A stretch of 64,000 nt of DNA from Armatimonadota bacterium. Lineage in GTDB: Bacteria > Armatimonadota > Fimbriimonadia > Fimbriimonadales > Fimbriimonadaceae. The position numbers and the translations under genes are program-made. Below, piece by piece: positions 1 to 64,000 of the stretch. Under the pieces are notes generated by a model. The model did no database searches and was not told the origin of the DNA. It saw only the letters and a program-made list of their open reading frames with translations. The stretch is from the NCBI GenBank assembly GCA_025360125.1, contig JANYCU010000045.1, positions 124,001 through 188,000 on the forward strand. Direction: 5' to 3'. Numbering within the stretch: position 1 is the stretch's first letter; every line of letters begins with the position of its first letter.

Positions 1-1
1 G

Positions 2-1021
2 CCACGCGGTTTGATTCCACCATATTCCGGTTTTCCCTATTACGTTTTGACTCGGCAAGAGGATGCGATAGTTTATACGCGTTTTTGTTGGCTTCCATCG
101 CCGCTTATAGGGCTCGTCACCTCTCATAAAGTCGAATGTTGTGCATCCCGTTTCGATTGCTCGTTCAATCATCCTCGAAACGAGGATCGTTCCCGGGCTC
201 AACGACGATGCACTCGGGTCCATACCCGCTTGGTAGAAATAGCAAACTGATCCGAGCCGCATGGCATAGACACTTCCCACCGAGCGTCCATCGCACATGA
301 GTCGATTCATGACGACTGATCCGGTCGCGACTCCATGGGCAATCCACTCCCGTTGGAATCGTTCTCCTTTGCCGAAAAATGCGCCGGGCAGACCCCGAGA
401 CTTCCATCGAGCCTTATGAAGCTCAAAGAATTGATCGGCAAACTCGTTGGCGGTTTCTTCGGTGGCCCATTCGATGGTTGCGCCGCGCTCGGAGAGAGCT
501 TTTCCGGCGAGCCGGCGGACATCGTAGCGAAGGCTCTTGCTAAGTCCGGCAACATAGGCGTCAAAACTTGATGGAAGATCGAGAATGAGGCACTTTGCCT
601 GTTCGATCCTCGATAGGTCACTCAGTTGCTCGGCAAATGCGTGATCGCTTGGCACCTGGTGAAGATCGACCAATTGCTTCTTGGCGAGTTCTGAAAGAGC
701 GTCGTGAACGTTTGCCAATAACTCTGACTGACCATCGATCATGAGCGGAACCAGATAGTCACTGGGACCGACTCCAGCCGGGCGCATGGCCATCCATGGT
801 GAACTAGTTCGGACCAGGGGATAGAGGCCAACAAGGTCTTGTCCTTCTCGAATGACTATTGTTCTTAGTGAGTTTGCACCCGAAAAGTGTTTGGCCCACA
901 ATTGGATCCAGTGGCGCGACTGAAATGGGGTCGCAGTGCTTGAAAGAGCATGGAGGTGGTCCCAATCGGATGATGCTAACTCGAAAATCTTGCCACCCTC
1001 AATGATTTCGATAGCTGGCAT
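2..1021 (-). CDS. CelD/BcsL-family GNAT acetyltransferase, C-terminus cut by window edge
   Basis: An open frame runs from an ATG at 1021 to the left edge without a stop, giving 340 residues. The product matches the CelD/BcsL (Acetyltransf_6, FemAB-like) fold. It begins MPAIEIIEGGKIFELASSDW and contains a stretch near residues 175-225 typical of the family (SKSLRYDVRR, then FFELHKARWKSRG). Close to the end it carries DFMRGDEPYKRRWK, the signature strand-helix of these N-acyltransferases. Members are often linked to polysaccharide or cell-envelope modification; the substrate here is unknown. Shorter open frames overlapping this interval are its shadows. Only the last few tens of residues should be missing. 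The family call is from recognised motifs. Confidence 0.8.
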   Translation of the reverse strand, partial: MPAIEIIEGGKIFELASSDWDHLHALSSTATPFQSRHWIQLWAKHFSGANSLRTIVIREGQDLVGLYPLVRTSSPWMAMRPAGVGPSDYLVPLMIDGQSELLANVHDALSELAKKQLVDLHQVPSDHAFAEQLSDLSRIEQAKCLILDLPSSFDAYVAGLSKSLRYDVRRLAGKALSERGATIEWATEETANEFADQFFELHKARWKSRGLPGAFFGKGERFQREWIAHGVATGSVVMNRLMCDGRSVGSVYAMRLGSVCYFYQAGMDPSASSLSPGTILVSRMIERAIETGCTTFDFMRGDEPYKRRWKPTKTRINYRILLPSQNVIGKTGIWWNQTAW

Positions 1022-1107
1022 CACCTCAAGTATATCGGAAGGGTGAATGTTCAAAAACAACTCAAGCCGACGACATGGTCGGCGGCTTGAGTTTGAATAT
1101 GACCCGG

Positions 1108-2079
1108 CTAGACCGGAATGGGGATTGACAAGGCAACTCCCGAGCTGACGGCCTGAGGATTCTCGATTCGAGAAATCAAGAGTTCTACCGCAGCCCGGCT
1201 CATCTCGTTAAGCGGTAGTGCAAAGTGCTTACCCAATCCTTTCGAACCCTTCAGTTCGGCATCCGTGACAATTGCGGAGATCTGAACTTTGCGACCTCCC
1301 TTGGCGTTTGAAAGATCCTTTGCGGTTGCCGCATCGACCATTTGCCAGACAATTGCCGCGTCAACGTCGGAACTTTGAACTTGACTTGGCACATCATCGA
1401 TGGAGTTATAGGAGAAGAATTGGATTGCCAATCGCTTGCATAAATCCTTTAAGTTGGATTCGCTCATCAGGGAATGGTTGTCACCGGAGTTGGCAAGCAA
1501 GCCAATCTTCGTGATGTCGTTGACTCGAAGGTGACCGACGTAGTTCAAGATTGCTTGGATTTCGTCCGCTTTTACGTTTAGAACCGTCTCTGGAACATCG
1601 GAATCGACGAGGTGAATTCCGACCTGAAGTTCTCCAAGTAATTGACCTTGCTCTTCTTCCTCCAAGTGTTTTGGAGCGCCGAGCCAGATAATTCCATCAA
1701 ATTTACCTTTCGAATCTTCGAATTTCAATGATTTTGTCATCGCGCCCTTTGAGAGGCAGACCGTGTAGCCCTTTTCACCAGCATGGGAAATGATGCTGTC
1801 AACGAGTGTTGCGTAATATGGGCTTGAAGCCAACGAAATGTCAAATGGTGCCGCAATCAGCAGGGCTTTTGTTCTTCCGGCTCTCAGCGATGTTGAGCTT
1901 CGATTCCGCTTGTAATCCAAGTCCAGGGCGGCTTGGCGAATGATTTCGGCGGTTGGTTCAGAGACTCGAATTGTTGAAGCCCGGCCATGAAGGACTCGGG
2001 ATACTGCACCGATGCTGACTCCAGCTTTTAAGGCAACGTCTTTAATCGTTACTCGTTTGTGTAATCTTGGTTTTCTCAA
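1108..2079 (-). CDS. LacI-family transcriptional regulator
   Basis: A 323-residue protein with an N-terminal LacI helix-turn-helix at about residues 11-30 (TIKDVALKAGVSIGAVSRVL). The hinge region follows (about 50-70), then a periplasmic-binding-protein-like effector domain to the C-terminus. It is expected to bind a palindromic operator and respond to a sugar or related metabolite. No catabolic operon sits directly beside it, so the ligand cannot be inferred. The start is a TTG at 2079; upstream lies AGGTAGGA, which could be a weak ribosome site, in a very AT-rich stretch. It is slightly shorter than typical LacI proteins (330-345 aa) but looks complete. Confidence 0.9.
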   Translation of the reverse strand: MRKPRLHKRVTIKDVALKAGVSIGAVSRVLHGRASTIRVSEPTAEIIRQAALDLDYKRNRSSTSLRAGRTKALLIAAPFDISLASSPYYATLVDSIISHAGEKGYTVCLSKGAMTKSLKFEDSKGKFDGIIWLGAPKHLEEEEQGQLLGELQVGIHLVDSDVPETVLNVKADEIQAILNYVGHLRVNDITKIGLLANSGDNHSLMSESNLKDLCKRLAIQFFSYNSIDDVPSQVQSSDVDAAIVWQMVDAATAKDLSNAKGGRKVQISAIVTDAELKGSKGLGKHFALPLNEMSRAAVELLISRIENPQAVSSGVALSIPIPV

Positions 2080-2125
2080 TTTATAATATCCTACCTAAAT
2101 AAATTGTATCAGTCGACAGGAGCAA

Positions 2126-2788
2126 CTATCTAACTCGTGATGATTTGGGGAAATGATGTCCCCTAAAAGTCTGAGAATTGAAAGGGTGCCGAGTCGCCCA
2201 GTCTATCAAGTGAGCATCGACATATCGTCGCGCCAAACCTTCACCTTTGCCAATTGCGATTCCGATCCGACGAGAAACGACAATGTCCGGGACATAGCCA
2301 GTCTGAATAACTGAAAGGTCGCTATCCGAATTCAGTAGGTCACATTGGTTGTGGACGCTATTGATTCCGAATGATTGAGTCAGTCGACCAGGACCCGCCA
2401 GCAAATCACGATCCTTGGCAATGTTAGGTCGATTTGCGCGAAACGACTCGAGTCCGGCGATTGGTTTCGCGCCACGTATGAGCACCGCAACCGCTCGTCC
2501 TTCGATGTCAGCAACAACATTGACCATCCAATGGTGACCGTATGTGAAATAGACGTACGCAGTTCCCGCTTCTCCATACATAGCCATATTCTTCATCCGG
2601 TCTTTTTTGTAGGCGTGGCAGCCCGGATCATCCCAGGTATAGGCCTCAGTCTCTACGATTTGGGCCACCATATCGCCCTTGACCAGGTGGCATCCAAGCA
2701 GCGCCCTGGCTCCTTCTTCAACGTTTGATCGGAGTACTTCCCGCAGATTTACCACCTGAAGAATCTTACTAGCTAGCACCATTGCCAT
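2126..2788 (-). CDS. DNA-3-methyladenine glycosylase, AAG/MPG family
   Basis: A 220-residue protein of the alkyladenine DNA glycosylase family, which excises alkylated purines in base-excision repair. Around residues 45-50 is VETEAY, which carries the catalytic glutamate region. DPGCHAYKKD and the YGHHWMVNVV motif (about 88-97) follow, both characteristic of the fold; the C-terminal RRIGIAIGKGEGLARRY also fits. Length matches bacterial members. It is divergent from the metalloprotease-like gene at 2863, with both promoters in about 75 bp. Confidence 0.93.
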   Translation of the reverse strand: MAMVLASKILQVVNLREVLRSNVEEGARALLGCHLVKGDMVAQIVETEAYTWDDPGCHAYKKDRMKNMAMYGEAGTAYVYFTYGHHWMVNVVADIEGRAVAVLIRGAKPIAGLESFRANRPNIAKDRDLLAGPGRLTQSFGINSVHNQCDLLNSDSDLSVIQTGYVPDIVVSRRIGIAIGKGEGLARRYVDAHLIDWATRHPFNSQTFRGHHFPKSSRVR

Positions 2789-2862
2789 TTTCCAATTTGC
2801 CTAGTATTGATGCAAGGCAAGATGTTTTGAGCCAAGGGAAGAAGGCAACCAGAGGAGTTATC

Positions 2863-3591
2863 ATGGGAATCAGAAAAGCAGGAATGATCGCAGCAGTTGG
2901 GCTAATTGTTGCATCGAGCTTTGCCGGCTATACCGCCCGAGCTGCAATCCATCCGAGTGTTGCCGAACACTTAGACAATGCACGCATACAGGCCCAGCTA
3001 GGAAAAGCCGATGAAGCCGCAAGCTATGCTCAGGCAATGCTTATGGGCGGCAAGATCACCGTATCCGTCGACTATGGCAATACGCCAATTAAGCAAATAT
3101 CCGAATGTGATGAGGCCATCAAGGGTGCGTTTGACATGTGGGAAACCGCGTTGAACCACGAAGTCCATTTTGCCAAAGTGGAATTCGGACAACCAGCTGA
3201 TGTAAAAATCAAATTTGACCAAAATACGAAATTGAAAAACCAGATTGTGAGCGGCTACATCAATTGGAGCCGGACTGTCGAAGATACCAACGACGGACCA
3301 ATTCCTCACTTCAAAGCCGACGTCTTTTTGAGAACCACGGACCCAAGCGGGACCCCAATGCACGCCAAGGCGATGCGCCACACTTGCGGTCACGAGTTCG
3401 GGCATATGTTTGGCCTCGATGACGTCAAGGAAGTCGGAATGCTTATGGGCCCGATCAACGTTCGTTGCCCAGTGGCGGCACCGTGTGAATCCGAGATCGA
3501 GACGGTCAAAGCCATCCGAGCCGAGTGCCAGACATTAGTCTTGGCGGCGAAGCACAGCGGAAAGAGCGGCGAGCAATTCGACACTCACTAA
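2863..3591 (+). CDS. Secreted matrixin-like zinc metalloprotease domain protein
   Basis: The frame is open from 2782, but the ATG at 2863 is chosen because AGAGGAG (2851-2857) lies 5 nt upstream and a clean signal peptide follows (MGIRKAGMIAAVGLIVASS, then an Ala-rich cleavage region). The mature protein is about 215 residues. Near its C-terminal half is HEFGHMFGLDD, a match to the metzincin/matrixin zinc motif HExxHxxGxxD. It is followed about 10 residues later by GMLMGP, which could supply the Met-turn. Four cysteines near the C-terminus may form disulfides. A secreted or periplasmic zinc protease is inferred; the substrate is unknown. Convergent with the ABC exporter. Confidence 0.72.
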   Translation: MGIRKAGMIAAVGLIVASSFAGYTARAAIHPSVAEHLDNARIQAQLGKADEAASYAQAMLMGGKITVSVDYGNTPIKQISECDEAIKGAFDMWETALNHEVHFAKVEFGQPADVKIKFDQNTKLKNQIVSGYINWSRTVEDTNDGPIPHFKADVFLRTTDPSGTPMHAKAMRHTCGHEFGHMFGLDDVKEVGMLMGPINVRCPVAAPCESEIETVKAIRAECQTLVLAAKHSGKSGEQFDTH

Positions 3592-3624
3592 AACAACTTA
3601 CCAAACCACATAACCCTCAGCCCC

Positions 3625-3657
3625 AACAAGCCCCTTCCTCCGAGGGGCTTCGTTGTT
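3625..3657. terminator. Hairpin between convergent genes
   Basis: The segment holds AAGCCCC - 9-nt loop - GGGGCTT, with flanking AACA and TGTT that can extend the stem. A T-rich stretch follows on the plus strand. It ends the metalloprotease-like gene and directly abuts the stop codon of the opposing ABC exporter, so it may serve both strands. Confidence 0.65.
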
Positions 3658-5436
3658 TTAGTGATTCTGGAACTGGTCGGTGTAGAGGTGATAGTACGCC
3701 CCTTCGCGAGCCAGAAGCTCTTGATGCTTGCCGGATTCGACGACCTGACCGTCGCTGACGACTAGGATTTGGTCGGCATTGAGGATCGTGCTGAGTCGGT
3801 GGGCAATCGCAAACGTTGTTCGTCCTTTCATGAGATTGTTCAGGGATGCTTGGATCAAACGCTCCGAGTGGGTGTCGAGCGCAGATGTTGCTTCGTCCAA
3901 GATTAGGACCTTTGGATTCTTGAGGATGGCCCGGGCGATGGCAATTCGCTGCTTCTCGCCGCCACTGAGCTTGTAACCACGCTCGCCGACGATGGTGTCG
4001 TACATTTCGGGTAGCCCCGCAATGTGGTCGTGAATCGCGGCCGCTTTGCAGGCTTCGATAAGCTCTTCATCGGTGGCATCTGGCTTCGCGATCTGAAGGT
4101 TTTCTTTGATCGATGCGTGAACCAGATAGGTTTCTTGCGTGACTGCGCCAACGATTTCTGCCAAGTTGGTCAATTTGACATCCTTGACGTTCACTCCGTC
4201 GATCATGACTGAACCTTGGTCCACGTCGTAGAGCCGTGGGATCATGTAGGTGAGCGTTGTCTTTCCGGCTCCGCTCGCACCAACCAGAGCAACCAGTTGG
4301 CCAGGCTTTGCATCGAATGAGACGCCCTTAAGGGCCCATTCTTCGCCTTCTCGATCGTACTTGAATCCGACATCGGTGAATTTGACCTCGCCCATCATGG
4401 TCGACTTGTTCAGCTCGATCGCAGCAGGGCTTTCCTGGATGTCATGCTCGACATCCATGTATTCAAAGATTCGCTCGAACAAAGCGAACGAACTCATGAT
4501 CTCGACCTGAGTCGCGAACAAGCCGGTTAACGGGAAGAACATTCTCGTCTGGAGCAATGTGAATGCCATCAGCGTTCCAACCGAAAGGTGAGTGTCCCCG
4601 CCACTGATCAGGTAGCCCGCAAACCAATAGATGAGGGCCGGAATGACTTGGGTAATCATTCGGAAGAGGCCGAAGAAAATGTATTGGAGAACCGATGCCT
4701 TGATCTGCCATCGCGCCAAGCTGTTATTTTCCGCATCGAATTTGAGCGCGATCTGGTCCGCTCGACCAATTGTTTTGGCGAGCAACGCTCCAGAAACCGA
4801 CAGGTTTTCCTGCATCAGGGAGTTGATTTCGGAAGTTTGCTCTTGAACGCCTTTTCGAATATCTTTGGCAAAGTCGCCAACCTTCTGCCCCACTACGGTG
4901 AAGAACGGAATGAGGGTGATGGAGAGTAACGTCAGTCGCCAGTCGATGATGAACATTGTTGCAAGCGCCGAAATGACGATTGCAATGTTCGAAAGGGCAT
5001 CGACGAATGTGTTGCTGACGACGTTCTGCACACCACCGATGTCGGAAATCAACCGAGTTTGGATGTCTCCGGTCTTGGTTTGGGTGAAGAACCGAAGCGA
5101 CATGCCTTGCAGGTGAGTAAACAGCGTTCGCCGCATCTCGCACATGATCTTTTGGCCGATGACGACGCTTTGGTAGCCGTAAAGCAACGTTGCCCCCGCT
5201 GCACAAAGGGTAATGATGATCGTGGCGACCGAATAGGTGCTGGTGATGTGAAGGTTGTTTTTGAACAAGCCGTCGTCGATGATGATACGAAGCAGGAGAG
5301 GCGGAGCAAGGCCCAAGACAACCGCCAAAATGACGGTTCCGGTCATTGTCATTACGGCGGCTTTGTGCGGACCAAAGAGTCCGATGACTCTCTTTATGAT
5401 TGCGCGATTGACCGACTGTTTTTCTGGTTTTGTCAT
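3658..5436 (-). CDS. MsbA/MdlB-type ABC exporter (fused permease and ATPase)
   Basis: 592 residues: an N-terminal ABC-type 1 transmembrane domain with six helices (about 15-315), then an ATP-binding domain. The nucleotide-binding motifs are all intact: Walker A GASGAGKTT (about 387), Q-loop VTQETYLV, signature LSGGEKQRIAIA (about 489), Walker B VLILDEATSALD, and H-loop IAHRLSTI. It acts as a homodimer, or as a heterodimer with another half-transporter, to export lipids, peptides or drugs; no partner gene is adjacent. The start is the ATG at 5436. Confidence 0.93.
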   Translation of the reverse strand: MTKPEKQSVNRAIIKRVIGLFGPHKAAVMTMTGTVILAVVLGLAPPLLLRIIIDDGLFKNNLHITSTYSVATIIITLCAAGATLLYGYQSVVIGQKIMCEMRRTLFTHLQGMSLRFFTQTKTGDIQTRLISDIGGVQNVVSNTFVDALSNIAIVISALATMFIIDWRLTLLSITLIPFFTVVGQKVGDFAKDIRKGVQEQTSEINSLMQENLSVSGALLAKTIGRADQIALKFDAENNSLARWQIKASVLQYIFFGLFRMITQVIPALIYWFAGYLISGGDTHLSVGTLMAFTLLQTRMFFPLTGLFATQVEIMSSFALFERIFEYMDVEHDIQESPAAIELNKSTMMGEVKFTDVGFKYDREGEEWALKGVSFDAKPGQLVALVGASGAGKTTLTYMIPRLYDVDQGSVMIDGVNVKDVKLTNLAEIVGAVTQETYLVHASIKENLQIAKPDATDEELIEACKAAAIHDHIAGLPEMYDTIVGERGYKLSGGEKQRIAIARAILKNPKVLILDEATSALDTHSERLIQASLNNLMKGRTTFAIAHRLSTILNADQILVVSDGQVVESGKHQELLAREGAYYHLYTDQFQNH

Positions 5437-5685
5437 AAGTGGATATTCAAAGCGCGAAACATTGCGAAAATGCTTTTTGTGAGTGAATTCTAATTTTAGT
5501 TTGACATCTTTCTACGTGTCGGATTCCTGGTCGTTCGCGTCTGATCTTGGAATTGGGCGGGGAATTCGAGCCCATATGTGAGCTCTCAGAGAGACTGAAC
5601 CCTCAACATCTATGCCATCTATATTTGAAAGCAGGTTTAAACCTACCAATCCAAGGCTCGTGAGCTATTGAGGGAGCGGTTTCAA

Positions 5686-7371
5686 TTATTTATCGTAGAA
5701 TCGCCAGTTAGCTTTGAAGTCTGGGCTAAGTTTTGCCCCACTCATCGTTGCCCGCAGGATTTCGATTGGCATTTCGTTCTCCCTAAGGAATCGATCGTGG
5801 AATTCCTTCTCCTTCATCTTGCCACCTTCGACCATTTCTTTTCGAAGGGCTCTGATCTGAAGTGCGCCGAGCATATATGCCGCTTGGTAGAGCGGCGGGT
5901 AACCGCCACCGAATGAACGGCGAACTTCGCCTTCGGCAGTTGATCGCTCATGACCAACCTTCTCGACCAAGAAGTCGATGCACTGCTGAGGCGTCATTTG
6001 CCCCATGTGGAATTTCAATGAGAACACGATTCGGGCGCATCGGTGCATTCTCCAGAAGAGGGCTCCGACCCGGTCCTCAGCAGTGGAAGTAAAGCCCTTA
6101 TCCCACAACATGAACTCCCAATAAAGAGCCCAGCCTTCGATCCAAAACGGCGTATCGAACATTTGGCGATAGGGTCTATTGCGTGAGTTCATGAACATTT
6201 GCAGGTGATGACCAGGAATGAGTTCGTGGAACACCGTTGCGCGGGCAAAATGCTTGTTGTTGCCTCGCATGCTCATCATCTTTTGCTCTTGGTCCATCGC
6301 GTTTGTCGGGAAGGACACCATGATTGTTTCGCCACCCAAGAAAAATGGGCTCACCTTCTGCTGCTCGGGCGACATCATGATCATCCGCCACGTTTCTTCG
6401 GCCAACGGCGGAACGGTGAGCAGGTCATTCTTTTTTACGTAGTCGATCGCTTCGAGGGCGAGGTCTCGGATGAATTCCGGCTGCTTGCCTGGTTCGACGT
6501 GGTCATTCTTGACCTTTTCGAGTGCCTTCTTCCAGTCATCGCCACATCCCATTTCGCGGGATGCCTTCTTCATTTCTACTTCGCACCAGGCGAATTCTTT
6601 CTCGGCGATTTTGAGAAGTTCGTCGGGCGTGTAGGTAATCAGTTCGGCGTCGAGCTCGTCTTGAAGGCCTTGGACACCGATGGGCGAACCAACGATGGTG
6701 TCCTTGTCGCCTTCTTTGATGCCGACCAGTTTTTCCCGCACATAGATGATGTAAGACTCCAAATCTTTATGGGTGTCTTCATATGGTTTCTGCACCCACC
6801 ACGAGAACATGGGGTCGTACGCGTTATAGAATTTGAACCATTCTTCGAGTTTACGCTTCTGGTCGTCGAGGATGTTTGCGCCCCGAAAAGCGACGGTTTT
6901 GTCTACCTTTAGCCCCTTATCTATCTCAGATCGAATCTTCTTGATATCGTCCGATAGGGTCTTCATCGCGATGGCGCACTGCTCTGGATTGATGAGCTTC
7001 ATCTGCTGGCGAGCTTCGCAAAGGCCGATGATTTCGGAACTGAATGGTCGGATTTTTGCCGATTCATCGTTGACCCGGGCCTCGATTTTGAGTCTTCGTT
7101 GGGCACTTTCGAGATGGTGTTTGAGGAGAATGTAGTCGATTTGAGAATCGCGGTCGAGCCCATCAAAATTCACCTTCTTGAGGTCGGCCAATTGACCCGT
7201 ATAGTATTCGTTAAATCTTGCGACTCGGTTTGGTGAGCTGTGAATGTTGTAAAACCGTTCGAGGGCGCCGACATCCTGGCTGACTGTTTGAATTCGTTGT
7301 TGCATAACTGGCTCCTGGGCGCGGACGGCTGCCACCGAAAGTAAGAGGACGATGCTCGCGAGACCCTTCAT
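5686..7371 (-). CDS. Secreted DUF885 family protein (putative metallopeptidase)
   Basis: 561 residues starting at the ATG at 7371, which gives a signal peptide (MKGLASIVLLLSVAAVRA). A GTG two codons upstream is less likely because TATACT ends 7 nt before the ATG, a leaderless arrangement. DUF885 proteins are alpha-helical and related to M32/M3-like metallopeptidases. The motif ATVFHELIPGHHLQMF (about residue 380) contains the HExxH-like zinc site, with EGWALYWE about 40 residues on supplying further acidic residues. It is probably periplasmic or secreted. The peptidase role is known for few members and is inferred here. Confidence 0.88.
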   Translation of the reverse strand: MKGLASIVLLLSVAAVRAQEPVMQQRIQTVSQDVGALERFYNIHSSPNRVARFNEYYTGQLADLKKVNFDGLDRDSQIDYILLKHHLESAQRRLKIEARVNDESAKIRPFSSEIIGLCEARQQMKLINPEQCAIAMKTLSDDIKKIRSEIDKGLKVDKTVAFRGANILDDQKRKLEEWFKFYNAYDPMFSWWVQKPYEDTHKDLESYIIYVREKLVGIKEGDKDTIVGSPIGVQGLQDELDAELITYTPDELLKIAEKEFAWCEVEMKKASREMGCGDDWKKALEKVKNDHVEPGKQPEFIRDLALEAIDYVKKNDLLTVPPLAEETWRMIMMSPEQQKVSPFFLGGETIMVSFPTNAMDQEQKMMSMRGNNKHFARATVFHELIPGHHLQMFMNSRNRPYRQMFDTPFWIEGWALYWEFMLWDKGFTSTAEDRVGALFWRMHRCARIVFSLKFHMGQMTPQQCIDFLVEKVGHERSTAEGEVRRSFGGGYPPLYQAAYMLGALQIRALRKEMVEGGKMKEKEFHDRFLRENEMPIEILRATMSGAKLSPDFKANWRFYDK

Positions 7372-7378
7372 TCGCACA

Positions 7379-7384
7379 AGTATA
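7379..7384 (-). promoter_or_regulatory. -10 element, leaderless start of the DUF885 gene
   Basis: TATACT ends 7 nt before the ATG at 7371. Transcription would start at or next to the start codon, so the mRNA would lack a ribosome-binding site. Confidence 0.6.
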
Positions 7385-7514
7385 GTTCAGCGTGAAGGGC
7401 AACGGCGAGGGCTGGCGAAACTAAATTCTTTCCTTTAGGCGGCTATTTCGACAATGTGCTTTCCTATTCTTAGCTGACAGCTGAAGCCTGAAAGCTGAAA
7501 GCACGCCTCGCGGG

Positions 7515-7520
7515 TACCCT
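7515..7520 (+). promoter_or_regulatory. -10 element, leaderless start of the MetH/MetF fusion
   Basis: GGGTACCCT: TACCCT ends 6 nt before the GTG start at 7527. There is no Shine-Dalgarno sequence between them. The same GGGTA context recurs upstream of 12763, 13368 and pckA. Confidence 0.6.
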
Positions 7521-7526
7521 TACAGA

Positions 7527-9332
7527 GTGAGTTTGCAAGAGGTATTGGCATCGGGAGTATTGCTCGGAGATGGTGCCAACGGAACCCTACTCGCCGAACG
7601 AGGCTTCAAGAAGCAGCCATACGACTTGGCCAATCTTGAGGCTCCAGAGCTGGTTCGCGCCGCCCACAAAGAGTATTTCGACGCAGGAAGTGACTTCGTC
7701 GAGACCAACACCTTTTGTTCCAACCACTTCAAGCTCGAAGGGTTTGGTGTCGACGTTTTTGAACTCAACAAGCAAGGGGCGATCATTGCCCGCAGCGTCT
7801 GCCCACCCGGAAAATATGTGCTGGGTGCGATTGGCCCATGCGGAAAGCCGCTCGCTCCCTTTGGCCAGATCGAACAACCAGACGCCACGGCATCGTTCGT
7901 CGAGGCCGCAAAGGGTCTCGTGGCAGGCGGGGTCGATGGATTTTTCCTTGAATCGTTCGTTGACATTCACGAAATCAATATCGCGGTGGCGGCGATCAAA
8001 AGCGTTACCGATTTGCCGATCTTGCTCAGCAAGGCGTTCATCGAAGATGGCGAAATGATTGCCGAAGGGTTGCCTTCTCGCCGGGCTCGCGAAATGTCTG
8101 ACTTGGGCGTCGCTGCGGTGGGCGCGAACTGCATCGTCGGTCCGCAACGTATGCTCGACCTAGTTCGCATGATGGGCGAAGAAACCCAGGTTCCGATTAT
8201 CGCCTTCCCCACGCCAGGTTTGCCGCAATTGGTGAAGGGTGAGATCACCTACGACACGTCGCCGGAATATTTCGCGAAAGCCTCGATGCGACTGATTGAA
8301 GAGGGCGCGAGGGTGGTTGGCGGCTGCTGTGGAACCACGCCCGATCATATTCGAGAAATGCGAAAGCTGATCGACCAAGGAGTCAAACCAAAGCCCCGCA
8401 CGATCATTACGCGCAGCGCAAAGGAAAAGGAAGACCTGCCAGAAGCATCGGCTTCTACGTTATCCGAGAAAATTAAGACGAAGTTTGTTGTCACGGTTGA
8501 AATGGATGTCCCGCGCGGTTTGCGGATTCAGAAACTGCTCGACGGAGCCAAAAACCTGAAGGAGATGGGATGCGACATCATTAACATTTCGGACGGTGCC
8601 CGGGCGCGGCTTCGAATGAATCCGACTGCGGTCGGCAACCTCATTCAGACCCAAAGCGGGATCGAAGTCACCATGCACTTTAGCTGTCGCGATCGAAACC
8701 TTCTGGCGGTTCAAAGCGACCTGCTCGGGGCGCATGCGCTCGGCATACGCAACATTTTAGCGGTTACTGGTGACCCGGCGAACATCGGCGACTACCCCAG
8801 CGCGACGAGCGTTTTTGACATTGATGCGATTGGCCTTTGCCGAATCATGGATAGGTTCAACCAGGGCCTCGACTTAGCGGGTTATTCGGTGGGAATGCGG
8901 TGCGCATTCACGATCTGCTGTGCTTACAATCCTGGCGCATTGGATCAGGAATTGGAGGACGACCGATTAAAGCGAAAGGTTGAGGCAGGAGCCCAGATTG
9001 TCTACACCCAGCCCGTTTTTGACCTCGAATCGGCCGAGCGAACTGCATCGTTATGTCGGTCATTGAACACTCCGCTCTTGCTGGGAGTTTTACCTTTGCG
9101 GTCGGCACGGCATACCGAGTTCATGCACAATGAGGTTCCGGGAGTATCGATTCCGGAGAACTTGCGCATGATGATGGCAAATGCGCCGGATGACGAGACC
9201 GCCCTAAAGATCGGGATCGAAGAAGCCCAAAAGTTAAGTGCAGAGATAAAGAGTTTGGCGCAGGGGATTTACCTCATGCCGCCGTTTGGAAACGCCGCGA
9301 TTGCCGCCAGCGTGATGGAGGCCGTACAGTAA
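7527..9332 (+). CDS. Bifunctional homocysteine S-methyltransferase / methylenetetrahydrofolate reductase
   Basis: 601 residues. The first about 290 form the Pcf-type homocysteine methyltransferase barrel: GDGANGTLLAERGF near the start, GANCIVGP, and the zinc-binding GGCCGTTPDH at about 265. From about 310 to the end is a MetF-type 5,10-methylenetetrahydrofolate reductase (VTVEMDVPRG, NISDGARARL, ILAVTGDP, QPVFDLE). The same fusion is known from B. subtilis YitJ. It would transfer methyl groups to homocysteine and generate methyl-THF, linking folate one-carbon flow to methionine. The start is a GTG set by the leaderless -10 at 7515. The next gene starts on the base after its stop, so the two are co-transcribed. 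Confidence 0.93.
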   Translation: MSLQEVLASGVLLGDGANGTLLAERGFKKQPYDLANLEAPELVRAAHKEYFDAGSDFVETNTFCSNHFKLEGFGVDVFELNKQGAIIARSVCPPGKYVLGAIGPCGKPLAPFGQIEQPDATASFVEAAKGLVAGGVDGFFLESFVDIHEINIAVAAIKSVTDLPILLSKAFIEDGEMIAEGLPSRRAREMSDLGVAAVGANCIVGPQRMLDLVRMMGEETQVPIIAFPTPGLPQLVKGEITYDTSPEYFAKASMRLIEEGARVVGGCCGTTPDHIREMRKLIDQGVKPKPRTIITRSAKEKEDLPEASASTLSEKIKTKFVVTVEMDVPRGLRIQKLLDGAKNLKEMGCDIINISDGARARLRMNPTAVGNLIQTQSGIEVTMHFSCRDRNLLAVQSDLLGAHALGIRNILAVTGDPANIGDYPSATSVFDIDAIGLCRIMDRFNQGLDLAGYSVGMRCAFTICCAYNPGALDQELEDDRLKRKVEAGAQIVYTQPVFDLESAERTASLCRSLNTPLLLGVLPLRSARHTEFMHNEVPGVSIPENLRMMMANAPDDETALKIGIEEAQKLSAEIKSLAQGIYLMPPFGNAAIAASVMEAVQ

Positions 9333-10154
9333 ATGCGAACCCGAGATATTGTAACCGTTGGTGCTTTTGGCCTTTCCGCCCTTGGTGGCGCCATGCTTGT
9401 TTACGGAGCTTTGGTCGAATCCAAGCGACTCGTCCTTGACAAAGTTGACGTTCCTCTGCCGGGTTTGCCTGAGCACCTGGACGGATTCAAAATCGCGGTC
9501 CTCGGCGACTTTCATTTGTGCGATAAGCACTCGGTTGAGCTCGCGAACAAAGCGATCGACATGGCATTGGACCAGGACCCGGACATGGTTTGTTTGGTCG
9601 GTGACTTTGTGAATTATTGGAAGCCGACTTCGCCATGGATGATCGGCGAGGTTCTCGAGCCGCTGCTCATTATGAATGGAAGTGTTGTGGCGATTCCCGG
9701 CAATCACGACTACAAAACTGGGTCGCCGGAGATTCTTCGCATCATTCTCGATGAACTTAATATAAAGCTTCTTCGAAACGAAAGCTGGGTTCATAATGGC
9801 ATTTGCTGGACGGGGATCGATAGCTATAACGAAGGCGCGGCGGACGTTAACAAGGCGTTTTCGTCGGCCACGTCGGACCCGATCATTGCGCTATGGCACG
9901 AGCCGGATTTGGTCGATATGTTGCCTGCTGGTCGGGCTTTGCTTCAGCTCAGCGGACATTCTCACGGTGGACAGTTTAAGTTTCCGTTTGGATTGACACC
10001 TATGACATCGACGAACGGTGATCGCTATCGAGATGGGCTCTATCCGGACGCTTCGACTCCGATATTTGTGACGAGGGGAGTCGGGACGACGGGCCCACCT
10101 TCGCGGTTCCTGTGTCCGCCGCAGGTCGCAGTTTTGACGTTGACAAGTAATTAG
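9333..10154 (+). CDS. Membrane-anchored metallophosphoesterase
   Basis: 273 residues with one N-terminal hydrophobic segment (about 8-26) and a calcineurin-like phosphoesterase domain. Metal-ligand motifs appear in order: LGDFHLCD (about 57), VGDFVNYW (about 89), GNHDY (about 127) and SGHSHGGQ (about 207). This is the YkuE/YaeI-like subgroup of bacterial membrane phosphoesterases; some act on lipid A-type or nucleotide substrates. The ATG directly follows the TAA of the MetH/MetF gene, so translation is probably coupled. A functional link to one-carbon metabolism is not evident. Confidence 0.88.
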   Translation: MRTRDIVTVGAFGLSALGGAMLVYGALVESKRLVLDKVDVPLPGLPEHLDGFKIAVLGDFHLCDKHSVELANKAIDMALDQDPDMVCLVGDFVNYWKPTSPWMIGEVLEPLLIMNGSVVAIPGNHDYKTGSPEILRIILDELNIKLLRNESWVHNGICWTGIDSYNEGAADVNKAFSSATSDPIIALWHEPDLVDMLPAGRALLQLSGHSHGGQFKFPFGLTPMTSTNGDRYRDGLYPDASTPIFVTRGVGTTGPPSRFLCPPQVAVLTLTSN

Positions 10155-10161
10155 TTTTAGT

Positions 10162-10267
10162 GTGGCACGGATACGCGTCGGGAGCTTGCGACCAAAGCTT
10201 ATCCGTGTTTCGAATGAGTTAACACTGATAAACTGCGCTCGAAACTCGCTACGTGTATCAGCGCCAC
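10162..10267. repeat. Two-hairpin palindromic repeat, copy 1
   Basis: The ends are GTGGCAC and GCGCCAC (inverted). The left half folds as CACGGATA (10166-10173) with TATCCGTG (10200-10207). The right half folds as CACTGATA (10223-10230) with TATCAGCG (10256-10263). The two ~47-nt units are in opposite orientation, like a BIME. It lies between the convergent phosphoesterase and acpS genes. A second copy is at 57977-58091. Confidence 0.75.
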
Positions 10268-10274
10268 TTCTGGC

Positions 10275-10634
10275 TTATGCCATCGGAATTTGCAACACGC
10301 TTCGCTCGACCACAGCGACGGCAGCAGCGTGGGTTTTTTCGTGGGTAATCGAGACAAAGATTTTGAGGCGTTTGCCATCAAAATTGGGGTCCAAGATCGT
10401 GACATGAGGCTGGCCGAGTTGGTCATTCCAGATGTCGATGTTCTTCATCAACATGGTCACGCCAACCGCTTTGATGACGGCTTCTTTGGCCGCCCATCGG
10501 CCAGCAACCTTCATCGGCGTCGTACAGTAGGCTTCTTCGCGCTCGGTAAGGATTCGCCGGGTGAATCGGTCTCGCTTCAGGGCCTTTTTGATTCGTCCCA
10601 CCTCAACAATATCGATTCCGATGCCGACGACCAT
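10275..10634 (-). CDS. acpS: Holo-[acyl-carrier-protein] synthase
   Basis: 119 residues from the ATG at 10634; an in-frame ATG six codons upstream is less likely, because CATAAT ends 6 nt before 10634. AcpS transfers 4'-phosphopantetheine from CoA to the serine of acyl carrier protein. The N-terminal GIGIDIVEVGRI and central GRWAAKEAVIKA motifs hold the magnesium-binding Asp and Glu. HVTILDPNFDGKRLKIFVSI and the ITHEKTHAAAVA C-terminus match the family. Length is standard for the trimeric AcpS type. Confidence 0.95.
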   Translation of the reverse strand: MVVGIGIDIVEVGRIKKALKRDRFTRRILTEREEAYCTTPMKVAGRWAAKEAVIKAVGVTMLMKNIDIWNDQLGQPHVTILDPNFDGKRLKIFVSITHEKTHAAAVAVVERSVLQIPMA

Positions 10635-10674
10635 GCAGAGATTATGCCTCATTACAAAAGGCGGTTGGGCGAAG

Positions 10675-10680
10675 TACCAT
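10675..10680 (+). promoter_or_regulatory. -10 element, leaderless start
   Basis: TACCAT ends 7 nt before the GTG at 10688. The AGAGGG between them ends 1 nt before the start codon, too close to act as a normal Shine-Dalgarno site. Confidence 0.55.
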
Positions 10681-10687
10681 AGAGGGA

Positions 10688-11170
10688 GTGCGTTACTTTA
10701 TCCAAGGAGCCGATGGACAGGTTTATGGCCCCTCTGAAATGGAGGAGATCAACAAGTGGATTGTTGAAGGCCGTGTGGTGCCCACAACTCTGTTGCAACC
10801 CGAGGACTCGCAGATGCGAGTGGCGGCGGCGACGGTTTCTGGTTTGGTTTGGGGGGACAATCAGTCGTTCCAGTCTTACACTCCGCAAGTTTTAAGCACG
10901 GCGAAGTACGAATTCTCCGGGTCCTGGGCTTGCTTTGGAGCGTCGATGGTTCTTTGTTGTATTCCCTCGTTTGGCGCGCACATTTCGCTGGGGATCGGTG
11001 GAATTGTTTTGTCGATCATGGCATATCGCAAAGGAAGAATTTGGGCCGTCGCTCCGCTCCTTTTGAACCTGTTTTTTGTGATTTTCTGGATTTGGGTGCG
11101 ACGAATGACGGGGAATAGTATGCAGCTTCAGGAAATGATCAATCGGATGAAGGACGTTGTGCCTCGGTAG
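10688..11170 (+). CDS. GYF_2 (DUF4339) domain membrane protein
   Basis: 160 residues. The N-terminus (about 3-50: RYFIQGADGQVYGPSEMEEI, then WIVEGRVVPTTLLQPED) is the GYF_2 domain, a small proline-peptide-binding-like module. Two to three transmembrane segments follow (about 78-137), ending with a short charged tail. Such proteins often carry DUF4190-like or other small membrane modules, and their function is unknown. The GTG start is supported by the leaderless -10. Convergent with der. Confidence 0.8.
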   Translation: MRYFIQGADGQVYGPSEMEEINKWIVEGRVVPTTLLQPEDSQMRVAAATVSGLVWGDNQSFQSYTPQVLSTAKYEFSGSWACFGASMVLCCIPSFGAHISLGIGGIVLSIMAYRKGRIWAVAPLLLNLFFVIFWIWVRRMTGNSMQLQEMINRMKDVVPR

Positions 11171-11217
11171 CCTTTTGGTGAGTCACACAACTTGGCAACT
11201 TAAATCATCCCTTCCGT

Positions 11218-11284
11218 CTCGCCTTTCACGCATTTTCGACGAAATTGGAATGAAAGGCGAGCCACCTTCCCTATCTAGGGAAGG
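11218..11284. terminator. Two hairpins between convergent genes
   Basis: An 11-bp stem (CTCGCCTTTCA at 11218-11228 with TGAAAGGCGAG at 11251-11261) is followed by a 9-bp stem (CCTTCCCTA at 11265-11273 with TAGGGAAGG at 11276-11284). They sit between the convergent GYF_2 and der genes. They are probably transcription terminators, although no long T tract is present. Confidence 0.5.
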
Positions 11285-11341
11285 ACTTTGGCTGGTTAAA
11301 ACGCATTGGCTTCCTTGCTTCCGAGCTTCTTTGCTTCCCGG

Positions 11342-12709
11342 CTAGCTTCCTTTCTTCTTATCCTCGTCCTTGTCGTGACTGCTTCTTGCGAAGAGGCGGA
11401 TTGGGGTTCCTTGGAGGGGAAAGAGTCCGCGGATTTTGTTAAGCAAGTACCGCTGATAGCTGAAGTGCATCAGGTCAGGGTTGTTGCAGAATAGGACGAA
11501 CGTTGGCGGGGCAGTGGAGACTTGCGTCGCGTAGTAGACCTTGAATTGCCGTCCATGGGTGACGTGCGGCTTATCGAAGATCGCATCCTGGATCAAACGG
11601 TTTAGTTGACCCGTCGAAATTCGGAAGTAATAGCTTTCCAGGGCGCTCAGAACCATGTCGAGGGCAGGTTCGAGTCCGGCGCTTTCGATGGCGGATGTGA
11701 ACACGACCGGAGCGTAGGCGAGTTCGGGAATCTCGTTTCGGACGACCTTAACGAAGTCTTTTTTGATCTGGGTGTTCTTGCGAGGATGCCCGTCGGGTGG
11801 TTCCTTGGTGTCCCACTTGTTAACGGCGATGACACATGCTTTTCCGGCATCGTGGGCGAGCTTCATGACCCGCTTATCGCCGTCGGTTAATCCTTCCGAT
11901 CCATCGACTACGACCATCGCGCAAACGGCTCGTTCGATCGCCTTTTCGGCTCGGTTGACCATATAGTATTCGACCGATCCTTGGATTTTTCCTCGGCGGC
12001 GAATTCCCGCGGTATCGATGAGGCGGAAAGTCTCGCCTTCGTGGACCAACTCAGTATCAATTGCGTCTCGCGTGGTTCCGGCGATATTCGAAACGATCAT
12101 TCGCTGTTCGCCCGTAAAGGCGTTGACCAGCGAGCTCTTGCCGACGTTTGGTCGACCGACGATCGCGAGTCGGACCTCTTCCTTTTCTTCAAAATCATCG
12201 GGCAGAATCGGAATGTGGGTAATGACTTCGTCGAGGACTTCGGCGACGCCGCTTCCGTGCAAGCTCGATACAGGAAAAACGTGACCAAGACCGAGTGAAT
12301 AGAACTCGTTTGCGTAGTCTTCGCGATCAAAGTTGTCGGCCTTATTGACAACGACTAATACGGGTTTGGTGATTCCTCGAAGGTGGTTTGCCAGGTCTCG
12401 GTCGTCGGGATGAACCCCATCCATGACGTCCGCGAGGAAGATGACAACGTCGGCTTCGGCGAGTGCAACTTCGGCTTGGACTTTGATTTGCTCTTCCATC
12501 GGGTCAGAGTCTTGGAAGACGATTCCACCAGTGTCGACGACCTGAAAACGGTTCCGGTTCCACGTCACTTCGGCGTATAGTCGGTCTCGGGTGATGCCGG
12601 GGCTATCTTCAACTACCGCGATCCGCTTACCGACTAAGCGGTTGAAAAATGTGGATTTACCAACGTTGGGACGACCAACGATGACGACAGTAGGAAGAGA
12701 TTTTTTCAT
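11342..12709 (-). CDS. der: Ribosome biogenesis GTPase Der (EngA)
   Basis: 455 residues with the two tandem G domains unique to Der. P-loops are GRPNVGKSTFFN (about 11) and GRPNVGKSSLVN (about 186), each followed by DTxG (VVDTGGIV, LIDTAGIRRRG) and NKxD (VVNKADN, AVNKWDT). The C-terminal KH-like domain runs to a Lys-rich tail. Der acts in 50S subunit maturation and is essential in most bacteria. The gene is divergent from the PagL-like pair. The ATG at 12709 is the natural start. Confidence 0.96.
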   Translation of the reverse strand: MKKSLPTVVIVGRPNVGKSTFFNRLVGKRIAVVEDSPGITRDRLYAEVTWNRNRFQVVDTGGIVFQDSDPMEEQIKVQAEVALAEADVVIFLADVMDGVHPDDRDLANHLRGITKPVLVVVNKADNFDREDYANEFYSLGLGHVFPVSSLHGSGVAEVLDEVITHIPILPDDFEEKEEVRLAIVGRPNVGKSSLVNAFTGEQRMIVSNIAGTTRDAIDTELVHEGETFRLIDTAGIRRRGKIQGSVEYYMVNRAEKAIERAVCAMVVVDGSEGLTDGDKRVMKLAHDAGKACVIAVNKWDTKEPPDGHPRKNTQIKKDFVKVVRNEIPELAYAPVVFTSAIESAGLEPALDMVLSALESYYFRISTGQLNRLIQDAIFDKPHVTHGRQFKVYYATQVSTAPPTFVLFCNNPDLMHFSYQRYLLNKIRGLFPLQGTPIRLFARSSHDKDEDKKKGS

Positions 12710-12749
12710 CGGGGTTGCCTCGGGTTAGAAACATGCGGCACTTAAAGGG

Positions 12750-12755
12750 TACCTT
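12750..12755 (+). promoter_or_regulatory. -10 element, leaderless start of PagL-like gene 1
   Basis: GGGTACCTT: TACCTT ends 7 nt before the ATG at 12763. The downstream paralogue has GGGTAACGT at the same distance (13355-13360), so each copy appears to carry its own promoter. Confidence 0.6.
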
Positions 12756-12762
12756 AACTAAG

Positions 12763-13344
12763 ATGCGGAGGCTCTTTCTAACGGGGATACTTGGCCTCCT
12801 CGTGCCTTGCGCGTTTGGTCAGTTGATTGATAGTGATTTTCACTATTACACTTATGGGAACGTCTCCCATTCGCTGCTGATTCTCGGAAGCTCGGACGTT
12901 CGAACGGGCGGAGGATTTTCGCTTGCGGTTGGCCGCAAAGACCCCAAGCTACGCCTTTTGCGGCACATTGAAGGAGAACTGATTTGGGAGGGTTACTACG
13001 TTGAAACCAATACAAGTCACCCCACGGTCGAATTTCCGGCCACGACCTCCCAAGCCTTCGGAGTCTTAGCGACGGTACGGTACCGATGGCAATTTCGGCC
13101 CGAAATAAATTTCTATGGTGACATCGGAATGGGAATTCAATTTTCGAACCATAATTCATCCGATTTACGCCTCAATAACAACACGACCCCGACAGTGGGA
13201 ATGGGAATGGAATACCGAACCTCCGAATCTCAATCAGTGCTGGTCGGAACGCGTGTACTCCACGCTAGCAATGCGGGTCGAACTCATCCGAATCCGGGCC
13301 AAAATCTGCTCCAGTGGTATATCGGAATCCGATACAAACACTAG
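12763..13344 (+). CDS. PagL-like lipid A 3-O-deacylase / acyloxyacyl hydrolase family, copy 1
   Basis: 193 residues from the ATG at 12763, chosen over upstream in-frame ATGs because it begins a signal peptide (MRRLFLTGILGLLVPCAFGQ) and fits the leaderless -10. The mature protein alternates polar and hydrophobic residues as in an 8-strand outer-membrane barrel. Near the C-terminus is RVLHASNAGRTHPNPGQN, which matches the PF09411 HxSNAG...PNxG motif containing the catalytic His and Ser of PagL. The third catalytic residue (Glu in Pseudomonas PagL) is not clearly conserved. The inferred role is removal of an acyl chain from an LPS-like lipid in the outer membrane. It is a tandem paralogue of the next gene. 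Confidence 0.75.
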   Translation: MRRLFLTGILGLLVPCAFGQLIDSDFHYYTYGNVSHSLLILGSSDVRTGGGFSLAVGRKDPKLRLLRHIEGELIWEGYYVETNTSHPTVEFPATTSQAFGVLATVRYRWQFRPEINFYGDIGMGIQFSNHNSSDLRLNNNTTPTVGMGMEYRTSESQSVLVGTRVLHASNAGRTHPNPGQNLLQWYIGIRYKH

Positions 13345-13354
13345 GTTTGGCGGG

Positions 13355-13360
13355 TAACGT
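13355..13360 (+). promoter_or_regulatory. -10 element, leaderless start of PagL-like gene 2
   Basis: GGGTAACGT: TAACGT ends 7 nt before the ATG at 13368, within the 23-bp gap after copy 1. Confidence 0.6.
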
Positions 13361-13367
13361 ATTTCGA

Positions 13368-13949
13368 ATGCGCAAGCTTCCTTTAGCGGTTGGAGTCCTG
13401 GCCCTAGTGCCCTGTAGTTTCGGTCAACTCGTCGACTCCGACATTCGGTACTACACCTATGCGGGCGTCTCTCACACCCTGATTGTTTTGGGTAGCGCCG
13501 AAGAAAGAACCGGGAAGGCTTTCAGCTTTGGCGTCGGCAAAGCAGATCCACGTTTAACCATTTATCACCGCATTCATGGCGAACTAATCTGGGAAGGCTA
13601 CTTTAACGAATCGACGACCAACCATCCGACGGTTGCCCATCCAGACCGGATTAATCAGCAGTACGGAACGATGGCGATGGCCCGATACCGATGGCCCGAA
13701 CACCATGGGATGAATTTTTTCGGCGATGGCGGTCTCGGCTTTTCGCTATTCCGCCATAGTAGCAAGGACCTTCCGCTCGCAAGCAACTTTATGATCGGGG
13801 GCGGCTTTGGCGCCGAGTTTCACACGGGTGAAAAGAGTTCGCTGCTGCTTGGCGCTCGATACCTGCACACCAGCAACGCAGGTCGGAAGCGACCCAACTT
13901 TGGCGAAAACCTGGTCGAGTATTATTTGGGATATAGCTGGAAGCGGTGA
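13368..13949 (+). CDS. PagL-like lipid A 3-O-deacylase / acyloxyacyl hydrolase family, copy 2
   Basis: 193 residues, exactly the same length as copy 1, and collinear with it without gaps (MRKLPLAVGVLALVPCSFGQ signal, QLVDSDIRYYTYAGVSH, GELIWEGYF, RYRW). The motif RYLHTSNAGRKRPNFGEN keeps the His and Ser; unlike copy 1 it has a Glu after the final Gly, close to where PagL has its third catalytic residue. The pair therefore arose by tandem duplication and has since diverged. The start at 13368 is set by the signal peptide and the -10. The frame is open upstream into copy 1, but that part is not translated in this model. Confidence 0.75.
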   Translation: MRKLPLAVGVLALVPCSFGQLVDSDIRYYTYAGVSHTLIVLGSAEERTGKAFSFGVGKADPRLTIYHRIHGELIWEGYFNESTTNHPTVAHPDRINQQYGTMAMARYRWPEHHGMNFFGDGGLGFSLFRHSSKDLPLASNFMIGGGFGAEFHTGEKSSLLLGARYLHTSNAGRKRPNFGENLVEYYLGYSWKR

Positions 13950-13993
13950 CCAGGGCTCAGGGAAAGAATTGTAACTGATCACTGATCTCTGAT

Positions 13994-14734
13994 CTATGGC
14001 AGGTTCTCGATGATCTTGGAGATCTGCTTGCGTCCGGCGTCGGCTTCGATGGCTCGGTCAACTTGGTAAAGCCCCATTTGGCACACGACGGCTTGGTGCA
14101 GCGACGCGCCGAGCGGGTGGTCTTCGAACCAGAATCCTTGAAAATTCGCATCGGTTCCGGATGCGAAGATGGCCGATTTTCCATCAACCACGACTTGCAT
14201 GGTCGGAACTTCGAACATCTCCTCGGGAACCACAATTGAGTGCTCGGCGGGAATCTCGACGGGCGACATCACCCAGGCGTCTTTGAGGTCAGTCTTGAGG
14301 TCTCGGGCGAAGTCTTCGGAGCCAACAAAAAGGGCTTGGTCTTTGGCCGAAGCCAAGAGGGTTCGAGCTTGGGAAACGGCCTGGTCGCGGCTCGAAACGG
14401 TGAACATTTTGCCGTTCGAGGATGGCTTTCCAAAGGCAGACAGGATTTTGACCGCAGAGGACTTGTTGCCCATGAATTCCTTTTCCAGGCGACTAAACAG
14501 ACGTTCGGGTGCGACTGGCCGATACTCTTTGCTATTAGTCCCTTCAACCAAAACAGCAGCCTTACGCTCGAGGGCTTCAAGGCCCTTGTAGACATTAGCT
14601 GCTGGCTTGCCGATTGCCTGTGCGACTCGGTAGCCAGTCGCCGGATGCTCTTGAAGAAGGAAAGTGTAAATCTCGGATTCAAGCGCTGTGAACCCAAAAC
14701 CAATGAGTGCTTCAGATGCCCGCAAAGATGCCAT
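13994..14734 (-). CDS. TrmB-family transcriptional regulator
   Basis: 246 residues. The N-terminal winged helix (about 8-75: LIGFGFTALESEIYTFLLQ, then VAQAIGKPAANVYKGLEALE) is the sugar-sensing TrmB type. The C-terminal half (about 110-240) would be the regulatory domain, with VGSEDFARDLK and VVPEEMFEVPTMQVVVDGK. Most TrmB proteins control sugar uptake or metabolism; no transporter operon is adjacent. The ATG at 14734 has TATCAT ending 6 nt upstream. A run of three near-identical 7-mers (ACTGATC type) lies at its 3' end. Confidence 0.85.
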   Translation of the reverse strand: MASLRASEALIGFGFTALESEIYTFLLQEHPATGYRVAQAIGKPAANVYKGLEALERKAAVLVEGTNSKEYRPVAPERLFSRLEKEFMGNKSSAVKILSAFGKPSSNGKMFTVSSRDQAVSQARTLLASAKDQALFVGSEDFARDLKTDLKDAWVMSPVEIPAEHSIVVPEEMFEVPTMQVVVDGKSAIFASGTDANFQGFWFEDHPLGASLHQAVVCQMGLYQVDRAIEADAGRKQISKIIENLP

Positions 14735-14740
14735 GCTTTA

Positions 14741-14746
14741 ATGATA
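14741..14746 (-). promoter_or_regulatory. -10 element, leaderless start of the TrmB gene
   Basis: TATCAT ends 6 nt before the ATG at 14734. No Shine-Dalgarno sequence is present. Confidence 0.6.
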
Positions 14747-14870
14747 CGCGATGCTAGTGGCGATTGCTACTATTTAATGAGAGCTCAGGGCTCAGGGCAA
14801 GGACCGACAGGCAAGGGTCTCAATGAATTATGTTGCCATGGCAAGGAATCTGTGTTAGATTAGAGTAGGC

Positions 14871-16190
14871 ATGATCTGGACAACAATTCTGGCAGCGGCA
14901 ACCCTTGGGCAGAAGTCTCTATTCCCGGCCAATGCTCCGTACCACTCCCGGGCCGAGTTCTACGACCTAACCTCCAAGATCAGACCAAGAATGTCGAAAG
15001 AGGATGTTATCAAAATCCTCGGCAAACCTGACCGGGTTCGAAAGAGCAGGGGAGACTGGATAAAAGAGATTGTGGAATATGGAATTGATCCGCACTCAAA
15101 CGCCGCAACATTGGGCGTATTTGTCTTCGGGTTCGGAAAATTCGAGCATGGTTCAACCTCGCGGGTGAATGAGGACTATTTCAATCCGTTGCAGCCATAC
15201 AGACAACTGATTCCGGAGTCTGAACTCCGACCAATTATTGGAGCGCTAAATGAGGATTTGCCCTATTGGCTGACCGATGATCCACTTCGAACGATTCGGC
15301 TCGCAAACCTTTTCATCAAGTTAGGTGACGAGAAGGCGAAATTTGCGCTCGGCGAATACGAGCGTTTTGATGACATCTCAACAAGCTACCAATGGCACAG
15401 GACTTTGCTTAAGGTGCTGTTTACGGGCCTCGACATTGTGCCGAATCTACCGAGCAAAGATCGGCAAGATTCTGGTGCCGCTGCAGGAGGAGATGCCTCT
15501 GGTTGTGTACGGTTTTACGAAATGAATTCCATTCGGACTCGGCCGATTCGTCCACCCGATGATCCGTTTGGGCCGCTCGTCGCGGCACTCAAAGCAAAGA
15601 CACCTCCTAAGGACTCCACTGAACTGTGGCCCTATATAGAAGATCTTTTGATGCTGGTCCGTGGCGTGACCCAGCCAGTCGATCTTCGCTGGTTCGACCG
15701 TAACTCGAAGCCCAATTTGGCAATGTATCATGAACTCTTTTTGAAAGGGTCACCCCGGTGGGATGTTGATTCTCAATCGTATATGCGAGCGGACGGCAAG
15801 ATACTGCCCGACTTGCCCGACCTACCACTCTATGAATGGAACATTCCGGGGCTGGCAAATGGAACGGAAATGAAGATATCGCTGTTGCGCGTTATGGAAA
15901 CTGGCGATGTCGCCATCAGTTTTGACATGCTGGCAATCGGCGGCAAACGCCTTCCGAACGTGACTGTACGCGCCATTGATGCAAGCCGCAACATCGAACT
16001 TGGTTCTTGGCAAACGAAAGATGGAACCGTTACTGGAACGGGAGAGCGGAGCCTACACGGAGGCGGCGCCTCTGAGGAAGGAAGTGAGTTCCGCGTCGCG
16101 TATGAGGTTCACGTTCTGCGCGACACAAAGATTCAATTGGAGGTTGTTACGCCCAGCGGCACGACTCGAAGTTCAATCGTACGATTGTGA
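14871..16190 (+). CDS. Secreted protein of unknown function with BamE-like segment
   Basis: 439 residues with a short hydrophobic N-terminus that is probably a signal peptide (MIWTTILAAATLGQKSLF). Residues about 40-56 (RMSKEDVIKILGKPDRV) resemble the SmpA/BamE-like motif found in small outer-membrane lipoproteins and secreted proteins. The middle is mixed charged sequence with pairs of prolines (LPDLPDLPLYEW). The C-terminal 100 residues look like a beta-sandwich (VTVRAIDASRNIELGSW, then a Gly-rich turn and VRL end). I do not recognise a full-length family. TAGATT lies 9 nt before the ATG. It is monocistronic. Confidence 0.7.
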   Translation: MIWTTILAAATLGQKSLFPANAPYHSRAEFYDLTSKIRPRMSKEDVIKILGKPDRVRKSRGDWIKEIVEYGIDPHSNAATLGVFVFGFGKFEHGSTSRVNEDYFNPLQPYRQLIPESELRPIIGALNEDLPYWLTDDPLRTIRLANLFIKLGDEKAKFALGEYERFDDISTSYQWHRTLLKVLFTGLDIVPNLPSKDRQDSGAAAGGDASGCVRFYEMNSIRTRPIRPPDDPFGPLVAALKAKTPPKDSTELWPYIEDLLMLVRGVTQPVDLRWFDRNSKPNLAMYHELFLKGSPRWDVDSQSYMRADGKILPDLPDLPLYEWNIPGLANGTEMKISLLRVMETGDVAISFDMLAIGGKRLPNVTVRAIDASRNIELGSWQTKDGTVTGTGERSLHGGGASEEGSEFRVAYEVHVLRDTKIQLEVVTPSGTTRSSIVRL

Positions 16191-16231
16191 GATCGTAGAA
16201 CCAAGCTAGCAGCTCAAAGCTAGAAGCTCTC

Positions 16232-17065
16232 TTAATCAAACTTCTGCAGTTCGTCGACTCGCACGACAATCGCCGTCGTGTTGTCGCTTCCGCCGCCCAA
16301 CAACGCCGCTCCAACCATTTTCCAGGTCGCCGCCGCCGGGCCGTTTGAAGCCAAAATCTGCTGAATCTGGTCGTCTTCGACGTGGTTCATGACCCCGTCC
16401 GAACAAAGGAAGTAGATGTCGCCTTCGTGAATCTCAAATTCGTAAACATCGCATTGAACGTGCTCATCGATCCCAATTGCCCGGGTGATTACATGTTTTT
16501 GGGGATGGACCGCCGCTTGCTCGGGAGTCAACACGCCCATGCGGATCATCTCGTGCATGTACGTATGATCCTCAGTAATTTGGGTTAGTTCGCCGTTACG
16601 AAGTCGATAAGCCCGAGAGTCGCCAACCTGAGCCACATAGGCCATGTTTTGAAGCAACACCATCGAAGTCATTGTAGTGCCCATTCCCTTTCGGGCGGCG
16701 ACGGATCGCGAGACGAGATAGACGTATCGGTTAGCCGCGGCGACCGAATCAACGAGGGCATCCTTCACATCAATGGCGGGGTGGTTGAGATAGACATCAA
16801 TGAATGTTTTGCACGCGAGCTCGGAGGCAATTTGCCCGGCTGCGTGTCCGCCCATGCCATCGCAGACTACGAATACTTGTCCGCGGGAAGCGAGGGTCAC
16901 TTCGTCGTCGGGAACGTAAAATTCAAACTTATCTTCGTTGTTTTCGCGCACCCGTCCGAGGTCGGTTTTGGCCGCGACGGTGCACTTGGCGAGAGCCTTG
17001 AGTTCCGCAGGCGGAAGTAGGTCCCCAACGGCGTATTCCGCAGTTATCTCGTCCATGCTGGTCAT
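16232..17065 (-). CDS. PP2C-type serine/threonine phosphatase
   Basis: 277 residues of the PPM/PP2C fold, a metal-dependent phosphatase that would remove phosphate from Ser/Thr. Motifs in order: RVRENNEDKFEF (about 39), VFVVCDGMGGHAAGQ (about 64), GDSRAYRLRNGELTQITEDH, LCSDGVMNHV and GGSDNTTAIVVR, which together provide the metal aspartates. The ATG overlaps the stop of the FHA gene (ATGA), so the two are translationally coupled; the phosphatase probably acts on FHA-recognised phosphothreonine proteins. It is the last gene of the gatB operon. Confidence 0.94.
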   Translation of the reverse strand: MTSMDEITAEYAVGDLLPPAELKALAKCTVAAKTDLGRVRENNEDKFEFYVPDDEVTLASRGQVFVVCDGMGGHAAGQIASELACKTFIDVYLNHPAIDVKDALVDSVAAANRYVYLVSRSVAARKGMGTTMTSMVLLQNMAYVAQVGDSRAYRLRNGELTQITEDHTYMHEMIRMGVLTPEQAAVHPQKHVITRAIGIDEHVQCDVYEFEIHEGDIYFLCSDGVMNHVEDDQIQQILASNGPAAATWKMVGAALLGGGSDNTTAIVVRVDELQKFD

Positions 17066-17967
17066 GCTACCACGGCTCGTTTGATGTGGAGGCTGATCGC
17101 ACCGATCTGAATCACGTCACTTTCGGACATCAAGGTCCGCATGTTGGGAGACAGTCGTGACTCGTTCAAACTTGTTCCGTTGGTCGAACCGATGTCGGTG
17201 ACATAAATTCCGTCCTCCAAGATTTCGATTGTGCCGTGCTTACCGCTGATATACGGGTCGACAATCGCAACATCGTTGTCGGTCTTTCGGCCAAAGGTGT
17301 TGAGACCAAGCTTCAAAGGAAATTCTTTGCCGTCCCACGTAAGGATCGCCGGAGAAGTCTGCTTTTGCGGTGCAGCCGAGATTGCGGCGGTTTTATTGCC
17401 ACCAAACGCTTGGGTGGTGTTTCCACCGCCCACGCCTGGCAGTTGAATCGCCACTTCGAGGCCCGCAAACGAAATTCTATCGCCACCCGCAAGCGCAACT
17501 TTTTCGCCTACCGTGATGGATCTGCCGTTGACGCTCGTCCCGTTTGACGACCCAAGGTCCTCAAGCGATAACGCACCGTCGTTGTTATGAATTTGGGCGT
17601 GTCGTCGGCTAATTCGCGAATCCATGAGCGAGATGTCGCCTTCTCGACCAACAACGGTCGTTCCAGGTCGCAAAGGATGCTCGCGGCCGCTTTGTTCGAC
17701 CAGCATCGGCAGTTGCACCGCAGGCGCGCCAAACGCGTCTCCGGGCAATGCACGATCAAAAATAAGGCCGCAGTCGACGCAGAACATAACACCGACGGGG
17801 TTAAAGGTTTTACAAACGGGACATTGAACTGGCTTAATGGTGACGGTCGCATTGATGGTTGCGACGGAGCCCATCATCGTCTTATTCGGATCAAAATTCG
17901 GCGCGGGTGCCATCATCGTTCGGTTGGGATCAGATCCGATCATTTGGGTTCGATTTGCATCACTCAT
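17062..17967 (-). CDS. Dual FHA-domain protein with zinc ribbon and repeated Thr motifs
   Basis: 301 residues. The first 33 carry three repeats of D-x-N-[R/K]-T-x-M with threonines at 7, 17 and 30 (DANRTQMIG, DPNRTMMAP, DPNKTMMGS). A zinc ribbon follows (CPVC at 49-52, CVDC at 63-66). FHA domain 1 is at about 90-155 (VVGREGDISLMDSRISRRH, then GSSNGTSVNG) and FHA domain 2 at about 208-275 (FGRKTDNDVAIVDPYISGKH, then GSTNGTSLN). FHA domains bind phosphothreonine, so the N-terminal threonines may be kinase targets bound by the same or a second molecule. A good Shine-Dalgarno (TAAGGA) precedes the ATG. The partner phosphatase overlaps its stop. No kinase is in the window. Confidence 0.9.
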   Translation of the reverse strand: MSDANRTQMIGSDPNRTMMAPAPNFDPNKTMMGSVATINATVTIKPVQCPVCKTFNPVGVMFCVDCGLIFDRALPGDAFGAPAVQLPMLVEQSGREHPLRPGTTVVGREGDISLMDSRISRRHAQIHNNDGALSLEDLGSSNGTSVNGRSITVGEKVALAGGDRISFAGLEVAIQLPGVGGGNTTQAFGGNKTAAISAAPQKQTSPAILTWDGKEFPLKLGLNTFGRKTDNDVAIVDPYISGKHGTIEILEDGIYVTDIGSTNGTSLNESRLSPNMRTLMSESDVIQIGAISLHIKRAVVA

Positions 17968-17979
17968 TACAGCTGTTCC

Positions 17980-18249
17980 TTATAACGAGACGTCGTTGAG
18001 ACGCTCATAAATTTCATTTTCGGTAAATCCTTCGATTCGAAGAGTCTTTTCTCGCGAAGTTTCTCCTCGAATGATCATAATTTTGCTTTTTGCAACCTTA
18101 AGAGCCTTCGAAAAAAGCTTTACGACCGCGTCATTCGCTTCGCCATCGACCGGAGGAGCATTGACCCAGGCTCGAACTTTCTGGTTCTCTATTACGATTT
18201 TAGCCTGAGATGACTTTGGTTGAACATAAATCACGATGTCAACGCTCAT
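17980..18249 (-). CDS. DUF167 (YggU-like) protein
   Basis: 89 residues that match DUF167 over the full length: IYVQPKSSQAKIVIENQKVR, then NAPPVDGEANDAVVKLFSKA and MIIRGETSREKTLRIEG. It is a small conserved alpha/beta protein of unknown biochemical role found across bacteria and eukaryotes. It lies 13 bp after the TPR gene and 12 bp before the FHA gene, inside the gatB operon. Confidence 0.9.
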   Translation of the reverse strand: MSVDIVIYVQPKSSQAKIVIENQKVRAWVNAPPVDGEANDAVVKLFSKALKVAKSKIMIIRGETSREKTLRIEGFTENEIYERLNDVSL

Positions 18250-18262
18250 AAGAAATCCGTTG

Positions 18263-18859
18263 TTATTTTCCGCCCGCCGCGATTTTTGCTTTCACGCGTT
18301 TGATGTTCGCGATAGGAGTCAATTCCTTGGGAAATCGTTTGAGTTCTAATTCCCAAGTTCGGATAGCGTCTTGCAACTTGCCGCTTCGTTCGTAGGCCCG
18401 GGCCAAAACCCGATAAGTGTTTTGAGTTGGATTCTTCGATAGGGAGGCTCCCAGATATTTAATCGCGTTCGGATAATCCTTCAGGTTGTAGTATGCGTTT
18501 CCGGCCGGAAACATTGCGTCGCCCCAATTTGGATGGCGGTTGGCGAAGTCAACGTAAACATCAATAGCCTCCATCGGAAGTTCAATGTTTTCGAGCATCC
18601 AACCCAGGTTGGTGCAAATGTCGTAGCTATGGGGCTGGTAGCCAGATTGAACCCTTAGCAACGAAACGCAGGATGGAAATTCACCTAATTCATACCAAAT
18701 GTCAGCCTGATTGTTGATTCTGGTATCAACGTGCCCCCAGATCTCATTGATCCGATCTTGCGAGACGTCACTCGTCGGCTTTGCCGCAGTCTTAGGTTTG
18801 GAACTCCCAGCTTGAGGGTTCAGGACAAGAGCAATGGCGGCAACAGTGATGAGACCCAA
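18263..18859 (-). CDS. TPR-repeat exported protein
   Basis: 198 residues with a hydrophobic N-terminus (GLITVAAIALVLNPQAG) and several tetratricopeptide-like repeats in the rest: DIWYELGEFPSCVSLLRVQS, GNAYYNLKDYPNAIKYLGAS and ARAYERSGKLQDAIRTWELE. It is probably membrane-anchored or periplasmic and acts as a protein-interaction scaffold. The start is a TTG at 18859 with AGGA 7 nt upstream inside the gatB stop region; gatB ends only 8 nt before it. Confidence 0.78.
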   Translation of the reverse strand: MGLITVAAIALVLNPQAGSSKPKTAAKPTSDVSQDRINEIWGHVDTRINNQADIWYELGEFPSCVSLLRVQSGYQPHSYDICTNLGWMLENIELPMEAIDVYVDFANRHPNWGDAMFPAGNAYYNLKDYPNAIKYLGASLSKNPTQNTYRVLARAYERSGKLQDAIRTWELELKRFPKELTPIANIKRVKAKIAAGGK

Positions 18860-18867
18860 GGTAATTC

Positions 18868-20310
18868 CTATTGTAACAATTCTTCGAGAAGTTTGTTGAC
18901 GACAGCCGGATTTGCTCGTCCTTGGCTTTCTCTCATGATCTGCCCGACCAAGAAGCCCCGCACGCTCTGCTGACCGGACTTGTACTTTTCGACAACGTCG
19001 GGGTTAGCTGCCAGCACGGCTTCGATGATCGGCCTGACCGCCGAGTCATCGGTTATCTGGGTCGAACCGCTTTCCTTGACGAGTTCGGCGGGCATCTTGC
19101 CCGTTTGGTACGCGTCCATGAAGACTTTTTTCGCAATTTTGCCGCTGATCGTTCCGTCGGCAATCAGGTTGGTTAACTGCACCAGGTGCTCGGGAGTGAT
19201 CTTGCTTTGTCGCGCGAGAATTCCTTCTTCGTTGATCAATTTAGCAAATTCGGAGTTCATCCAGTTACAAATTGCCTTAGGCTCTCCACCCTTTTGGATT
19301 GCTTCTTCGAACCATCTGGCCCATTCGACGTCGGAGGTCAACAGGTTGGCATCGTAATCGTTCAGGCCAAACTCTTTTTGGTATCGCATGAACTTGGCCA
19401 GTGGCAATTCGGGCAGGTTGCTACGCAGACACTCGACATAGTCCTCGGTAAATTGCATTGGGACGAGATCCGGACACGGGAAATAGCGATAGTCATTTTC
19501 CGCTTCTTTTAACCGCATGGCAAATGACGACTCTTTTTGCTCGTTCCAGCCCCGAGTCTCTTGCAAGACTTTTTCACCTGCGTCCAGCATGGCCGACTGT
19601 CGTCGAACTTCGAAAGCAATTCCCAATTGAACAGATCGGAATGAGTTCAGGTTCTTCAACTCTGACTTGACTCCCAGTTCCTCTTGTCCTTCGGGACGAA
19701 TCGAGATGTTGGGTTCGCAGCGCATCGAGCCTTCTTCCATCTTGCCATCGCAGACGCCAAGGTAAAGCAAGATTTGGCGGAGCTGGGTCATATACTCTTT
19801 GGCTTCATCTCCGTTATGGATGTCGGGCGGGAAGTCGGTGACGATCTCCATCAATGGCGTTCCAGCTCGGTTATAGTCCACGCCGCTTCCGCCGCTCGGC
19901 AGGTGCATCAACTTTCCGGTGTCTTCTTCGAGGTGGACTCGGCGAATGCCGATTCGCTTGGTGCCACCACCCGCTGCCGGGATGTCGAGGTAGCCATGGT
20001 ATCCCAATGGGTTTTCTTCGCCGTACTGCGAAACTTGGTAGCCCTTCGGAAGGTCAGGATAGAAGTAGTTTTTGCGATGAAAGATGCTGTTCATCGCGAT
20101 TTTACAGTTCAAGGCGAGGGCGGTTTTGATCACCATCTCGATTGCCACTCGGTTCGGAACGGGCATTGCCCCGGGTAACCCCAAACAGACCGGACACGTT
20201 CGAGTGTTGGGTTCGCCGCCAAAAGCGACTTGACAACGACAGAACATCTTCGATTTCGTTGCCAATTCCGCGTGGACTTCCATTCCTACGCTACATACAT
20301 AGTTCGCCAT
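18868..20310 (-). CDS. gatB: Aspartyl/glutamyl-tRNA amidotransferase subunit B
   Basis: 480 residues. GatB is the kinase/transamidase subunit of GatCAB, converting Glu-tRNA(Gln) or Asp-tRNA(Asn) to the amide form. Landmarks: [19 protein letters not shown] at the start, [46 protein letters not shown], and the C-terminal helical and YqeY-like domain ending with [18 protein letters not shown]. The in-frame TTG at 20319 is less likely than the ATG at 20310; a GGTAAACT promoter-like element ends 11 nt upstream. gatA and gatC are not in the window. It is the first gene of a five-gene operon. Confidence 0.95.
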
Positions 20311-20387
20311 GAATCTCAATCAGTTTACCGACCGTAATACAAAGTGGGATAAGCTATCTCAGCGAAAAGCGATCGATAGAAATTTAT

Positions 20388-22376
20388 ATGGAAATTAAGA
20401 TCCCATCGTCCTTCAAAGACACTAAGCGCTCTCCATTTGTGAAATGGCTCTTAGAAGGACATCTTGACGAGCCGGAAGGACCGTACGCCAAAGAAGCAAG
20501 TCACCAAACAAAGCACCGAGTCCACCCCTGGTGGCAAGTCATGTGCCTCACGGGCGTCGATTACTTTTCAACCCTCGGCTACCAGCCTTTTATTGCGTTT
20601 GAAGCGGCCAAATATCTTTCGCCTTTCGCCACCATTATCCTTGTCCTTCTGACCCTGTTTGGTGCCTACCCGGTTTACGCAAAAGTAGCCCAGCATAGTC
20701 CCCATGGTGAAGGGTCGATTGCGATGCTTCAAAAGCTACTTAGTTGGTGGCAGGGCAAGGCTTTTGTTCTTGTTTTATTAGGTTTTGCGGCAACAGACTT
20801 TATCATAACGATCACTTTGTCGGCAGCAGATGCGGCCGTTCACCTTATTGAAAACGCCTACGTTCAGAACCATCTTCCGATCCACCTGCAGGGCCACGAA
20901 ATCACGGTCACTCTGCTGTTGGTCCTTACTTTATCGGCAGTTTTTCTAAAGGGATTCAAAGAAGCGGTTGGCATTGCCGTGGTTCTGGTTGTGGCCTATC
21001 TGGGCCTCAATGTTATCGTCATTTTCCATGGCCTCCAAGTCATGTTTTCCGATCCAATTTACTTATCGTCTTGGCGAGAAAACCTTGTTAAGTCTCCCGG
21101 AACGCATGGTGGAAATCCGATCATGATTCTTGCGGTTGCGGCTTTCCTCTTCCCCAAGCTGGCGCTCGGTTTATCTGGATTCGAGACGGGCGTTTCGGTC
21201 ATGACTCTCGTCAAGGGCCATAAGCGAGACACCGAAGAAAACCCGGTTGGTCGAATCAAAAACACTCGAAAACTGCTACTTTCGGCAGCGTTAATCATGA
21301 GTGTGGCCCTGATTTGTTCGAGCCTTATCACCACCACCTTGATTCCGGCGGTGGCCTACGAGAAAGGTGGACCAGCTTACGAACGTGCGTTGGCGTTTTT
21401 GGCTTATAAGTTCTACGGTCCTACCTTTGGCACCATTTACGACGTCAGCACCATTCTGATTCTCTGGTTCGCAGGAGCTTCGGCAATGGCAGGACTTTTA
21501 AACCTGGTTCCTCGGTATTTGCCGAAATTTGGAATGGCTCCAGAATGGACCAAAGCAAATCGGCCACTCGTGTTGATCTTCACCGCAATCTCATTTGCCG
21601 TCACTCTGATTTTTAAAGCGAGCGTATCGGCTCAGGGCGGAGCCTACGCAACGGGAGTTTTGATGTTGATGACCTCGGCGGCGGTTGCGGCAACGATTTC
21701 GACTCCGAAGAAGAAGCGGGCAGCCCGATGGGGCTTTGGCGTGATTGCCGCTGTGTTCATTTACACGACCATCATCAACGTCATCGAAAAACCAGACGGA
21801 ATTCGCATTGCCGCATGCTTCATCTTAGGCATTGTCATCATCTCGTTCGTGTCGCGAATCTGGCGAACGCTGGAGCTTCGGGTGAGTAGCGTCGAACTCG
21901 ATCTAAAGGCCCTCGAGTTTGTTCGCTACGCCACGCAGGGAAGCCACATTCGCATCATCCCGAACCGTCCGGAAGGGATGGACCGCGAAGAGTACGAACG
22001 AAAAGAAATGGAGACTCGAAGGGACCACGATATCGCGGCAAATGAACCCATTTTGTTCGTCGAGGTTCGCATCGAAGACGCATCGAACTTTACAGGGGCT
22101 CTGACCGTTCGTGGATACGAAGTGGAAGGATATAAGGTCCTGCGCGCCACCGGAGTCGCAGTACCAAACTCTTTGGCGGCCTTGCTTTTGCACCTTGGAA
22201 AGCTGAGCGGAAAACGAGCTCACGCTTACTTCAATTGGGGCGAGCGTGGTCCGGCTGCTTACTTGGCCAAGTTCCTGTTCTCGGGTGAGGGTGACATTGC
22301 TCCGCTAACACGAGAAATCTTGCGGCGATGCGAAACGGATCCAACGCTCAGACCAGTTATTCACGCGGCAAGCTAA
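20388..22376 (+). CDS. APC-family amino acid permease with large cytoplasmic tail
   Basis: 662 residues. About 12 hydrophobic segments fill residues 45-490, with APC features: [20 protein letters not shown] (TM1 region) and [15 protein letters not shown]. The last about 160 residues are soluble ([20 protein letters not shown], then [19 protein letters not shown], ending LRPVIHAAS) and may be regulatory. It would import amino acids or related cations by proton or sodium coupling. The large C-terminal tail is a known variant. Divergent from gatB. Confidence 0.85.
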
Positions 22377-22427
22377 GAAACTTTCTCGCTTCAAGACGTC
22401 GTTCGAGCGACTCCTTCCAAAGGGTGC

Positions 22428-23048
22428 TTAGCTGGGGCAAATCATGTAATTCTTGGAGGGTGTCCTGGTCTTTTTTTCAGACATATAAAGGCGGATGGCC
22501 CGATCGATGGTCCATGTCGGATGCGAGCGATCCACAAGTCGGAGAGTTTGGTCACGTTCGACCATTCCTTGCTTCAAAACTCGGGTGTACCAGCCGCCTT
22601 TTCGGTTCTTTATAACCTCGACATTGAGTCCTGGCCAATTCAGTCGGCGCGCGAGTTTGAAGCAAGGGAGGCGCGGTTGGCTCACTTCGATTTCGATATC
22701 CTTGGTCGCCCAAATATCGCCTAGGCACACGTCAAGTTCGGTTACGTCACTGACGGTCAGATTTTCGCCAAAACTACCAAATTCGAGACTTCGGTTTGCA
22801 TGAGACTCCCACTCAGGATAGTGGCGTGCGGAGTAGATGAGGAGCGCCCGGTCGGGACCGCCACGGTGGACGAGGTCGGATTGGCCATCGCCACCGAGAT
22901 TTGTCTCGCCGAGGAATACTGGTCCCTCGATGCCGTGCTTAAAGATTCCAGAATCCCACGTCCGACCTTCGCCATCTTGAGCCGTCATTGGGCTTTCGTA
23001 GGTCTTTGGCATTCCAACTTGGATGGATAGAATCTCTGCCTCGACCAC
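22428..23048 (-). CDS. MOSC domain protein (YiiM-like)
   Basis: 206 residues. It carries the MOSC fold: ILSIQVGMPKTYESPM at the start, FLGETNLGGDGQSDLVHRGG, ALLIYSARHYPEWE, GSFGENLTVSD and QPRLPCFKLARRL with the conserved cysteine near residue 129. YiiM/YcbX proteins bind molybdenum cofactor and reduce N-hydroxylated compounds. The GTG start at 23048 has TAGCAT ending 6 nt before it, a leaderless pattern. No Moco biosynthesis genes are nearby. Confidence 0.92.
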   Translation of the reverse strand: MVEAEILSIQVGMPKTYESPMTAQDGEGRTWDSGIFKHGIEGPVFLGETNLGGDGQSDLVHRGGPDRALLIYSARHYPEWESHANRSLEFGSFGENLTVSDVTELDVCLGDIWATKDIEIEVSQPRLPCFKLARRLNWPGLNVEVIKNRKGGWYTRVLKQGMVERDQTLRLVDRSHPTWTIDRAIRLYMSEKKTRTPSKNYMICPS

Positions 23049-23107
23049 ATTTCCATGCTACCTGTGCGACCGTTGGTTTTCCTTGGTTCGGTAAACTGAA
23101 GTCTCAC

Positions 23108-23183
23108 GCGCCCGTAGCTCAGTGGATAGAGCAATTGCCTTCTAAGCAATTGGTCGCTGGTTCGAGTCCAGTCGGGCGTGCCA
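23108..23183 (+). tRNA. tRNA-Arg, anticodon UCU
   Basis: A 76-nt cloverleaf with CCA encoded. The acceptor stem is GCGCCCG with CGGGCGT, the D-arm is GCTC/GAGC, and the anticodon stem is ATTGC/GCAAT enclosing the loop CTTCTAA with anticodon TCT. The T-arm is GCTGG-TTCGAGT-CCAGT. Position 1 is a G-U wobble. It reads AGA. A GGTAAACT -10-like element lies 10 nt upstream (23092-23097), similar to those at gatB and several protein genes. Confidence 0.95.
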
Positions 23184-23303
23184 CTTCTTTTAGTACTCAG
23201 CTTTCGGAAATCAATGATTTTTGCTCCCTAGAATAAGAGAGAATCCCGAGAATCGGTCATTCCAAAGCAATGGTCTGTCCATCAAAACTAAGACATCTTT
23301 TTG

Positions 23304-23329
23304 GGATTAGACCTTAGTAGTCTACATCC
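23304..23329. promoter_or_regulatory. Inverted repeat upstream of the LuxR-PAS gene
   Basis: GGATTAGAC (23304-23312) and GTCTACATCC (23320-23329) form an almost complete inverted repeat 45 bp before the start codon. It is a candidate operator, possibly for autoregulation. Confidence 0.35.
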
Positions 23330-23373
23330 GCTTTCATTTCGCATCAGCGCAATCAGAGAGTCAAATTAATTCT

Positions 23374-24063
23374 ATGCCATCAAAACCGCTGTCCCCTCGA
23401 GAAGAAGAGATTATTGGCTTGTGCGTTGAGGGCCTAACCAATGAAGCCATTGCTCACAAGCTTGGAATTAGCATCGGTACGGTCAATACGTATTGGTTAC
23501 GCATCAAACTCAAGGTAGGTGGATTGGGTCGAACCGACACGGTTGTCCGGGTTGTCAAGGAGCAAGCACACAAAGATTTGCAGGCATCGAAACTCAATTT
23601 GGCAGAGCAGTTATTAGACCGAGGTCACTCTGAATTAGAGGCTCGGGCTGCGCTAGCCTTGTTTCACTTTGCGATGGATCAGATTTCTTCCACTGTCTGG
23701 GCGACTGACCGGGACCTCGTAATCCACATTCTCGCCAATGGTGAGAATCCCTCGACCCATACGGGCGTCGATTGGGCCCTTTGCAAGTCAGTTTTCGAGA
23801 TGTTCAACACCGTCGATCCCACCGATACGGCAGTGGCGGCGCACCTCGGTGCTTTGTCTGGAGTTGAGTCGGAAGTTATGCTCACGGGCGAATTTGCAAA
23901 CATGCATCTTCGAGTAATTCCATTAGATGACGAATCCGAAGAAATTATTGGATGTATCAGTGTCCTCAATGTTCCAGAGCCTGCCGTCGCCGAAGATTCC
24001 ACGACTCATTCGACTAAGCCAGAAAAGAACGGAACTAAAGGCAGCATTTCTGCCCCAAAGTGA
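23374..24063 (+). CDS. LuxR-type HTH protein with N-terminal HTH and C-terminal PAS-like domain
   Basis: 229 residues. The helix-turn-helix is at the N-terminus (about 4-65: LSPREEEIIGLCVEGLTNEA, then AHKLGISIGTVNTYWLRIKL), reversed from the usual LuxR order. A helical linker (about 65-105) leads to a PAS-like domain (about 105-195: MDQISSTVWATDRDLVIHIL, then GEFANMHLRVIPLDDE and IGCISVLNVP). The last 30 residues are Ser/Thr/Lys-rich and disordered. It could couple a small-molecule or redox signal to transcription. It is followed by two small membrane proteins on the same strand. Confidence 0.78.
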   Translation: MPSKPLSPREEEIIGLCVEGLTNEAIAHKLGISIGTVNTYWLRIKLKVGGLGRTDTVVRVVKEQAHKDLQASKLNLAEQLLDRGHSELEARAALALFHFAMDQISSTVWATDRDLVIHILANGENPSTHTGVDWALCKSVFEMFNTVDPTDTAVAAHLGALSGVESEVMLTGEFANMHLRVIPLDDESEEIIGCISVLNVPEPAVAEDSTTHSTKPEKNGTKGSISAPK

Positions 24064-24149
24064 TGCTATTCAACAGCTACGAAACCTAAGTTCGTTAATT
24101 GATTTAGACCGGAATTCTACTGACTATGATAGAATGCCCGTAATAAATC

Positions 24150-24944
24150 ATGAACGATAATCAGCCGCCACAGTCAGACCCGCAAGGCACCATGTCCGCG
24201 GTCGGTTCTTTGCAGCCTCAAGCTCAACCTCCTAAGCCTAAGCAAAAAATTGTCGGTTGGCTGATCGTGGCTGCCGTTTCTTGCTTGGTGATCTGCGGTA
24301 CTTGCGGAGTTCTTGGATTCTTAGCGTTCAACCATTCGGGTGTCGTAATTGGCGGCAAAGAGTTAACGGGCATGGAAGTCACCAAAGGCAAGTTGGAAAT
24401 AAAGGAAATGACCAAGAATTCGAAGGCAGGGCAGCTCGCATCCATTGACACTTCGATCGAAACGACTAGCCCCCTATCGACGGAGTTCAAGCGGTGCTTT
24501 GTCGAAATTCAAACGGCCGAAAAGACGATGGACAAGGCAAATAACGAATTTGACGCCGACAAAGCGTCCGCCATGATGCTGGGGTCTCAGGACGACCGTG
24601 ACAAAGCTCGGAGCCTCTACAAAGTTCAAAACAAAACTGCCCTCGACTACATCGAAACCGAGTCAAAAAGCATCCTCTCCTTAATCGATCTCACAAGAAA
24701 GATTGAGCCCGAGTCGTTGGCTGACTTCCAACGCGCAGCGAGTCGTCTTGAAAGCATGAAGTTTGGATACCAAGATTTGATTTCGACCCGTAATAAGATC
24801 ATGGATTATCTCGACAAAACTCCGCACGGATACCGTAACGGCAGCGTTGAGTTTGAGGCCGATAAGCAAGTATCGGAATACAATGTTCTGTCAAAGAAGC
24901 ATCAGGAAGCCGCGCAGAAGATTGTCAACCTTTCAAAGAGCTAG
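24150..24944 (+). CDS. Single-pass membrane protein of unknown function
   Basis: 264 residues. A Pro/Gln-rich cytoplasmic N-terminus (about 1-33) is followed by one transmembrane helix (about 35-58: IVGWLIVAAVSCLVICGTCG). About 200 extracytoplasmic residues follow that are Lys/Glu-rich and predicted helical (QTAEKTMDKANNEFDADKAS, RKIEPESLADFQRAASRLES). I recognise no family. It follows the LuxR-PAS gene by 86 bp, with TAGAAT at 24130-24135 as a possible -10. Confidence 0.7.
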   Translation: MNDNQPPQSDPQGTMSAVGSLQPQAQPPKPKQKIVGWLIVAAVSCLVICGTCGVLGFLAFNHSGVVIGGKELTGMEVTKGKLEIKEMTKNSKAGQLASIDTSIETTSPLSTEFKRCFVEIQTAEKTMDKANNEFDADKASAMMLGSQDDRDKARSLYKVQNKTALDYIETESKSILSLIDLTRKIEPESLADFQRAASRLESMKFGYQDLISTRNKIMDYLDKTPHGYRNGSVEFEADKQVSEYNVLSKKHQEAAQKIVNLSKS

Positions 24945-24974
24945 GCCCCGAGAGAAATCTCGCGGAATAATGGC

Positions 24975-25346
24975 ATGAAAATCCGGCATATTAAGATCAC
25001 GATGGCGGTCGCAATATCGATTGCTTCGACAATATGTATTTTCTTCTTCTTGCCCGCGACGTTCGAGCAACAAGAATTTGCCAGTGCTCAAAAGGCTGCG
25101 TACAACGGATTCCCCGTCCTCAGAGTTGGTTATTCTCGCCTCAGTCAGATGGGGCATGCCGACGGTAAGAATAAAGCTGGACCATTTTATGAAGGACGGT
25201 GTTACGTCGATTATGTCGATGGAACGAAGATCTACAGAACTTACGGATATTCACTGTCAGTCACAGCCCACTTCGAAGAAATCATATCAAAGTCGGGCGC
25301 ACACGTCGGATTAAAGGTGACCAATACGACGATCGGTTTACAGTAG
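24975..25346 (+). CDS. Small membrane-anchored protein of unknown function
   Basis: 123 residues with one N-terminal hydrophobic segment (about 7-27: IKITMAVAISIASTICIFFF) and an extracytoplasmic domain with Tyr-rich, beta-like segments (GPFYEGRCYVDYVDGTKIYR). It lies 30 bp after the preceding membrane protein gene on the same strand and may be co-transcribed with it. No family recognised. Confidence 0.6.
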   Translation: MKIRHIKITMAVAISIASTICIFFFLPATFEQQEFASAQKAAYNGFPVLRVGYSRLSQMGHADGKNKAGPFYEGRCYVDYVDGTKIYRTYGYSLSVTAHFEEIISKSGAHVGLKVTNTTIGLQ

Positions 25347-25350
25347 CTCG

Positions 25351-25370
25351 ACAGGCAAAGCTTTGCCTGT
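25351..25370. terminator. Perfect 20-bp palindrome between convergent genes
   Basis: ACAGGCAAAG followed directly by CTTTGCCTGT, with outer CTCG/CGAG able to extend the stem. It lies 4 bp after the stop of the small membrane protein gene and upstream of the convergent mini-gene pair. No T tract, so its strength as a terminator is uncertain. Confidence 0.45.
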
Positions 25371-25405
25371 TCATCGAGAACCTCACGATGAATAGGCAAA
25401 GGGAC

Positions 25406-25528
25406 TTATTTCTTCTTGCCGTCGCCTTTGGGGGCTTCGGGTTGGCGGTTGGCGTTGGACTTGGCTTGTTTGGCCTTGTAGGCATCACCGCTGCCTGATG
25501 ACGTTTTCTTTGGTTTCTTATCTCCCAT
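25406..25528 (-). CDS. 40-residue basic, disordered mini-protein
   Basis: A complete short frame, ATG at 25528 and TAA at 25408-25406, encodes 40 residues: MGDKKPKKTSSGSGDAYKAK, then a segment ending APKGDGKKK. It is rich in Lys, Ser, Gly and Pro with almost no hydrophobic residues, so it is probably unstructured and may bind nucleic acid or a partner protein. AGGAG (25536-25540) lies 7 nt before the ATG, a textbook Shine-Dalgarno, and overlaps the last codons of the upstream mini-gene. The upstream gene ends 2 bp before this start, so the two form an operon. No family recognised. Confidence 0.72.
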   Translation of the reverse strand: MGDKKPKKTSSGSGDAYKAKQAKSNANRQPEAPKGDGKKK

Positions 25529-25530
25529 TT

Positions 25531-25677
25531 CTACACTCCTTGTTTACGGATTCGTTGGCTCGACTTTTTCGGAGCGAGTTTTCCAACGTTTGGCTGGACG
25601 GTATCGGAAGGATTGGAGGAATTACCTTTCATCTTGTCGAGTGCCGCTTTGATGTCGGCTTTTGAGGGTCGATCCAT
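25531..25677 (-). CDS. 48-residue basic mini-protein, first gene of a two-gene operon
   Basis: ATG at 25677, TAG at 25533-25531. The product begins MDRPSKADIKAALDKMKGNS and ends SSQRIRKQGV. The first 17 residues look like a short amphipathic helix (PSKADIKAALDKMK); the rest is polar and basic. TATACT directly abuts the ATG and GGAG lies about 11 nt upstream, so the exact start mode is unclear. Its last codons contain the ribosome site of the next mini-gene. Both are too short to be found by usual length cut-offs. Function unknown; I infer a pair acting together. Confidence 0.68.
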   Translation of the reverse strand: MDRPSKADIKAALDKMKGNSSNPSDTVQPNVGKLAPKKSSQRIRKQGV

Positions 25678-25768
25678 AGTATAAGCTACTCCATTCAGCC
25701 GGAGTTATGTCGCGAAACCGGACGAATGTTGGTGACAAGAATCACTTAATGGATCAAGTCACCTGACC

Positions 25769-27223
25769 TTATCGGCCAAGCTTCTTGTCAACTGACGGTC
25801 TCACGGGTTCGTTCGCAACCGTGACTCCAGTTAAATAAACCGTTCGAGCGATCCGCTCCATCTTCGTAAAGTCGATTTTCGAGACCTCATCACCGACTTG
25901 GTGATAGTCTTCGTGCTCGCCATCAAACCAGAAGCAGATTGGAATTCCGTTCTTGGCGTAGTTGTAGTGGTCGCTGCGATAGAAGAACTGGTTGGGGTCC
26001 TTCGGATCGTCATACAGCTTGTCGTAGTCAAGCTTGAGATACTTGCCGTTGACGGCATGAACAATTTCTCCGAGGCGAGTCGACATCATCGTGGTGCCAA
26101 TCACGTAGACCGCGTTTGGTCCGGTCAGCGACTTGTTTCGAGGGTCGGTGTCACCCGCCTTTCGGCTGCGGCCAATCATGTCGATGTTGAGCTGAGCCAC
26201 GATACTCCCCTTAGGAACGGTAAGGTGCGAGTTGTAGTAATCAGATCCCCACAGACCCTTTTCTTCGCCGCAATGCCACACGAAGAGCATGGACCGCTTG
26301 GGGCGGGCTGACGAAGTCAAAAATGCTTTCGCGATATTCATGACCGAGACCGTGCCAGAGCCATCATCGTCGGCTCCGTTGTAAATTTTGTCGGGACCGG
26401 GAAGGTTCGGATCAAATCCGACGTGGTCATAGTGAGCCCCGACCGCCACATATTCAGCTTTCAACTTAGAGTCGCTGCCTTCGGCAATTGCGACAACGTT
26501 TCGCGTCATTTGGATATCGCGATTGGTAGCTAGCGTAATCAAGGCTTTGGTGTCGGAAAGGCTCGTCAATCGCTGAAAAGAATTGATCGACGCGGTGATG
26601 ATCGGAGTCGGCATCGGAGCATCGACGGCGGGACCAGTGGCCGGGCGGAGCCCTGGCTCATTTTGATACAGCGTCTGCGAAGAACTATCGGCGCTGATGA
26701 TAACCGCAAGGGCTCCACTTTTGACGATCTGGTCAATTTCGCTACCCAAGGACGCACCGAGCAGGACGATCTTTCCTCGAACGTCGTACTGATCAGATTT
26801 CTTAGTGATGGTCTCTAGTGGTCCGGCTACGCGGCCAGAAACGAACTTTCTGGCGTTGACCATGAAGTCCTTGCCGAGCGAAAGGGTTACGTCGCCTGCA
26901 ATGATTCGTGTTGACGTTTTGTTTAGGTATTCACGTTCAAGTTGTATATTTTGAAAATAGGTTCCGTTGTCGCCAGCGGGTTTTGCTCCCCAGGTTTTGA
27001 GGTTAAAGGCAATGAAGTTTGCCGCCGCATCGAGGCCAGGCGACGGGGTATCGCGCCCCATCAATGCGTCGGCGGCGATGAAGGTGAGATAGTCCTTCAA
27101 GGTTTCACTGGAAATAACCGATGCGTTCTTGGTGGCGACTTCATACGACAGCGATGTCGATTGAGGATTGGTAAAGCCGAACAGGGCGGTGGTTGCGAGC
27201 GCCAGAAGGAACGTTCTTTTCAT
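25769..27223 (-). CDS. Secreted M28-family zinc aminopeptidase
   Basis: 484 residues with a signal peptide (MKRTFLLALATTALFGFTNP). A PA-type insert (about 150-215) precedes the M28 catalytic core: AVGAHYDHVGFD (about 267), YNGADDDGSGTVSV, WHCGEEKGLWGSDYY and LNIDMIGRS provide the two-zinc ligands, and the last ligand lies in RSDHYNYAKNGIP. It would cleave N-terminal residues from peptides outside the cytoplasm. GGTAACAT lies 12 nt before the ATG, suggesting a very short leader. Confidence 0.93.
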   Translation of the reverse strand: MKRTFLLALATTALFGFTNPQSTSLSYEVATKNASVISSETLKDYLTFIAADALMGRDTPSPGLDAAANFIAFNLKTWGAKPAGDNGTYFQNIQLEREYLNKTSTRIIAGDVTLSLGKDFMVNARKFVSGRVAGPLETITKKSDQYDVRGKIVLLGASLGSEIDQIVKSGALAVIISADSSSQTLYQNEPGLRPATGPAVDAPMPTPIITASINSFQRLTSLSDTKALITLATNRDIQMTRNVVAIAEGSDSKLKAEYVAVGAHYDHVGFDPNLPGPDKIYNGADDDGSGTVSVMNIAKAFLTSSARPKRSMLFVWHCGEEKGLWGSDYYNSHLTVPKGSIVAQLNIDMIGRSRKAGDTDPRNKSLTGPNAVYVIGTTMMSTRLGEIVHAVNGKYLKLDYDKLYDDPKDPNQFFYRSDHYNYAKNGIPICFWFDGEHEDYHQVGDEVSKIDFTKMERIARTVYLTGVTVANEPVRPSVDKKLGR

Positions 27224-27278
27224 GGAATGCGCATGATGTTACCGCCCGGCGACAAGCTTTGGTTCCCTCAAGCCAAAC

Positions 27279-29747
27279 CTACTTAACGCGCCATTCGAGA
27301 ATTCCGGCAGAGTAATTATCTTGCAGCTGAACCATGAGCCGGAGTCCAGTCACCTTAATCGGTCCAACCGTAACCGAATTGAATCGGTCTTTGAGCGTCC
27401 CGGGTTCTGATGTCGTCGGAATCGGTAGCCATTGGTCGCCAACTTTCCCCATCACTCGCCACGATTTCGGCACGCGGCAACCGCCATGACTCGAATCATC
27501 AAACCAATAAACCTCGGTGGAAGTCACCGTCTTGGGTTGAGCGAACGAGTACTCAACCCACTCTTGAGTTCCTTTGTGGTCCCAGAACGTCATGCGCGGA
27601 ATGGTTTCATCGTCTGACGAGGATGGAAGAACGTTGTCACAGAGCGCCTCAATCGTGTCTCCACCAAAGACGTGCGAAGCCATTGGCGCGAACGGGTTTG
27701 GTTTCGGCGCGGTCGTCCACGCCTTGCCGTGAGGCGAAAGCCACGGGAATGCAGTAATTCGAAGCCGGGCCGCCCCCATAGGGATGAGTTTCCAAGGTTG
27801 AATTGGTTGAAATGTCCTGGTCGGGCTTTGTTGCAGCGGGGAAACCAAGCCAGTTCGGTCGAGCGTCCACTCGGGCAGTACTGCTCCCCGCGCGGTGATA
27901 TAGATCGGCACATCGTTCGGAGTGAACGGGAATCCGGACTTCGGCCATTCCTTTTTCACCACCGTCAGACCAGTGAGCGGCTTGTCAGGGTTGACCGCTA
28001 GCGCCACGTTCCACGGCGATTTTGGCTGGTACTGATACGCTGGCCATTTCGCGGGGTCCAGATCCTTTTGCCACTGCGAATCACCGAGGGCAGTTTTGGA
28101 GCTATCCATTTTGCTCACGTCTTCGGTGATCTTGAGCGAGAACGTCAACGGGCCGTAGTTGAGGCTCATGCTGTCATGATTCTCGTTCCACTTGGTTGCT
28201 CTGAGCGACATGGGTAGACGGAGGCCGATCTTGTCTCCAGCATTCCAAGGTCGCTCAATTCGGGCATAGCCTCCCTTCTTGGTATTTATCGAAAGCGTCC
28301 GACCATTGACTGAAATGATTGGCTTTTCACACCATTCGGGAAGTCTTAAGTAAATTGGGAATGTGTTCCCTTTCTTGCCCGGTTCGACGCTGAAGTGGAT
28401 CACCTCTTCAAAAGGATAATTCGAGGTTTCCTTAATCGTGACCATGTCACCGTTACCTACTTTGGCGGTAACACTCGACGCGCTATAGAGGGTTGCGGCG
28501 ATGCCATTGTCGTTCGTCGCCATCCAAAGGTGCTCGCTGAAGTACGGCCATCCTTGCGAATGGTTATGCTGGCAGCAGCGGTGGCTGAGGGGATTGAATG
28601 CGGTCATCGGCCCGCTGTTTTGGTAGCCCGGGGCGTGATTGTCGGCATCCGAGCTCGCCATGTTGGGACTGGTCAAGTATCTCAGCGCGGTGAAGTCAGG
28701 CGTGACAGCGGCGGGATACGTGTTGAACGCCACATTCTCGCAATGGTCGGCCCATTTAGCGTCGCCCGAGATGGCAAGCAGCTCTTCGTCAGAGAGCATT
28801 TGCTCGACCATTCCGCACGTTTCGACCGCTTGGCGAGGGTCAGAGAAGCCCTTGCGCGAGTTCTCATCACCGCCAAACATTCCGCCCGGAACTTGGCCGT
28901 ACAGCCGCCGAATCGTGTCGAAATTGCCATAAGCCGACTTGAGGTTTGCTGGGTTCTTACTTTGCTGAGAATAGATTCCTGGCTCATCGAAGGACTCGGC
29001 AACGTTAACGTTATGCCAGTCGGGCAAGGTGCCATTCATGGACCAGTTCATCGTACATCGGTGGTTTTTTTCGGCAAGGTCGAGCAAGAATGGTTGCCCT
29101 GTCATGTTGTAAAGCCAATAGATGCTAGCGAGGTTGTCACCGCCTCTGGCGTGTTGCCAGTAGCCAGTAAGAAACTCCTTATCGGGGATGGTGTTTTGGT
29201 ACTTGAAGTACTTGGTCATCATGGTGATGACACGCTGGTCGCCAGATGCCTCATAGTAAGTACGCAGGCATTCGAGCATCAACATATTGCCCCAGAAGTC
29301 ACGGGAGTTTGCATCGATCATTTGCAGCGGTCCAAAATCGCCGTCGGGTCTCTGGCTAGCGAAGGCAGCTTCGATCCAAGACTTCGCTTCGGTGATCATC
29401 GTTTGATCGTGCAGTTGGTAAGCCAGGCTGATGTAGCCCTTGAGCCAATAGGGGACTTCTTCCCATCCGGCCTTGCCGCTGCCGTCTTTATTCAGCCAAG
29501 CATTGCCTTCCTTTTTTAGCCATGCGCTGATGTGTGGCAATTGGCCCGTCATGCCCGAGCGTTGTCTCTTTAAGTACTCGGCAAGCCAACCGTTAGCGGT
29601 AACCGCTCCGACTGGGAGCTTGATGAGGGGAATTTGCGCGAGGGGAGCCCGGTTACCCTGATAGTATTTATTGTCGGCGGTTATTGAAGGAGTCTGAACA
29701 ACGCTTGCCGTGGTCTTTTGGGAAACGAGGAGGAGGTACGCCAGCAT
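27279..29747 (-). CDS. GH127/DUF1680 family glycosidase (beta-L-arabinofuranosidase-like)
   Basis: 822 residues. The N-terminus is weakly hydrophobic (LAYLLLVSQ), then the (alpha/alpha)6 core of GH127 (about 40-480) with ETCGMVEQML (the conserved Glu-Thr-Cys) and SHRCCQHNHSQGWP, which matches the cysteine pair near the catalytic nucleophile of beta-L-arabinofuranosidases. The C-terminal part contains a beta-rich module ending with a discoidin-like segment (WVEYSFAQPKTVTSTEVYWF, then GLRLMVQLQDNYSAGILEWR). The start ATG at 29747 has TAAACT ending 7 nt upstream. It probably degrades arabinose-containing plant or algal glycans. Confidence 0.9.
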   Translation of the reverse strand: MLAYLLLVSQKTTASVVQTPSITADNKYYQGNRAPLAQIPLIKLPVGAVTANGWLAEYLKRQRSGMTGQLPHISAWLKKEGNAWLNKDGSGKAGWEEVPYWLKGYISLAYQLHDQTMITEAKSWIEAAFASQRPDGDFGPLQMIDANSRDFWGNMLMLECLRTYYEASGDQRVITMMTKYFKYQNTIPDKEFLTGYWQHARGGDNLASIYWLYNMTGQPFLLDLAEKNHRCTMNWSMNGTLPDWHNVNVAESFDEPGIYSQQSKNPANLKSAYGNFDTIRRLYGQVPGGMFGGDENSRKGFSDPRQAVETCGMVEQMLSDEELLAISGDAKWADHCENVAFNTYPAAVTPDFTALRYLTSPNMASSDADNHAPGYQNSGPMTAFNPLSHRCCQHNHSQGWPYFSEHLWMATNDNGIAATLYSASSVTAKVGNGDMVTIKETSNYPFEEVIHFSVEPGKKGNTFPIYLRLPEWCEKPIISVNGRTLSINTKKGGYARIERPWNAGDKIGLRLPMSLRATKWNENHDSMSLNYGPLTFSLKITEDVSKMDSSKTALGDSQWQKDLDPAKWPAYQYQPKSPWNVALAVNPDKPLTGLTVVKKEWPKSGFPFTPNDVPIYITARGAVLPEWTLDRTGLVSPLQQSPTRTFQPIQPWKLIPMGAARLRITAFPWLSPHGKAWTTAPKPNPFAPMASHVFGGDTIEALCDNVLPSSSDDETIPRMTFWDHKGTQEWVEYSFAQPKTVTSTEVYWFDDSSHGGCRVPKSWRVMGKVGDQWLPIPTTSEPGTLKDRFNSVTVGPIKVTGLRLMVQLQDNYSAGILEWRVK

Positions 29748-29754
29748 GAGCCTG

Positions 29755-29760
29755 AGTTTA
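29755..29760 (-). promoter_or_regulatory. -10 element, leaderless start of the GH127 gene
   Basis: TAAACT ends 7 nt before the ATG at 29747. The same hexamer occurs upstream of cdsA (57964-57969), the tRNA and gatB. Confidence 0.6.
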
Positions 29761-29828
29761 CGACAACTCAGAGTAAGTGCGAGTGCGAGTGCTAGAAAAG
29801 TTGAATGAGGCGGGAAAAAATTTGGACG

Positions 29829-30251
29829 CTACTTCTTTTCGTAGTTCAGATATGGACCCGGGATTCCATAGGATGCATCAGGAACAAATTGAACTTTCTT
29901 AGGATGAAACCAGGCAGCTTTTTGCTTAAAAGTCGAAGGGCTGTAGTCGTAATGATCCTTGACGCCGCCATCTGGGTTGAATGAATCCATCTTGCCCGTG
30001 GTCGAATTAGTAATCAAAACATCGTCTTCGAATGTATAGGTACCTGAGTACTCGGAGACAAAGTGACCATCGGAGGAATCAACTTTAATGTCTGACTTTT
30101 CGGTGTATGTACCATCATCCTTGAAAATGTACGTGGTTTTACCGTTGACGTGGCCCGACTGGATGTTTTCCCACTCGCCGACAACAGACGTTTTGCTGCT
30201 ACACCCGACAACAAAGACCAAGAGCAATGGCAAAGAGATTAAGCGTCTCAT
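29829..30251 (-). CDS. Small lipoprotein of unknown function
   Basis: 140 residues from the ATG at 30251; an upstream in-frame ATG (30281) is rejected because TAAGAT ends 7 nt before 30251 and a lipoprotein signal begins there (MRRLISLPLLLVFVVGC, lipobox VVGC). The remainder is beta-rich with repeated YIFKDDGTYTEKS / YTFEDDVLITN patterns. These recall DUF5640/lipocalin-like small lipoproteins in which a formula-like response to dose is common, but the role is unknown. Confidence 0.75.
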   Translation of the reverse strand: MRRLISLPLLLVFVVGCSSKTSVVGEWENIQSGHVNGKTTYIFKDDGTYTEKSDIKVDSSDGHFVSEYSGTYTFEDDVLITNSTTGKMDSFNPDGGVKDHYDYSPSTFKQKAAWFHPKKVQFVPDASYGIPGPYLNYEKK

Positions 30252-30282
30252 TTCTTCAATCTTAGCGCAAAAATGTGACACG

Positions 30283-30615
30283 CTATGATTTTCGGTTTGT
30301 GATTGTCCTTACTTCGCCTTCCTGAACTGAAGCTAATTCAGCAAGGATTTTGGGTTTCAGGGCCAATATTGATTGAACGCCTTGTCCTTCTGGCTTGAGG
30401 ACAAATATGGCAATTTTTCTTCCATCAAGATTGTGTTGGTGGGGAATTCCGGAGTCATAAGTCAGAAAAACTTGGAATCCGTTGTCTTCTATCAACGTCA
30501 GGAGCGAACCATTCGAAATTCCCGACCAACCCATTCGCAAGACATGGCTACAATCGTAACCCTTAAAATGTGGATCAAGTCCCTCAGGAATATTCTCGTC
30601 GAAAATGATTCGCAC
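30283..30615 (-). CDS. DUF5615 PIN-like toxin of a DUF433/DUF5615 module
   Basis: 110 residues starting at GTG 30615, which overlaps the antitoxin stop (TAGTG). It is a DUF5615 PIN-like protein: MRIIFDENIPEGLDPHFK, then VLRMGWSGISNGSLLTLIED, FLTYDSGIPHQHNL and IFVLKPEGQG carry the conserved acidic residues (D6, E7 and the D in TYDS). PIN-like toxins cleave RNA. It is probably neutralised by the DUF433 partner encoded immediately upstream. Confidence 0.85.
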   Translation of the reverse strand: MRIIFDENIPEGLDPHFKGYDCSHVLRMGWSGISNGSLLTLIEDNGFQVFLTYDSGIPHQHNLDGRKIAIFVLKPEGQGVQSILALKPKILAELASVQEGEVRTITNRKS

Positions 30616-30872
30616 TAACTTACTTTCTTAAGCCCAACTGCCTCGAGGATTTTGTTATTTTCCCAAAGGATGATTGCCTCAACGTGGCTTCGCTTCACCG
30701 AGGGGTAGTATTTCTCGAAATCGTCGATTCCCATTCCTTCGGACAAATTATCGAGAAGAACGGTGAGCGGAACACGGGTGCCGACGAAGCAAATTTCCCC
30801 ATGCATAATGTCTGGATCGACACTAAGCACGCCTTCGAGCCCATCCGGTACTTTCATCGGTTCCGCTTTCAT
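30615..30872 (-). CDS. DUF433 antitoxin-like protein
   Basis: 85 residues matching DUF433: VLSVDPDIMHGEICFVGTRV, then LLDNLSEGMGIDDFEKYYPS and the C-terminal helix AIILWENNKILEAVG. The typical pattern is GxPVFxGTRVPV followed by a helix-turn-helix-like segment. It partners with the DUF5615 gene, overlapping it by 1 nt. TAAAAT ends 6 nt before the ATG, and AGAGGA in that gap might double as a ribosome site. A second such pair is at 50842-51416. Confidence 0.87.
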   Translation of the reverse strand: MKAEPMKVPDGLEGVLSVDPDIMHGEICFVGTRVPLTVLLDNLSEGMGIDDFEKYYPSVKRSHVEAIILWENNKILEAVGLKKVS

Positions 30873-30894
30873 TCCTCTATTTTACGCCAACTCT

Positions 30895-33366
30895 TTACAA
30901 CGGAGAGCGCGTCAACCTCGTCTGGTGTTCTCCCGCCAACGACCGCGCTTCGAAATGCGTGATCGAATTCGTCACGACAAGCTCGTACACCCCAGCTTCG
31001 TCAAACGTGAGGAAGTTGTCGATAAACACGCCCGTGTCGCCATCGACGCTCAGCATGAGATCCACGACCGGATGATCAATTTGGATCGCGAAGCGGTCGC
31101 CCATGAAAGGTTCTTCGTGCGCGTCTTGGATCAGCGAGTTGGATCCGAGGATCGAGCCAGGTTCGGCAAAATTCATCTCTTTGGGTTCACCCATCAGGTG
31201 CCAAGCATCACCATAAGGCCCCCAGCCAAAGATCAACGTATCTGGCACACTAAGCCCAGTCAAGTCGATTTCGCCGATCACCTTTCGATCGCCCGGCTCG
31301 CCCTCGAATCGGAATTCCCATTCCGCCAATTCCTCACCCGACGAAAGGTCGGTGGCGGTCACCATGAAGAGGATTCCGTCTGATTCACCTTCGATGCGAT
31401 CATCGACATAGTGAATCAACAGCTTTTCCTTAACTCGCTCAAATGAGTACAGCCTCTGCGCATAGAGGCGACGGGATATCTCGTGGGCGGCCGCTTTATA
31501 ACGTCCAGTGCTGTCGATCACCGCCCAACTCTGGGCGGGCCAGATGTCGTTGAGTTGCCAAATCAGCGATCCGCGACAATACGCCGTCCGCCGAAAATGC
31601 TCGACTCCCATTCGCAGCGCGTCACGCTGGTTAAGCTGAGAATAGTAGGTCCAATCCTCAAGGGTTTCGCTCTTGGGATAATGCAGTTCGATAAAACCCG
31701 TGAACGTGTCGTAGCCCTTCCGGGTTTTGTCGTGCCATCGCACGGCCGGGCCGCGATAGTCCCAATCTTCCTCGTTGAGGGTCTCTTCCCAGGTCGCGAT
31801 GGTGCATGATGACGCAAATCCGTATTCGCTGCTGAAACGGGCGGTTGAGTCGAGATAGTACTTCCAGTCGCCCCGGCCATGCCAGGCGTCCCAGTAGTGC
31901 GAGTCCCCAACTTTGCCTGCGTTGCAATCCTTTTCCACGTCCCCACATGGCGACGTATGGATGTATGATCGCTCGGGATCAAGCTCTTTTACGAGCGCGG
32001 CGTAGACTTCGTCGTAAAGCTTTTCGCCATAGAATCGCGGAGGTTGAGCGTAGTTCAGCCAGTTCCATTTGCCTTGCCACATCTGCAGGTTCTCGTTGTT
32101 CCCACACCAAAGCGCTAGGCTCGCATGATGACGCAACCTCTTAATGTTTGTGGTTGCTTCTTGCGTGGCGACTGTTTGCCAATGGTCCGAGTCGGGATAG
32201 TAGGCGCAGGCGTGCATGAAATCTTGCCAAACCATGATCCCCAGCTCGTCGCAGATGTCGTAAAAGTCATCGCTTTCGTACATTCCGCCGCCCCAAACTC
32301 GCAGCATGTTCGTGCCCAAATCGTAAGCTTGGGTGAGTCGCTCTTCGGTGCGGGCCCGCGTAATCGCGGATGGGAACGAAAAGTCCGGAATCCAGTTAAA
32401 CCCTTTCGCGTAAATCTTCTTCCCGTTGATTTCAAATTCGAATGACTCGCCGATCTCATCCTTTTCGCGCAGCAATTTGATTTGCCGGAAGCCAACTTTG
32501 ATCGATTTCCAGTCGTCTCGCCACTCGTTTTCGGGGTCCGAAATTCCCGCGGTCAAGATCGCAAGGGGCTGATCACCGACATCGGCAGGCCACCAAAGGG
32601 GCGGATTCTCGATATGAAATTTGCCCGTGGCCGAGACGAAGACTTCTTCACCGACCTTGAGTTCGTAGTCCAGTTCGCCGGGCCCCTCAGATTCGACGTG
32701 GGCGGTGAGGATGACCGAGCCATCCATTTGCCACGCTTGGGTAGCGGAGAGAGAAACAATTCGACTGGCGTATTCGATCAGGCGGATCGGCCGCCAGACT
32801 CCGCAGGAAACCAGACGAGGACCCCAATCCCAACCAAACATGCACTGAACTTTGCGGACGAACGAGCGCTCCTCGAACCGTTCAACATTGGCGGGTAAAC
32901 CTTCGGCCTTGAAGTACTTGGACATCCGCGCTTGGCCTTCATTGAGGGCCGATTTGAAGTCAATTCGGAGTTCATTCTCCCCGGGCTTTAGGCTTTTGGT
33001 GACGTCAATTTCGAACCCAACGAACATGTTATCGTGCTCGCCAACTTTCTTACCGTTGAGCGAAATCGTGCAAATGGTGTCCAGGCCATCGAAAAGGAGA
33101 ACACGCTTTGGGGCGTCGGCATCAGGCTCCCATTCAAATTTGCAACGATACGACCAGTCGGTTTGGTCAACCCACTGAACTCCCATCTCGTTCATCTGTT
33201 CATGGGGGTTGGGAATGATTCCATGCTCGAGGAGGTCGAGATGAATATGACCGGGGACGGTTGCCGTGAGCCATTCAGCGTCAGAGTAGCCAATAATTGC
33301 CCCGGGCTTATCGAGGCGCGTCTCGATAAACTCCCATCCGTCGCTGAGGTAGGTTGTGGCAATCAT
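30895..33366 (-). CDS. Glycoside hydrolase family 2 beta-mannosidase
   Basis: 823 residues of GH2. The N-terminal jelly-roll (about 10-180) is followed by Ig-like and (beta/alpha)8 domains. LRVWGGGMYESDDFYDICDE is typical of beta-mannosidases. The acid/base Glu lies in LWCGNNENLQMW (about 424) and the nucleophile in FSSEYGFASSC (about 512). No signal peptide is visible, so it is probably intracellular and cleaves terminal mannose from imported beta-mannosides. Together with the GH127 gene 1.1 kb downstream it suggests plant polysaccharide use. TAAACT lies 9 nt before the ATG. Confidence 0.93.
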   Translation of the reverse strand: MIATTYLSDGWEFIETRLDKPGAIIGYSDAEWLTATVPGHIHLDLLEHGIIPNPHEQMNEMGVQWVDQTDWSYRCKFEWEPDADAPKRVLLFDGLDTICTISLNGKKVGEHDNMFVGFEIDVTKSLKPGENELRIDFKSALNEGQARMSKYFKAEGLPANVERFEERSFVRKVQCMFGWDWGPRLVSCGVWRPIRLIEYASRIVSLSATQAWQMDGSVILTAHVESEGPGELDYELKVGEEVFVSATGKFHIENPPLWWPADVGDQPLAILTAGISDPENEWRDDWKSIKVGFRQIKLLREKDEIGESFEFEINGKKIYAKGFNWIPDFSFPSAITRARTEERLTQAYDLGTNMLRVWGGGMYESDDFYDICDELGIMVWQDFMHACAYYPDSDHWQTVATQEATTNIKRLRHHASLALWCGNNENLQMWQGKWNWLNYAQPPRFYGEKLYDEVYAALVKELDPERSYIHTSPCGDVEKDCNAGKVGDSHYWDAWHGRGDWKYYLDSTARFSSEYGFASSCTIATWEETLNEEDWDYRGPAVRWHDKTRKGYDTFTGFIELHYPKSETLEDWTYYSQLNQRDALRMGVEHFRRTAYCRGSLIWQLNDIWPAQSWAVIDSTGRYKAAAHEISRRLYAQRLYSFERVKEKLLIHYVDDRIEGESDGILFMVTATDLSSGEELAEWEFRFEGEPGDRKVIGEIDLTGLSVPDTLIFGWGPYGDAWHLMGEPKEMNFAEPGSILGSNSLIQDAHEEPFMGDRFAIQIDHPVVDLMLSVDGDTGVFIDNFLTFDEAGVYELVVTNSITHFEARSLAGEHQTRLTRSPL

Positions 33367-33411
33367 GGAGCCATGAGTTTACTTGTGATGGGTGGGAAGG
33401 CGGATTGAAAT

Positions 33412-33453
33412 AATCATTACATAGAATTATATGGTAAATTCCATGTAATGATT
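33412..33453. promoter_or_regulatory. Operator-like inverted repeat over the Phd-antitoxin promoter and start
   Basis: AATCATTACAT (33412-33422) and ATGTAATGATT (33443-33453) are perfectly inverted; with the next bases the arms reach 17 bp with one mismatch. The right arm covers the -10 element TAAATT (33435-33440) and the ATG at 33448. Type II antitoxins commonly bind such palindromes, so autoregulation is inferred. Confidence 0.6.
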
Positions 33454-33729
33454 AAAATTGAGCAGATACATCCAGTCTCAGATTTCGTGCGGAATTACAA
33501 GACATATATGGATCGCATCAAGCTGACAAAGAACTCAGAGGTGCTTACCGTAAACGGCAAGCCAGAATGCGTTATCGTCGACGCAGAGGTTTTTCAACTG
33601 ATGTCTGATGCATACGAAAAGGCTCGTTTTGTTCAAGCAGTTAATGAAGGGATTGAAAGTATGAATCGGGGCGAAGGAAAACCAGCCGAAGAGGCCTTTC
33701 TCAAAATAAGGAAGAAGCTTGACCTATAA
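33448..33729 (+). CDS. Phd/YefM-family antitoxin
   Basis: 93 residues. The N-terminal Phd/YefM fold is clear: IHPVSDFVRNYKTYMDRIKL, then EVLTVNGKPECVIVDAEVFQ. The C-terminal helix (residues 55-93) would wrap the toxin. TAAATT ends 7 nt before the ATG, so the mRNA is leaderless. An adjoining ParE/RelE-type toxin gene overlaps its 3' end but is frameshifted, so this antitoxin may be orphaned. Confidence 0.88.
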   Translation: MIKIEQIHPVSDFVRNYKTYMDRIKLTKNSEVLTVNGKPECVIVDAEVFQLMSDAYEKARFVQAVNEGIESMNRGEGKPAEEAFLKIRKKLDL

Positions 33730-34034
33730 AGTCATCGTTCAGGATCCTGCTGAAAACGATGCATTAGAATATGCAGAGTACATCTGCGTACAGAACAAGG
33801 AGAGAGCAAGCAAGGAAATGTCTAAACGAATTGCAGTCGGCTGTGATTTCCCTCTCAGACATGCCACGTAGATTTCCTGTCATCGAGGAGCAAGCCACTT
33901 TTGCGATTGAACTTCGACAATTTCTGCACTACTCTCATCGAGTAATTTTCCACGTGAACGAAACGGAATCGACTGTTTATGTACTCCGCATTTACCATGT
34001 GCGTAGGGATGCACTTCGCACAGAGGATCTTTAA
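33719..34034 (+). pseudogene. Frameshifted ParE/RelE-family toxin
   Basis: The ParE fold is split over two frames. Frame 1 from TTG at 33719 gives TYKVIVQDPAENDALEYAEY and continues through VQNKERASK. The downstream part, CLNELQSAVISLSDMPRRFP and ELRQFLHYSHRVIFHVNET, then VYVLRIYHVRRDAL, reads in the frame one base further along. Removing one A from the AAA at 33816-33818 would restore a ~105-residue protein of normal ParE length. The toxin is therefore probably inactive, unless the site permits ribosomal frameshifting or is a sequencing error. It overlaps the antitoxin gene by 11 nt, as in functional operons. Confidence 0.75.
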
Positions 34035-36622
34035 CGAGCGACGGCTTTCATCTCGTTCCAATTCTCGCCGATCTTGAGATCGACTTCGACCGGAACCTTT
34101 AGCGGCAGAGAATTCTCCATTAGTCCTCGAATAGGAGCCAAAACCGAGTCTTCTCCGTCCTTCAGTTCAAAAACGAGTTCATCGTGAACATTCAGTAACA
34201 TTCTCGTCCCCGAATCGCCCAGTTGCTTTCGAACGTGCAGCATCGCTAGCTTCAACATATCCGCCGCCGTGCCTTGGATCGGCGCGTTCATAGCCTGCCG
34301 CTCGGCGTAGTTGCGCTCGACAAACTTGGACGCGTGGATATCCGGGAAGTAGCGGCGGCGTCCTGTGAGAGTGGTGGTGAATCCCTTGCTTCTCGCTTCT
34401 TCGATCACGCCTTGCGTAAAGCCCTTCACCGTCGGGAATCGCTCGTTATAAAGGTTGATCAGTTCCTTCGCTTCCGAGCGGCTGAAGCCGCCACCGAGTT
34501 GGTTCGCAAGGCCAAAGTCGGTCACGCCATACAAAACCGCGTAGTTGAGCATCTTGGCGTAGCCCCTTTGCTCTTTGGTCGGTGCCTCCACATTAAACAT
34601 GAGTTTCGCCGTGGCAGTATGTACATCCTCATGGTGCTCAAAGGCATGTACAAGGGCGGGCTCGCCGCACATGTGAGCGAGGACTCGCAGTTCGATTTGC
34701 GAATAGTCAAACGAGGCCAGCGAATACCCATCAGCCGCTTCAAACGCCTTGCGAATTGAGCGTCCTAGCTCGGTCCGAATCGGAATATTCTGCAGATTCG
34801 GATCGTTGGAGGAAACTCGTCCCGTGGCGGCGACCGTTTGCGAATACGTCGTATGAATTCGGCCGTCCGGTCCGATTTGGGTCTGCAGCGCCTCGGCGTA
34901 GGTCGAGCGCAGTTTCGACAATTCACGCCAACTTAAGACTTCTCCCGCAATCTCGTACGTCGGTGCAATCGTCTGCAAAATCTCAGCTCCGGTCGCATAG
35001 CCCGTTTTCGTTTTTGTACCGCCGGGAATCTGGAGCTTGTCGAACAAGATTTCCCCCAGTTGCTTGGGCGAACCAATCGTGAACTCCTGCCCCGCCATTT
35101 CGTAGATCTTGGCGGTAGAAATCTCGATGGCAACCGACAACTCCTTTGAGAACTCGCGCAATTGGTCTTTGTTCGTCTGGATTCCCGCGACTTCCATCTC
35201 GGCAAGAAGTGGCGTCAGCGGAAGCTCGACCGTCGCAAAAACTTTGGTTTGTTCTTCCTTGGCCAATCGGGCCGAAAGTGCATCTCGCAAAGGTAGCAAT
35301 GAGGCGGCAATTTCTTCGGGAGTGGTAGGCGACGCGTAGTCGGTATAGCCCTGAACGAGGTCACCAAGTTCGTACTTTGATCGACCGGATTGCAAGACGT
35401 AGGCGGCAATTAATGTGTCAAAGCCAAACGTCTTATCAAACATCTGGGCGGCTTTATAAAGCGGCTTTGCATCGTGGGCCACTGCCTGCGAAGAAAATGC
35501 TTGAAGCAACCGGATGCCATCTTCCTTCCGCGCAATCAACACTTCTGGACCAATCGAAACGTAGGCTTTTTCCGCGGTCTCATCGAACAAATCGTTGGAT
35601 GGCGTAGTGGCAAAATGAATTCCGAACTGCTGGCTATTGACCGTGCTTTTGAGCATGAGGAACGAGCTCACTTCGCGAGTGGAAAATTTGATCTTTTCGC
35701 TGATGACTTCGACATTGGCATGCACCCCATGTTCGAATCCGGCTACGTACGGCCCCAACACTCGGTCGCATGCGCGAGCGCTGGCTTTCAGCTCAAACGA
35801 TTCGAGGAATGCCTTCGCAGCGGCAAGCTGATCCGGGGTGAGAATAAACGGCTTGAAATCGTACTCGATTGGCACTTTACAGTCGATCGTGGCAAGCCAC
35901 TTCGACAAGGTCATTTGCTCCTTAAAATTGTCGATTTTCTTGCGATATTTTTCCGGGACCTCTTCGTACCGTTCCAGAATCCCCTCGACTGAACCAAACA
36001 AAGTGATCAGTTCTGCCGCGCCTTTATCGCCAATGCCCGGGACGCCTGGAATATTGTCACTGGTATCGCCCTTGAGGCCCTTAAAGTCGGTGACCTGGTT
36101 CGGGGTAACCCCCATTCGCTCAAAGACTGCGGCGGGGTCATAGCTGACAATTTCGCTCACTCCTGTCTTGGGCGTCACAACCGTCACGAAGTCATCGACC
36201 AACTGCAAAGCGTCGAGGTCGCCCGTGATGATCGTGGTCATATAGCCGTTCTCCTCGGCTAGCCTGCTGATCGTCCCGACGATATCATCCGCCTCGTATC
36301 CAACCAGCTCAATCTGCGGAATTCCGAGCGCGGAAATCAGATTCCGGGATTCATCGAGCTGAGAGATAAGTTCGGGGGCAAGCTCCTTACGGGTTCCCTT
36401 ATACGCCGCGTACTCAGTGTGCCGAAACGTCTTGGACGGATGATCGAGCGCGACAACGATGGCGTCGGGCCGCTGCTTTTCCAGAAGCGAAAACATCATC
36501 GACGTGAAGCCGTAAAGGGCGTTCGTCGGCCGGCCATCGGCCGTCGCTAAGTATCTTCCGGCGTAAAAGGCGCGGAAGAGGAGGGAATAGCCGTCGATGA
36601 TAATGAGTCGCTTTTTGGACAT
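34031..36622 (-). CDS. polA: DNA polymerase I
   Basis: 863 residues from the ATG at 36622 (MSKKRLIIIDGYSLLFRAFY); an in-frame ATG 15 codons upstream is less likely because GGTAACCT precedes 36622 by 13 nt. The 5'-3' exonuclease domain fills about 1-285. The middle proofreading domain lacks its metal-binding acidic motif, as in Bacillus and Taq. The polymerase domain is complete: FDYSQIELRVLAHM (motif A), RGYAKMLNYAVLYG (motif B) and NVHDELVFELKD (motif C, about 817). It fills gaps in repair and processes Okazaki fragments. It overlaps the convergent toxin remnant by 4 nt. Confidence 0.96.
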   Translation of the reverse strand: MSKKRLIIIDGYSLLFRAFYAGRYLATADGRPTNALYGFTSMMFSLLEKQRPDAIVVALDHPSKTFRHTEYAAYKGTRKELAPELISQLDESRNLISALGIPQIELVGYEADDIVGTISRLAEENGYMTTIITGDLDALQLVDDFVTVVTPKTGVSEIVSYDPAAVFERMGVTPNQVTDFKGLKGDTSDNIPGVPGIGDKGAAELITLFGSVEGILERYEEVPEKYRKKIDNFKEQMTLSKWLATIDCKVPIEYDFKPFILTPDQLAAAKAFLESFELKASARACDRVLGPYVAGFEHGVHANVEVISEKIKFSTREVSSFLMLKSTVNSQQFGIHFATTPSNDLFDETAEKAYVSIGPEVLIARKEDGIRLLQAFSSQAVAHDAKPLYKAAQMFDKTFGFDTLIAAYVLQSGRSKYELGDLVQGYTDYASPTTPEEIAASLLPLRDALSARLAKEEQTKVFATVELPLTPLLAEMEVAGIQTNKDQLREFSKELSVAIEISTAKIYEMAGQEFTIGSPKQLGEILFDKLQIPGGTKTKTGYATGAEILQTIAPTYEIAGEVLSWRELSKLRSTYAEALQTQIGPDGRIHTTYSQTVAATGRVSSNDPNLQNIPIRTELGRSIRKAFEAADGYSLASFDYSQIELRVLAHMCGEPALVHAFEHHEDVHTATAKLMFNVEAPTKEQRGYAKMLNYAVLYGVTDFGLANQLGGGFSRSEAKELINLYNERFPTVKGFTQGVIEEARSKGFTTTLTGRRRYFPDIHASKFVERNYAERQAMNAPIQGTAADMLKLAMLHVRKQLGDSGTRMLLNVHDELVFELKDGEDSVLAPIRGLMENSLPLKVPVEVDLKIGENWNEMKAVAR

Positions 36623-36828
36623 TCGATTGGCAGTAAGGTTACCGTCCGAAGGAGTTAGGTTTTTCATGAAAATTCGAGTGCGTCGAGCCCCCCATTACTT
36701 TCGTTTAGATTTTGATTGAAGCTAGTAGTGAAACCTGGTAACTGATTCAGCGTCTACACAGGTACAATGACCAGAGGGCTGAGGGGTGCTGTTGCTTCAC
36801 AGTCATTCTGATTTCGGAAACTGAGACG

Positions 36829-37167
36829 ATGGTGTACAGACCGCTTCGTTACGAGCAAATCATGCAGGCTGGTGATGCCTATGAAGTGCGCGCGCGAAGA
36901 ATGTTCGGAGGGATGGGCGTCTACACGGGCGAGCGCATGTTCGCTTTTTTAGTAGATAATGACGTCGCGCTTAAATTGTGCCAAGAGCACTACGAAGAAG
37001 CAATTGCCTTTCCTGGTGCTGGCGAAATGCGGCCCGAAGCTGGTGCAGATCCCCTTCGAGAATATGTGAAATTGCCAAAGAACATCCTCGACAACGGCGA
37101 AGAATTTTTAAAATGGGTCGAGCGAAGCGCCGAATACGTTCGAAATCGCGCGGCTCGTTTAGCCTAA
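36829..37167 (+). CDS. TfoX N-terminal domain protein
   Basis: 112 residues matching the TfoX_N domain over its full length: VRARRMFGGMGVYTGERMFA, then LVDNDVALKL. It lacks the C-terminal TfoX domain of competence regulators, so a role in competence cannot be assumed. GGTACAAT (36761-36768) suggests a promoter with a leader of about 55 nt. It is followed after 19 bp by the DUF4127 gene on the same strand. Confidence 0.87.
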   Translation: MVYRPLRYEQIMQAGDAYEVRARRMFGGMGVYTGERMFAFLVDNDVALKLCQEHYEEAIAFPGAGEMRPEAGADPLREYVKLPKNILDNGEEFLKWVERSAEYVRNRAARLA

Positions 37168-37186
37168 ATCAAATCGAGATTGAATA

Positions 37187-38812
37187 GTGCAAAAGGCAAT
37201 CATTACCGTTATCCTGTGCCTGTTCTCTTCACTCTTTGGCCTTTCTCCCCAAACTCCCGTTAAGCGGAATCGGATACTGCTTATTCCCCTCGACAGTCGC
37301 CCCGCAGCGGGCCAATTTGCCCAGATGATCGGGGCGATGAATGACACGAAAGTGGACATTCCACCGATCGATATTCTCGGAAAGTTCACCGTGCCCGGTG
37401 ATGTCGACAAGATTTACCAATGGCTCGAAAGTCAAAACCTGGACGACGTGAGCTCGATCATCGTCAGCGGCGACATGCTGGCATACGGAGGCCTCATTGC
37501 TTCGAGGGTGAACGACGTGGATGCTGGACAAAGCATTAAGCGCCTCACTCACCTCATCGAGTTTCGGCGCAAAACTTCGCCCGATATCAAGCTTTCTATA
37601 TTCATGTCAACCATGCGTTTGACGCCAACCGCCACCAAAGCTGCCGCACCCTATCGCCTTAATCTCGCAAAGTACGAGGAGATGAAAGATCGGTATGAAC
37701 GGACCCACGACGCAACCTTGCCACAGAAGCTGAACAACATGCGAAAGGTTGTTCCCGCCGTAGAAATCCTGCGCTACGAGCGAACCCGGCGACGCAATTT
37801 CGAAGTCCAATCGGCCCTTCTCCGCCTGTGTATCGGACCCGAGGTTGACTTCCTCATCATGGGTCAGGATGACGCGAAACCAGACGGGCCGCAGATTCAA
37901 GAAAACGCGAAACTCAAGAAATTTGCCGAGCAGTATCACGTCCAAAACAAAGTTTATTTTTGTGAAGGGATCGACCAACACTCCAACCTCTTGCTCAGCC
38001 GGGCGATTTTGGGCCAGCACAATTGGAAGCCGAAAGTTCGAATCGTTTACAGCGACGAAAATGGCAAAGACCAGTTCGCTCTTTACGAATCGAAGACGGT
38101 CAAAGAAAGCCTGCAAGATCAACTGTTCGCCTCAGGGGCCGAAATGGCACCGGACAAAGGCGATTACGACTACTCGCTATACGTCAACTCACCAAAGCGT
38201 AGCGAGGCTCACTTTGCCGAGTTCCTCGAAAAAATGCGCGCCGAAATTGACCAGGGCTTGCCCGTCGCCGTCGCCGACATCAACTTTGGCGCAAACGGTT
38301 CGTCCGACGAAGAGCTTTTTAACTTCCTGGTTCGCACGGGTAAGGCATATAAACTGCTTGCCTTTGCGGGCTGGAACACCGCCGGAAACACGATGGGAAC
38401 ATCGATTCCCGCCGCTAATGTCTATCTGAGCGCCCGAAAGTTTGATGTGGGTCCGATTCGCCGCGAAATCGCCCAGCGCGAATTCTTGTTCCACCGAATG
38501 GTCGACGACTGGGCTTACCATCGGTTTACGCGCCCTGCCACCTACGCAATGATTGACTCGCTACAAGACCAGCGAGATGAGATTTACGGGGCAAACTTCG
38601 AGGCGGTCAACAAATTCGCCCAGGGAGATTTGCGAAAACATATCGCAACGATTTTTCAAAATCAATTCCAACTCCGACGCTTTACTGCGGGAACAAAAGA
38701 GTATCAAATCATCAATATCAACGATCTGAAGATTAACCTTCCTTGGCCTCGAGCCTATGAAATCAAAGTTGAATTTGGGTTCAAAGTTGAAGAAGTCGGC
38801 AGTTCAAACTAA
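37187..38812 (+). CDS. Secreted DUF4127 family protein
   Basis: 541 residues with a signal peptide (MQKAIITVILCLFSSLFGLS). The rest matches DUF4127: RILLIPLDSRPAAGQFAQMI, SSIIVSGDMLAYGGLIASR, FLIMGQDDAKPDGPQIQENA, VADINFGANGSSDEELF and LAFAGWNTAGNTMGTSIPAA. The conserved Asp/Asn-rich motifs suggest an enzyme, but no activity is established for the family. The start is a GTG. Its 3' end overlaps the opposing pterin dehydratase gene by 9 nt. Confidence 0.9.
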   Translation: MQKAIITVILCLFSSLFGLSPQTPVKRNRILLIPLDSRPAAGQFAQMIGAMNDTKVDIPPIDILGKFTVPGDVDKIYQWLESQNLDDVSSIIVSGDMLAYGGLIASRVNDVDAGQSIKRLTHLIEFRRKTSPDIKLSIFMSTMRLTPTATKAAAPYRLNLAKYEEMKDRYERTHDATLPQKLNNMRKVVPAVEILRYERTRRRNFEVQSALLRLCIGPEVDFLIMGQDDAKPDGPQIQENAKLKKFAEQYHVQNKVYFCEGIDQHSNLLLSRAILGQHNWKPKVRIVYSDENGKDQFALYESKTVKESLQDQLFASGAEMAPDKGDYDYSLYVNSPKRSEAHFAEFLEKMRAEIDQGLPVAVADINFGANGSSDEELFNFLVRTGKAYKLLAFAGWNTAGNTMGTSIPAANVYLSARKFDVGPIRREIAQREFLFHRMVDDWAYHRFTRPATYAMIDSLQDQRDEIYGANFEAVNKFAQGDLRKHIATIFQNQFQLRRFTAGTKEYQIININDLKINLPWPRAYEIKVEFGFKVEEVGSSN

Positions 38813-39088
38813 CGATTCGATCTGATTTGCCAATTCGAAATCGAACGCCGAAATCCCGTTGACGTCATGGGTATTCAGGCCAATCTTCACCTTTTGGTAA
38901 CCAATAAAAAGATCGGGATGGTGATCCATTCGGTCGGCCAGATGACCAACCGCAACTGCAAAAACGAGACCCGCTTTATAGGTAACAAAGAGGTAGGTTT
39001 TGGTTATTTGGCCGTCCACTACCGACCAACCATCCAACTCTGCCAGGTTGGCAACGATTTCGGCATCCCTCAATTTCCTTCGTTCCAT
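38804..39088 (-). CDS. Pterin-4a-carbinolamine dehydratase
   Basis: 94 residues. DHHPDLFIGYQKVKIGLNTH contains the DCoH/PhhB signature with the catalytic histidine pair, and the N-terminal DGWSVVDGQITKTYLF fits the fold. The enzyme dehydrates 4a-hydroxytetrahydropterin in phenylalanine hydroxylation; many bacteria keep it without a hydroxylase. It overlaps the DUF4127 stop on the other strand. Confidence 0.92.
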   Translation of the reverse strand: MERRKLRDAEIVANLAELDGWSVVDGQITKTYLFVTYKAGLVFAVAVGHLADRMDHHPDLFIGYQKVKIGLNTHDVNGISAFDFELANQIESLV

Positions 39089-39287
39089 GTCCTGTCATTC
39101 TAGTTCATTTTGACCCTCATAGCCCTTCCCATTTTCGGGCTTTGCAAAGGGGAAGGGTTGGGATGGGGGTTCATTTAATGCTCGCCAAATATCAAAATGA
39201 ATCCTATTTCGCAGAAAAATGTAGCGGTGATCCACCACACTTGAACCTAGAGCCCCACCCTCAAAACCTTGCTCCCCGGGTACCCTT

Positions 39288-39304
39288 ATAGACAGAAAGT
39301 CTAT
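39288..39304 (+). promoter_or_regulatory. Hairpin at the pckA start codon
   Basis: ATAGAC-AGAAA-GTCTAT is a perfect 6-bp inverted repeat ending inside the ATG of pckA (39303). TACCCT lies at 39281-39286. It could be an operator or an mRNA hairpin that hides the start codon. Confidence 0.35.
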
Positions 39305-40823
39305 GGGTAAACATCACCTTGATCTGAGCAGTGCCGCTAAGATCCACAAGAATCTCGACGTTGAGACCCTCATCCAACATTGTTTAGAACGGGACAACTG
39401 TAAGCAGACGGACTCTGGTGCCGTGGTTGCTTTCTCGGGGGAATATATGGGTCGAACCCCGAAAGACAAATTCACCGTCGTCGACGCATCGTGCCAAGAC
39501 AACATTTGGTGGGAAAACAACAACCGGATGGAAGCCGGACAATTTGACTCCATTTTCACGAAAATGCAGGCGTATGTGCCCGGCAAAGAGCTTTACATCA
39601 TTGACACCTACGGTGGAGCTGACCCCGCTCACCGAATCAAGACTCGGTTTATTGTCGAACGACCCTACCACGCGCTTTTCATCAAGCAACTCTTGATCCG
39701 CCCAACTGCCGCTGAACTCGAGACTTTTGAACCAGATTGGCAGGTTATCGACTTCGGAAAGCTCCAATTTGACCCCGCGACCGATGGCACCAAGGGCGAC
39801 GCGGTCATTGCTCTCAACATGGTTACCAACACCGTGCTCATTGGTGGAACCCAATATGCCGGTGAGATGAAGAAATCCGTGTTTACGATCATGAATTACC
39901 TCTTGCCACTTAAGGGCGTCATGAGCATGCACTGTTCGGCGAACGTTGGCCCCGATGGCGACACCGCCCTGTTCTTTGGCCTGAGCGGGACCGGGAAAAC
40001 TACTTTGTCGGCTGACCCCGATCGAAGGCTGATTGGTGACGACGAACACGGTTGGACTGGCGACGGAGTCTTTAATGTCGAGGGCGGCTGCTATGCCAAA
40101 TGCATCGGCCTGACCGAAGAAAAGGAACCTGAGATTTTCCGCGCGATCTGCTCAGGCGCGATTTTGGAGAATGTCGTTCTCGATGGGGGTGGATGTCCCG
40201 ATTACAACGATCAATCGATCACGGAGAACACCCGTGCGGCCTATCCGATCGACCATATTCCCAATATCATGGTTCCGTCCGTCGGCGGCCATCCACACAA
40301 CATCGTCTTCTTGACGTGCGATGCAATGGGCGTTCTCCCTCCGATTTCGAGCCTGACCAACGAGCAAGCGATGTACTTCTTCTTGAATGGATACACCGCC
40401 AAAGTTGGAGGTACGGAAAAAGGCATCACCGAACCCAAGAGCGTTTTCTCGGCGTGCTTTGGCCAACCGTTTTTGCCGCTACGACCGAAGGTTTACGCGA
40501 AGCTGCTGGGCGAGAAGATTGCCGCTCATGGCTCTCGAGTTTGGCTCATCAACACGGGCTGGACTGGAGGCGCCTATGGGGTTGGCAACCGAATGAAGCT
40601 TTCGCATACGCGGGCAATGATCCATGCCGCTTTTGGTGGTCAGCTCGATGACGTCGCCTTTGAAACCGACCCAATCTTCGGCCTCAGCATTCCAACTGCT
40701 TGTCCAAACGTTCCGCCGGAGGTTCTGAATCCCCGGAATACGTGGGCGGATAAGGACGCGTACGACGCTCAGGCAACGAAACTCCACGCGATGTTCGAAG
40801 CCAACGCGAAGCAGTTCGAGTAG
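39303..40823 (+). CDS. pckA: Phosphoenolpyruvate carboxykinase (ATP)
   Basis: 506 residues of the ATP-dependent PEPCK family, which makes PEP, ADP and CO2 from oxaloacetate and ATP in gluconeogenesis. Landmarks: SGAVVAFSGEYMGRTPKDKF, YAGEMKKSVFTIMNYLLP, the kinase loop GLSGTGKTTLSADPDRRLIG (about 220-240), VEGGCYAKCIGLTEEKEPEI, FFLNGYTAKVGGTEKG and NTGWTGGAYGVGNRMKLSHT. Length is a little under the usual 525-540, with no missing motif. The GGGTACCCT element ends 16 nt upstream, implying a very short leader. Confidence 0.95.
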   Translation: MGKHHLDLSSAAKIHKNLDVETLIQHCLERDNCKQTDSGAVVAFSGEYMGRTPKDKFTVVDASCQDNIWWENNNRMEAGQFDSIFTKMQAYVPGKELYIIDTYGGADPAHRIKTRFIVERPYHALFIKQLLIRPTAAELETFEPDWQVIDFGKLQFDPATDGTKGDAVIALNMVTNTVLIGGTQYAGEMKKSVFTIMNYLLPLKGVMSMHCSANVGPDGDTALFFGLSGTGKTTLSADPDRRLIGDDEHGWTGDGVFNVEGGCYAKCIGLTEEKEPEIFRAICSGAILENVVLDGGGCPDYNDQSITENTRAAYPIDHIPNIMVPSVGGHPHNIVFLTCDAMGVLPPISSLTNEQAMYFFLNGYTAKVGGTEKGITEPKSVFSACFGQPFLPLRPKVYAKLLGEKIAAHGSRVWLINTGWTGGAYGVGNRMKLSHTRAMIHAAFGGQLDDVAFETDPIFGLSIPTACPNVPPEVLNPRNTWADKDAYDAQATKLHAMFEANAKQFE

Positions 40824-40920
40824 GAGTCTGGGCGTCTCGCCCGGCTCAAGTAGCAAAAGAGGGTCTGGGCGTCCTCGCCCGGCTCAAATAGCAAAAGGGG
40901 TCTGGGCGTCCTCGCCCGGA
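40824..40920 (+). repeat. Three tandem REP-like units downstream of pckA
   Basis: The units start at 40824, 40861 and 40897. Each contains GTCTGGGCG-TCCT-CGCCCGG (copy 1 has loop TCT), a 7-bp imperfect stem preceded by GTCT. Copies 1 and 2 share the spacer CTCAA(G/A)TAGCAAAA. A fourth unit lies inverted at the other side of the transposase gene. Confidence 0.8.
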
Positions 40921-40933
40921 AAAGCTTCCTTTG

Positions 40934-41515
40934 TTACCTCAGTGGATCGTGGGCACTACTCCAAACGAAATTCTCCGCGTTTTCTACTAACTTTGCTTTC
41001 ACTGGATTCTCTTGGATGTAGGCCCTCGTCCGAAGAAAGTGGTCCTCGTTACGCATGAAGCGATCAAAGTAGCCTTGTTGCCAGATAGATTCCATTTCAG
41101 GGTGTAGTTTTTTTAGTCGATGTGCTGTGAATGACTTAAGCGACTGAATCGCGACCGGAAGGCCTTGACCTTCGTCAAATCTGGCCAAAAAATGAACATG
41201 ATTCGGCATAACGACCCAGGCAAGAAGCGCAAAGAATTTCTCATCGTGATACAAAAGCGAGTCTTGAACGATAGCCGCGCACGACGTTTCGCGTAAAATG
41301 CACGATCCAACGCCTAGATCAAGATACTTTTCGATGCGACGAATCCGCTCGATCTCAATATTTCCTTTTAAATCGGTCAGCTCCACCTCAAATCGCTCTA
41401 AAACCTCCTTGGGGAGGCTATCTGAAAGTCGAAACGTTACAAATTGTGTGGCACCTGCTCCGTCAAAGTGCGGGACGCTTTGTTGACGCTGGTACCATCC
41501 TTTATTCTCACCCAC
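40934..41515 (-). CDS. REP-associated tyrosine transposase (RAYT, IS200/Y1 family)
   Basis: 193 residues. The N-terminus (VPHFDGAGATQFVTFRLSDS) is typical of RAYT proteins. MPNHVHFLARF (about residue 104) holds the HUH metal-binding pair, and YFDRFMRNEDHFLRTRAYIQ followed by NPVKAKLVENAENFVWSSA contains the region of the nucleophilic tyrosine. RAYTs bind and cleave REP hairpins; here REP-like units flank the gene on both sides. The start is a GTG at 41515 within a CCACG/CGTGG palindrome. It appears intact and is likely the source of the nearby REPs. Confidence 0.9.
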   Translation of the reverse strand: MGENKGWYQRQQSVPHFDGAGATQFVTFRLSDSLPKEVLERFEVELTDLKGNIEIERIRRIEKYLDLGVGSCILRETSCAAIVQDSLLYHDEKFFALLAWVVMPNHVHFLARFDEGQGLPVAIQSLKSFTAHRLKKLHPEMESIWQQGYFDRFMRNEDHFLRTRAYIQENPVKAKLVENAENFVWSSAHDPLR

Positions 41516-41546
41516 GATAGCGTGGATTCTACACCTTTGGCTCGAA

Positions 41547-41570
41547 CCGGGCGAGGACGCCCAGACCCCT
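41547..41570 (-). repeat. Inverted REP-like unit upstream of the transposase gene
   Basis: On the minus strand it reads AGGGGTCTGGGCGTCCTCGC and then CCGG, identical in its hairpin to the units at 40861 and 40897. It lies 32 bp before the transposase start, opposite in orientation to the three downstream units. Confidence 0.8.
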
Positions 41571-43530
41571 AGTTCGCTTCCTGCAACATCTCCGCAAGAT
41601 CGAGCAATCGAATCTCGTCGTCGCCCGCGACTTGTTTCACGCCCGCGTCGAGCATGATCTTGCAGAACGGACAGCCCAGCGCGATCGTCTTGGCTCCAGT
41701 GGCCAAGAGTTGTTCGATCCTCGCGTTCGCCGGACGCTCATTCGGAGCTTCTTCCATCCACATGCGGCCGCCACCCGCGCCGCAACAGCGCGTCTTGATG
41801 CCGCTAAACTGCGGATCGATCATTCCCTCAACCAATGCGCGAGGAGCTTCCTGCTCGTCGTTCACTCGACCGAGATAGCACGGATCGTGCATCACAACAC
41901 TTCCTTTCTCTGGCGTCGCCGCAAGCAACGAGCCCTTTGAAACAAGCTGCTGCAGCAACTGGGTGTGATGAAAAACATCGATAGAAACATTGAAGTCGCT
42001 GTATTCGTTCTTCAGCGAATTAAAGCAGTGGGGGCACGCGGTCACGATCTTTTTGACCTTGTATCGCTCAAATACCGATGCGTTTTCCATAGCCTTTTCT
42101 TGGAACAGAAATTCCTCTCCCAATCTCCTTGCAGGATCCCCAGTACACGATTCCTCATTGCCCAAACAAGCAAACGAAACCCCTGCCTTCTGAAGCAAAT
42201 CGGCCACTGCTTTGGTGGTTTTAACCGACCCCGGATCGGTCGCGCCGGCGCACCCCACCCAGAACAGATATTCGAACGAAACGCCGTCGCGAGCAAGGGG
42301 GATCGAGAGGTCTTTCATCCAATCTTCCCGGTTGCCAGTTGCCCCCCACGCGTTGCCAGTTGAGGCGGTTTGCCGCAGCACCAACGCCGCCGACCCGCTC
42401 AGTCCGCCCTCAGAGACAATGTTCCGTCTGGCGTCAACAATAATGTCGACATGTCTAATTAGGACGGGACAAGCCTCTACACAAGCATTGCAAGTCGTGC
42501 ACTGCATCAAAGCTTCTTGGGTAAGCGAAGCAACGACTTCCGCCCCAGTTTCCATCGCCCCTATCAAGTCCTGAACGATCTTCTTGGGGTTGAGCACTTT
42601 GCCCACATTCCACGCAGGACAGACTTCCGTACACCGTCCGCATTCCATGCACGCGTCGAGCGACATCAGGTGCCATCGGGAGTAGTCCTTCGCGTGTTTC
42701 ACCCCAATCAATTCGGTCTCTTCGACTTCGGTCATAGTGATGGTTCGGAGCTTGCCCATCGGGGTATCCGGCGAGCCCGCCGCACTGAAAATCGCGAGCA
42801 GAATATGCTTGATCCGAAGCTTGGGAATGATGCAGAAAAATCCGAGAACCAACGCAACGTGGAACCACCACGCCACCTTGTACGTCAGCACGCCAAAGTG
42901 TCCTAGCGGCTGGGCGATGGCGTAACCAACCCACGACCAAGTATCCCACGCATGAGGGTCAGCGGCGATGCGAGCGGCCTCCAACAGGTAACCATTCAAG
43001 GTAATTCCCAGAAGCAACCACAACACGCCCATGTCCCATTTGTCTTGCGAGATAGGTGCTTTAGTGCGAAGGCGACGAACAATCGCCCAAACCAACCCAA
43101 ACAGAAGCAATAGCCCCAACGAGTCGAACGTGGTTTCGTAGATTAAATAGTAAGCACCTTTGTGGAATTTATACGGCGAGTAGGTATTGATGCCAAGCAA
43201 CGTCGTGGCAATAAACAACGCACCGAACCCGTAAAACATCATGAGGTGCATCGGCGCACCGCTGGTGGGTCGGCTAGATCGCACCTTCTTCTGAAGCAGG
43301 ATCATCGGGAGAACCTTGCTCCACCACTTGAGAACGCCTGCCTTCGTCGGCATCCAGTATTGCGTGCCTTCGCGAATCGGCCCAGTTGGACGACCCGTCT
43401 GCCATAGCTTCACGCGGTCGTAAACCTGGCGCCCCATGTAAAACAGGCTCATCAACGCCAAGACGTAAAAAATCAGCTTCTCGGGAAGCGAAAAGTAGAG
43501 ATATTCTTCTCGGGTTGCTTGTGGGTTCAC
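41569..43530 (-). CDS. Membrane-bound Hdr-like iron-sulfur oxidoreductase
   Basis: 653 residues. The N-terminal about 270 contain five or so transmembrane helices like the NarI/HdrE cytochrome b-type domain, with several histidines available to hold haem. Two 4Fe-4S motifs follow: CMECGRCTEVCPAWNVG (about 293) and CTTCNACVEACPV (about 345). Two CCG domains follow, CLGNEESCTGDPARR plus ACPHCFNSLKNEY, then HDPCYLGR, TRCCGAGGGRMWMEE (about 585) and LGCPFCKIMLDAG. This HdrD/GlpC-like arrangement passes electrons between the quinone pool and a soluble partner such as an ETF or a dehydrogenase. No partner gene is adjacent. The start GTG is at 43530. Confidence 0.9.
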   Translation of the reverse strand: MNPQATREEYLYFSLPEKLIFYVLALMSLFYMGRQVYDRVKLWQTGRPTGPIREGTQYWMPTKAGVLKWWSKVLPMILLQKKVRSSRPTSGAPMHLMMFYGFGALFIATTLLGINTYSPYKFHKGAYYLIYETTFDSLGLLLLFGLVWAIVRRLRTKAPISQDKWDMGVLWLLLGITLNGYLLEAARIAADPHAWDTWSWVGYAIAQPLGHFGVLTYKVAWWFHVALVLGFFCIIPKLRIKHILLAIFSAAGSPDTPMGKLRTITMTEVEETELIGVKHAKDYSRWHLMSLDACMECGRCTEVCPAWNVGKVLNPKKIVQDLIGAMETGAEVVASLTQEALMQCTTCNACVEACPVLIRHVDIIVDARRNIVSEGGLSGSAALVLRQTASTGNAWGATGNREDWMKDLSIPLARDGVSFEYLFWVGCAGATDPGSVKTTKAVADLLQKAGVSFACLGNEESCTGDPARRLGEEFLFQEKAMENASVFERYKVKKIVTACPHCFNSLKNEYSDFNVSIDVFHHTQLLQQLVSKGSLLAATPEKGSVVMHDPCYLGRVNDEQEAPRALVEGMIDPQFSGIKTRCCGAGGGRMWMEEAPNERPANARIEQLLATGAKTIALGCPFCKIMLDAGVKQVAGDDEIRLLDLAEMLQEAN

Positions 43531-43601
43531 TCGTGTCGCGCCTTTGCGATAGATTGTGCCCCTTAGAGGAACACTATGGCTAGTCTACCGAGGTTCGTCA
43601 G

Positions 43602-44666
43602 CTACCTACAGGCATAAATAGTATCCGGTTTCGGAAGTCCTGGAATCTCAATTCTTTCGACCCTATACTTCCCCGGAATCAATTTGTATGCTTTGCCACT
43701 GCCAACTAACAGAACGGTATCGGCATCAAGCGCGGCACAACTTGGGGCGTGCAAATCAGGCCCAGGCATAAACGATTTTCCAGTTGTAGGCGAGAAGAAA
43801 ACCATATGTCCTTGCAGGTGACGATTTGGCACACAGCCAAAAAGGCCTGGTCCGGAAAGCCACAAATAGGAGCTAATAATGTTTGCTTCAGGCGCAATGA
43901 GGATTTCTTCCGCCGTTTCAAGGTCCATGACGTAGAGGCTGTCGTACCCTCCTTCTCCGTCCCCAAGGGTGTGAAATGAGGAGACAAGCATAAAAGGCGT
44001 ATTAGCCGCCCTTAATTTAGGCTCCCGGTGCCGTTTCCCGATATCGACAGTTTTCTTGGTCACTCCTTTGTCATCAAGTTGAGTCATCACGAACTCTTTT
44101 GATCCTTTCTTTTCGGCAGTTACCCAAAAACTATCGGATTCACGACACCTCGTTCGCTGGTCCAAGTCGGATACTTTTTTACAAACCCAACCAGCAAGTT
44201 CATGGTCCGAGCCAAATTTTGTCAAAGAACGCTTATAAACATAAACATTGTTAACACCACCATTGACCATCAAGCTGTCGATCATCAAACTGTCCCCAAA
44301 CCAAAAGATTTCGCTACTCGCCAATAAATGGGTTTTTGCTAGCAAACCATCTTTGGTGACCACAAAAATATCGGTTACATCACTTGTTTCGACCAGGGCT
44401 GCAACCATCGTCCCATCTGGCGATATTTGAACCTTCCTCAGGTTAGAATCAGCCGTTAATTTGCAAACCACGCTTGCTTTTGAGTCCAAGAACGCTAATT
44501 GGAAATCTTGATCTCTTGGAGCATCCTTGAGATAAGTTGTCACGTAGGCAATTGCTTTTGAGCTCGCGACCTGCCGAAGGTCCTTGATGAGTCGCGCTTC
44601 ATAATCCGGCTTCAGTCCCGCGACTTGTAACATTAGTGCAAGCAACATACAATTCTTGATCCCCAA
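43602..44666 (-). CDS. Secreted protein of unknown function, probably a beta-propeller
   Basis: 354 residues; the TTG at 44666 gives MGIKNCMLLALMLQVAGL as a weak signal peptide, although the in-frame ATG at 44648 could also be used. The body is rich in beta-type strands of similar size (VQISPDGTMVAALVETSDVT, IFVVTKDGLLAKTHLLASSE, YDSLYVMDLETAEEILIAPE), reminiscent of WD40/TolB-like propellers. Repeated SDGT/PDGTM turns support this. No enzyme motif is seen. It is followed on the same strand by the hypothetical deacetylase-like gene upstream (44703-45530). Confidence 0.62.
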   Translation of the reverse strand: MGIKNCMLLALMLQVAGLKPDYEARLIKDLRQVASSKAIAYVTTYLKDAPRDQDFQLAFLDSKASVVCKLTADSNLRKVQISPDGTMVAALVETSDVTDIFVVTKDGLLAKTHLLASSEIFWFGDSLMIDSLMVNGGVNNVYVYKRSLTKFGSDHELAGWVCKKVSDLDQRTRCRESDSFWVTAEKKGSKEFVMTQLDDKGVTKKTVDIGKRHREPKLRAANTPFMLVSSFHTLGDGEGGYDSLYVMDLETAEEILIAPEANIISSYLWLSGPGLFGCVPNRHLQGHMVFFSPTTGKSFMPGPDLHAPSCAALDADTVLLVGSGKAYKLIPGKYRVERIEIPGLPKPDTIYACR

Positions 44667-44702
44667 CGATCAGACGCCCTTTGATACATCGGGTTACAGC
44701 CG

Positions 44703-45530
44703 TTAGTCAACCAGCTGTCGCAGTCGTTGGAATTCACCCGCGACCTCGCCGACCGGAGCAATCCACAAATTCTTGCGCTTTTGATTGATGTTCTCCAGCA
44801 CCAAGCGATGAAGTAAAATCGACGCATTCGACTCGGTAAACAGCCGTCGGAAAGGAATGATCACCCAGCTCAGTTCGTTCGATTGGCCCAAATCCGCCAG
44901 CCAATTGGAAGAGTAACCGAGAACAGGAGTGGTCGCAAGGTTCTTCACATTCGAACTCAGACGGTTAACCCCTTCGGTGCCCGTCACCACGTGCTTAAAC
45001 AGATTCTGAGAAATGAGGCTGACATTTTTGCCTGCGATCGTTAACTCCGCGCTCCGGTGCGCCAAGCCCAAAGGCTCGGTATGAAAGAACTCTTCGACAA
45101 AGTCCTTGGCCAAGTTCAATTCCTCGATCAGGGCCGGGATGGTCCAACCAAAGAGGTTTCCGTCAAAGGTTTGCGATTCAAACGGTGAACAACCAAACTC
45201 GTGTCGACTCCCTGCCAGGCGCTTCCACAAGATGGCATCCTCGAGAACCACGTCGGGATCGACGTAAAAACTCGCTCGAAACCCTAGTTGTTCCAGGATC
45301 GGAGGAGCTAAATCGGCATGTTCTTGCAGGCCACCAATATAAGCAAAACTGACCGCGCATTTAGCCTTATTGGGCCAAACGATTGAGGCACTTTTGCGTG
45401 CCGTTTCTTGTTCAAGAATCGGAAAAATTGCACCGAGATTGGTGTCAGGAGAACTGTTTGGCGATTTTCCTTTATTTGTCCAGTTTCCCCTCATGCTGGG
45501 CTTTATCCATGCACGGATCGTGCCGACCAC
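44703..45530 (-). CDS. Degenerate polysaccharide deacetylase-like protein
   Basis: 275 residues. The segment KCAVSFAYIGGLQEHADLAP, then LEQLGFRASFYVDPDVVLED, follows the NodB-homology pattern (strand 1, then LxxxGxxATFFV). The metal and catalytic residues are missing: where TFDDG is expected there is SFAYIG, and HEFGCSPFES replaces the HE.G.HT.SH zinc motif. It is therefore probably a non-catalytic carbohydrate-binding relative. No signal peptide is obvious. Several starts are possible (GTG 45530 or ATG 45494). Confidence 0.6.
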   Translation of the reverse strand: MVGTIRAWIKPSMRGNWTNKGKSPNSSPDTNLGAIFPILEQETARKSASIVWPNKAKCAVSFAYIGGLQEHADLAPPILEQLGFRASFYVDPDVVLEDAILWKRLAGSRHEFGCSPFESQTFDGNLFGWTIPALIEELNLAKDFVEEFFHTEPLGLAHRSAELTIAGKNVSLISQNLFKHVVTGTEGVNRLSSNVKNLATTPVLGYSSNWLADLGQSNELSWVIIPFRRLFTESNASILLHRLVLENINQKRKNLWIAPVGEVAGEFQRLRQLVD

Positions 45531-45623
45531 GGCACTTTTGCAATAACCCGCATTAACTGTTAAATGTGAGGAAAGGTTGGGCAGAATGCTGAAAGCTAAC
45601 AGCTTTTTGGCTAAGCGAAGGGC

Positions 45624-47000
45624 CTAAAGCCTTCCGCGAGACTTGACATCCAAGTAGAAATTGACCAAATCGCCCGCTAAATCCTGAGGTTCCGAGTCCA
45701 AAACATTGATATTCGCCGACTTCAGCATGGTAGCCGCCTGTCGCCGCTCATCGGTCAGGAAGTGAGCGCTGGCAAATCGGAACAAGGTCTCGGCATCCTC
45801 CGGCTCGTTGCGCAAAATCTCTCGAAATCGAGGGTCGTTGATGTTGGCCAGCAATGCGATGTGATTGCGAGAGAAAGAACCAAATGATTTGATCACGTCG
45901 GTGGCTTGATCGCGGTCCTCGACCGCGGTGAAATTGATCAACAGCGAGCGACGCTTATGCCGAGAGGCCAAATAGCTAAATGCCCGAACCGGATCGGATT
46001 CGACGGGCTCGGCCACCAGATTGTAAACGGCGTTCAGCATCACGCCCAGCTGTCGATGCCCTTTTTTGGGCGGAACAAATTGGATGATATCCGCTCCGTA
46101 GGCGAGCAGGCCAACGTTATCCCCGGCGGAAATTGCCGCGTGGATGACGAGAAGAATGGAGTCGAGCACAAGGTCAAGCTTGCGTACGCCATTGATCTCG
46201 GCCATCATGTGCCGGCCGCAATCAACGCAAAGAATAACCGCCTGATTGCGCTCGACTTCATACTCCCGAACGATGATTTTCCCCCGGCGGGCAGTGGCCT
46301 TCCAATCGACCTTTCGAAAATCGTCACCCTCGGAATAATCCCGCAGCGATTCGAACTCGGTACCCATGCCCTTCAACCTAGACTTTCGAATTCCCGCCTC
46401 GCGAAGGCGTCCTTGCTGATTCAACAGTTGGAATTCGCGCAGCGCCAAAATGTTTGGAAAGACCTTCACTGGCTGCTCAGTATTAAGCCTTATTTGCTTC
46501 TGTACTAAACCAAACGGGCAGTTTAGTCGGAGGTAGGTCGCCCGAAAAAACTCTTCCCCCCGCTCAGGCGGAACCAAAAAATATTCGTACGTGAATTTCT
46601 GACCGGGAGAAATGCTAAATTTCGTTTCTGGCACTTCGGCCGAAAATGTCGCCGGGATTTCGTCGCGAATGACTCCGGACAAGTGAAAATCACCGTCGTG
46701 TTCAAGCTCGATCCGAATTCGATTTCGCGCCCGAACCGAAAGTACCGCATCCATTCGGCGTCGAAACCGAAGATCCTTACTATTCGGGCCGAAGTAATAC
46801 GTGATTAGCAAGGCAAACAGCAAGGCAATATTGTAGAACCATCCGAACCACAAAAAACCAAAAAGAGTCGCCACCGCAATCAGCGGAATACCAAGGGCTA
46901 CGAGGAACCAAAAGAATTTAGTCGGCACCATTTGGCTACGAACCACCTGTGGCTCGAAGAAAGTATCCGTTTTTCCAAACTCGTTCTGATTTTCTGGCAT
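45624..47000 (-). CDS. DUF58 domain protein
   Basis: 458 residues from the ATG at 47000; AGGAGAGG lies 11 nt upstream. Two transmembrane helices at about 25-70 precede an Ig-like segment and the DUF58 core: GTEFESLRDYSEGDDFRKVD followed by WKATARRGKIIVREYEVE, then a von Willebrand-like stretch (VILCVDCGRHM) with a partly kept metal site. DUF58 proteins usually work with MoxR AAA ATPases and transglutaminase-like proteins; none of these is adjacent here. Divergent from the RDD gene. Confidence 0.88.
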   Translation of the reverse strand: MPENQNEFGKTDTFFEPQVVRSQMVPTKFFWFLVALGIPLIAVATLFGFLWFGWFYNIALLFALLITYYFGPNSKDLRFRRRMDAVLSVRARNRIRIELEHDGDFHLSGVIRDEIPATFSAEVPETKFSISPGQKFTYEYFLVPPERGEEFFRATYLRLNCPFGLVQKQIRLNTEQPVKVFPNILALREFQLLNQQGRLREAGIRKSRLKGMGTEFESLRDYSEGDDFRKVDWKATARRGKIIVREYEVERNQAVILCVDCGRHMMAEINGVRKLDLVLDSILLVIHAAISAGDNVGLLAYGADIIQFVPPKKGHRQLGVMLNAVYNLVAEPVESDPVRAFSYLASRHKRRSLLINFTAVEDRDQATDVIKSFGSFSRNHIALLANINDPRFREILRNEPEDAETLFRFASAHFLTDERRQAATMLKSANINVLDSEPQDLAGDLVNFYLDVKSRGRL

Positions 47001-47021
47001 TTCAAACCAAGCCTCTCCTAG

Positions 47022-47027
47022 TACAAT
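47022..47027 (+). promoter_or_regulatory. -10 element, leaderless start of the RDD gene
   Basis: AGTACAAT: TACAAT ends 6 nt before the GTG at 47034. It lies in a 33-bp divergent spacer shared with the DUF58 gene. Confidence 0.6.
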
Positions 47028-47033
47028 CAAGCC

Positions 47034-47798
47034 GTGCCTCTGGATATTGCCGTCCTGAGTCCTGAAAAGACTGTTTTAACTTACCGCCTTGCCGGGCTTG
47101 GAAGTCGTGCCTTAGCCCACTTTATTGATTGCCTAATCATTCTTGCAACCATCATCTTGCTTTACGTTTTGGTGATCATGTTCGCGGGGCTGAGTTTTGG
47201 GGTCAGTCCCGATTTGTCCGAGATCGCTCTCGGTGTCGTCCTCTTCATCGTCAGCTTATTGCCGTTCGCCTACTTCATCTTTTTCGAAGGATTTTGGAAC
47301 GGACAAACCATTGGTAAAAAGATGGCGGGAATTCGCGTTCGAATGGCCGATGGCACCCCCATTACCTTTGCTGCATCAACCGGACGAAATCTGCTTCGGG
47401 TCGCTGACTTTCTTCCCGCACTTTACTTCTTGGGGACGGTCGCAATGTTCGTGAACCCAAAGCTTCAGCGGGTTGGTGACCTTGTGGCCGGAACCATCGT
47501 AACCCACGAAGTTCGAACTATACCAACATTCAGCATCGCCCCTCACCGAGTCGGAATTCACTCCCTCGAGAACTTAGTCGGAGAATTGCGCAATATGACC
47601 GACGCGCAATACTATGTGCTTCGTCGATATTGCGACCGTTTCCCCGAGTTGCCGAGTGATGTCCAGAACCACTTGACCGACACCGTCTGGCTACCCATGG
47701 CCGAGGCCTTGGGCGTGAAGATGCAAAATCAGGTCCATCCGCTCTACCTAGCCGAAGCAACGGTCATGAAATATGGCCGTGTGCGAGGGCTGTTGTAA
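47034..47798 (+). CDS. RDD family membrane protein
   Basis: 254 residues. The N-terminus starts PLDIAVLSPEKTVLTYRLAG, then the RDD motif LGSRALAHFIDCLIILATII (Arg, Asp in helix 1), a second and third helix (AGLSFGVS.. to FFEGFWNGQTIGKK) and GRNLLRVADFLPALYFLGTV. After about residue 150 a soluble tail begins, ending with a cytoplasmic helical part (MTDAQYYVLRRYCDRFPELP). RDD proteins have been linked to ion transport or osmotic stress. The GTG start is set by the leaderless -10. Confidence 0.88.
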   Translation: MPLDIAVLSPEKTVLTYRLAGLGSRALAHFIDCLIILATIILLYVLVIMFAGLSFGVSPDLSEIALGVVLFIVSLLPFAYFIFFEGFWNGQTIGKKMAGIRVRMADGTPITFAASTGRNLLRVADFLPALYFLGTVAMFVNPKLQRVGDLVAGTIVTHEVRTIPTFSIAPHRVGIHSLENLVGELRNMTDAQYYVLRRYCDRFPELPSDVQNHLTDTVWLPMAEALGVKMQNQVHPLYLAEATVMKYGRVRGLL

Positions 47799-47800
47799 TC

Positions 47801-48006
47801 CGTGGGGACGAAATGGGGACAAGTGGGAACAACTGGTCAAGTGGGTAAAACCTCACAAAACACGTTAGGTTTTCCACAGCTTTACCAAGAGGTGAGCGCG
47901 AAGCAAAGCAACCTTCAAAAAAGTGGGGTTATACCGCTTTCCCACACCCTTAATAATAAGAATAATCTTCTTTATATAAGCAAGCTCTTTAGAAGAGAGG
48001 GTGTGG
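47801..48006 (+). other. Repeat-rich, AT-rich intergenic segment with DnaA-box-like sites upstream of recF
   Basis: It contains: (i) a near-tandem array of GTGGGGACGAA, ATGGGGACAA, GTGGGAACAA, CTGGTCAA, GTGGGTAAAA (47801-47850); (ii) TTTTCCACA (47870-47878) and TTTCCCACA (47938-47946), each one or two bases from the DnaA box TTATCCACA, with the reverse form TGTGGATTG at the recF start (48002-48010); (iii) an AT-rich stretch (47949-47980). A short frame reading VG.TG-type repeats crosses it but is probably not coding. It may be an origin-type region or only the recF control region. Confidence 0.4.
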
Positions 48007-48007
48007 A

Positions 48008-49102
48008 TTGAGCTTTGCGGCCAAACATTTACGGCTTTCAAATTTCCGAAACTTTGGACACCTTGAGTTGGAAATTCCGAATGGATTCACGATCTTGACC
48101 GGCCAAAACGCTCAAGGCAAGACAAGCATTCTTGAATCGTTGTATTGGCTCTCGACTACCAGGATGCTGAGAGGTACTCGCGATGCCGAAGCAATCAAGC
48201 AAGGCGAAGCCGGATGTTTGGTTGAAGCCGAGTTGGTAACCGGAACGACGATCGGAGCAACCTTAGAGCAGGGCTCGCGAAAGAAATTCTATTTGAACGG
48301 AGCATCTTTGCCAAGAGCTTCGGATGTTTTGGGACGACTGCCTTGCGTGGTCATCTCAATCTTTGATCTCGAGATTGTTCGCGGAGACCCTTCCGACCGA
48401 AGGCTGTTTCTCGATATCGAACTTTCATCGCTATTTCCCGCCTATCTGAGGCATCTTTCGATCTATAAACGGGCACTTGAACAGCGAAATGCGTTGCTAA
48501 AAATGGCTCAGGAGCGGGCAATGGACGACTTTTCGTTTGACACATGGGAAGAGCCCTTGGCCAAAGAAGGAGCCGAATTGCGAAGGATTCGGAACGAGTA
48601 TTTAGATTCACTCGGGCCAAAGGTGACTCGTTACCATTCGCAGATGAGTAGCCAACCTGAAGTACTGCAACTGTCGTATATTTTGAAGGACGAGTCGACG
48701 GATCGAGATTCGCTGTTGCGAGGCTATCAGGAAACCCGACGGGCCGACATCCATCGGGGAACGACCCAGATTGGACCCCATCGTGATGATATTGAGATTC
48801 GGATCGAAAACAAGGATGCCCGTTTGTTTGGCTCTCAGGGCCAGCAGCGAACTGCGGTCATTGCTTTAAAGCTCGCAACCCTCGAAATGGCTAAAGAACA
48901 CCTGGGCGAGTCTCCATTGTTATTACTGGATGATATGCTCTCAGATCTTGACGCCGAAAGGCGGTCTCGACTGTGTCATGTCGTGGCGACTGAAGCGGGG
49001 CAAGCCATCCTTACTTGTACCGAGGCCAGCGCGGCGGGAGAGGAAATCCTTGACCGATCGGTCGTGTACGCTGTAAAACAAGGAACGGTGAGTCAACCAT
49101 GA
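48008..49102 (+). CDS. recF: DNA replication and repair protein RecF
   Basis: 364 residues with the RecF ATPase head: LRLSNFRNFGHLELEIPNGF, the P-loop LTGQNAQGKTSILESLYW (about 31-48), signature GSQGQQRTAVIALKLA and Walker B SPLLLLDDMLSDLD. RecF loads RecA at gaps with RecO and RecR. The start is a TTG with AGAGAGGG upstream. The usual dnaA-dnaN neighbours are absent; dciA overlaps its stop by 4 nt (ATGA). Confidence 0.95.
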   Translation: MSFAAKHLRLSNFRNFGHLELEIPNGFTILTGQNAQGKTSILESLYWLSTTRMLRGTRDAEAIKQGEAGCLVEAELVTGTTIGATLEQGSRKKFYLNGASLPRASDVLGRLPCVVISIFDLEIVRGDPSDRRLFLDIELSSLFPAYLRHLSIYKRALEQRNALLKMAQERAMDDFSFDTWEEPLAKEGAELRRIRNEYLDSLGPKVTRYHSQMSSQPEVLQLSYILKDESTDRDSLLRGYQETRRADIHRGTTQIGPHRDDIEIRIENKDARLFGSQGQQRTAVIALKLATLEMAKEHLGESPLLLLDDMLSDLDAERRSRLCHVVATEAGQAILTCTEASAAGEEILDRSVVYAVKQGTVSQP

Positions 49103-49509
49103 ATCCCATTCAACATCTGCTGAACTCAACCGTGATTCCGCCCGAAGTCTTAAAGGCCGCTCGCGCAATTTCAGTGATGCGCAAATGGGAGCAAGTGGTT
49201 GGCAAGGACATGGCCAATCGAAGCTGGCCCGAACGATACGACCATGGAACCCTTTGGATCGCAGTAAGCGGCTCGGCATGGGCCCAAGAGCTGCGCATGC
49301 AAAAAGATGAGATTCTCTCTCGACTGAACACGATCGCCGACGAACCTGGACTCTTTTTAAACGCTCGATTTGGCGTTCGCCCCCTCAAAAAAAAAGAGAC
49401 TGGCCCCGCAGCGGAAGTTCCCGTTTCGGATTCTGAGGGGCTGTCCATCCGAGAAATTGCGGAGAAAAGGCAACAAGCGTGGCGCGATGCTTCAGGAACT
49501 AAAAGCTAG
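49099..49509 (+). CDS. DUF721/DciA-like helicase loader
   Basis: 136 residues. The N-terminal about 95 carry the DciA (DUF721) domain: PPEVLKAARAISVMRKWEQV, VGKDMANRSWPERYDHGTLW, then ALSVSGSAWAQELRMQKDEI. DciA is the common loader of the replicative helicase DnaB in bacteria without DnaC or DnaI, which fits its position after recF. The C-terminus is charged and probably disordered. Confidence 0.85.
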   Translation: MNPIQHLLNSTVIPPEVLKAARAISVMRKWEQVVGKDMANRSWPERYDHGTLWIAVSGSAWAQELRMQKDEILSRLNTIADEPGLFLNARFGVRPLKKKETGPAAEVPVSDSEGLSIREIAEKRQQAWRDASGTKS

Positions 49510-50818
49510 ACCGCTCGTCTTGTTGCTGGGCGGACTCTTGTTCGGCCTCGGCTCTCCTGGCGTATCCTGGATTTTTGGTGCGATTGCTGTTCTCGCTTAC
49601 TGCTTCAAACGGGCTTGGATTGGGACGCTCTGTCTCGGAGTATTTTCGGCCGGATTCTTGGTCATTTGGCACACAACCCCCGCCATTGTGTCGCCCGGCT
49701 CTTTTCATGAAAAGATCATTCTTCAGTCGTTTCCAGACTTCTTAAAGGGCGACAGTCTGTACCGATTTGTGACAGTGAATGAACCAAAACGAACCGGAAT
49801 CTTGAAGACAAGTGAGGGTCAACCGTTGTCACCATTTTCACTCTTGGAGGTCGAAGGGACGGTAAACCCCGGTAAGCAGGGCAATATTCACCCCACCTCG
49901 ATGACGGTCATCTCGAGCGTGCCCATCCTCGATTTCTTGGTTCAATCTCAACGAAACGCAATCGAGCGGACGAATGAAATGTATGGCAAAGAAGACGGAT
50001 CATGGGTCACCGCGCTCACGTTTAACTTTCCGACGGACCTTTCGCATGATGAGAAAGCAGACCTGCGGTTTAATGGCACCTATCACCTCGTCAGCGCCAG
50101 CGGAATGCACGTTTGGGTAATCGCGCTTCTATTGCACTTTTTGTTGGTGCAGACGGGTGTTCCTCGCCATTGGCAGCTGCCGATTGTCTTCGTGCTGTTG
50201 TTGGCATATTGCGCGTTTACTGGGTTTCATCCGGCCACGCTGCGGGCGGCCTTGATGTGGCTCATCGGGTCAGCCGCGTATCTGTTTCGACGGTCTCCGG
50301 ACGGCCTGTCGGCATTGTGTCTCTCCGCCCTGATTTGGCTCTTTTTTGTGCCATCGGACGCCGCCAACGCAGGATTTCAACTTTCGTACATCGTCTCGGG
50401 CTGTTTGCTCCTTTGGTTTGAGCGCCGCCGCCGTGAAGAATCATCGAACGAATTTCGCACCTCAATTGAAGCTGCCGTGGTCGCGACGGTAGCGTCGGAA
50501 CCACTTAGCGCATGGTGGTTTGGACGAATCATTTTCATCGGTCCGATTAGCAATCTTCTGATTGAAATTCCGTCGTCGATCGTGATGATTCTTGGCTTCC
50601 TTGGCCTGATTCCGGGAGTGGGGATTTTATGTGTTTGGGTGGCGAAGCCGCTGATCTGGTGGATGAAAACTGCAACCCAATGGACCGCAGCTTTCCCGAG
50701 CATTCAGTTGCGAATGCATACGCTGCCACCGTGGCTGTATGCAACCTATTACTGCCTGATCTTGGTGTTGCTCTTGGGCCGACAAGCCAACTTCGGTGAC
50801 CCATTTAAGAAGGAGTAG
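49487..50818 (+). CDS. ComEC/Rec2-type DNA uptake channel, membrane part
   Basis: 443 residues from ATG 49487 (overlapping dciA by 23 bp; the frame upstream is a shadow). About 10-12 transmembrane segments. LRFNGTYHLVSASGMHVWV (about 200-218) is the ComEC competence-domain motif (HLLAISGLHV in classical members). No C-terminal metallo-beta-lactamase (nuclease) domain follows, so this is the short ComEC type. It would let single-stranded DNA through the inner membrane. Confidence 0.85.
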   Translation: MLQELKARPLVLLLGGLLFGLGSPGVSWIFGAIAVLAYCFKRAWIGTLCLGVFSAGFLVIWHTTPAIVSPGSFHEKIILQSFPDFLKGDSLYRFVTVNEPKRTGILKTSEGQPLSPFSLLEVEGTVNPGKQGNIHPTSMTVISSVPILDFLVQSQRNAIERTNEMYGKEDGSWVTALTFNFPTDLSHDEKADLRFNGTYHLVSASGMHVWVIALLLHFLLVQTGVPRHWQLPIVFVLLLAYCAFTGFHPATLRAALMWLIGSAAYLFRRSPDGLSALCLSALIWLFFVPSDAANAGFQLSYIVSGCLLLWFERRRREESSNEFRTSIEAAVVATVASEPLSAWWFGRIIFIGPISNLLIEIPSSIVMILGFLGLIPGVGILCVWVAKPLIWWMKTATQWTAAFPSIQLRMHTLPPWLYATYYCLILVLLLGRQANFGDPFKKE

Positions 50819-50841
50819 TAGAATATTAGATAGGTAAAACG

Positions 50842-51084
50842 ATGACAATCCCTAAAGAATTGGAAAGCGTTCTCGCTTCACACCCTGAAATAATCAGCGG
50901 TGCGGTGAGATTCGTTGGAACTCGGATTCCGGTACAAGCCCTCATCGACACTCTGGATTGCGGGGGCGGCATCGAAGAATTCCTTGACGGCTGGCCCGAC
51001 GTTTCTCGTGAGCAAGCTGAGGCCGTCATTCATTGGCAGCAAAACCATGCCAGACTTACCTTCGGTCTCGATCTGGCGAGCTAA
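50842..51084 (+). CDS. DUF433 antitoxin-like protein, second pair
   Basis: 80 residues that match DUF433: LESVLASHPEIISGAVRFVG, TRIPVQALIDTLDCGGGIEE, then the C-terminal helix DVSREQAEAVIHWQQNHARL. AGATAGG lies 8 nt upstream of the ATG. The stop overlaps the following DUF5615 start (TAATG), the same 1-nt coupling as in the pair at 30.3-30.9 kb. Confidence 0.85.
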   Translation: MTIPKELESVLASHPEIISGAVRFVGTRIPVQALIDTLDCGGGIEEFLDGWPDVSREQAEAVIHWQQNHARLTFGLDLAS

Positions 51085-51416
51085 TGCGTGTGCTACTCGA
51101 TAACAATGTGAACCATCGATTTGGCGACCTTCTGGCAGGCCACGAAGTAATTCACGCACGAACCCTTGGTTGGGCCGAGCTGTATAACGGCGACTTAATC
51201 TCTGCGGCGGAGACAAATGGGTTTGATGTGATGATTACGGCCGATAAGCAGATGCAATATCAGCAAAACATCAAGGACCGGACTATTTCCATTGTCGTTT
51301 TGAACAGTGTTATGATCGTGCTGCCGGAGATCTCGCAACTTGCTCCACAAATTCAAGAACTCTTGGACAACGGACCCGTGAGCGGATCATTTACCATTGT
51401 TTCCCCAAAGGTTTAA
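51084..51416 (+). CDS. DUF5615 PIN-like toxin, second pair
   Basis: 110 residues from ATG 51084, the same length as the toxin at 30283-30615. LLDNNVNHRFGDLLAGHEVI, then ARTLGWAELYNGDLISAAET and GFDVMITADKQMQYQQNIKD carry the conserved acidic residues of DUF5615 (D5, E in WAEL, D in ITAD). Likely RNase toxin neutralised by the overlapping DUF433 gene. Confidence 0.85.
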   Translation: MRVLLDNNVNHRFGDLLAGHEVIHARTLGWAELYNGDLISAAETNGFDVMITADKQMQYQQNIKDRTISIVVLNSVMIVLPEISQLAPQIQELLDNGPVSGSFTIVSPKV

Positions 51417-51478
51417 AAACTTTTCAATAAACCATCCGACTTGGTGCAACTATATTGCTGAGGATCCTCAATCCATCC

Positions 51479-52021
51479 ATGATCCAAGGCGGTTCAAACG
51501 ATCAAACAGAAATCAGGGCGCAAATCGAAGCTGCGTATGCCGAATTCGGCGGTGCAATCCTTCGCTTCGCAATCCGACTCTGTGGCAATCGTGACGACGC
51601 CGAAGACATCGTGGTCGAGACATTTGTACGGGCTTTTCAAAACTGGAACGAGTATCACGGCACCGGATCGAGACGAGCATGGCTATTTGGAATTGCCCAC
51701 AACGCAACCCGCATGGCCCGGCGACGACGGCGAAGGTCAGAGATTCAAATTCCAGATGAAATCGAAGCTCCGCAAGGAAATGCAATCGAATGGATAGCGA
51801 TCCAACTGGCAGTAAATGAACTTCCGACCAAACAGAAGGAATCATTTCTCCTAGTCAAAGGCGAAGGCCTGACGGCGCGAGAGGCATCTGAAGCTCTCAA
51901 TCGCCCAATCGGCACCGTCCTCTCGGAAGTCTTCCACGCGCTGCGATTCTTGCGAGCTAAGCTTTCAGAAAAAGAACCAGCAACCTCTCGATCGACGAAA
52001 ATCTGCGAGGCTGAACTATGA
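51479..52021 (+). CDS. ECF-type RNA polymerase sigma factor
   Basis: 180 residues from ATG 51479. Region 2 (about 10-80: QIEAAYAEFGGAILRFAIRL, DAEDIVVETFVRAFQNWNEY, RAWLFGIAHNATRMARR) and region 4 (about 105-165: LAVNELPTKQKESFLLVKGE, AREASEALNRPIGTVLSEVF) are both present. The gene overlaps the anti-sigma start (ATGA), so the pair is co-expressed and probably self-controlled. TATATT lies at 51451-51456. Confidence 0.92.
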   Translation: MIQGGSNDQTEIRAQIEAAYAEFGGAILRFAIRLCGNRDDAEDIVVETFVRAFQNWNEYHGTGSRRAWLFGIAHNATRMARRRRRRSEIQIPDEIEAPQGNAIEWIAIQLAVNELPTKQKESFLLVKGEGLTAREASEALNRPIGTVLSEVFHALRFLRAKLSEKEPATSRSTKICEAEL

Positions 52022-52821
52022 ACTGCGAACAAGCACAAACGATCCTTATCGACCCGACCGTCGACGAAAAGTCGACGACATGGATTCAAGCGACCGACCA
52101 CATTTCTCATTGCGAAGAGTGTCAGGTCCAAGCTCAATTCGAACGCCACCTAGGTGCTTGGCTCGACGCTCCAGTTCAACCGAAATCAGATGTCTGGACT
52201 CGAATCGAGGCTAAAACAACCGATCCGGCCCTTGAATTGTGGATGAACTCGAAACATAAAAAGGACACAATGAAACGAAACATCATTACTTCATCAGTAG
52301 CAGCAGCAACTATTATGGTCGGACTCGGATTGATCTCTCAATCTGCGTTGGCCGCGACTCCGAAGGCCAAGTTCACCGCCATGAAAAAGGTCGTCATGGC
52401 TTCGGTAAAGCAAGGCGCATTGAAACAAGAAATCGGCGTTTCTTGGTTTATCGTTGACGGACAATTGGTTAATTTAGCCGAAGAGACCTTCCAGTTCAAA
52501 ATTGATCCCAAGGCGACGGCAAATCAGGCTAAGCCAGACGCTAAATGGACGAGTACGAGTGGTGAGAAAAAGGTTGTCGTGCAGCCTCTTCAACTCGATC
52601 TTAACGAAACCCACTACGACTCAATCCGGTTTGGAAAGGACCAAAATGAGCTCGTTTTGACTCAACGGGGCAAATCGAATATGCGCTACGTAGTTAAGCT
52701 TGACAACAAAACCTGTGCGCCAACTTACCTTTCGCTGCAAAAGAGTGAGAAGGGTGCTTGGCAGCTAGTCCAAGGAAGGCAAGTGAACTTCACGGTATAC
52801 CTGCCACTCAAAGGCAAGTAA
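52018..52821 (+). CDS. Zinc-finger anti-sigma factor with exported-like C-terminal domain
   Basis: 267 residues. The N-terminal ZAS-type motif is H28-x3-C32-x2-C35 (DHISHCEECQVQ), used to bind the ECF sigma factor. After about residue 80 comes MKRNIITSSVAAATIMVGLG, then LISQSALAATPKA, a membrane-spanning helix that looks like a signal peptide joined in frame. The C-terminal 170 residues would then lie in the periplasm (FKIDPKATANQAKPDAKWTS, VVVQPLQLDLNETHYDSIRF). This suggests a sensor of envelope state; signal peptidase could also cleave at the Ala-rich site. The overlapping sigma gene is the obvious partner. Confidence 0.82.
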   Translation: MNCEQAQTILIDPTVDEKSTTWIQATDHISHCEECQVQAQFERHLGAWLDAPVQPKSDVWTRIEAKTTDPALELWMNSKHKKDTMKRNIITSSVAAATIMVGLGLISQSALAATPKAKFTAMKKVVMASVKQGALKQEIGVSWFIVDGQLVNLAEETFQFKIDPKATANQAKPDAKWTSTSGEKKVVVQPLQLDLNETHYDSIRFGKDQNELVLTQRGKSNMRYVVKLDNKTCAPTYLSLQKSEKGAWQLVQGRQVNFTVYLPLKGK

Positions 52822-52833
52822 TTGCCTATTGCC

Positions 52834-52863
52834 GAGCTTCCCCGGAATTTGGGGAAGCTCTTT
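52834..52863 (+). terminator. Intrinsic terminator of the sigma/anti-sigma pair
   Basis: GAGCTTCCCC (52834-52843), loop GGAATTT, GGGGAAGCTC (52851-52860), then TTT. A perfect 10-bp stem, 13 bp after the anti-sigma stop and just before the convergent valS stop. Confidence 0.8.
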
Positions 52864-52870
52864 GCCGAAT

Positions 52871-55513
52871 TTAGGCTCCGAGTAAAGCTTGTCGAGCCTC
52901 TAGCTTTTCAATTCTCGCTTTCAGCTCGGCCAAAGTCGCTCGATCTCGCTCGATAACTTCCGGTTTTGCTCTTTCGACGAACTGCGGATTGTCGAGACGA
53001 GCGGCCAATTTGGCTTCTTCATCGGTCGATTTTGCAAGATCCCTAGTAATACTTTCCAAGACCTTGGCGAGATCGATGAGTCCTTCGACGCCGATGTGGA
53101 GGTCGATTCCACCCGAAGTGGCCGAAACAAACCGCCCGTTTGGCTTTCCGTGAATGAGGTTCTGGACCCATGCCTGCGACGACACGATCGCCTCGTTGCC
53201 CTTTAGGTCGCCTTCGAAATAGACCGAAGCAACCTGCTGCATTGGCTTCAGGTCAAGTTCTGCTCTTAGAGCCCGCAATGCCCTGGTGGCGGCGAAAACA
53301 GATTCAATTTCTTGCTCTGCTTCTGGCTGATTCAGGTCAGCTGGTAATACTGGCCAATCGGCCGACATCACAAACTCTCTCTTGCCCTCAATCGGGAGAT
53401 ACTTGTACAGCTCCTCGGTGATGAACGGCATGATCGGGTGAAGCATCTTGATGAACGCCTCGAACGCGGTGAGGAGCACCCACTGTGGAGTCGCTTTTTG
53501 CTCATCATTGTAGAGTCGCGACTTGGAAATCTCGATGTACCAGTCGCACACTTCGCTCCAGAAGAACCGATAAAGCGCTTGACAAGCTGCCTGCAAGTCG
53601 AACCTTTCGTACGCCTGTTTGACTTCCTTTTCGGTGTGAACAAGGCGAGAAAGCAACCACTTATCGACGGTTTCTAACTCAGTTGGCTTTGCGGGAATGC
53701 CATCCACGTTCATGAGAACGAACCGAGTCGCATTCCAGATCTTGTTGCAGAAGTTTCGGGCTTCCTCCGTCTTCTTCTCGCTATAGCGCAAATCCTGGTT
53801 CTCCCCCGTTTGGCTCAGCAACGTCCAGCGCAGGGCATCCGCACCGAGAGTATTGATGACATCCATCGGATCGATGCCCGTACCGAGCGACTTACTCATG
53901 CGTCGGCCATCTTCCCGCAGGACGGTCGCATAGATAATGACTTGGCTAAACGGCTTTGCTCCAACCAAGTCGTAGCCCATCATCAGCATCCGTGCGACCC
54001 AAAGATTAATGATGTTTCTATCAGTTATAAGTATGCTTGTAGGATAAAAGCTATTCATATCCTCAGACTGCTCTGGCCAACCGAGAGTAACAAATGGCCA
54101 CATTCCCGAGCTAAACCAAGTATCGAGTACATCGGTATCCTGCCGAACGATCTTCTTGCTGCCTGCTTGCTTCTGCGCTTCTTCCCACGTCAGGGCAACG
54201 AAAAGTTCATTTTCTTCTGTGTAATAGGCCGGGATGCGATGGCCCCACCAAAGTTGACGCGAGATATTCCAGTCACGAATACTCTCCATCCAGGCGAGGA
54301 AGATGTCCTTGTAGCGCGCTGGGTGGAACGTGATTTCGTCTTGCTGGACCGCTTCGATGACTGGTTTGGCGAGCTCGCCTTGGCGAGCAAACCACTGTTC
54401 GCTGAGCAATGGTTCAATGACTTCGCCGCTGCGATCGGACAAAATGATTGGTATTTCATGGTCGACAATTTCGACCAAAGCACCGCACTCTTCCAAGTCT
54501 TTGACAATTTGCTTTCGCGCTTCGTACCGATCCATCCCTTCATATTTCTCGACTGAAGACGCCAATTCAGGTTCAAACTCGCGGTTCCATTCGGCACTGA
54601 TGCGCGCCGACAGGTCGAGAACAACGGGCATCGCGAGGTTGTGGCGAACACCGACTTCGTAGTCGTTCGGGTCGTGAGCCGGAGTAATCTTCACCGCTCC
54701 GGTGCCGAATTCAGGGTCGGGATAAAGGTCGGAAACCAACGGAATTTCCCGTCCAACCAATGGGAGTCGCAGCATCTTTCCGATCTTGCCCTCGTACCGT
54801 TTGTCCGATGGATGCACCGCAACTGCGATGTCAGCGAGCATCGTCTCAGGCCGGGTCGTCGCGATCACAACCGATCCTGTGCCGTCGGTAAAGTCATATC
54901 GGATGTGATAGAGATGGCCTTTTCGGGTTTCTCGCAAAGTTTCAATGTCCGAAACGCTTGTCTTGAGCTTTGGATCCCAATTAACAACCCGTTTTCCACG
55001 GTATATATGGCCCTTGTTGTACCAATCAATGAAGACTTGAAGAACCGTATTCGCGTAATGATCATCGAGCGTAAAGCGTAAACGCGACCAATCGAATGCG
55101 CATCCCAGCGCCTTTAATTGGGTTAAAATTGTGTCGCCAGACTCACCGCGCCACTGCCAGACTCGTTCAACGAACTTTTCTCGGCCCAACTCGGCGCCGC
55201 TAGAACCTTCTTTTCGCAACTGTTTCTCGACGACGGACTGAGTAGCAATGCCTGCGTGATCTTGTCCGGGCAAAATAAGGACGCGTTTTCCCTGCATTCT
55301 CTGGAATCGGCCAAGGACATCCTGAAGGGGATAACACAGCGCGTGACCCATATGAAGTGACCCGGTAATGTTTGGTGGGGGAATGGTGATGCAGTACGAA
55401 GGCTTGGTCGTATCGTCCGAAGGAGAGAATAAATTCGCATCATCCCAGGCTTGGTACCATTTTGATTCAACGCTAGTCGCCTCGTAACGAGGCGGAAATT
55501 CGATATTTTCCAT
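52871..55513 (-). CDS. valS: Valyl-tRNA synthetase
   Basis: 880 residues from the ATG at 55513 (ENIEFPPRYEATSVESKWYQ); a TTG 12 codons upstream is less likely. Class I motifs: GSLHMGHALCY (HIGH, about 51-60) and DGRRMSKSLGTGIDPMDV (KMSKS as RMSKS, about 539). The editing domain (CP1) and the C-terminal coiled coil (ERAKPEVIERDRATLAELKA, then RIEKLEARQALLG) are present. It charges tRNA-Val. A T-box-type leader was not found. Confidence 0.96.
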   Translation of the reverse strand: MENIEFPPRYEATSVESKWYQAWDDANLFSPSDDTTKPSYCITIPPPNITGSLHMGHALCYPLQDVLGRFQRMQGKRVLILPGQDHAGIATQSVVEKQLRKEGSSGAELGREKFVERVWQWRGESGDTILTQLKALGCAFDWSRLRFTLDDHYANTVLQVFIDWYNKGHIYRGKRVVNWDPKLKTSVSDIETLRETRKGHLYHIRYDFTDGTGSVVIATTRPETMLADIAVAVHPSDKRYEGKIGKMLRLPLVGREIPLVSDLYPDPEFGTGAVKITPAHDPNDYEVGVRHNLAMPVVLDLSARISAEWNREFEPELASSVEKYEGMDRYEARKQIVKDLEECGALVEIVDHEIPIILSDRSGEVIEPLLSEQWFARQGELAKPVIEAVQQDEITFHPARYKDIFLAWMESIRDWNISRQLWWGHRIPAYYTEENELFVALTWEEAQKQAGSKKIVRQDTDVLDTWFSSGMWPFVTLGWPEQSEDMNSFYPTSILITDRNIINLWVARMLMMGYDLVGAKPFSQVIIYATVLREDGRRMSKSLGTGIDPMDVINTLGADALRWTLLSQTGENQDLRYSEKKTEEARNFCNKIWNATRFVLMNVDGIPAKPTELETVDKWLLSRLVHTEKEVKQAYERFDLQAACQALYRFFWSEVCDWYIEISKSRLYNDEQKATPQWVLLTAFEAFIKMLHPIMPFITEELYKYLPIEGKREFVMSADWPVLPADLNQPEAEQEIESVFAATRALRALRAELDLKPMQQVASVYFEGDLKGNEAIVSSQAWVQNLIHGKPNGRFVSATSGGIDLHIGVEGLIDLAKVLESITRDLAKSTDEEAKLAARLDNPQFVERAKPEVIERDRATLAELKARIEKLEARQALLGA

Positions 55514-55682
55514 GTGTGTTTCAATACAACTCCATGTCTTGGGTTGCAATGTAAGAATACCAGACCAAGCGGAGCGAAGCTCCCAAGAGGACCTTCCCGT
55601 GCAGCGAAGTAAGCTTGGGAAGAGGTGAGGTAGATAGGGCTTGCAGTCTCCAAGTGTTTCACGTTAAAATGTTCAGTGTAAC

Positions 55683-56078
55683 ATGGATCAGATTGAAAAA
55701 GGCTTTATTCTCGGATTCTTCGCCGGGCAAGGGAGCTTCGGGGGGGACGGACGAACACCCCAGCTCACGCTGCGGATGCATACCTCCCACGAAGCCCTTC
55801 TCATCAAACTCTGCGGCCTCTTCCCCGGCAGCCAGATCTACGGACCCTATACCCATGGTGACCGTAATTACATCCAATGGATGCTAAGAGGGGATGAACT
55901 GGCAAAGGTAGTCAACCAAGGAATCTTCGAGGACCTAAAAGACTGGGACATGCCAAGCTACGAGCGCTACCGTGCAATGGTTGAGAGTTACTTTGCCGAC
56001 GGCAAGCTCAAATTCCGATCCAAGAAGAGGCGACGAATCACATCTTCCAAGGGTGGCTCCTCGACTGACAGCGTTTGA
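55683..56078 (+). CDS. Degenerate LAGLIDADG homing-endonuclease-like protein
   Basis: 131 residues. The N-terminus ILGFFAGQGSFGGDGRTPQL corresponds to the GFFDGEGSF form of the LAGLIDADG motif, but the catalytic acidic residues are replaced (D to A, E to Q), so cleavage is unlikely. YIQWMLRGDELAKVVNQGIF, then SYERYRAMVESYFADGKLKF and a basic tail (RSKKRRRITSSKG) match the rest of the fold. Such proteins can persist as DNA-binding regulators. It is free-standing, not in an intron or intein. Its last 91 bp overlap the 3' end of the convergent ABC gene. Confidence 0.68.
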   Translation: MDQIEKGFILGFFAGQGSFGGDGRTPQLTLRMHTSHEALLIKLCGLFPGSQIYGPYTHGDRNYIQWMLRGDELAKVVNQGIFEDLKDWDMPSYERYRAMVESYFADGKLKFRSKKRRRITSSKGGSSTDSV

Positions 56079-56986
56079 ACCTGAAAAGTGGCCAAAATTC
56101 CCGCCAAAGCCGCCGGAACCGCGGCCCGTTCAACCGTCAAACAAGCCGTGTTTCCATCCACCGAAACCACCGTCCCAAACTTTGCTAACTCATCCGAAAT
56201 CGCATCCGAACTAAGAACTAACTGAATCAACGTATCTCCCGAGTCCTTCAAAGCCAAATCTTCGAGTGATCCATCGTAAAACACCGTACCGTGGTCGATG
56301 ACCACCACCCGATGACAAAGCTCTTGCACATCCTGCATGTAATGGCTCGTCAAAACAATCGTCGACCCGTCCTCGCGATGAAGCTCTTGCAAGAATTCGC
56401 GAATGCGCTTTTGCGACACCACATCCAAACCAAGCGTCGGTTCGTCAAGAAAAATCACTTTCGGAGCATAAAGCAAAGCTGCAACCAACTCACACTTCAT
56501 CCGTTCGCCCAGCGAAAGTCGCCGAACCTGGGTGTCAAGCTTGTCACCAATCTGTAATGCCTCCACCAACTGGTCCAGGCGACGCTTGTAAAGGGCATCA
56601 GGAACCTCGTACAGCTCTTTGAAGACCAAAAACGAGTCCATAGCGGGCAGATCCCACCAAAGCTGCTGCTTGTTGCCCATCACCAGCGATAGCTTCCGCA
56701 GCATTTCGGGCTTGCGGTCGGTCGGACGATAGCCCATGACCGAACATGTTCCGGAAGTCGGATACAAAATGCCCGTCAGCATCTTGAGCGTAGTTGTTTT
56801 CCCCGCTCCGTTCGGACCCAAGAATCCGACGATCTCCCCTTCCTCGATGGTCAAATTCACGTCGACCACTGCATTCACCGAAACCTTATCGGGTTTGATC
56901 AACCCCTTGATCGCGCCCGCAAAACCCTTCCCCCGCTTGTTTGAGGTATACGTCTTGGTCAACTGGTGGGCTTCGATAATCGGCAC
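55988..56986 (-). CDS. ABC-2 type transporter ATP-binding protein
   Basis: 332 residues. VGFLGPNGAGKTTTLKML (Walker A, about 61), VRRLSLGERMKCELVAALLY (signature as LSLGE), APKVIFLDEPTLGLDVVSQK (Walker B/D-loop) and VLTSHYMQDVQELC (H-loop) are intact. The C-terminal about 80 residues form the DUF4162-type tail. It would energise an ABC-2 permease for drug, lipid or polysaccharide export, but no permease gene is adjacent. The start is a GTG; GGTAAACC lies 8 nt before it. Confidence 0.9.
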   Translation of the reverse strand: MPIIEAHQLTKTYTSNKRGKGFAGAIKGLIKPDKVSVNAVVDVNLTIEEGEIVGFLGPNGAGKTTTLKMLTGILYPTSGTCSVMGYRPTDRKPEMLRKLSLVMGNKQQLWWDLPAMDSFLVFKELYEVPDALYKRRLDQLVEALQIGDKLDTQVRRLSLGERMKCELVAALLYAPKVIFLDEPTLGLDVVSQKRIREFLQELHREDGSTIVLTSHYMQDVQELCHRVVVIDHGTVFYDGSLEDLALKDSGDTLIQLVLSSDAISDELAKFGTVVSVDGNTACLTVERAAVPAALAGILATFQVQTLSVEEPPLEDVIRRLFLDRNLSLPSAK

Positions 56987-57017
56987 AGGGTTACGGTTTA
57001 CCTTAAGTATTCTCTTT

Positions 57018-57081
57018 GATGCGAAGCATCCTTGGAGTGCGCGAACCTGTTCGCGCTTTGGAACTGCGAAGCCTGCTTCGC
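57018..57081. repeat. Three consecutive GC-rich hairpins
   Basis: GATGC-GAA-GCATC (57018-57030), GCGCGAAC-CT-GTTCGCGC (57039-57056) and GCGAAGC-CT-GCTTCGC (57066-57081) follow one another with 8-9-nt spacers. On the minus strand the last two are followed by AGTTCCAAA and ACTCCAAG. They lie between cdsA and the downstream ABC ATPase gene, both minus-strand. Confidence 0.6.
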
Positions 57082-57144
57082 TGAAGAGACTTCTGCAATT
57101 GCTATGGGCGATAGTCGAAGTTTGGAAAGAATGGCTGACTTCAA

Positions 57145-57957
57145 TTAGGGCTTTCCCGGAACAATCAACGACTGAAGAATAAGAAGCGACAAAGGAGCAG
57201 TCGCCATCAAACTATCCAGGCGGTCAAGCAGTCCGCCGTGGCCCGGCAAAATATTCCCGCTATCCTTCACGTCAGCCTTCCGTTTCAGCCAGCTTTCGAA
57301 GAGGTCGCCGGCTTGGCCAAGGATTCCGCAATTGAGTCCAAGAAGCAGCATCAGGAGCATCGGATAATGGAAGATTGCCCCTAGAGCAAGCGCCGCCCCG
57401 ACGCACGCAACCAAATTCCCAATCGACCCTTCCCACGTTTTGTTGGGCGAAATCGACGGAGCGAGTTTATGCTTGCCAAACGCTTTGCCGACGAAGATCG
57501 CCGCGGTGTCGCCGCACCAAATGGGGATCGCGGCAGTCATCAGCAAGGGCCAAGTTGAGGGTGATTTGGTTGTGGCCAGCAAAGCGAGGGGGATAACCGT
57601 TGCAAAAGTCCATAAAATTGAACTGATGCTTGCCAAAGTGTTTTTCCTTGCAAACAGCCAAATCATGATCAGGGCCGAAACAGTTGCGAGAAGGAGGTAA
57701 ATGAAGTACGGCAAGTTTATGCCTTTTGCTATTACATTCACAGTTGCAACAGCCGTAATGGTTGCGGCAGCAATCGCCGAAGATAGTCTGCCTGGGTCAC
57801 CGGAAGCATTCTTTTCAGCGAGACGATCAAATTCGAATGCACAAACTCCCGCAATGGCCACAATCAGCAGCTTGACCGCCCAGCCGGTCGGATCAAAAAA
57901 AAGAGCCCCGACAACGACGGCCAAAAGCACAATCGCGGTTAGAACTCGTTCTTTCAC
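57145..57957 (-). CDS. cdsA: Phosphatidate cytidylyltransferase
   Basis: 270 residues with about eight hydrophobic helices. The C-terminal CDP-alcohol signature is intact: CGDTAAIFVGKAFGKHKLAP followed by SISPNKTWEGSIGNL (about 148-185), then GDLFESWLKRKADVKDSGNI and PGHGGLLDRLDSLM. It makes CDP-diacylglycerol from phosphatidate and CTP in phospholipid synthesis. The GTG start is fixed by TAAACT ending 6 nt upstream. The two-hairpin repeat copy 2 begins 7 bp beyond that element. Confidence 0.95.
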   Translation of the reverse strand: MKERVLTAIVLLAVVVGALFFDPTGWAVKLLIVAIAGVCAFEFDRLAEKNASGDPGRLSSAIAAATITAVATVNVIAKGINLPYFIYLLLATVSALIMIWLFARKNTLASISSILWTFATVIPLALLATTKSPSTWPLLMTAAIPIWCGDTAAIFVGKAFGKHKLAPSISPNKTWEGSIGNLVACVGAALALGAIFHYPMLLMLLLGLNCGILGQAGDLFESWLKRKADVKDSGNILPGHGGLLDRLDSLMATAPLSLLILQSLIVPGKP

Positions 57958-57963
57958 AAAGCT

Positions 57964-57969
57964 AGTTTA
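57964..57969 (-). promoter_or_regulatory. -10 element, leaderless start of cdsA
   Basis: TAAACT ends 6 nt before the GTG at 57957; no ribosome site. Confidence 0.6.
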
Positions 57970-57976
57970 GCTAAAT

Positions 57977-58091
57977 GTGGCACTGATACGCGCAAGGAGG
58001 AACAACTGTAGCTTATCAGTGTGAAACAACACGGATAAACTCGGCTAAGGCAAACCAGAATTAGGAGGCGCTACTCGTGTATCCGTGCCAC
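57977..58091. repeat. Two-hairpin palindromic repeat, copy 2
   Basis: The ends are GTGGCAC and GTGCCAC. The left hairpin pairs CACTGATA (57981-57988) with TATCAGTG (58014-58021); the right pairs CACGGATA (58030-58037) with TATCCGTG (58080-58087). Relative to copy 1 the CGGAT and CTGAT types have swapped places, and both halves of each stem change together. Confidence 0.78.
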
Positions 58092-58102
58092 CAGGACAAG
58101 CC

Positions 58103-58693
58103 CTAGTCGGTCGGAAACTCGACCTCGGCGTTAATCAGCTTCAAAGCAACCTGCGTTCGGTTTTCGCACTTCAGCTTTCGCATGATCACGCTGACCAAAT
58201 TCTTCACGCTCTGCTCTCGCAGATCGGACACTTCCGAAATGGTTCGATTCGACATTCCTTTGGCCACAAATTCCGCGACTTCATATTCGCGGTGGGTCAG
58301 GGCATTGCCCTTGCCATACGAGCGTTTTCCTTCCCGACTGACCGAGGAGGCAGGAACCAACGATGAGAGCGCCGAAACGGATTCGTACAAATCGTTCGCT
58401 GAAGACGAGCGAGAAATGGTGGCGTCAACCGATGATTCGTTGTTCTTTTCGCCGATCATCGCGAGAAAGAAGTCGCCAACCGCGCGGGCTCCAAGCAGAA
58501 ACTGAACCTCATCGACGTCAAGTTGCTCACCATCAACAATCAACAACTGTGCGCTATTCTTTTTAGCGCTGGAAATCAATTCCTTTGCCGTTGTTTCACG
58601 GGCAACCACTTGAATTGACCCCTTTCGATCTAAAAGACCAGATAAAGCATCAAGGAAAAGACGCTCCTTAGAAAACACCGCAATTCTCATCAT
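58103..58693 (-). CDS. NarL/LuxR-type response regulator with degenerate receiver
   Basis: 196 residues. The N-terminal 110 resemble a receiver domain (RIAVFSKERLFLDALSGLLD, LLIVDGEQLDVDEVQFLLGA), but the acidic pair normally at the start is absent, so it may be a pseudo-receiver. The C-terminal LuxR helix-turn-helix is typical: LTHREYEVAEFVAKGMSNRT, SEVSDLREQSVKNLVSVIMR. No histidine kinase is adjacent. An inverted repeat lies just upstream of the start (58701-58724). Confidence 0.85.
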   Translation of the reverse strand: MMRIAVFSKERLFLDALSGLLDRKGSIQVVARETTAKELISSAKKNSAQLLIVDGEQLDVDEVQFLLGARAVGDFFLAMIGEKNNESSVDATISRSSSANDLYESVSALSSLVPASSVSREGKRSYGKGNALTHREYEVAEFVAKGMSNRTISEVSDLREQSVKNLVSVIMRKLKCENRTQVALKLINAEVEFPTD

Positions 58694-58700
58694 TTCTACT

Positions 58701-58724
58701 GTTCAGACGCCTGAACGGATTCAG
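58701..58724. promoter_or_regulatory. Overlapping inverted repeats upstream of the LuxR-type regulator
   Basis: GTTCAG-ACGC-CTGAAC (58701-58716) overlaps CTGAA-CGGA-TTCAG (58711-58724). It begins 7 bp before the start of the regulator, a position typical of an operator. Confidence 0.45.
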
Positions 58725-58786
58725 TCTAACAAAGTTTGAGACAAATAACCAAGAAAATGCGCATGAACGGCAATTAAAAAATAAAG

Positions 58787-58818
58787 TAACCCCATCATTG
58801 GTACCAATGATGGGGTTA
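58787..58818 (-). terminator. 32-bp perfect palindrome, intrinsic terminator
   Basis: TAACCCCATCATTGG and its exact inverse with no loop. On the minus strand it is followed by ACTTTATTTTTTAATT, a T-rich run. It lies 9 bp after the stop of the PKD-domain gene. Confidence 0.85.
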
Positions 58819-58826
58819 TTCAGCCC

Positions 58827-59852
58827 TTATGGGTTAACTTTGACTTTGATCGTTGTGACGTATGGCTCTTTGAGGCCATAGCTGTCAGAAACCGTCAATG
58901 TAATGGTGAATTCACCGTTTGGTCGCATCGCTGATGGATTTTTGAGGTCATTGCTCGATGTTCGGAAGCGGAACTTTACGCTTGCGCCTTCGGCGTCAGC
59001 TTGAATGCCATCCGCATCATCAAAGTCCCATGAGTACTTAAGAACGCTGCTCCCGCCGTAACCTCGGGCTGCGAATGTCAATGAGTCATTGAGGGCGCAA
59101 ACCGCCGTTTTGAACGTTGTTTCAGCTCGGATCGGAGTTCGGTCATTGACGACTCGAATGTCGCCCAAGTAGAACGCCGTCGAAACGTCGCCGCTAAAGC
59201 TGATGTTCTTAACGATCTTGTTGGTCTTGTCAAAACCCTTGATCGCTTGAAGCGGAATGCCTGCTTGCTTCCAACCACGATCAACGCTTACCGTTGTACT
59301 AGCAGGAATAAAGGCTTCGCTCTTCTTGCCGTCGGTGGTCGCAATGATGATTCGCATCATCTTCAGGGTTGAGAGAGTCACCGTTGAGGCGGCTCCACCG
59401 CCACCTTTATTGCCTTGTCCTCGACCTTTGCCTGTGTCTCCACCACCGTCGTCAAAACCGCCGATACCGCCGCCACCGTTGCTGCTACCAGCAGAAGTTG
59501 GTCCGCCGCCCGCGCCAGCACCTTTGCCCGCTCCGCCACCCGTCGAGTTCACGGTGCCGTCAAGCGATTTAAAAGTGATGCGAAGCAAGTTGGCTTTGTC
59601 GCTAAAAGATCCAGAGAGGTCAATTGGACGCTCCCATGTTAGGATTCCGCCCTGGAAAAGGTTTCTGGTGGTAACTCGAACCGAGGTTGAGCCCTGAAAA
59701 GCGTCTTCTTCCGTTTCCGAGCAGATTCCGCTGCCCCAACTTCGGAGGGAAATTGATTGATCCTTCAACGAAATCCCCGGTCGGTAGAGCGTATCTCCGC
59801 CTTGGTGGGTGCCCGTCATGGACAACAGTGATGCTAACAAGATGGTATTCAA
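58827..59852 (-). CDS. Secreted Gly-rich protein with a C-terminal PKD-like domain
   Basis: 341 residues; the TTG at 59852 with GGAG 7 nt upstream starts a signal peptide (MNTILLASLLSMTGTHQGG). The N-terminal about 100 residues look beta-rich (SLRSWGSGICSETEEDAFQG). Residues about 104-158 are a flexible Gly/Ser linker with several GGGG runs. A second beta-rich domain (about 160-235) is followed by a PKD-like domain (about 245-340: TFKTAVCALNDSLTFAARGY, YSWDFDDADGIQADAEGASV, LTVSDSYGLKEPYVTTIKVK). The layout suggests a surface protein with two modules joined by a linker. Ligand unknown. The gene is monocistronic and ends at a strong terminator. Confidence 0.78.
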   Translation of the reverse strand: MNTILLASLLSMTGTHQGGDTLYRPGISLKDQSISLRSWGSGICSETEEDAFQGSTSVRVTTRNLFQGGILTWERPIDLSGSFSDKANLLRITFKSLDGTVNSTGGGAGKGAGAGGGPTSAGSSNGGGGIGGFDDGGGDTGKGRGQGNKGGGGAASTVTLSTLKMMRIIIATTDGKKSEAFIPASTTVSVDRGWKQAGIPLQAIKGFDKTNKIVKNISFSGDVSTAFYLGDIRVVNDRTPIRAETTFKTAVCALNDSLTFAARGYGGSSVLKYSWDFDDADGIQADAEGASVKFRFRTSSNDLKNPSAMRPNGEFTITLTVSDSYGLKEPYVTTIKVKVNP

Positions 59853-59912
59853 TTCATTCTCCGTTTATGCTTCTAGCCAGTAATTCTACTTACAGATATA
59901 GTGATTGTAGCT

Positions 59913-60689
59913 TCAGACGCGGAATCGGTCAATAGATTTCGCTTTTCCTGTACTCTTTTCGACGCAAATTTTAACCCCAGAGATTACACCTGGTTCGTTT
60001 GCAACCTCAAATTTCTCCGGCAAACCCGTCCGAAACCTTCGCAAAATGATGTCGCGGTTCATCCCCAGCACGCTGTTGATCGGGCCGCACATGCCAACAT
60101 CGGTGATGTAAGCGGTCCCTCCAACCAAGATTTGCTCGTCGGCAGTGGTGACGTGAGTGTGGGTTCCGACGACTGCGGTGGCGCGGCCTTGGCAATGGTA
60201 ACCCATCGCAATTTTCTCGCTGGTCGCCTCGCAGTGGAAGTCCAAAAATCGATGATGAGTTTGCAGGTCTCGAACCAACTCGTCGAAGGCCTGAAACGGG
60301 TCATCGTAAATCGGATCCATCATAACCCTTCCACACATGTTCATGATCGCGAGCTGAACTCCGTCTTTTTGAATCTGGATGAGGCCTTTTCCAGCTGCAT
60401 TCGGCGAAATGTTGTGAGGGCGAACGATCGGTTTTCCGGTGTTCAAATACGGTTCGATATCTCGCTTGTTGTAGGCGTGGTTGCCCAGGGTAATCGCATC
60501 TGCTCCGTATGAATACAGCTCCTCGGCGATGGCGGGAGTAATTCCGAGTCCACCTGCACTGTTCTCGCCATTAATGATGACGAAAAGCGGGTTATGCTGG
60601 GCGATGAGGCCGGGAAGGCCATCTCGAACCGCATTTCGCCCCGGCTTACCGACGACGTCACCAAGAAAAAGAATTGTGTATTCAGACAC
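59913..60689 (-). CDS. YmdB-family metallophosphoesterase
   Basis: 258 residues of the TIGR00282/YmdB family, cyclic-nucleotide phosphodiesterases with two metals. ILFLGDVVGKPGRNAV (about 6), FVIINGENSAGGLGITP (about 35), DAITLGNHAYNKRD (about 60), FLDFHCEATSEK and VVGTHTHVTTADEQIL bear the metal ligands. In B. subtilis YmdB controls biofilm and motility decisions. The GTG start fits CATAAT ending 7 nt upstream. Divergent from the DUF5694 gene. Confidence 0.93.
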   Translation of the reverse strand: MSEYTILFLGDVVGKPGRNAVRDGLPGLIAQHNPLFVIINGENSAGGLGITPAIAEELYSYGADAITLGNHAYNKRDIEPYLNTGKPIVRPHNISPNAAGKGLIQIQKDGVQLAIMNMCGRVMMDPIYDDPFQAFDELVRDLQTHHRFLDFHCEATSEKIAMGYHCQGRATAVVGTHTHVTTADEQILVGGTAYITDVGMCGPINSVLGMNRDIILRRFRTGLPEKFEVANEPGVISGVKICVEKSTGKAKSIDRFRV

Positions 60690-60997
60690 CCCTCAGATTA
60701 TGGCCTCCTACCCATTGCCATCTAGTATTTAAAAAGGGCCTTTTGGATGATAGAACGTTCTCAGGCATTTCCGGCCCTCCGGAGGCCTGGGTAAGGATCG
60801 AAATTAGTCCGTTCCAAGGGCGCTCCAACTAACTTTAAACGCGAAAGGCAAAGCGAGCGTCCCCGCCGAAGGCGAGCTTCGCGAATCTTAAACAAAGAGC
60901 CCCAAGGATTCAGTTGGCATTTGGGTGCGTCCAGGCTGCCCAAAAACTTTCTACCCAGCACGAATCCCAAAGAATTTTCGCTCCGTATAAACTCGCT
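60690..60997. other. 308-bp divergent intergenic region with short palindromes
   Basis: It contains the start signals of two divergent genes (YmdB at its left end, DUF5694 at its right end with TATAAA 6 nt before 60998). It also holds CCTCCGGAGG (60776-60785) and an imperfect hairpin GCGAA (60841) to TTCGC (60882) enclosing CGCC-GAA-GGCG. No open frame of useful length or RNA gene was recognised. Confidence 0.5.
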
Positions 60998-61768
60998 ATG
61001 AGTCTCATCGCCACCCTCGCGCTCACCGCAAGCCTAATGTCACCAATCCAAAAGCCCCATATCATGATCCTCGGTACGTACCACATGGGAAACCCTGGGC
61101 TTGACATTGCAAACGTCAAGTCCGACGACGTGCTCGTTCCAAAACGCCAGGCTGAGATCGCCGAAGTAGTCCAGGTGCTGAAAAAGTTCCGACCGACGAA
61201 GGTCGTTATCGAGGCTCCCCTGAACGACACCAAGGCGCAACAACAGTACCAAGACTATCGCACAGGAAAGTTCGAGCTACGCCGCAACGAAATCGACCAA
61301 TTCGGCTTTCGCTTAGCGAAAGAAATGGGGCACACCAAAATCTATCCGGTCGATGTCAAAGGCGAATTTCCCTTCGAAAACGTGATGGCGCTCGGTGCAA
61401 AAATGGGCAAGCAAGCTGAACTCGACAAGGCAATGCAAACCATGCAAAGCGAAGTCGCCAAGATCGACCATTCGATCCAAACCGGGACCGTGATCGACAC
61501 ACTGCGAATGTTGAACGCGAAATCAACGGTAGAAGAAAGTCAGGGACTCTATATGAAGCTCTCGCAGTTCGCCACAAGCGACAACTACGCTGGACCCGAT
61601 CTACTCGCCGAATGGTATAAGCGCAACATTCGAATCTCGGCGAATATCAATTCCCTCATCGAATCACCCAATGAGCGGATCTTGGTGATCTATGGCGCGG
61701 GACACCTGTATTGGCTGCAGCGGAACGTGCTCGATTCACCCGATTTGGTTCTCGATCGATTTCATTGA
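60998..61768 (+). CDS. Secreted DUF5694 family protein
   Basis: 256 residues from the ATG at 60998, which begins a signal-peptide-like segment (MSLIATLALTASLMSP); the upstream ATG at 60914 would add 28 residues without a signal. DUF5694 motifs: IMILGTYHMGNPG, FRPTKVVIEAPLND and LVIYGAGHLYWLQRNV near the C-terminus. The HxxG/GAGH motifs suggest a metal or hydrolase-like fold related to TraB; activity unknown. It overlaps the opposing gene by 7 nt. Confidence 0.8.
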   Translation: MSLIATLALTASLMSPIQKPHIMILGTYHMGNPGLDIANVKSDDVLVPKRQAEIAEVVQVLKKFRPTKVVIEAPLNDTKAQQQYQDYRTGKFELRRNEIDQFGFRLAKEMGHTKIYPVDVKGEFPFENVMALGAKMGKQAELDKAMQTMQSEVAKIDHSIQTGTVIDTLRMLNAKSTVEESQGLYMKLSQFATSDNYAGPDLLAEWYKRNIRISANINSLIESPNERILVIYGAGHLYWLQRNVLDSPDLVLDRFH

Positions 61769-62505
61769 ATGCGAATCGTGTCTTTTAGCTTCACCGACCA
61801 ACCCTTGTCAAAAGTCACCTTATACGTATGAATCTCACCCGCAGATGGGAACGCGAATAGTCCTGGGTTCTCCTTTAGAGGTATTCCGCTCGCGCATAGA
61901 ACCATAGACGGCTTGTACTGGCCAAGATTCGATTTGAGCCAATCAACTGTATCGTTGATTGATTCGCGTGAAATTGCGAGTTGGTTCGGATAGTAATCGC
62001 GGTTTTCCGGTCGATCTTCTTGATTGACCAACAGCAAAGAGGACAAGGGCGAGAGAAAAAGACTCTGGGATTTTTCACCCATCATCGAATTAATGAAGGC
62101 CGCGGCACCAACGCGATCTTGCCGATAAATAAACAAATTTGTCGAATGAGTTAAGTGAGATTCTGACCGGAATCCGGACATGTGAGTCTTCTTACCGTCC
62201 CGAATGATGTCCTCTTCAATCTTCTTGCTCGGGGAAAATGACGTCCCAAATTCGAATATCGACGGATCGCTATCACGCGGGCCGGAGCGGGCTATGTTCG
62301 CCCCGTCCAAGAACATATACGAACTCTTCTGGCTATCAAATCGGCGAGTTAACTTCTGGATCGCCAATGTCATTTTGTCGGTCGATAATTGTTCGAGGTC
62401 CTCCGTGGCCAAAATAGGATGCTCGTTTCCGGCTACCAAAATCATCGTGAACGATAGCTTCGGATTTTGCAACATCGTCATCGTCGCGAGAATTGTCGAA
62501 ATCAT
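61762..62505 (-). CDS. Exported protein of unknown function
   Basis: 247 residues. TATAAT, the perfect -10, ends 6 nt before the ATG at 62505. The N-terminus MISTILATMTMLQNP is weakly hydrophobic. The sequence has a repeated helical and beta character (RRFDSQKSSYMFLDGANIAR, LFLSPLSSLLLVNQEDRPEN) and no motif I recognise. No other gene of the window resembles it. It is convergent with the DUF5694 gene, overlapping it by 7 nt. Confidence 0.6.
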   Translation of the reverse strand: MISTILATMTMLQNPKLSFTMILVAGNEHPILATEDLEQLSTDKMTLAIQKLTRRFDSQKSSYMFLDGANIARSGPRDSDPSIFEFGTSFSPSKKIEEDIIRDGKKTHMSGFRSESHLTHSTNLFIYRQDRVGAAAFINSMMGEKSQSLFLSPLSSLLLVNQEDRPENRDYYPNQLAISRESINDTVDWLKSNLGQYKPSMVLCASGIPLKENPGLFAFPSAGEIHTYKVTFDKGWSVKLKDTIRIQ

Positions 62506-62511
62506 TAATGG

Positions 62512-62517
62512 ATTATA
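62512..62517 (-). promoter_or_regulatory. Consensus TATAAT -10, leaderless start
   Basis: TATAAT ends 6 nt before the ATG at 62505, the best -10 match in the window. Confidence 0.65.
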
Positions 62518-62627
62518 AGCCGAGAGTTCGATGAACGCAATGCAATTCTTTAGTCCTGAAGGGACGTTTCAAATTAGCCTAGGACGCAGGAGGATGTTGC
62601 ACTGATATTGAGAGCTGAAGGTTCGCT

Positions 62628-63947
62628 TCAATTGAATCCTTCCCTTGTTGCCATTCTTCGGGACCTCAACGCATAAACTCCAATTCCCAATAAAATCGCA
62701 ACCCCCGTCGCGATCTGCTTCATCCAGCCCTCTTCTCTCACCGTGCAGACGAAAACCACCGTAATCACGATTGCCGGAACGACGCCCAGCAGCACCGCGA
62801 CCGGAATCCCCCCGGGAACCTTAAACGGCCGCACCAATTCCGGCTCCCGAATCCGCAAAACCACCAACGCAGCAAACTCAAATAGTACGCTCAATCCATA
62901 TAAGATCGAGTTGACCGTGATCAGTTCAGTGAAGCTGAACCATGAGAAGCAGGTGTACAGCAGCGCGCATAAAACGATCGAGCGGACTGGCGTTCCCCAT
63001 TTGGGATGAATGGTCGCCAAGCTCTTCGGCAAGAATCCGTTCTCGGCGAAAACCGCCGGAATTCGAGACGACGCCAGCATCTGAGAGCCAAACATCGCCG
63101 AAGTCGCTGCCAGTGCCGCGACCAAAACGATGCTCCCAATCCACGGAGTCGAGGCCTTCGCCGCGATCCCGGCCCAACTCCCTTCTGTCCACTGAGAAGC
63201 CAGCGGCGCCGTCTTAATCGCCGCCAAAACGGGCAACAAATACACCAAAGTCACCAATGGAATCGAGATCGCCAATGACCGAGGAAAACTCCGCTGCGGA
63301 TCCTCAACCTCGGCCGCCACTGTGCTCAGATTGTCCCAGCCCGTGTAGTTCCACAGCGCCGCCGCCAACCCAACGGACAACGCCGCTGGTGTCAGCACGA
63401 TTCCGCTGAAGGTCGGCAGAGTGATTCCTGCCTTCAGCACCATCATCAAAAACGGAAAGATGATCAAAGCGGTCAAGATTGTCGCCGTCCGCCCCACCGC
63501 CGCGATTCCCTTGATGTTCACCAGCGTCATCGCGATGACAACCCCAATCGCCAACAGTGCTCGCCCAAGACTCGAAAGTTCATGTCCGGTCGATCCTGTC
63601 AAATACTTGCTCAAGTAGGTCGCAAACAAAAGCGGATAGAGTGCGGCATCGACGATCGAATAGAGCCACGACAACCACGCGCACATGAACCCGGGAAACG
63701 GCCCCATCGCCCGCTTGACCCAGACATAGAACCCTCCTTCTTCCGGGATCGCCGAGCTGAGCTCAGCGGTCATCAGCGAGATCGGCAACGCCCAAATGAT
63801 CGGGGTGATGAGGATGAGCAAGATGCCGAGCGAGATGCCCGACTGACCCAAAACAGGCTCGAGGCCGTGAGGTCCGCCGCTGACGAGACAAAACGTCGCC
63901 AACGCCAGCGGAAACATCTTCAGCTTTTCCGAACGCCCAAATCTCAC
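62628..63947 (-). CDS. APC-family amino acid permease
   Basis: 439 residues with about 12 transmembrane helices. SIVDAALYPLLFATYLSKYL, WNYTGWDNLSTVAAEVEDPQ (helix 6 region) and SILYGLSVLFEFAALVVLRI are typical of APC transporters. It imports amino acids or polyamines by cation coupling. The GTG start has CATAAT ending 6 nt upstream. It is near the right window edge; the window ends 53 bp upstream of it. Confidence 0.9.
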   Translation of the reverse strand: MRFGRSEKLKMFPLALATFCLVSGGPHGLEPVLGQSGISLGILLILITPIIWALPISLMTAELSSAIPEEGGFYVWVKRAMGPFPGFMCAWLSWLYSIVDAALYPLLFATYLSKYLTGSTGHELSSLGRALLAIGVVIAMTLVNIKGIAAVGRTATILTALIIFPFLMMVLKAGITLPTFSGIVLTPAALSVGLAAALWNYTGWDNLSTVAAEVEDPQRSFPRSLAISIPLVTLVYLLPVLAAIKTAPLASQWTEGSWAGIAAKASTPWIGSIVLVAALAATSAMFGSQMLASSRIPAVFAENGFLPKSLATIHPKWGTPVRSIVLCALLYTCFSWFSFTELITVNSILYGLSVLFEFAALVVLRIREPELVRPFKVPGGIPVAVLLGVVPAIVITVVFVCTVREEGWMKQIATGVAILLGIGVYALRSRRMATREGFN

Positions 63948-64000
63948 CGAAAGATTATGAAGGAGATGGGAGACGTGAAATGCACGAAGACTAGCAAAAA

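Follow-up and report, generated by a model that had tools for sequence, protein, structure and literature searches.

Two intergenic sites in the window, by which we mean the whole 64,000-nucleotide stretch of Armatimonadota DNA analysed here, carry copies of the same small palindromic element. A sequence-only reading had described it as two inverted hairpins of about 47 nt each, in which both arms change together so that the fold is kept, and had called it a second family that might be BIME-like or MITE-like. The question that the locus raises is what kind of element this is, how it came to its sites and which enzyme, if any, moves it.

Architecture of the two copies

Both window copies are head-to-head pairs of REP-like hairpins (Table 1). 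Each unit opens with a 5'-GTGG head and continues as an imperfect stem, CACNGATA-C-RC / GY-T-TATCNGTG, in which CAC-N-GATA precedes a C.T mismatch and then RC pairing with GY. Position N is G-C in one unit and T-A in the other, in both window copies, and a second covarying stem pair, R-Y, is G-C or A-T, with both arms altered together. Copy 1 reads GTGGCACGGATACGCG...AGCTTATCCGTGTT and then the inverted unit ...CAGCGCCAC. The inverted two-hairpin element with paired arm changes is thus confirmed at both sites (10162-10267 and 57977-58091). The proposed unit length of about 47 nt fits three of the window units but not the fourth (58028-58091), which is 64 nt long, and the conserved C.T mismatch in the stem corrects the fold as it had been drawn.

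Table 1. Copies of the element in the window, their REP units and the neighbouring genes
Feature	Position	Strand	Remarks
Copy 1, whole doublet	10162-10267		GTGGCAC starts at 10162, GCGCCAC ends at 10267
Copy 1 REP unit 1	10162..10209	+	Core GGATA/TATCC; GTGG head at 10162; R1 63.3 bits, E 1.2e-15; R1 training member
Copy 1 REP unit 2	10221..10267	-	Core TGATA/TATCA; GTGG head at 10267 (- strand); R1 62.4 bits; R1 training member
Copy 1 left neighbour, calcineurin-like metallophosphoesterase	9333..10154	+	ORF; PF00149 E 3.4e-12; stop 7 nt before element
Copy 1 right neighbour, AcpS-like phosphopantetheinyl transferase	10275..10652	-	ORF; PF01648 E 6.7e-14; convergent
Copy 2, whole doublet	57977-58091
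Copy 2 REP unit 1 (short type)	57977..58023	+	Core TGATA/TATCA; R1 60 bits; R1 training member
Copy 2 REP unit 2 (long type, 64 nt)	58028..58091	-	Core GGATA/TATCC; R1 54.5 bits; R1 training member
Copy 2 left neighbour, CdsA-like cytidylyltransferase	57145..57957	-	ORF; PF01148 E 4.5e-57
Copy 2 right neighbour, LuxR-type regulator	58103..58693	-	ORF; PF00196 E 1.8e-12

Folded as single strands, the whole copies preferred one long hairpin running from end to end, mismatched at the variable position, to a pair of separate ones. When the four units were folded alone, the best fold of one of them (10221-10267, minus strand) was not the expected stem, and the z-scores of three of the four were only -1.15 to -1.41. 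Since the folding energies of single copies give weak support, the case for the element rests on covariation.

Copy number and covariation in the host and a congener

From ten units of the host, a 4.13-Mb draft genome that is 98.56% complete, we built a covariance model, R1. At E<=1 the model gives 16 matches in the host genome, at 10 loci, so that the genome-wide search suggested by the sequence-only reading did find further copies. Because R1 gives 62 matches in a congener that contributed no unit to the model (CAMFIS01, a named MAG, 'uncultured Fimbriimonas sp.', G009 in our set), and because at E<=0.01 it finds nothing in 36 of 41 genomes (5 of 41, the host included, have a match), the family is more than chance. 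A kinship label puts the host in Fimbriimonas as well. At E<=1e-4, three of the 20 genomes of the genus have a match, and in one of these, G002, the match is a related but different REP, GTGGCACGGATAGGTG. With about 10 loci in the host and 62 matches in CAMFIS01, the family lacks the high copy number that is a usual, though not defining, REP trait: REPs usually exceed 100 copies per genome, and low counts are tabulated for S. Typhi (both as given in PMC2817692).

In the ten host units all 100 of 100 stem cells pair, and the covariation score was reached in 0 of 500 shuffles. The tally of stem cores used a larger set of 86 units (12 from the host and 74 from CAMFIS01), drawn from 96 model matches after leaving out L104 (two matches, a duplicate of L136), L084 (two, one perfect palindrome), the reverse readings at L077 and L082, the weak L087, and L127 and L129 (three, other REP families). 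Six main five-base cores occur in this set, TGGTA, TGATA, GGATA, TGGCA, GGACA and GGGCA, and the opposite arm nearly always carries the exact complement. The CAC/GTG foot, in contrast to this core, hardly varies, and 82 of 85 units retain the C.T mismatch (pair counts omit one unit with an indel). The GTGG head, counted by eye, stands in 74 of 80 listed units and GTAG in one, which places the family among REPs with a GT(A/G)G head. In 62 of the 86 units a G is found at position -3 before the GTGG head, perhaps as target or cleavage context.

The independent count of covariation comes from 71 distinct CAMFIS01 units, in which 95.5% of cells are Watson-Crick, compared with 81.4% after whole arms have been reassigned among units; none of 2000 such reassignments was as high as the observed share. 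In 64 of the 71 units the two arms of the 5-bp core are exact complements, compared with a mean of 24.6 after reassignment. The model-fitted alignment, which leans towards its own structure, has 98.4% of 902 cells paired and 103 cells in which both sides have changed, where shuffles give 32.9 (0 of 500 reach the observed value). The joint change of both arms, with the fold kept, therefore holds in the host and also in a related genome, as it should for the conserved imperfect palindrome of a REP.

Intergenic siting and insertion

The host copies are extragenic, as REPs and REPINs are. Eight of nine host loci have no overlap with an ORF, and the ninth overlaps only a longest-ORF prediction whose start is the REP's own GTG; by comparison, 5.4% of random 115-nt placements touch at most 30 coding nt. 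Most host copies lie between a few and about 20 bases from the end of a neighbouring gene. Convergent gene pairs enclose four of the nine host loci, and divergent pairs enclose none.

The unit that is dispersed is the inverted doublet. In the 27 composites examined (five from the host, three of them clean and two truncated or degenerate, and 22 from CAMFIS01), the repeating composite consists of two units head to head, with GTGG outward, and spans 104-161 nt. A typical composite joins one short unit of about 47 nt to one long unit of 63-68 nt with an unlike core; overall, units range from 44 to 89 nt and have conserved loops. This is the BIME/REPIN arrangement, which bears out the BIME half of the earlier suggestion. 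None of the 27 composites is flanked by an exact target duplication of at least 4 nt. In the host, G000 C56:73937-73983 (L012) is a single perfect hairpin of two outer arms, apparently a doublet whose inner arms were lost.

The site of copy 2 is informative about insertion. The luxR-cdsA gene order is kept in seven of eight congeners, and the REP element is absent from this site in all seven. In the host the gap between the two genes is 148 nt, 115 of which are the element, while the seven relatives have gaps of 12, 12, 17, 30, 50, 111 and 231 nt; because the flanks have diverged, the boundary is not base-precise. At the site of copy 1, all 20 genomes of the genus have AcpS, but the metallophosphoesterase on the other side occurs in none except the window's own, so that no empty site can be read there.

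A RAYT clade shared by the host and the congener

Y1_Tnp matches number 22 in the host genome and 26 in CAMFIS01. Thirteen of the encoded proteins, six from the host and seven from CAMFIS01, form one clade of RAYTs, and 12 of the 13 genes carry a GTGG hairpin that points outward on one flank or both (seven on both), a configuration found in 2.85% of random stretches per side. Each RAYT gene of the clade has its own REP version. Four proteins of the clade were compared with the NCBIfam REP-associated tyrosine transposase model; all four match and two score above the curated cut-off. In seven aligned RAYTs the HxH motif and the Y are invariant.

One CAMFIS01 member, L126, has R1 matches on both flanks, with the core TGGTA and not the GGATA and TGATA of the window; a related genome thus holds a RAYT with this REP, in a core variant, on either flank. 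L126 scores 71.4 bits against the NCBIfam model, below the cut-off of 80, and a sequence search gave no solved structure for it. Directly downstream of it, L143:470-1082 (G009 C49) carries seven REP units in a direct tandem array with a period of about 90 nt. Its nearest host relative, L063, is 55% identical and has another REP.

The window's own genome has no RAYT flanked by this REP: in the R1 scan none of the six host clade members, and none of the 22 Y1 genes set against the 16 R1 matches, has an R1-type REP nearby. We do not take this as excluding a RAYT origin, because a Pseudomonas survey reports that REPs frequently lack a cognate RAYT in the same genome, naming RAYT loss among the causes (PMC3686654). 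As a candidate for the cognate enzyme we considered L056, a Y1 gene on C6 that lies about 200 nt downstream from a truncated copy, and rejected it, since it is a member of a different group and has other palindromes at its borders.

Nature and fate of the element

The element is very probably a REPIN (a minimal BIME), that is, a non-autonomous ssDNA element moved by an HUH/tyrosine RAYT without target duplication. Each REP unit would fold in a single-stranded region, the RAYT (TnpA-REP) would bind the GTGG head together with the hairpin and cut outside the REP pair, and the doublet would be rejoined elsewhere in intergenic DNA, leaving no duplicated target. That a RAYT cuts the element as ssDNA and transposes it is what we infer. 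Inverted ends and a size near 115 nt would suit a MITE of a classical (DDE) transposase, with GTGGCAC...GTGCCAC as terminal inverted repeats and target-site duplications on either side. The sequence-only reading had pointed to such duplications as a check, and on their absence from the 27 composites we rejected the classical, target-duplicating sense of MITE-like; since, in addition, each half self-folds with its own covarying stem and the gene that the same REP flanks in CAMFIS01 encodes a Y1/HUH transposase, a DDE origin is extremely unlikely. A structured RNA signal (a terminator, an mRNA stabiliser or a small RNA) under transcript selection, its spread being secondary, could account for the maintained stems and for the four of nine host loci between convergent genes, and we regard it as very improbable. 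Neither window copy has a terminator-like site, which disposes of a terminator; no Rfam match was obtained for the element, and a known RNA family was discarded because only a tRNA at 23108-23180 reached the Rfam gathering score in the window. On the GTGG strand, G.T cells outnumber A.C cells by 18 to 8 over ten stem pairs, but ten of the 18 fall at one pair in related units, so that there is no clear RNA-type wobble excess. The element is, moreover, missing from the orthologous luxR-cdsA site. An integron attC site, the core motif of which is GTTRRRY, was ruled out by eye.

Compatible with a REPIN is the further reading that the host copies are what a past invasion left behind, now immobile, without a present role and served by no active enzyme, and on balance we lean towards it. 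Because no host RAYT lies next to the present REP, the host copies look like an orphan, decaying population. Several of them are truncated or rearranged, and mean identity among short units is 73.8% in the host, compared with 84.5% in CAMFIS01, in a comparison of units picked by length in which a small host sample of five is set against 26. The RAYT lineage that matches the REP would have been lost from the host genome or never resident in it, leaving copies to decay. Against this reading stand the draft state of the genome (98.56% complete) and the possibility that related RAYTs might act in trans.

Relation to known REP systems

Among the closest parallels are the REPINs of Pseudomonas fluorescens SBW25, which are described as inverted REP pairs forming hairpin doublets, extragenic and RAYT-linked (PMC3116915). 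The family described here shares with them the inverted REP doublet, the extragenic dispersal and the link to a RAYT, and tandem REPIN clusters are also reported from SBW25 (PMC3116915). It differs in its phylum, its low host copy number, the lack of a host RAYT with this REP, and its units of 44-89 nt with conserved loops. As in the y and z REPs of E. coli BIMEs, two unlike REP types make up one element, each with a 5' tetranucleotide head and a conserved stem mismatch (PMC8266576), and the E. coli mismatch is reported there to matter for TnpA-REP. Unlike the E. coli REPs, however, ours have GTGG in place of GTAG, a single C.T mismatch in place of AA-GC, and a core that drifts by compensatory change. 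The GTGG head is a known variant among the GTAG super-family (PMC3733652) and the GT(A/G)G REPs of pseudomonads and others (PMC3686654, PMC2817692), where RAYTs are likewise flanked by inverted REPs. In the available sections of these three papers the REP sequence GTGGCACNGRYAC is not described and Armatimonadota are not named, and our literature search found no paper on RAYTs in Armatimonadetes or on REP elements in Fimbriimonas. The REPIN/BIME family is real and, within the literature searched, new both in its sequence and in the phylum that carries it; its kind is known.

With this finding Armatimonadota, a bacterial group on which little work exists, gain a REP/REPIN family that has a likely RAYT partner. 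The covariants that occur naturally inside a single genome separate the frozen parts of the REP (head, foot and mismatch) from the free ones, a distinction that bears on how RAYTs read their substrate.

A similar REP in a Deltaproteobacteria MAG

Scanning one genome per species for the pattern gave 83 stretches, with 80 loci listed: 26 in CAMFIS01, 36 in the Deltaproteobacteria MAG fen_1099 (PMZC01; L173 and 35 further loci) and 18 strays. Seventeen of the strays were inspected by eye, and in none does Watson-Crick pairing alone close the hairpin; L223 closes it with two G.T pairs. The hairpin closes in all 24 inspected matches from the 36 fen_1099 loci. Units of fen_1099 have the head, foot and mismatch of the Fimbriimonas REP, with the core TGGCA, are near-identical to it and stand partly head to head. 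R1 gives 25 matches in fen_1099, and none of 30 relatives carries the REP; nor does this REP lie near any of the MAG's three Y1 genes. Its presence there reflects either transfer between phyla or convergence on a shared recognition class, which cannot be told apart here.

A tentative reading, to which we give a minor share of our confidence, is that one RAYT lineage mobilises REPs with drifting cores by reading the head, foot and mismatch, and that this recognition class also occurs in the Deltaproteobacteria MAG. With a core that drift has taken through six or more complementary forms, recognition would on such a reading depend on head (GTGG), foot (CAC/GTG) and C.T mismatch, and not on the core letters. 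If it is true, the class shared with the Deltaproteobacteria MAG would represent phylum-to-phylum transfer of a system whose inheritance is otherwise mostly vertical.

Other RAYT-associated repeats

In the segment 40826-41570 the window holds another Y1 transposase (about 41006-41245), flanked left and right by inverted repeats of its own, GGGTCTGGGCGTCCTCGCCCGG. The REP described here is distinct from these palindromes, so that the description of it as a second family was correct. Elsewhere, L065 (C48) and L066 (C22) are nearly identical RAYT genes with their REPs in one genome, which suggests that the RAYT unit has itself been copied.

A repeat family of roughly 330 bp in the host combines REP ends with a remnant of a RAYT N-terminus (G000 C25:17432-17761, L034:533-862 and others). 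Members of this family look like internally deleted RAYT elements; a host RAYT with REP-ended derivatives of this sort would be useful for asking whether RAYTs still move. Twelve matches cover at least 300 of the 330 bases at 72-100% identity, and the RAYT L063 aligns to two parts of the family around a 354-nt stretch.

Follow-up and report, generated by a model that had tools for sequence, protein, structure and literature searches.

The closest known system to the locus described here is the archaeal pair ArnA-ArnB (Saci_1210/1211), which works with ArnC/ArnD and PP2A in the archaellum regulatory network of Sulfolobus. ArnA is built from a zinc ribbon and an FHA domain; its zinc finger loosely holds unphosphorylated ArnB, its FHA domain tightly binds the phosphorylated C-terminal bundle of ArnB, and the assembly is driven by the kinase ArnC and reversed by PP2A (PMC12852372, PMC7472852, PMC6509490). 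FHA domains in general bind pThr and mostly do not recognize pSer (PMC6509490). According to the ArnA-ArnB authors, the ArnB architecture is found elsewhere mostly outside processes that involve multiple phosphorylation (PMC12852372), and a bacterial counterpart complete with kinase, phosphatase, and target motif would suggest a wider reach of the principle.

Bacterial systems share separate features with the protein at the center of this study, P0001, a zinc-ribbon FHA-FHA protein. GarA/OdhI of the Actinobacteria are FHA proteins with a kinase-target Thr in a disordered N-terminal tail, an arrangement that we predict for P0001 as well, but they have one FHA domain, an ETTS motif, and metabolic enzymes as targets, and they lack a zinc ribbon and a vWA partner. 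Conversely, the P0001 tail has no ETTS-type double Thr motif, and with 301 residues P0001 is not a small single-FHA protein. The cytoplasmic module of Rv1747 from M. tuberculosis combines two FHA domains with a disordered Thr stretch whose phosphorylation promotes clustering; in contrast to P0001, it is part of an ABC transporter, carries its sites between the FHA domains, and has no vWA partner. Among the matches listed, the actinobacterial FhaA-FhaB-PstP-RodA-PbpA-PknA-PknB locus shares the order FHA-FHA, PP2C, Hanks kinase and differs in having neither a vWA gene nor a DPN[RK]T tail. Cell-wall genes sit within that actinobacterial locus, whereas in P0001-type loci (e.g., L099 and L288) the kinase gene follows PP2C directly or nearly so, with no intervening RodA or PbpA. 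TerY-P-like triads also bring together a kinase, a PP2C, and a stand-alone vWA protein, and the available part of the source does not describe them with an FHA reader whose tail bears Thr motifs (PMC7159879).

The window analyzed here is a stretch of 64,000 nucleotides from an Armatimonadota bacterium, and the features of its FHA locus are collected in Table 1. The original prediction had placed T7, T17, and T30 of P0001 in DxN[RK]TxM motifs ahead of a zinc ribbon and a pair of FHA domains, an anatomy borne out by the minus-strand reading frame and by Pfam, which finds the FHA domains in two stretches (E 1.5e-34). Across 22 diverse orthologues, the pThr-pocket residues expected of an FHA domain (GR, SxxH, NG) are invariant in both domains, as are zinc-ribbon Cys 49/52/63/66; the ribbon motif is present in 90/90 orthologues, and the Pfam DZR match to it is sub-threshold only. 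In an AF2 model made from a three-sequence alignment, both FHA sandwiches mostly reach pLDDT 75-87, residues 1-40 lie at about 34, and the linker 179-203 falls below 50; the tail (1-45) and this linker are predicted to be disordered. The closest solved folds to the model are FHA domains, and they include those of MDC1 and Bdellovibrio DgcB, each with its own N-terminal phosphopeptide bound.

Table 1. Features of the FHA locus, in positions of the window
Feature	Position	Strand	Basis
P0001, zinc-ribbon FHA-FHA protein, 301 aa	17062..17967	-	ORF, Pfam, orthologues
Motif copy 1, D3-A-N-R-T7-Q-M9 (DANRTQM, Thr7)	17941..17961	-	sequence
Motif copy 2, D13-P-N-R-T17-M-M19 (DPNRTMM, Thr17)	17911..17931	-	sequence
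Motif copy 3, D26-P-N-K-T30-M-M32 (DPNKTMM, Thr30)	17872..17892	-	sequence, orthologues
Fourth site, degenerate, INAT41VTIKP	17830..17856	-	orthologue conservation
Zinc ribbon, C49-x2-C52-x10-C63-x2-C66-G	17767..17823	-	invariant Cys in orthologues
FHA domain 1, about aa 92-176	17440..17694	-	R108, S120, H123, N142 invariant
Inter-FHA linker site, GGNKT193AAI	17380..17403	-	orthologue motif
FHA domain 2, about aa 207-297	17077..17349	-	R227, S241, H244, N263 invariant
PP2C phosphatase gene	16232..17065	-	Pfam, DGMGG and GSDN motifs
YggU/DUF167 gene, upstream of FHA gene	17980..18249	-	neighbor in some family members
TPR protein gene	18263..18859	-	neighbor in some family members

The PP2C gene that had been described as coupled to P0001 is indeed so, with an ATGA common to the FHA stop and the PP2C start (a 4-nt overlap, 17062-17065), and PP2C adjoins the FHA gene at most orthologous loci. 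The phosphatase is recognized by Pfam (E 1.4e-12) and has the fold and the metal-binding motifs of PP2C. An apparent FHA-PP2C fusion gene in genome G010 (open frame 865) proved on checking to be two distinct ORFs. The YggU/DUF167 and TPR genes are not part of the mechanism proposed below. The operon's flanking genes, which vary by family, gave no clue to a physiological output, and no T6SS genes were recognized among the neighbor genes looked at.

P0001 has a match in 178/291 genomes of the phylum (E below 1e-20), nearly always in single copy, and 90 distinct orthologues were extracted for conservation analysis, 68 of them from the window's own and nearest family. Conservation of the N-terminal Thr among orthologues was the check on which the original prediction was to stand or fall. 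In the 68 near orthologues, the residue following DxN[RK] is Thr in 157/157 cases and Ser in 0, a count over related sequences and not over independent events, as are all those given here. Thr30 is at least 90% conserved among the 22 diverse orthologues. The best-conserved Thr of the tail is T41, kept in 89/90 orthologues and located 8 residues N-terminal to the first zinc Cys; together with T193, it adds to the three sites first noticed. The linker pattern [RK]TxA[IM], which contains T193 here, is found between the FHA domains in 50/68 near orthologues. The observation is correct and stronger than first stated, and the condition set for its refutation clearly does not hold. The absence of Ser at the Thr position of the tail and linker motifs is consistent with FHA domains that read pThr, and kinase preference could be another contributor.

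Copy number and position of the motif are less constant than its Thr: among the 68 near orthologues, full DxN[RK]Tx[ML] copies number three in 26, two in 29, one in 10, and none in 3, with differing spacing, and in more distant orthologues the tail motif degrades to ERTxx, DRTQM, or ATQxM. At the DNA level, the copies in P0001 differ from one another at synonymous positions (AAT/AAC; ACC/ACG), so they are not a fresh DNA repeat, and recent duplication is ruled out as their origin. Chance is ruled out as well, by the invariance of the Thr, by shuffles of P0001 residues 1-48 (0/300,000 with at least two motifs), and by a scan of the 4.13-Mb genome. The DNA pattern used in that scan was slightly wider than the motif and matched nine times: three times in P0001, once in P0002, and five times at places that either do not encode R/K or lack a credible reading frame. 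Two Zn-FHA-FHA orthologues, L288:3762-5021 (+) and L286:1577-2731 (+) of families f10 and f19, have a DnaJ-like domain at the N-terminus (Pfam DnaJ 7.4e-12 and 2.7e-11, respectively), and inspection by eye did not reveal the canonical HPD there; the likeness of the tail DPNK to DPNKREEYD in the J-domain of one orthologue is considered a coincidence.

Apart from P0001, a single gene of the genome contains DxN[RK]TxM in frame. It encodes the vWA protein P0002, on another contig than P0001, and the N-terminus of P0002 reads MDLTQKIDINRTVMAGAP...DMNRTSVMAP. Two EKT[VL]MG motifs (KAIEKTVMG and SAEKTLMGT) lie in the C-terminal helix region of this protein. P0002 has matches in 171/251 genomes. Among vWA orthologues, the N-terminal D-x-[NL]-[RK]-T has Thr in 74/74, the C-terminal EKT[VLM]MG sites are conserved, and the last C-terminal motif, KTL[MIL]G, is present in 45/48 sequences (Thr in 44, Ser in 1), one of the 48 probably being a piece of the copy in the window's genome itself. 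The P0002 profile (87-429) matches ArnB (8s05_A, 44-365; E 5.5e-13) across the vWA domain, the beta-sandwich, and the helix bundle. In an AF2 model of one vWA orthologue (L252), the C-terminal helices reach pLDDT 82-93, the remainder of this single-sequence model being unreliable.

P0001 and P0002 resemble ArnA and ArnB in having a reader with an N-terminal zinc ribbon followed by FHA and a partner composed of vWA, beta-sandwich, and C-terminal helix bundle. Thr sites in the partner's C-terminal bundle, and a kinase and phosphatase for the pair, are predicted as further likenesses. The P0001 profile matches the ArnA FHA domain (1.1e-14), with the match covering the FHA part only. The bacterial proteins differ in other respects: the phosphatase is PP2C instead of PP2A, the ArnB sites are TT-rich helix sites whereas those here are K-T-x-M motifs, and repeated Thr motifs at both N-termini and extra membrane FHA genes occur here. 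Since ArnA has one FHA domain and P0001 two, we describe the module as working like ArnAB and do not file it as ArnAB.

Gene order in other families links these proteins. In genomes outside the window's order, the FHA gene is immediately preceded by a vWA gene in 43/45, a kinase gene lies at most 4 kb downstream in 29/40, and vWA, FHA, and kinase genes all occur together in 28; two membrane-FHA genes often precede the vWA gene in this operon of other families. In family f4, from the same order as the window's genome, the series membrane-FHA, membrane-FHA, vWA, FHA, PP2C runs unbroken. In the window's genome, the run is broken between vWA and FHA, no kinase gene stands at the FHA locus, and the parts lie on separate contigs. 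The module genes are dispersed in this lineage, and vWA-FHA adjacency in family f3 is 0/8. Two reduced genomes of the window's family (G132 and G133; 1.5 Mb, 97% complete) have no FHA, vWA, or kinase gene match, which is consistent with the joint loss of one module. The switch had originally been called self-contained, a description that is too narrow because the operon in other families holds a vWA protein, two further FHA proteins, and a kinase. With the motif also in trans on the vWA protein and the kinase away from the locus, P0001 looks like one component of a complex that is turned on and off reversibly, and not like a self-sufficient switch.

There are two Pkinase matches in the window's genome, P0003 and P0005. 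P0003 has HRDIKPDN and DFG and is a canonical kinase. P0005 (L127:502-2277 (-), contig C39), which carries PASTA domains, has HGDVGPHN without HRD or DFG and from its sequence looks like a pseudokinase, which would leave one canonical Pkinase in the genome. P0003 is therefore probably the kinase of the P0001 module in this lineage. Its activation loop reads FQPNLTMDG and, with few exceptions, F[QE]PN[LI]TMDG in its family; the resemblance to the tail motif DPN[RK]TMM is short and suggestive only, and an LTxxG-like stretch in the activation loop is common to many bacterial kinases.

On balance, we think it likely that P0001 serves as the reader in a pThr-controlled complex of FHA and vWA proteins that operates in the manner of archaeal ArnA-ArnB. 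The Hanks kinase P0003 would phosphorylate the Thr of K/R-T-x-M/A motifs on the P0001 tail and linker, as well as Thr at the N-terminus and in the C-terminal helix bundle of P0002. The FHA domains of P0001 would bind the resulting pThr residues, for the most part in trans, to give a tight or multivalent complex, and the two membrane FHA proteins encoded in the operon of other families would probably bind them too. The zinc ribbon might provide a loose, phosphorylation-free contact, as it does in ArnA, and PP2C, co-translated with P0001, would strip the phosphates so that the complex dissolves. Weighing against this reading are the separate contigs in the window's own genome and the lack of adjacency in f3, along with the differences from ArnAB in FHA number, phosphatase, and site type and the shortness of the activation-loop likeness. 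We put forward more tentatively that a bacterial module of the ArnAB type spans the phylum, in which one kinase/PP2C pair adds and removes a private pThr code (K/R-T-x-M/A) common to an FHA protein, a vWA protein, and two membrane FHA proteins, giving a membrane-tethered multivalent assembly. A bacterial counterpart of ArnAB would be compact and testable, with few kinases and few motif-bearing proteins, and one sequence motif would predict both kinase sites and FHA ligands. A literature search among open-licence papers found none joining Armatimonadota, FHA domain, and threonine kinase.

The same Thr sites could serve P0001 itself, its phosphorylated tail folding onto or bridging its own FHA domains and leaving them blocked or oligomerized, as in GarA/OdhI or MDC1. 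The tail is predicted to be disordered and lies near the FHA domains in sequence, several tail sites face two such domains, and precedents exist in the N-terminal ETTS motif of GarA (PMC5448819) and in the fold neighbors MDC1 and DgcB. However, a vWA partner bearing the same motif and a conserved operon favor a hetero-complex, and we regard a purely homotypic switch as doubtful; cis binding of the tail may coexist with binding in trans, so that both readings may hold together. A multivalent scaffold or condensate, in which many pThr tags and several FHA domains would cross-link P0001, the two membrane FHA proteins, and the vWA protein into membrane-tethered clusters, would extend the ArnAB-like complex without excluding it. 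Copy number of one to three at variable spacing, the extra linker site, the PT[MV][MA] repeats that the membrane-FHA protein P0004 has in its linker, the membrane-FHA genes that other families have in the operon, and the clustering of mycobacterial Rv1747 (PMC10906006) all point in this direction, but high valency is not always kept (10/68 near orthologues have one full motif and 3/68 have none), and we judge clustering of this kind rather unlikely.

Two further readings are less probable. The motif might be a binding peptide that acts independently of phosphorylation, for example at the vWA MIDAS site, given that the Asp of DPN could coordinate a metal and that vWA MIDAS sites bind extended peptides (PMC7159879). 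Yet the Thr is the most constant residue, whereas distant families have lost the Asp and Asn, pThr-reader domains occupy the same chain, and the vWA protein itself carries the motif, all of which make this proposal improbable. A phage-defense kinase system comes into view through P0003, which matches the PD-T4-6 kinase models of PADLOC. Those models seem to match Ser/Thr kinases generically, there are no matches for P0001 or P0002, and the FHA gene, in contrast to a mobile defense island, is present in one copy and conserved phylum-wide; we consider a role in defense very improbable indeed.

The window's own genome holds other FHA proteins. A membrane protein on contig C26 (L138:1544-3058 (-)) has two FHA domains, the first missing the usual Ser (VVPQH), and linker repeats PTMM/PTVM/PTVA/PTMA. 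Two near-alike proteins, each ~800 aa long and with an FHA domain at the N-terminus, are encoded on contigs C14 (L141:455-2866 (-)) and C13 (L142:3646-6063 (+)). Finally, a small FHA protein on contig C42 (L143:3870-4316 (-)) has a Thr-rich N-terminal tail and is GarA-like in size and layout.
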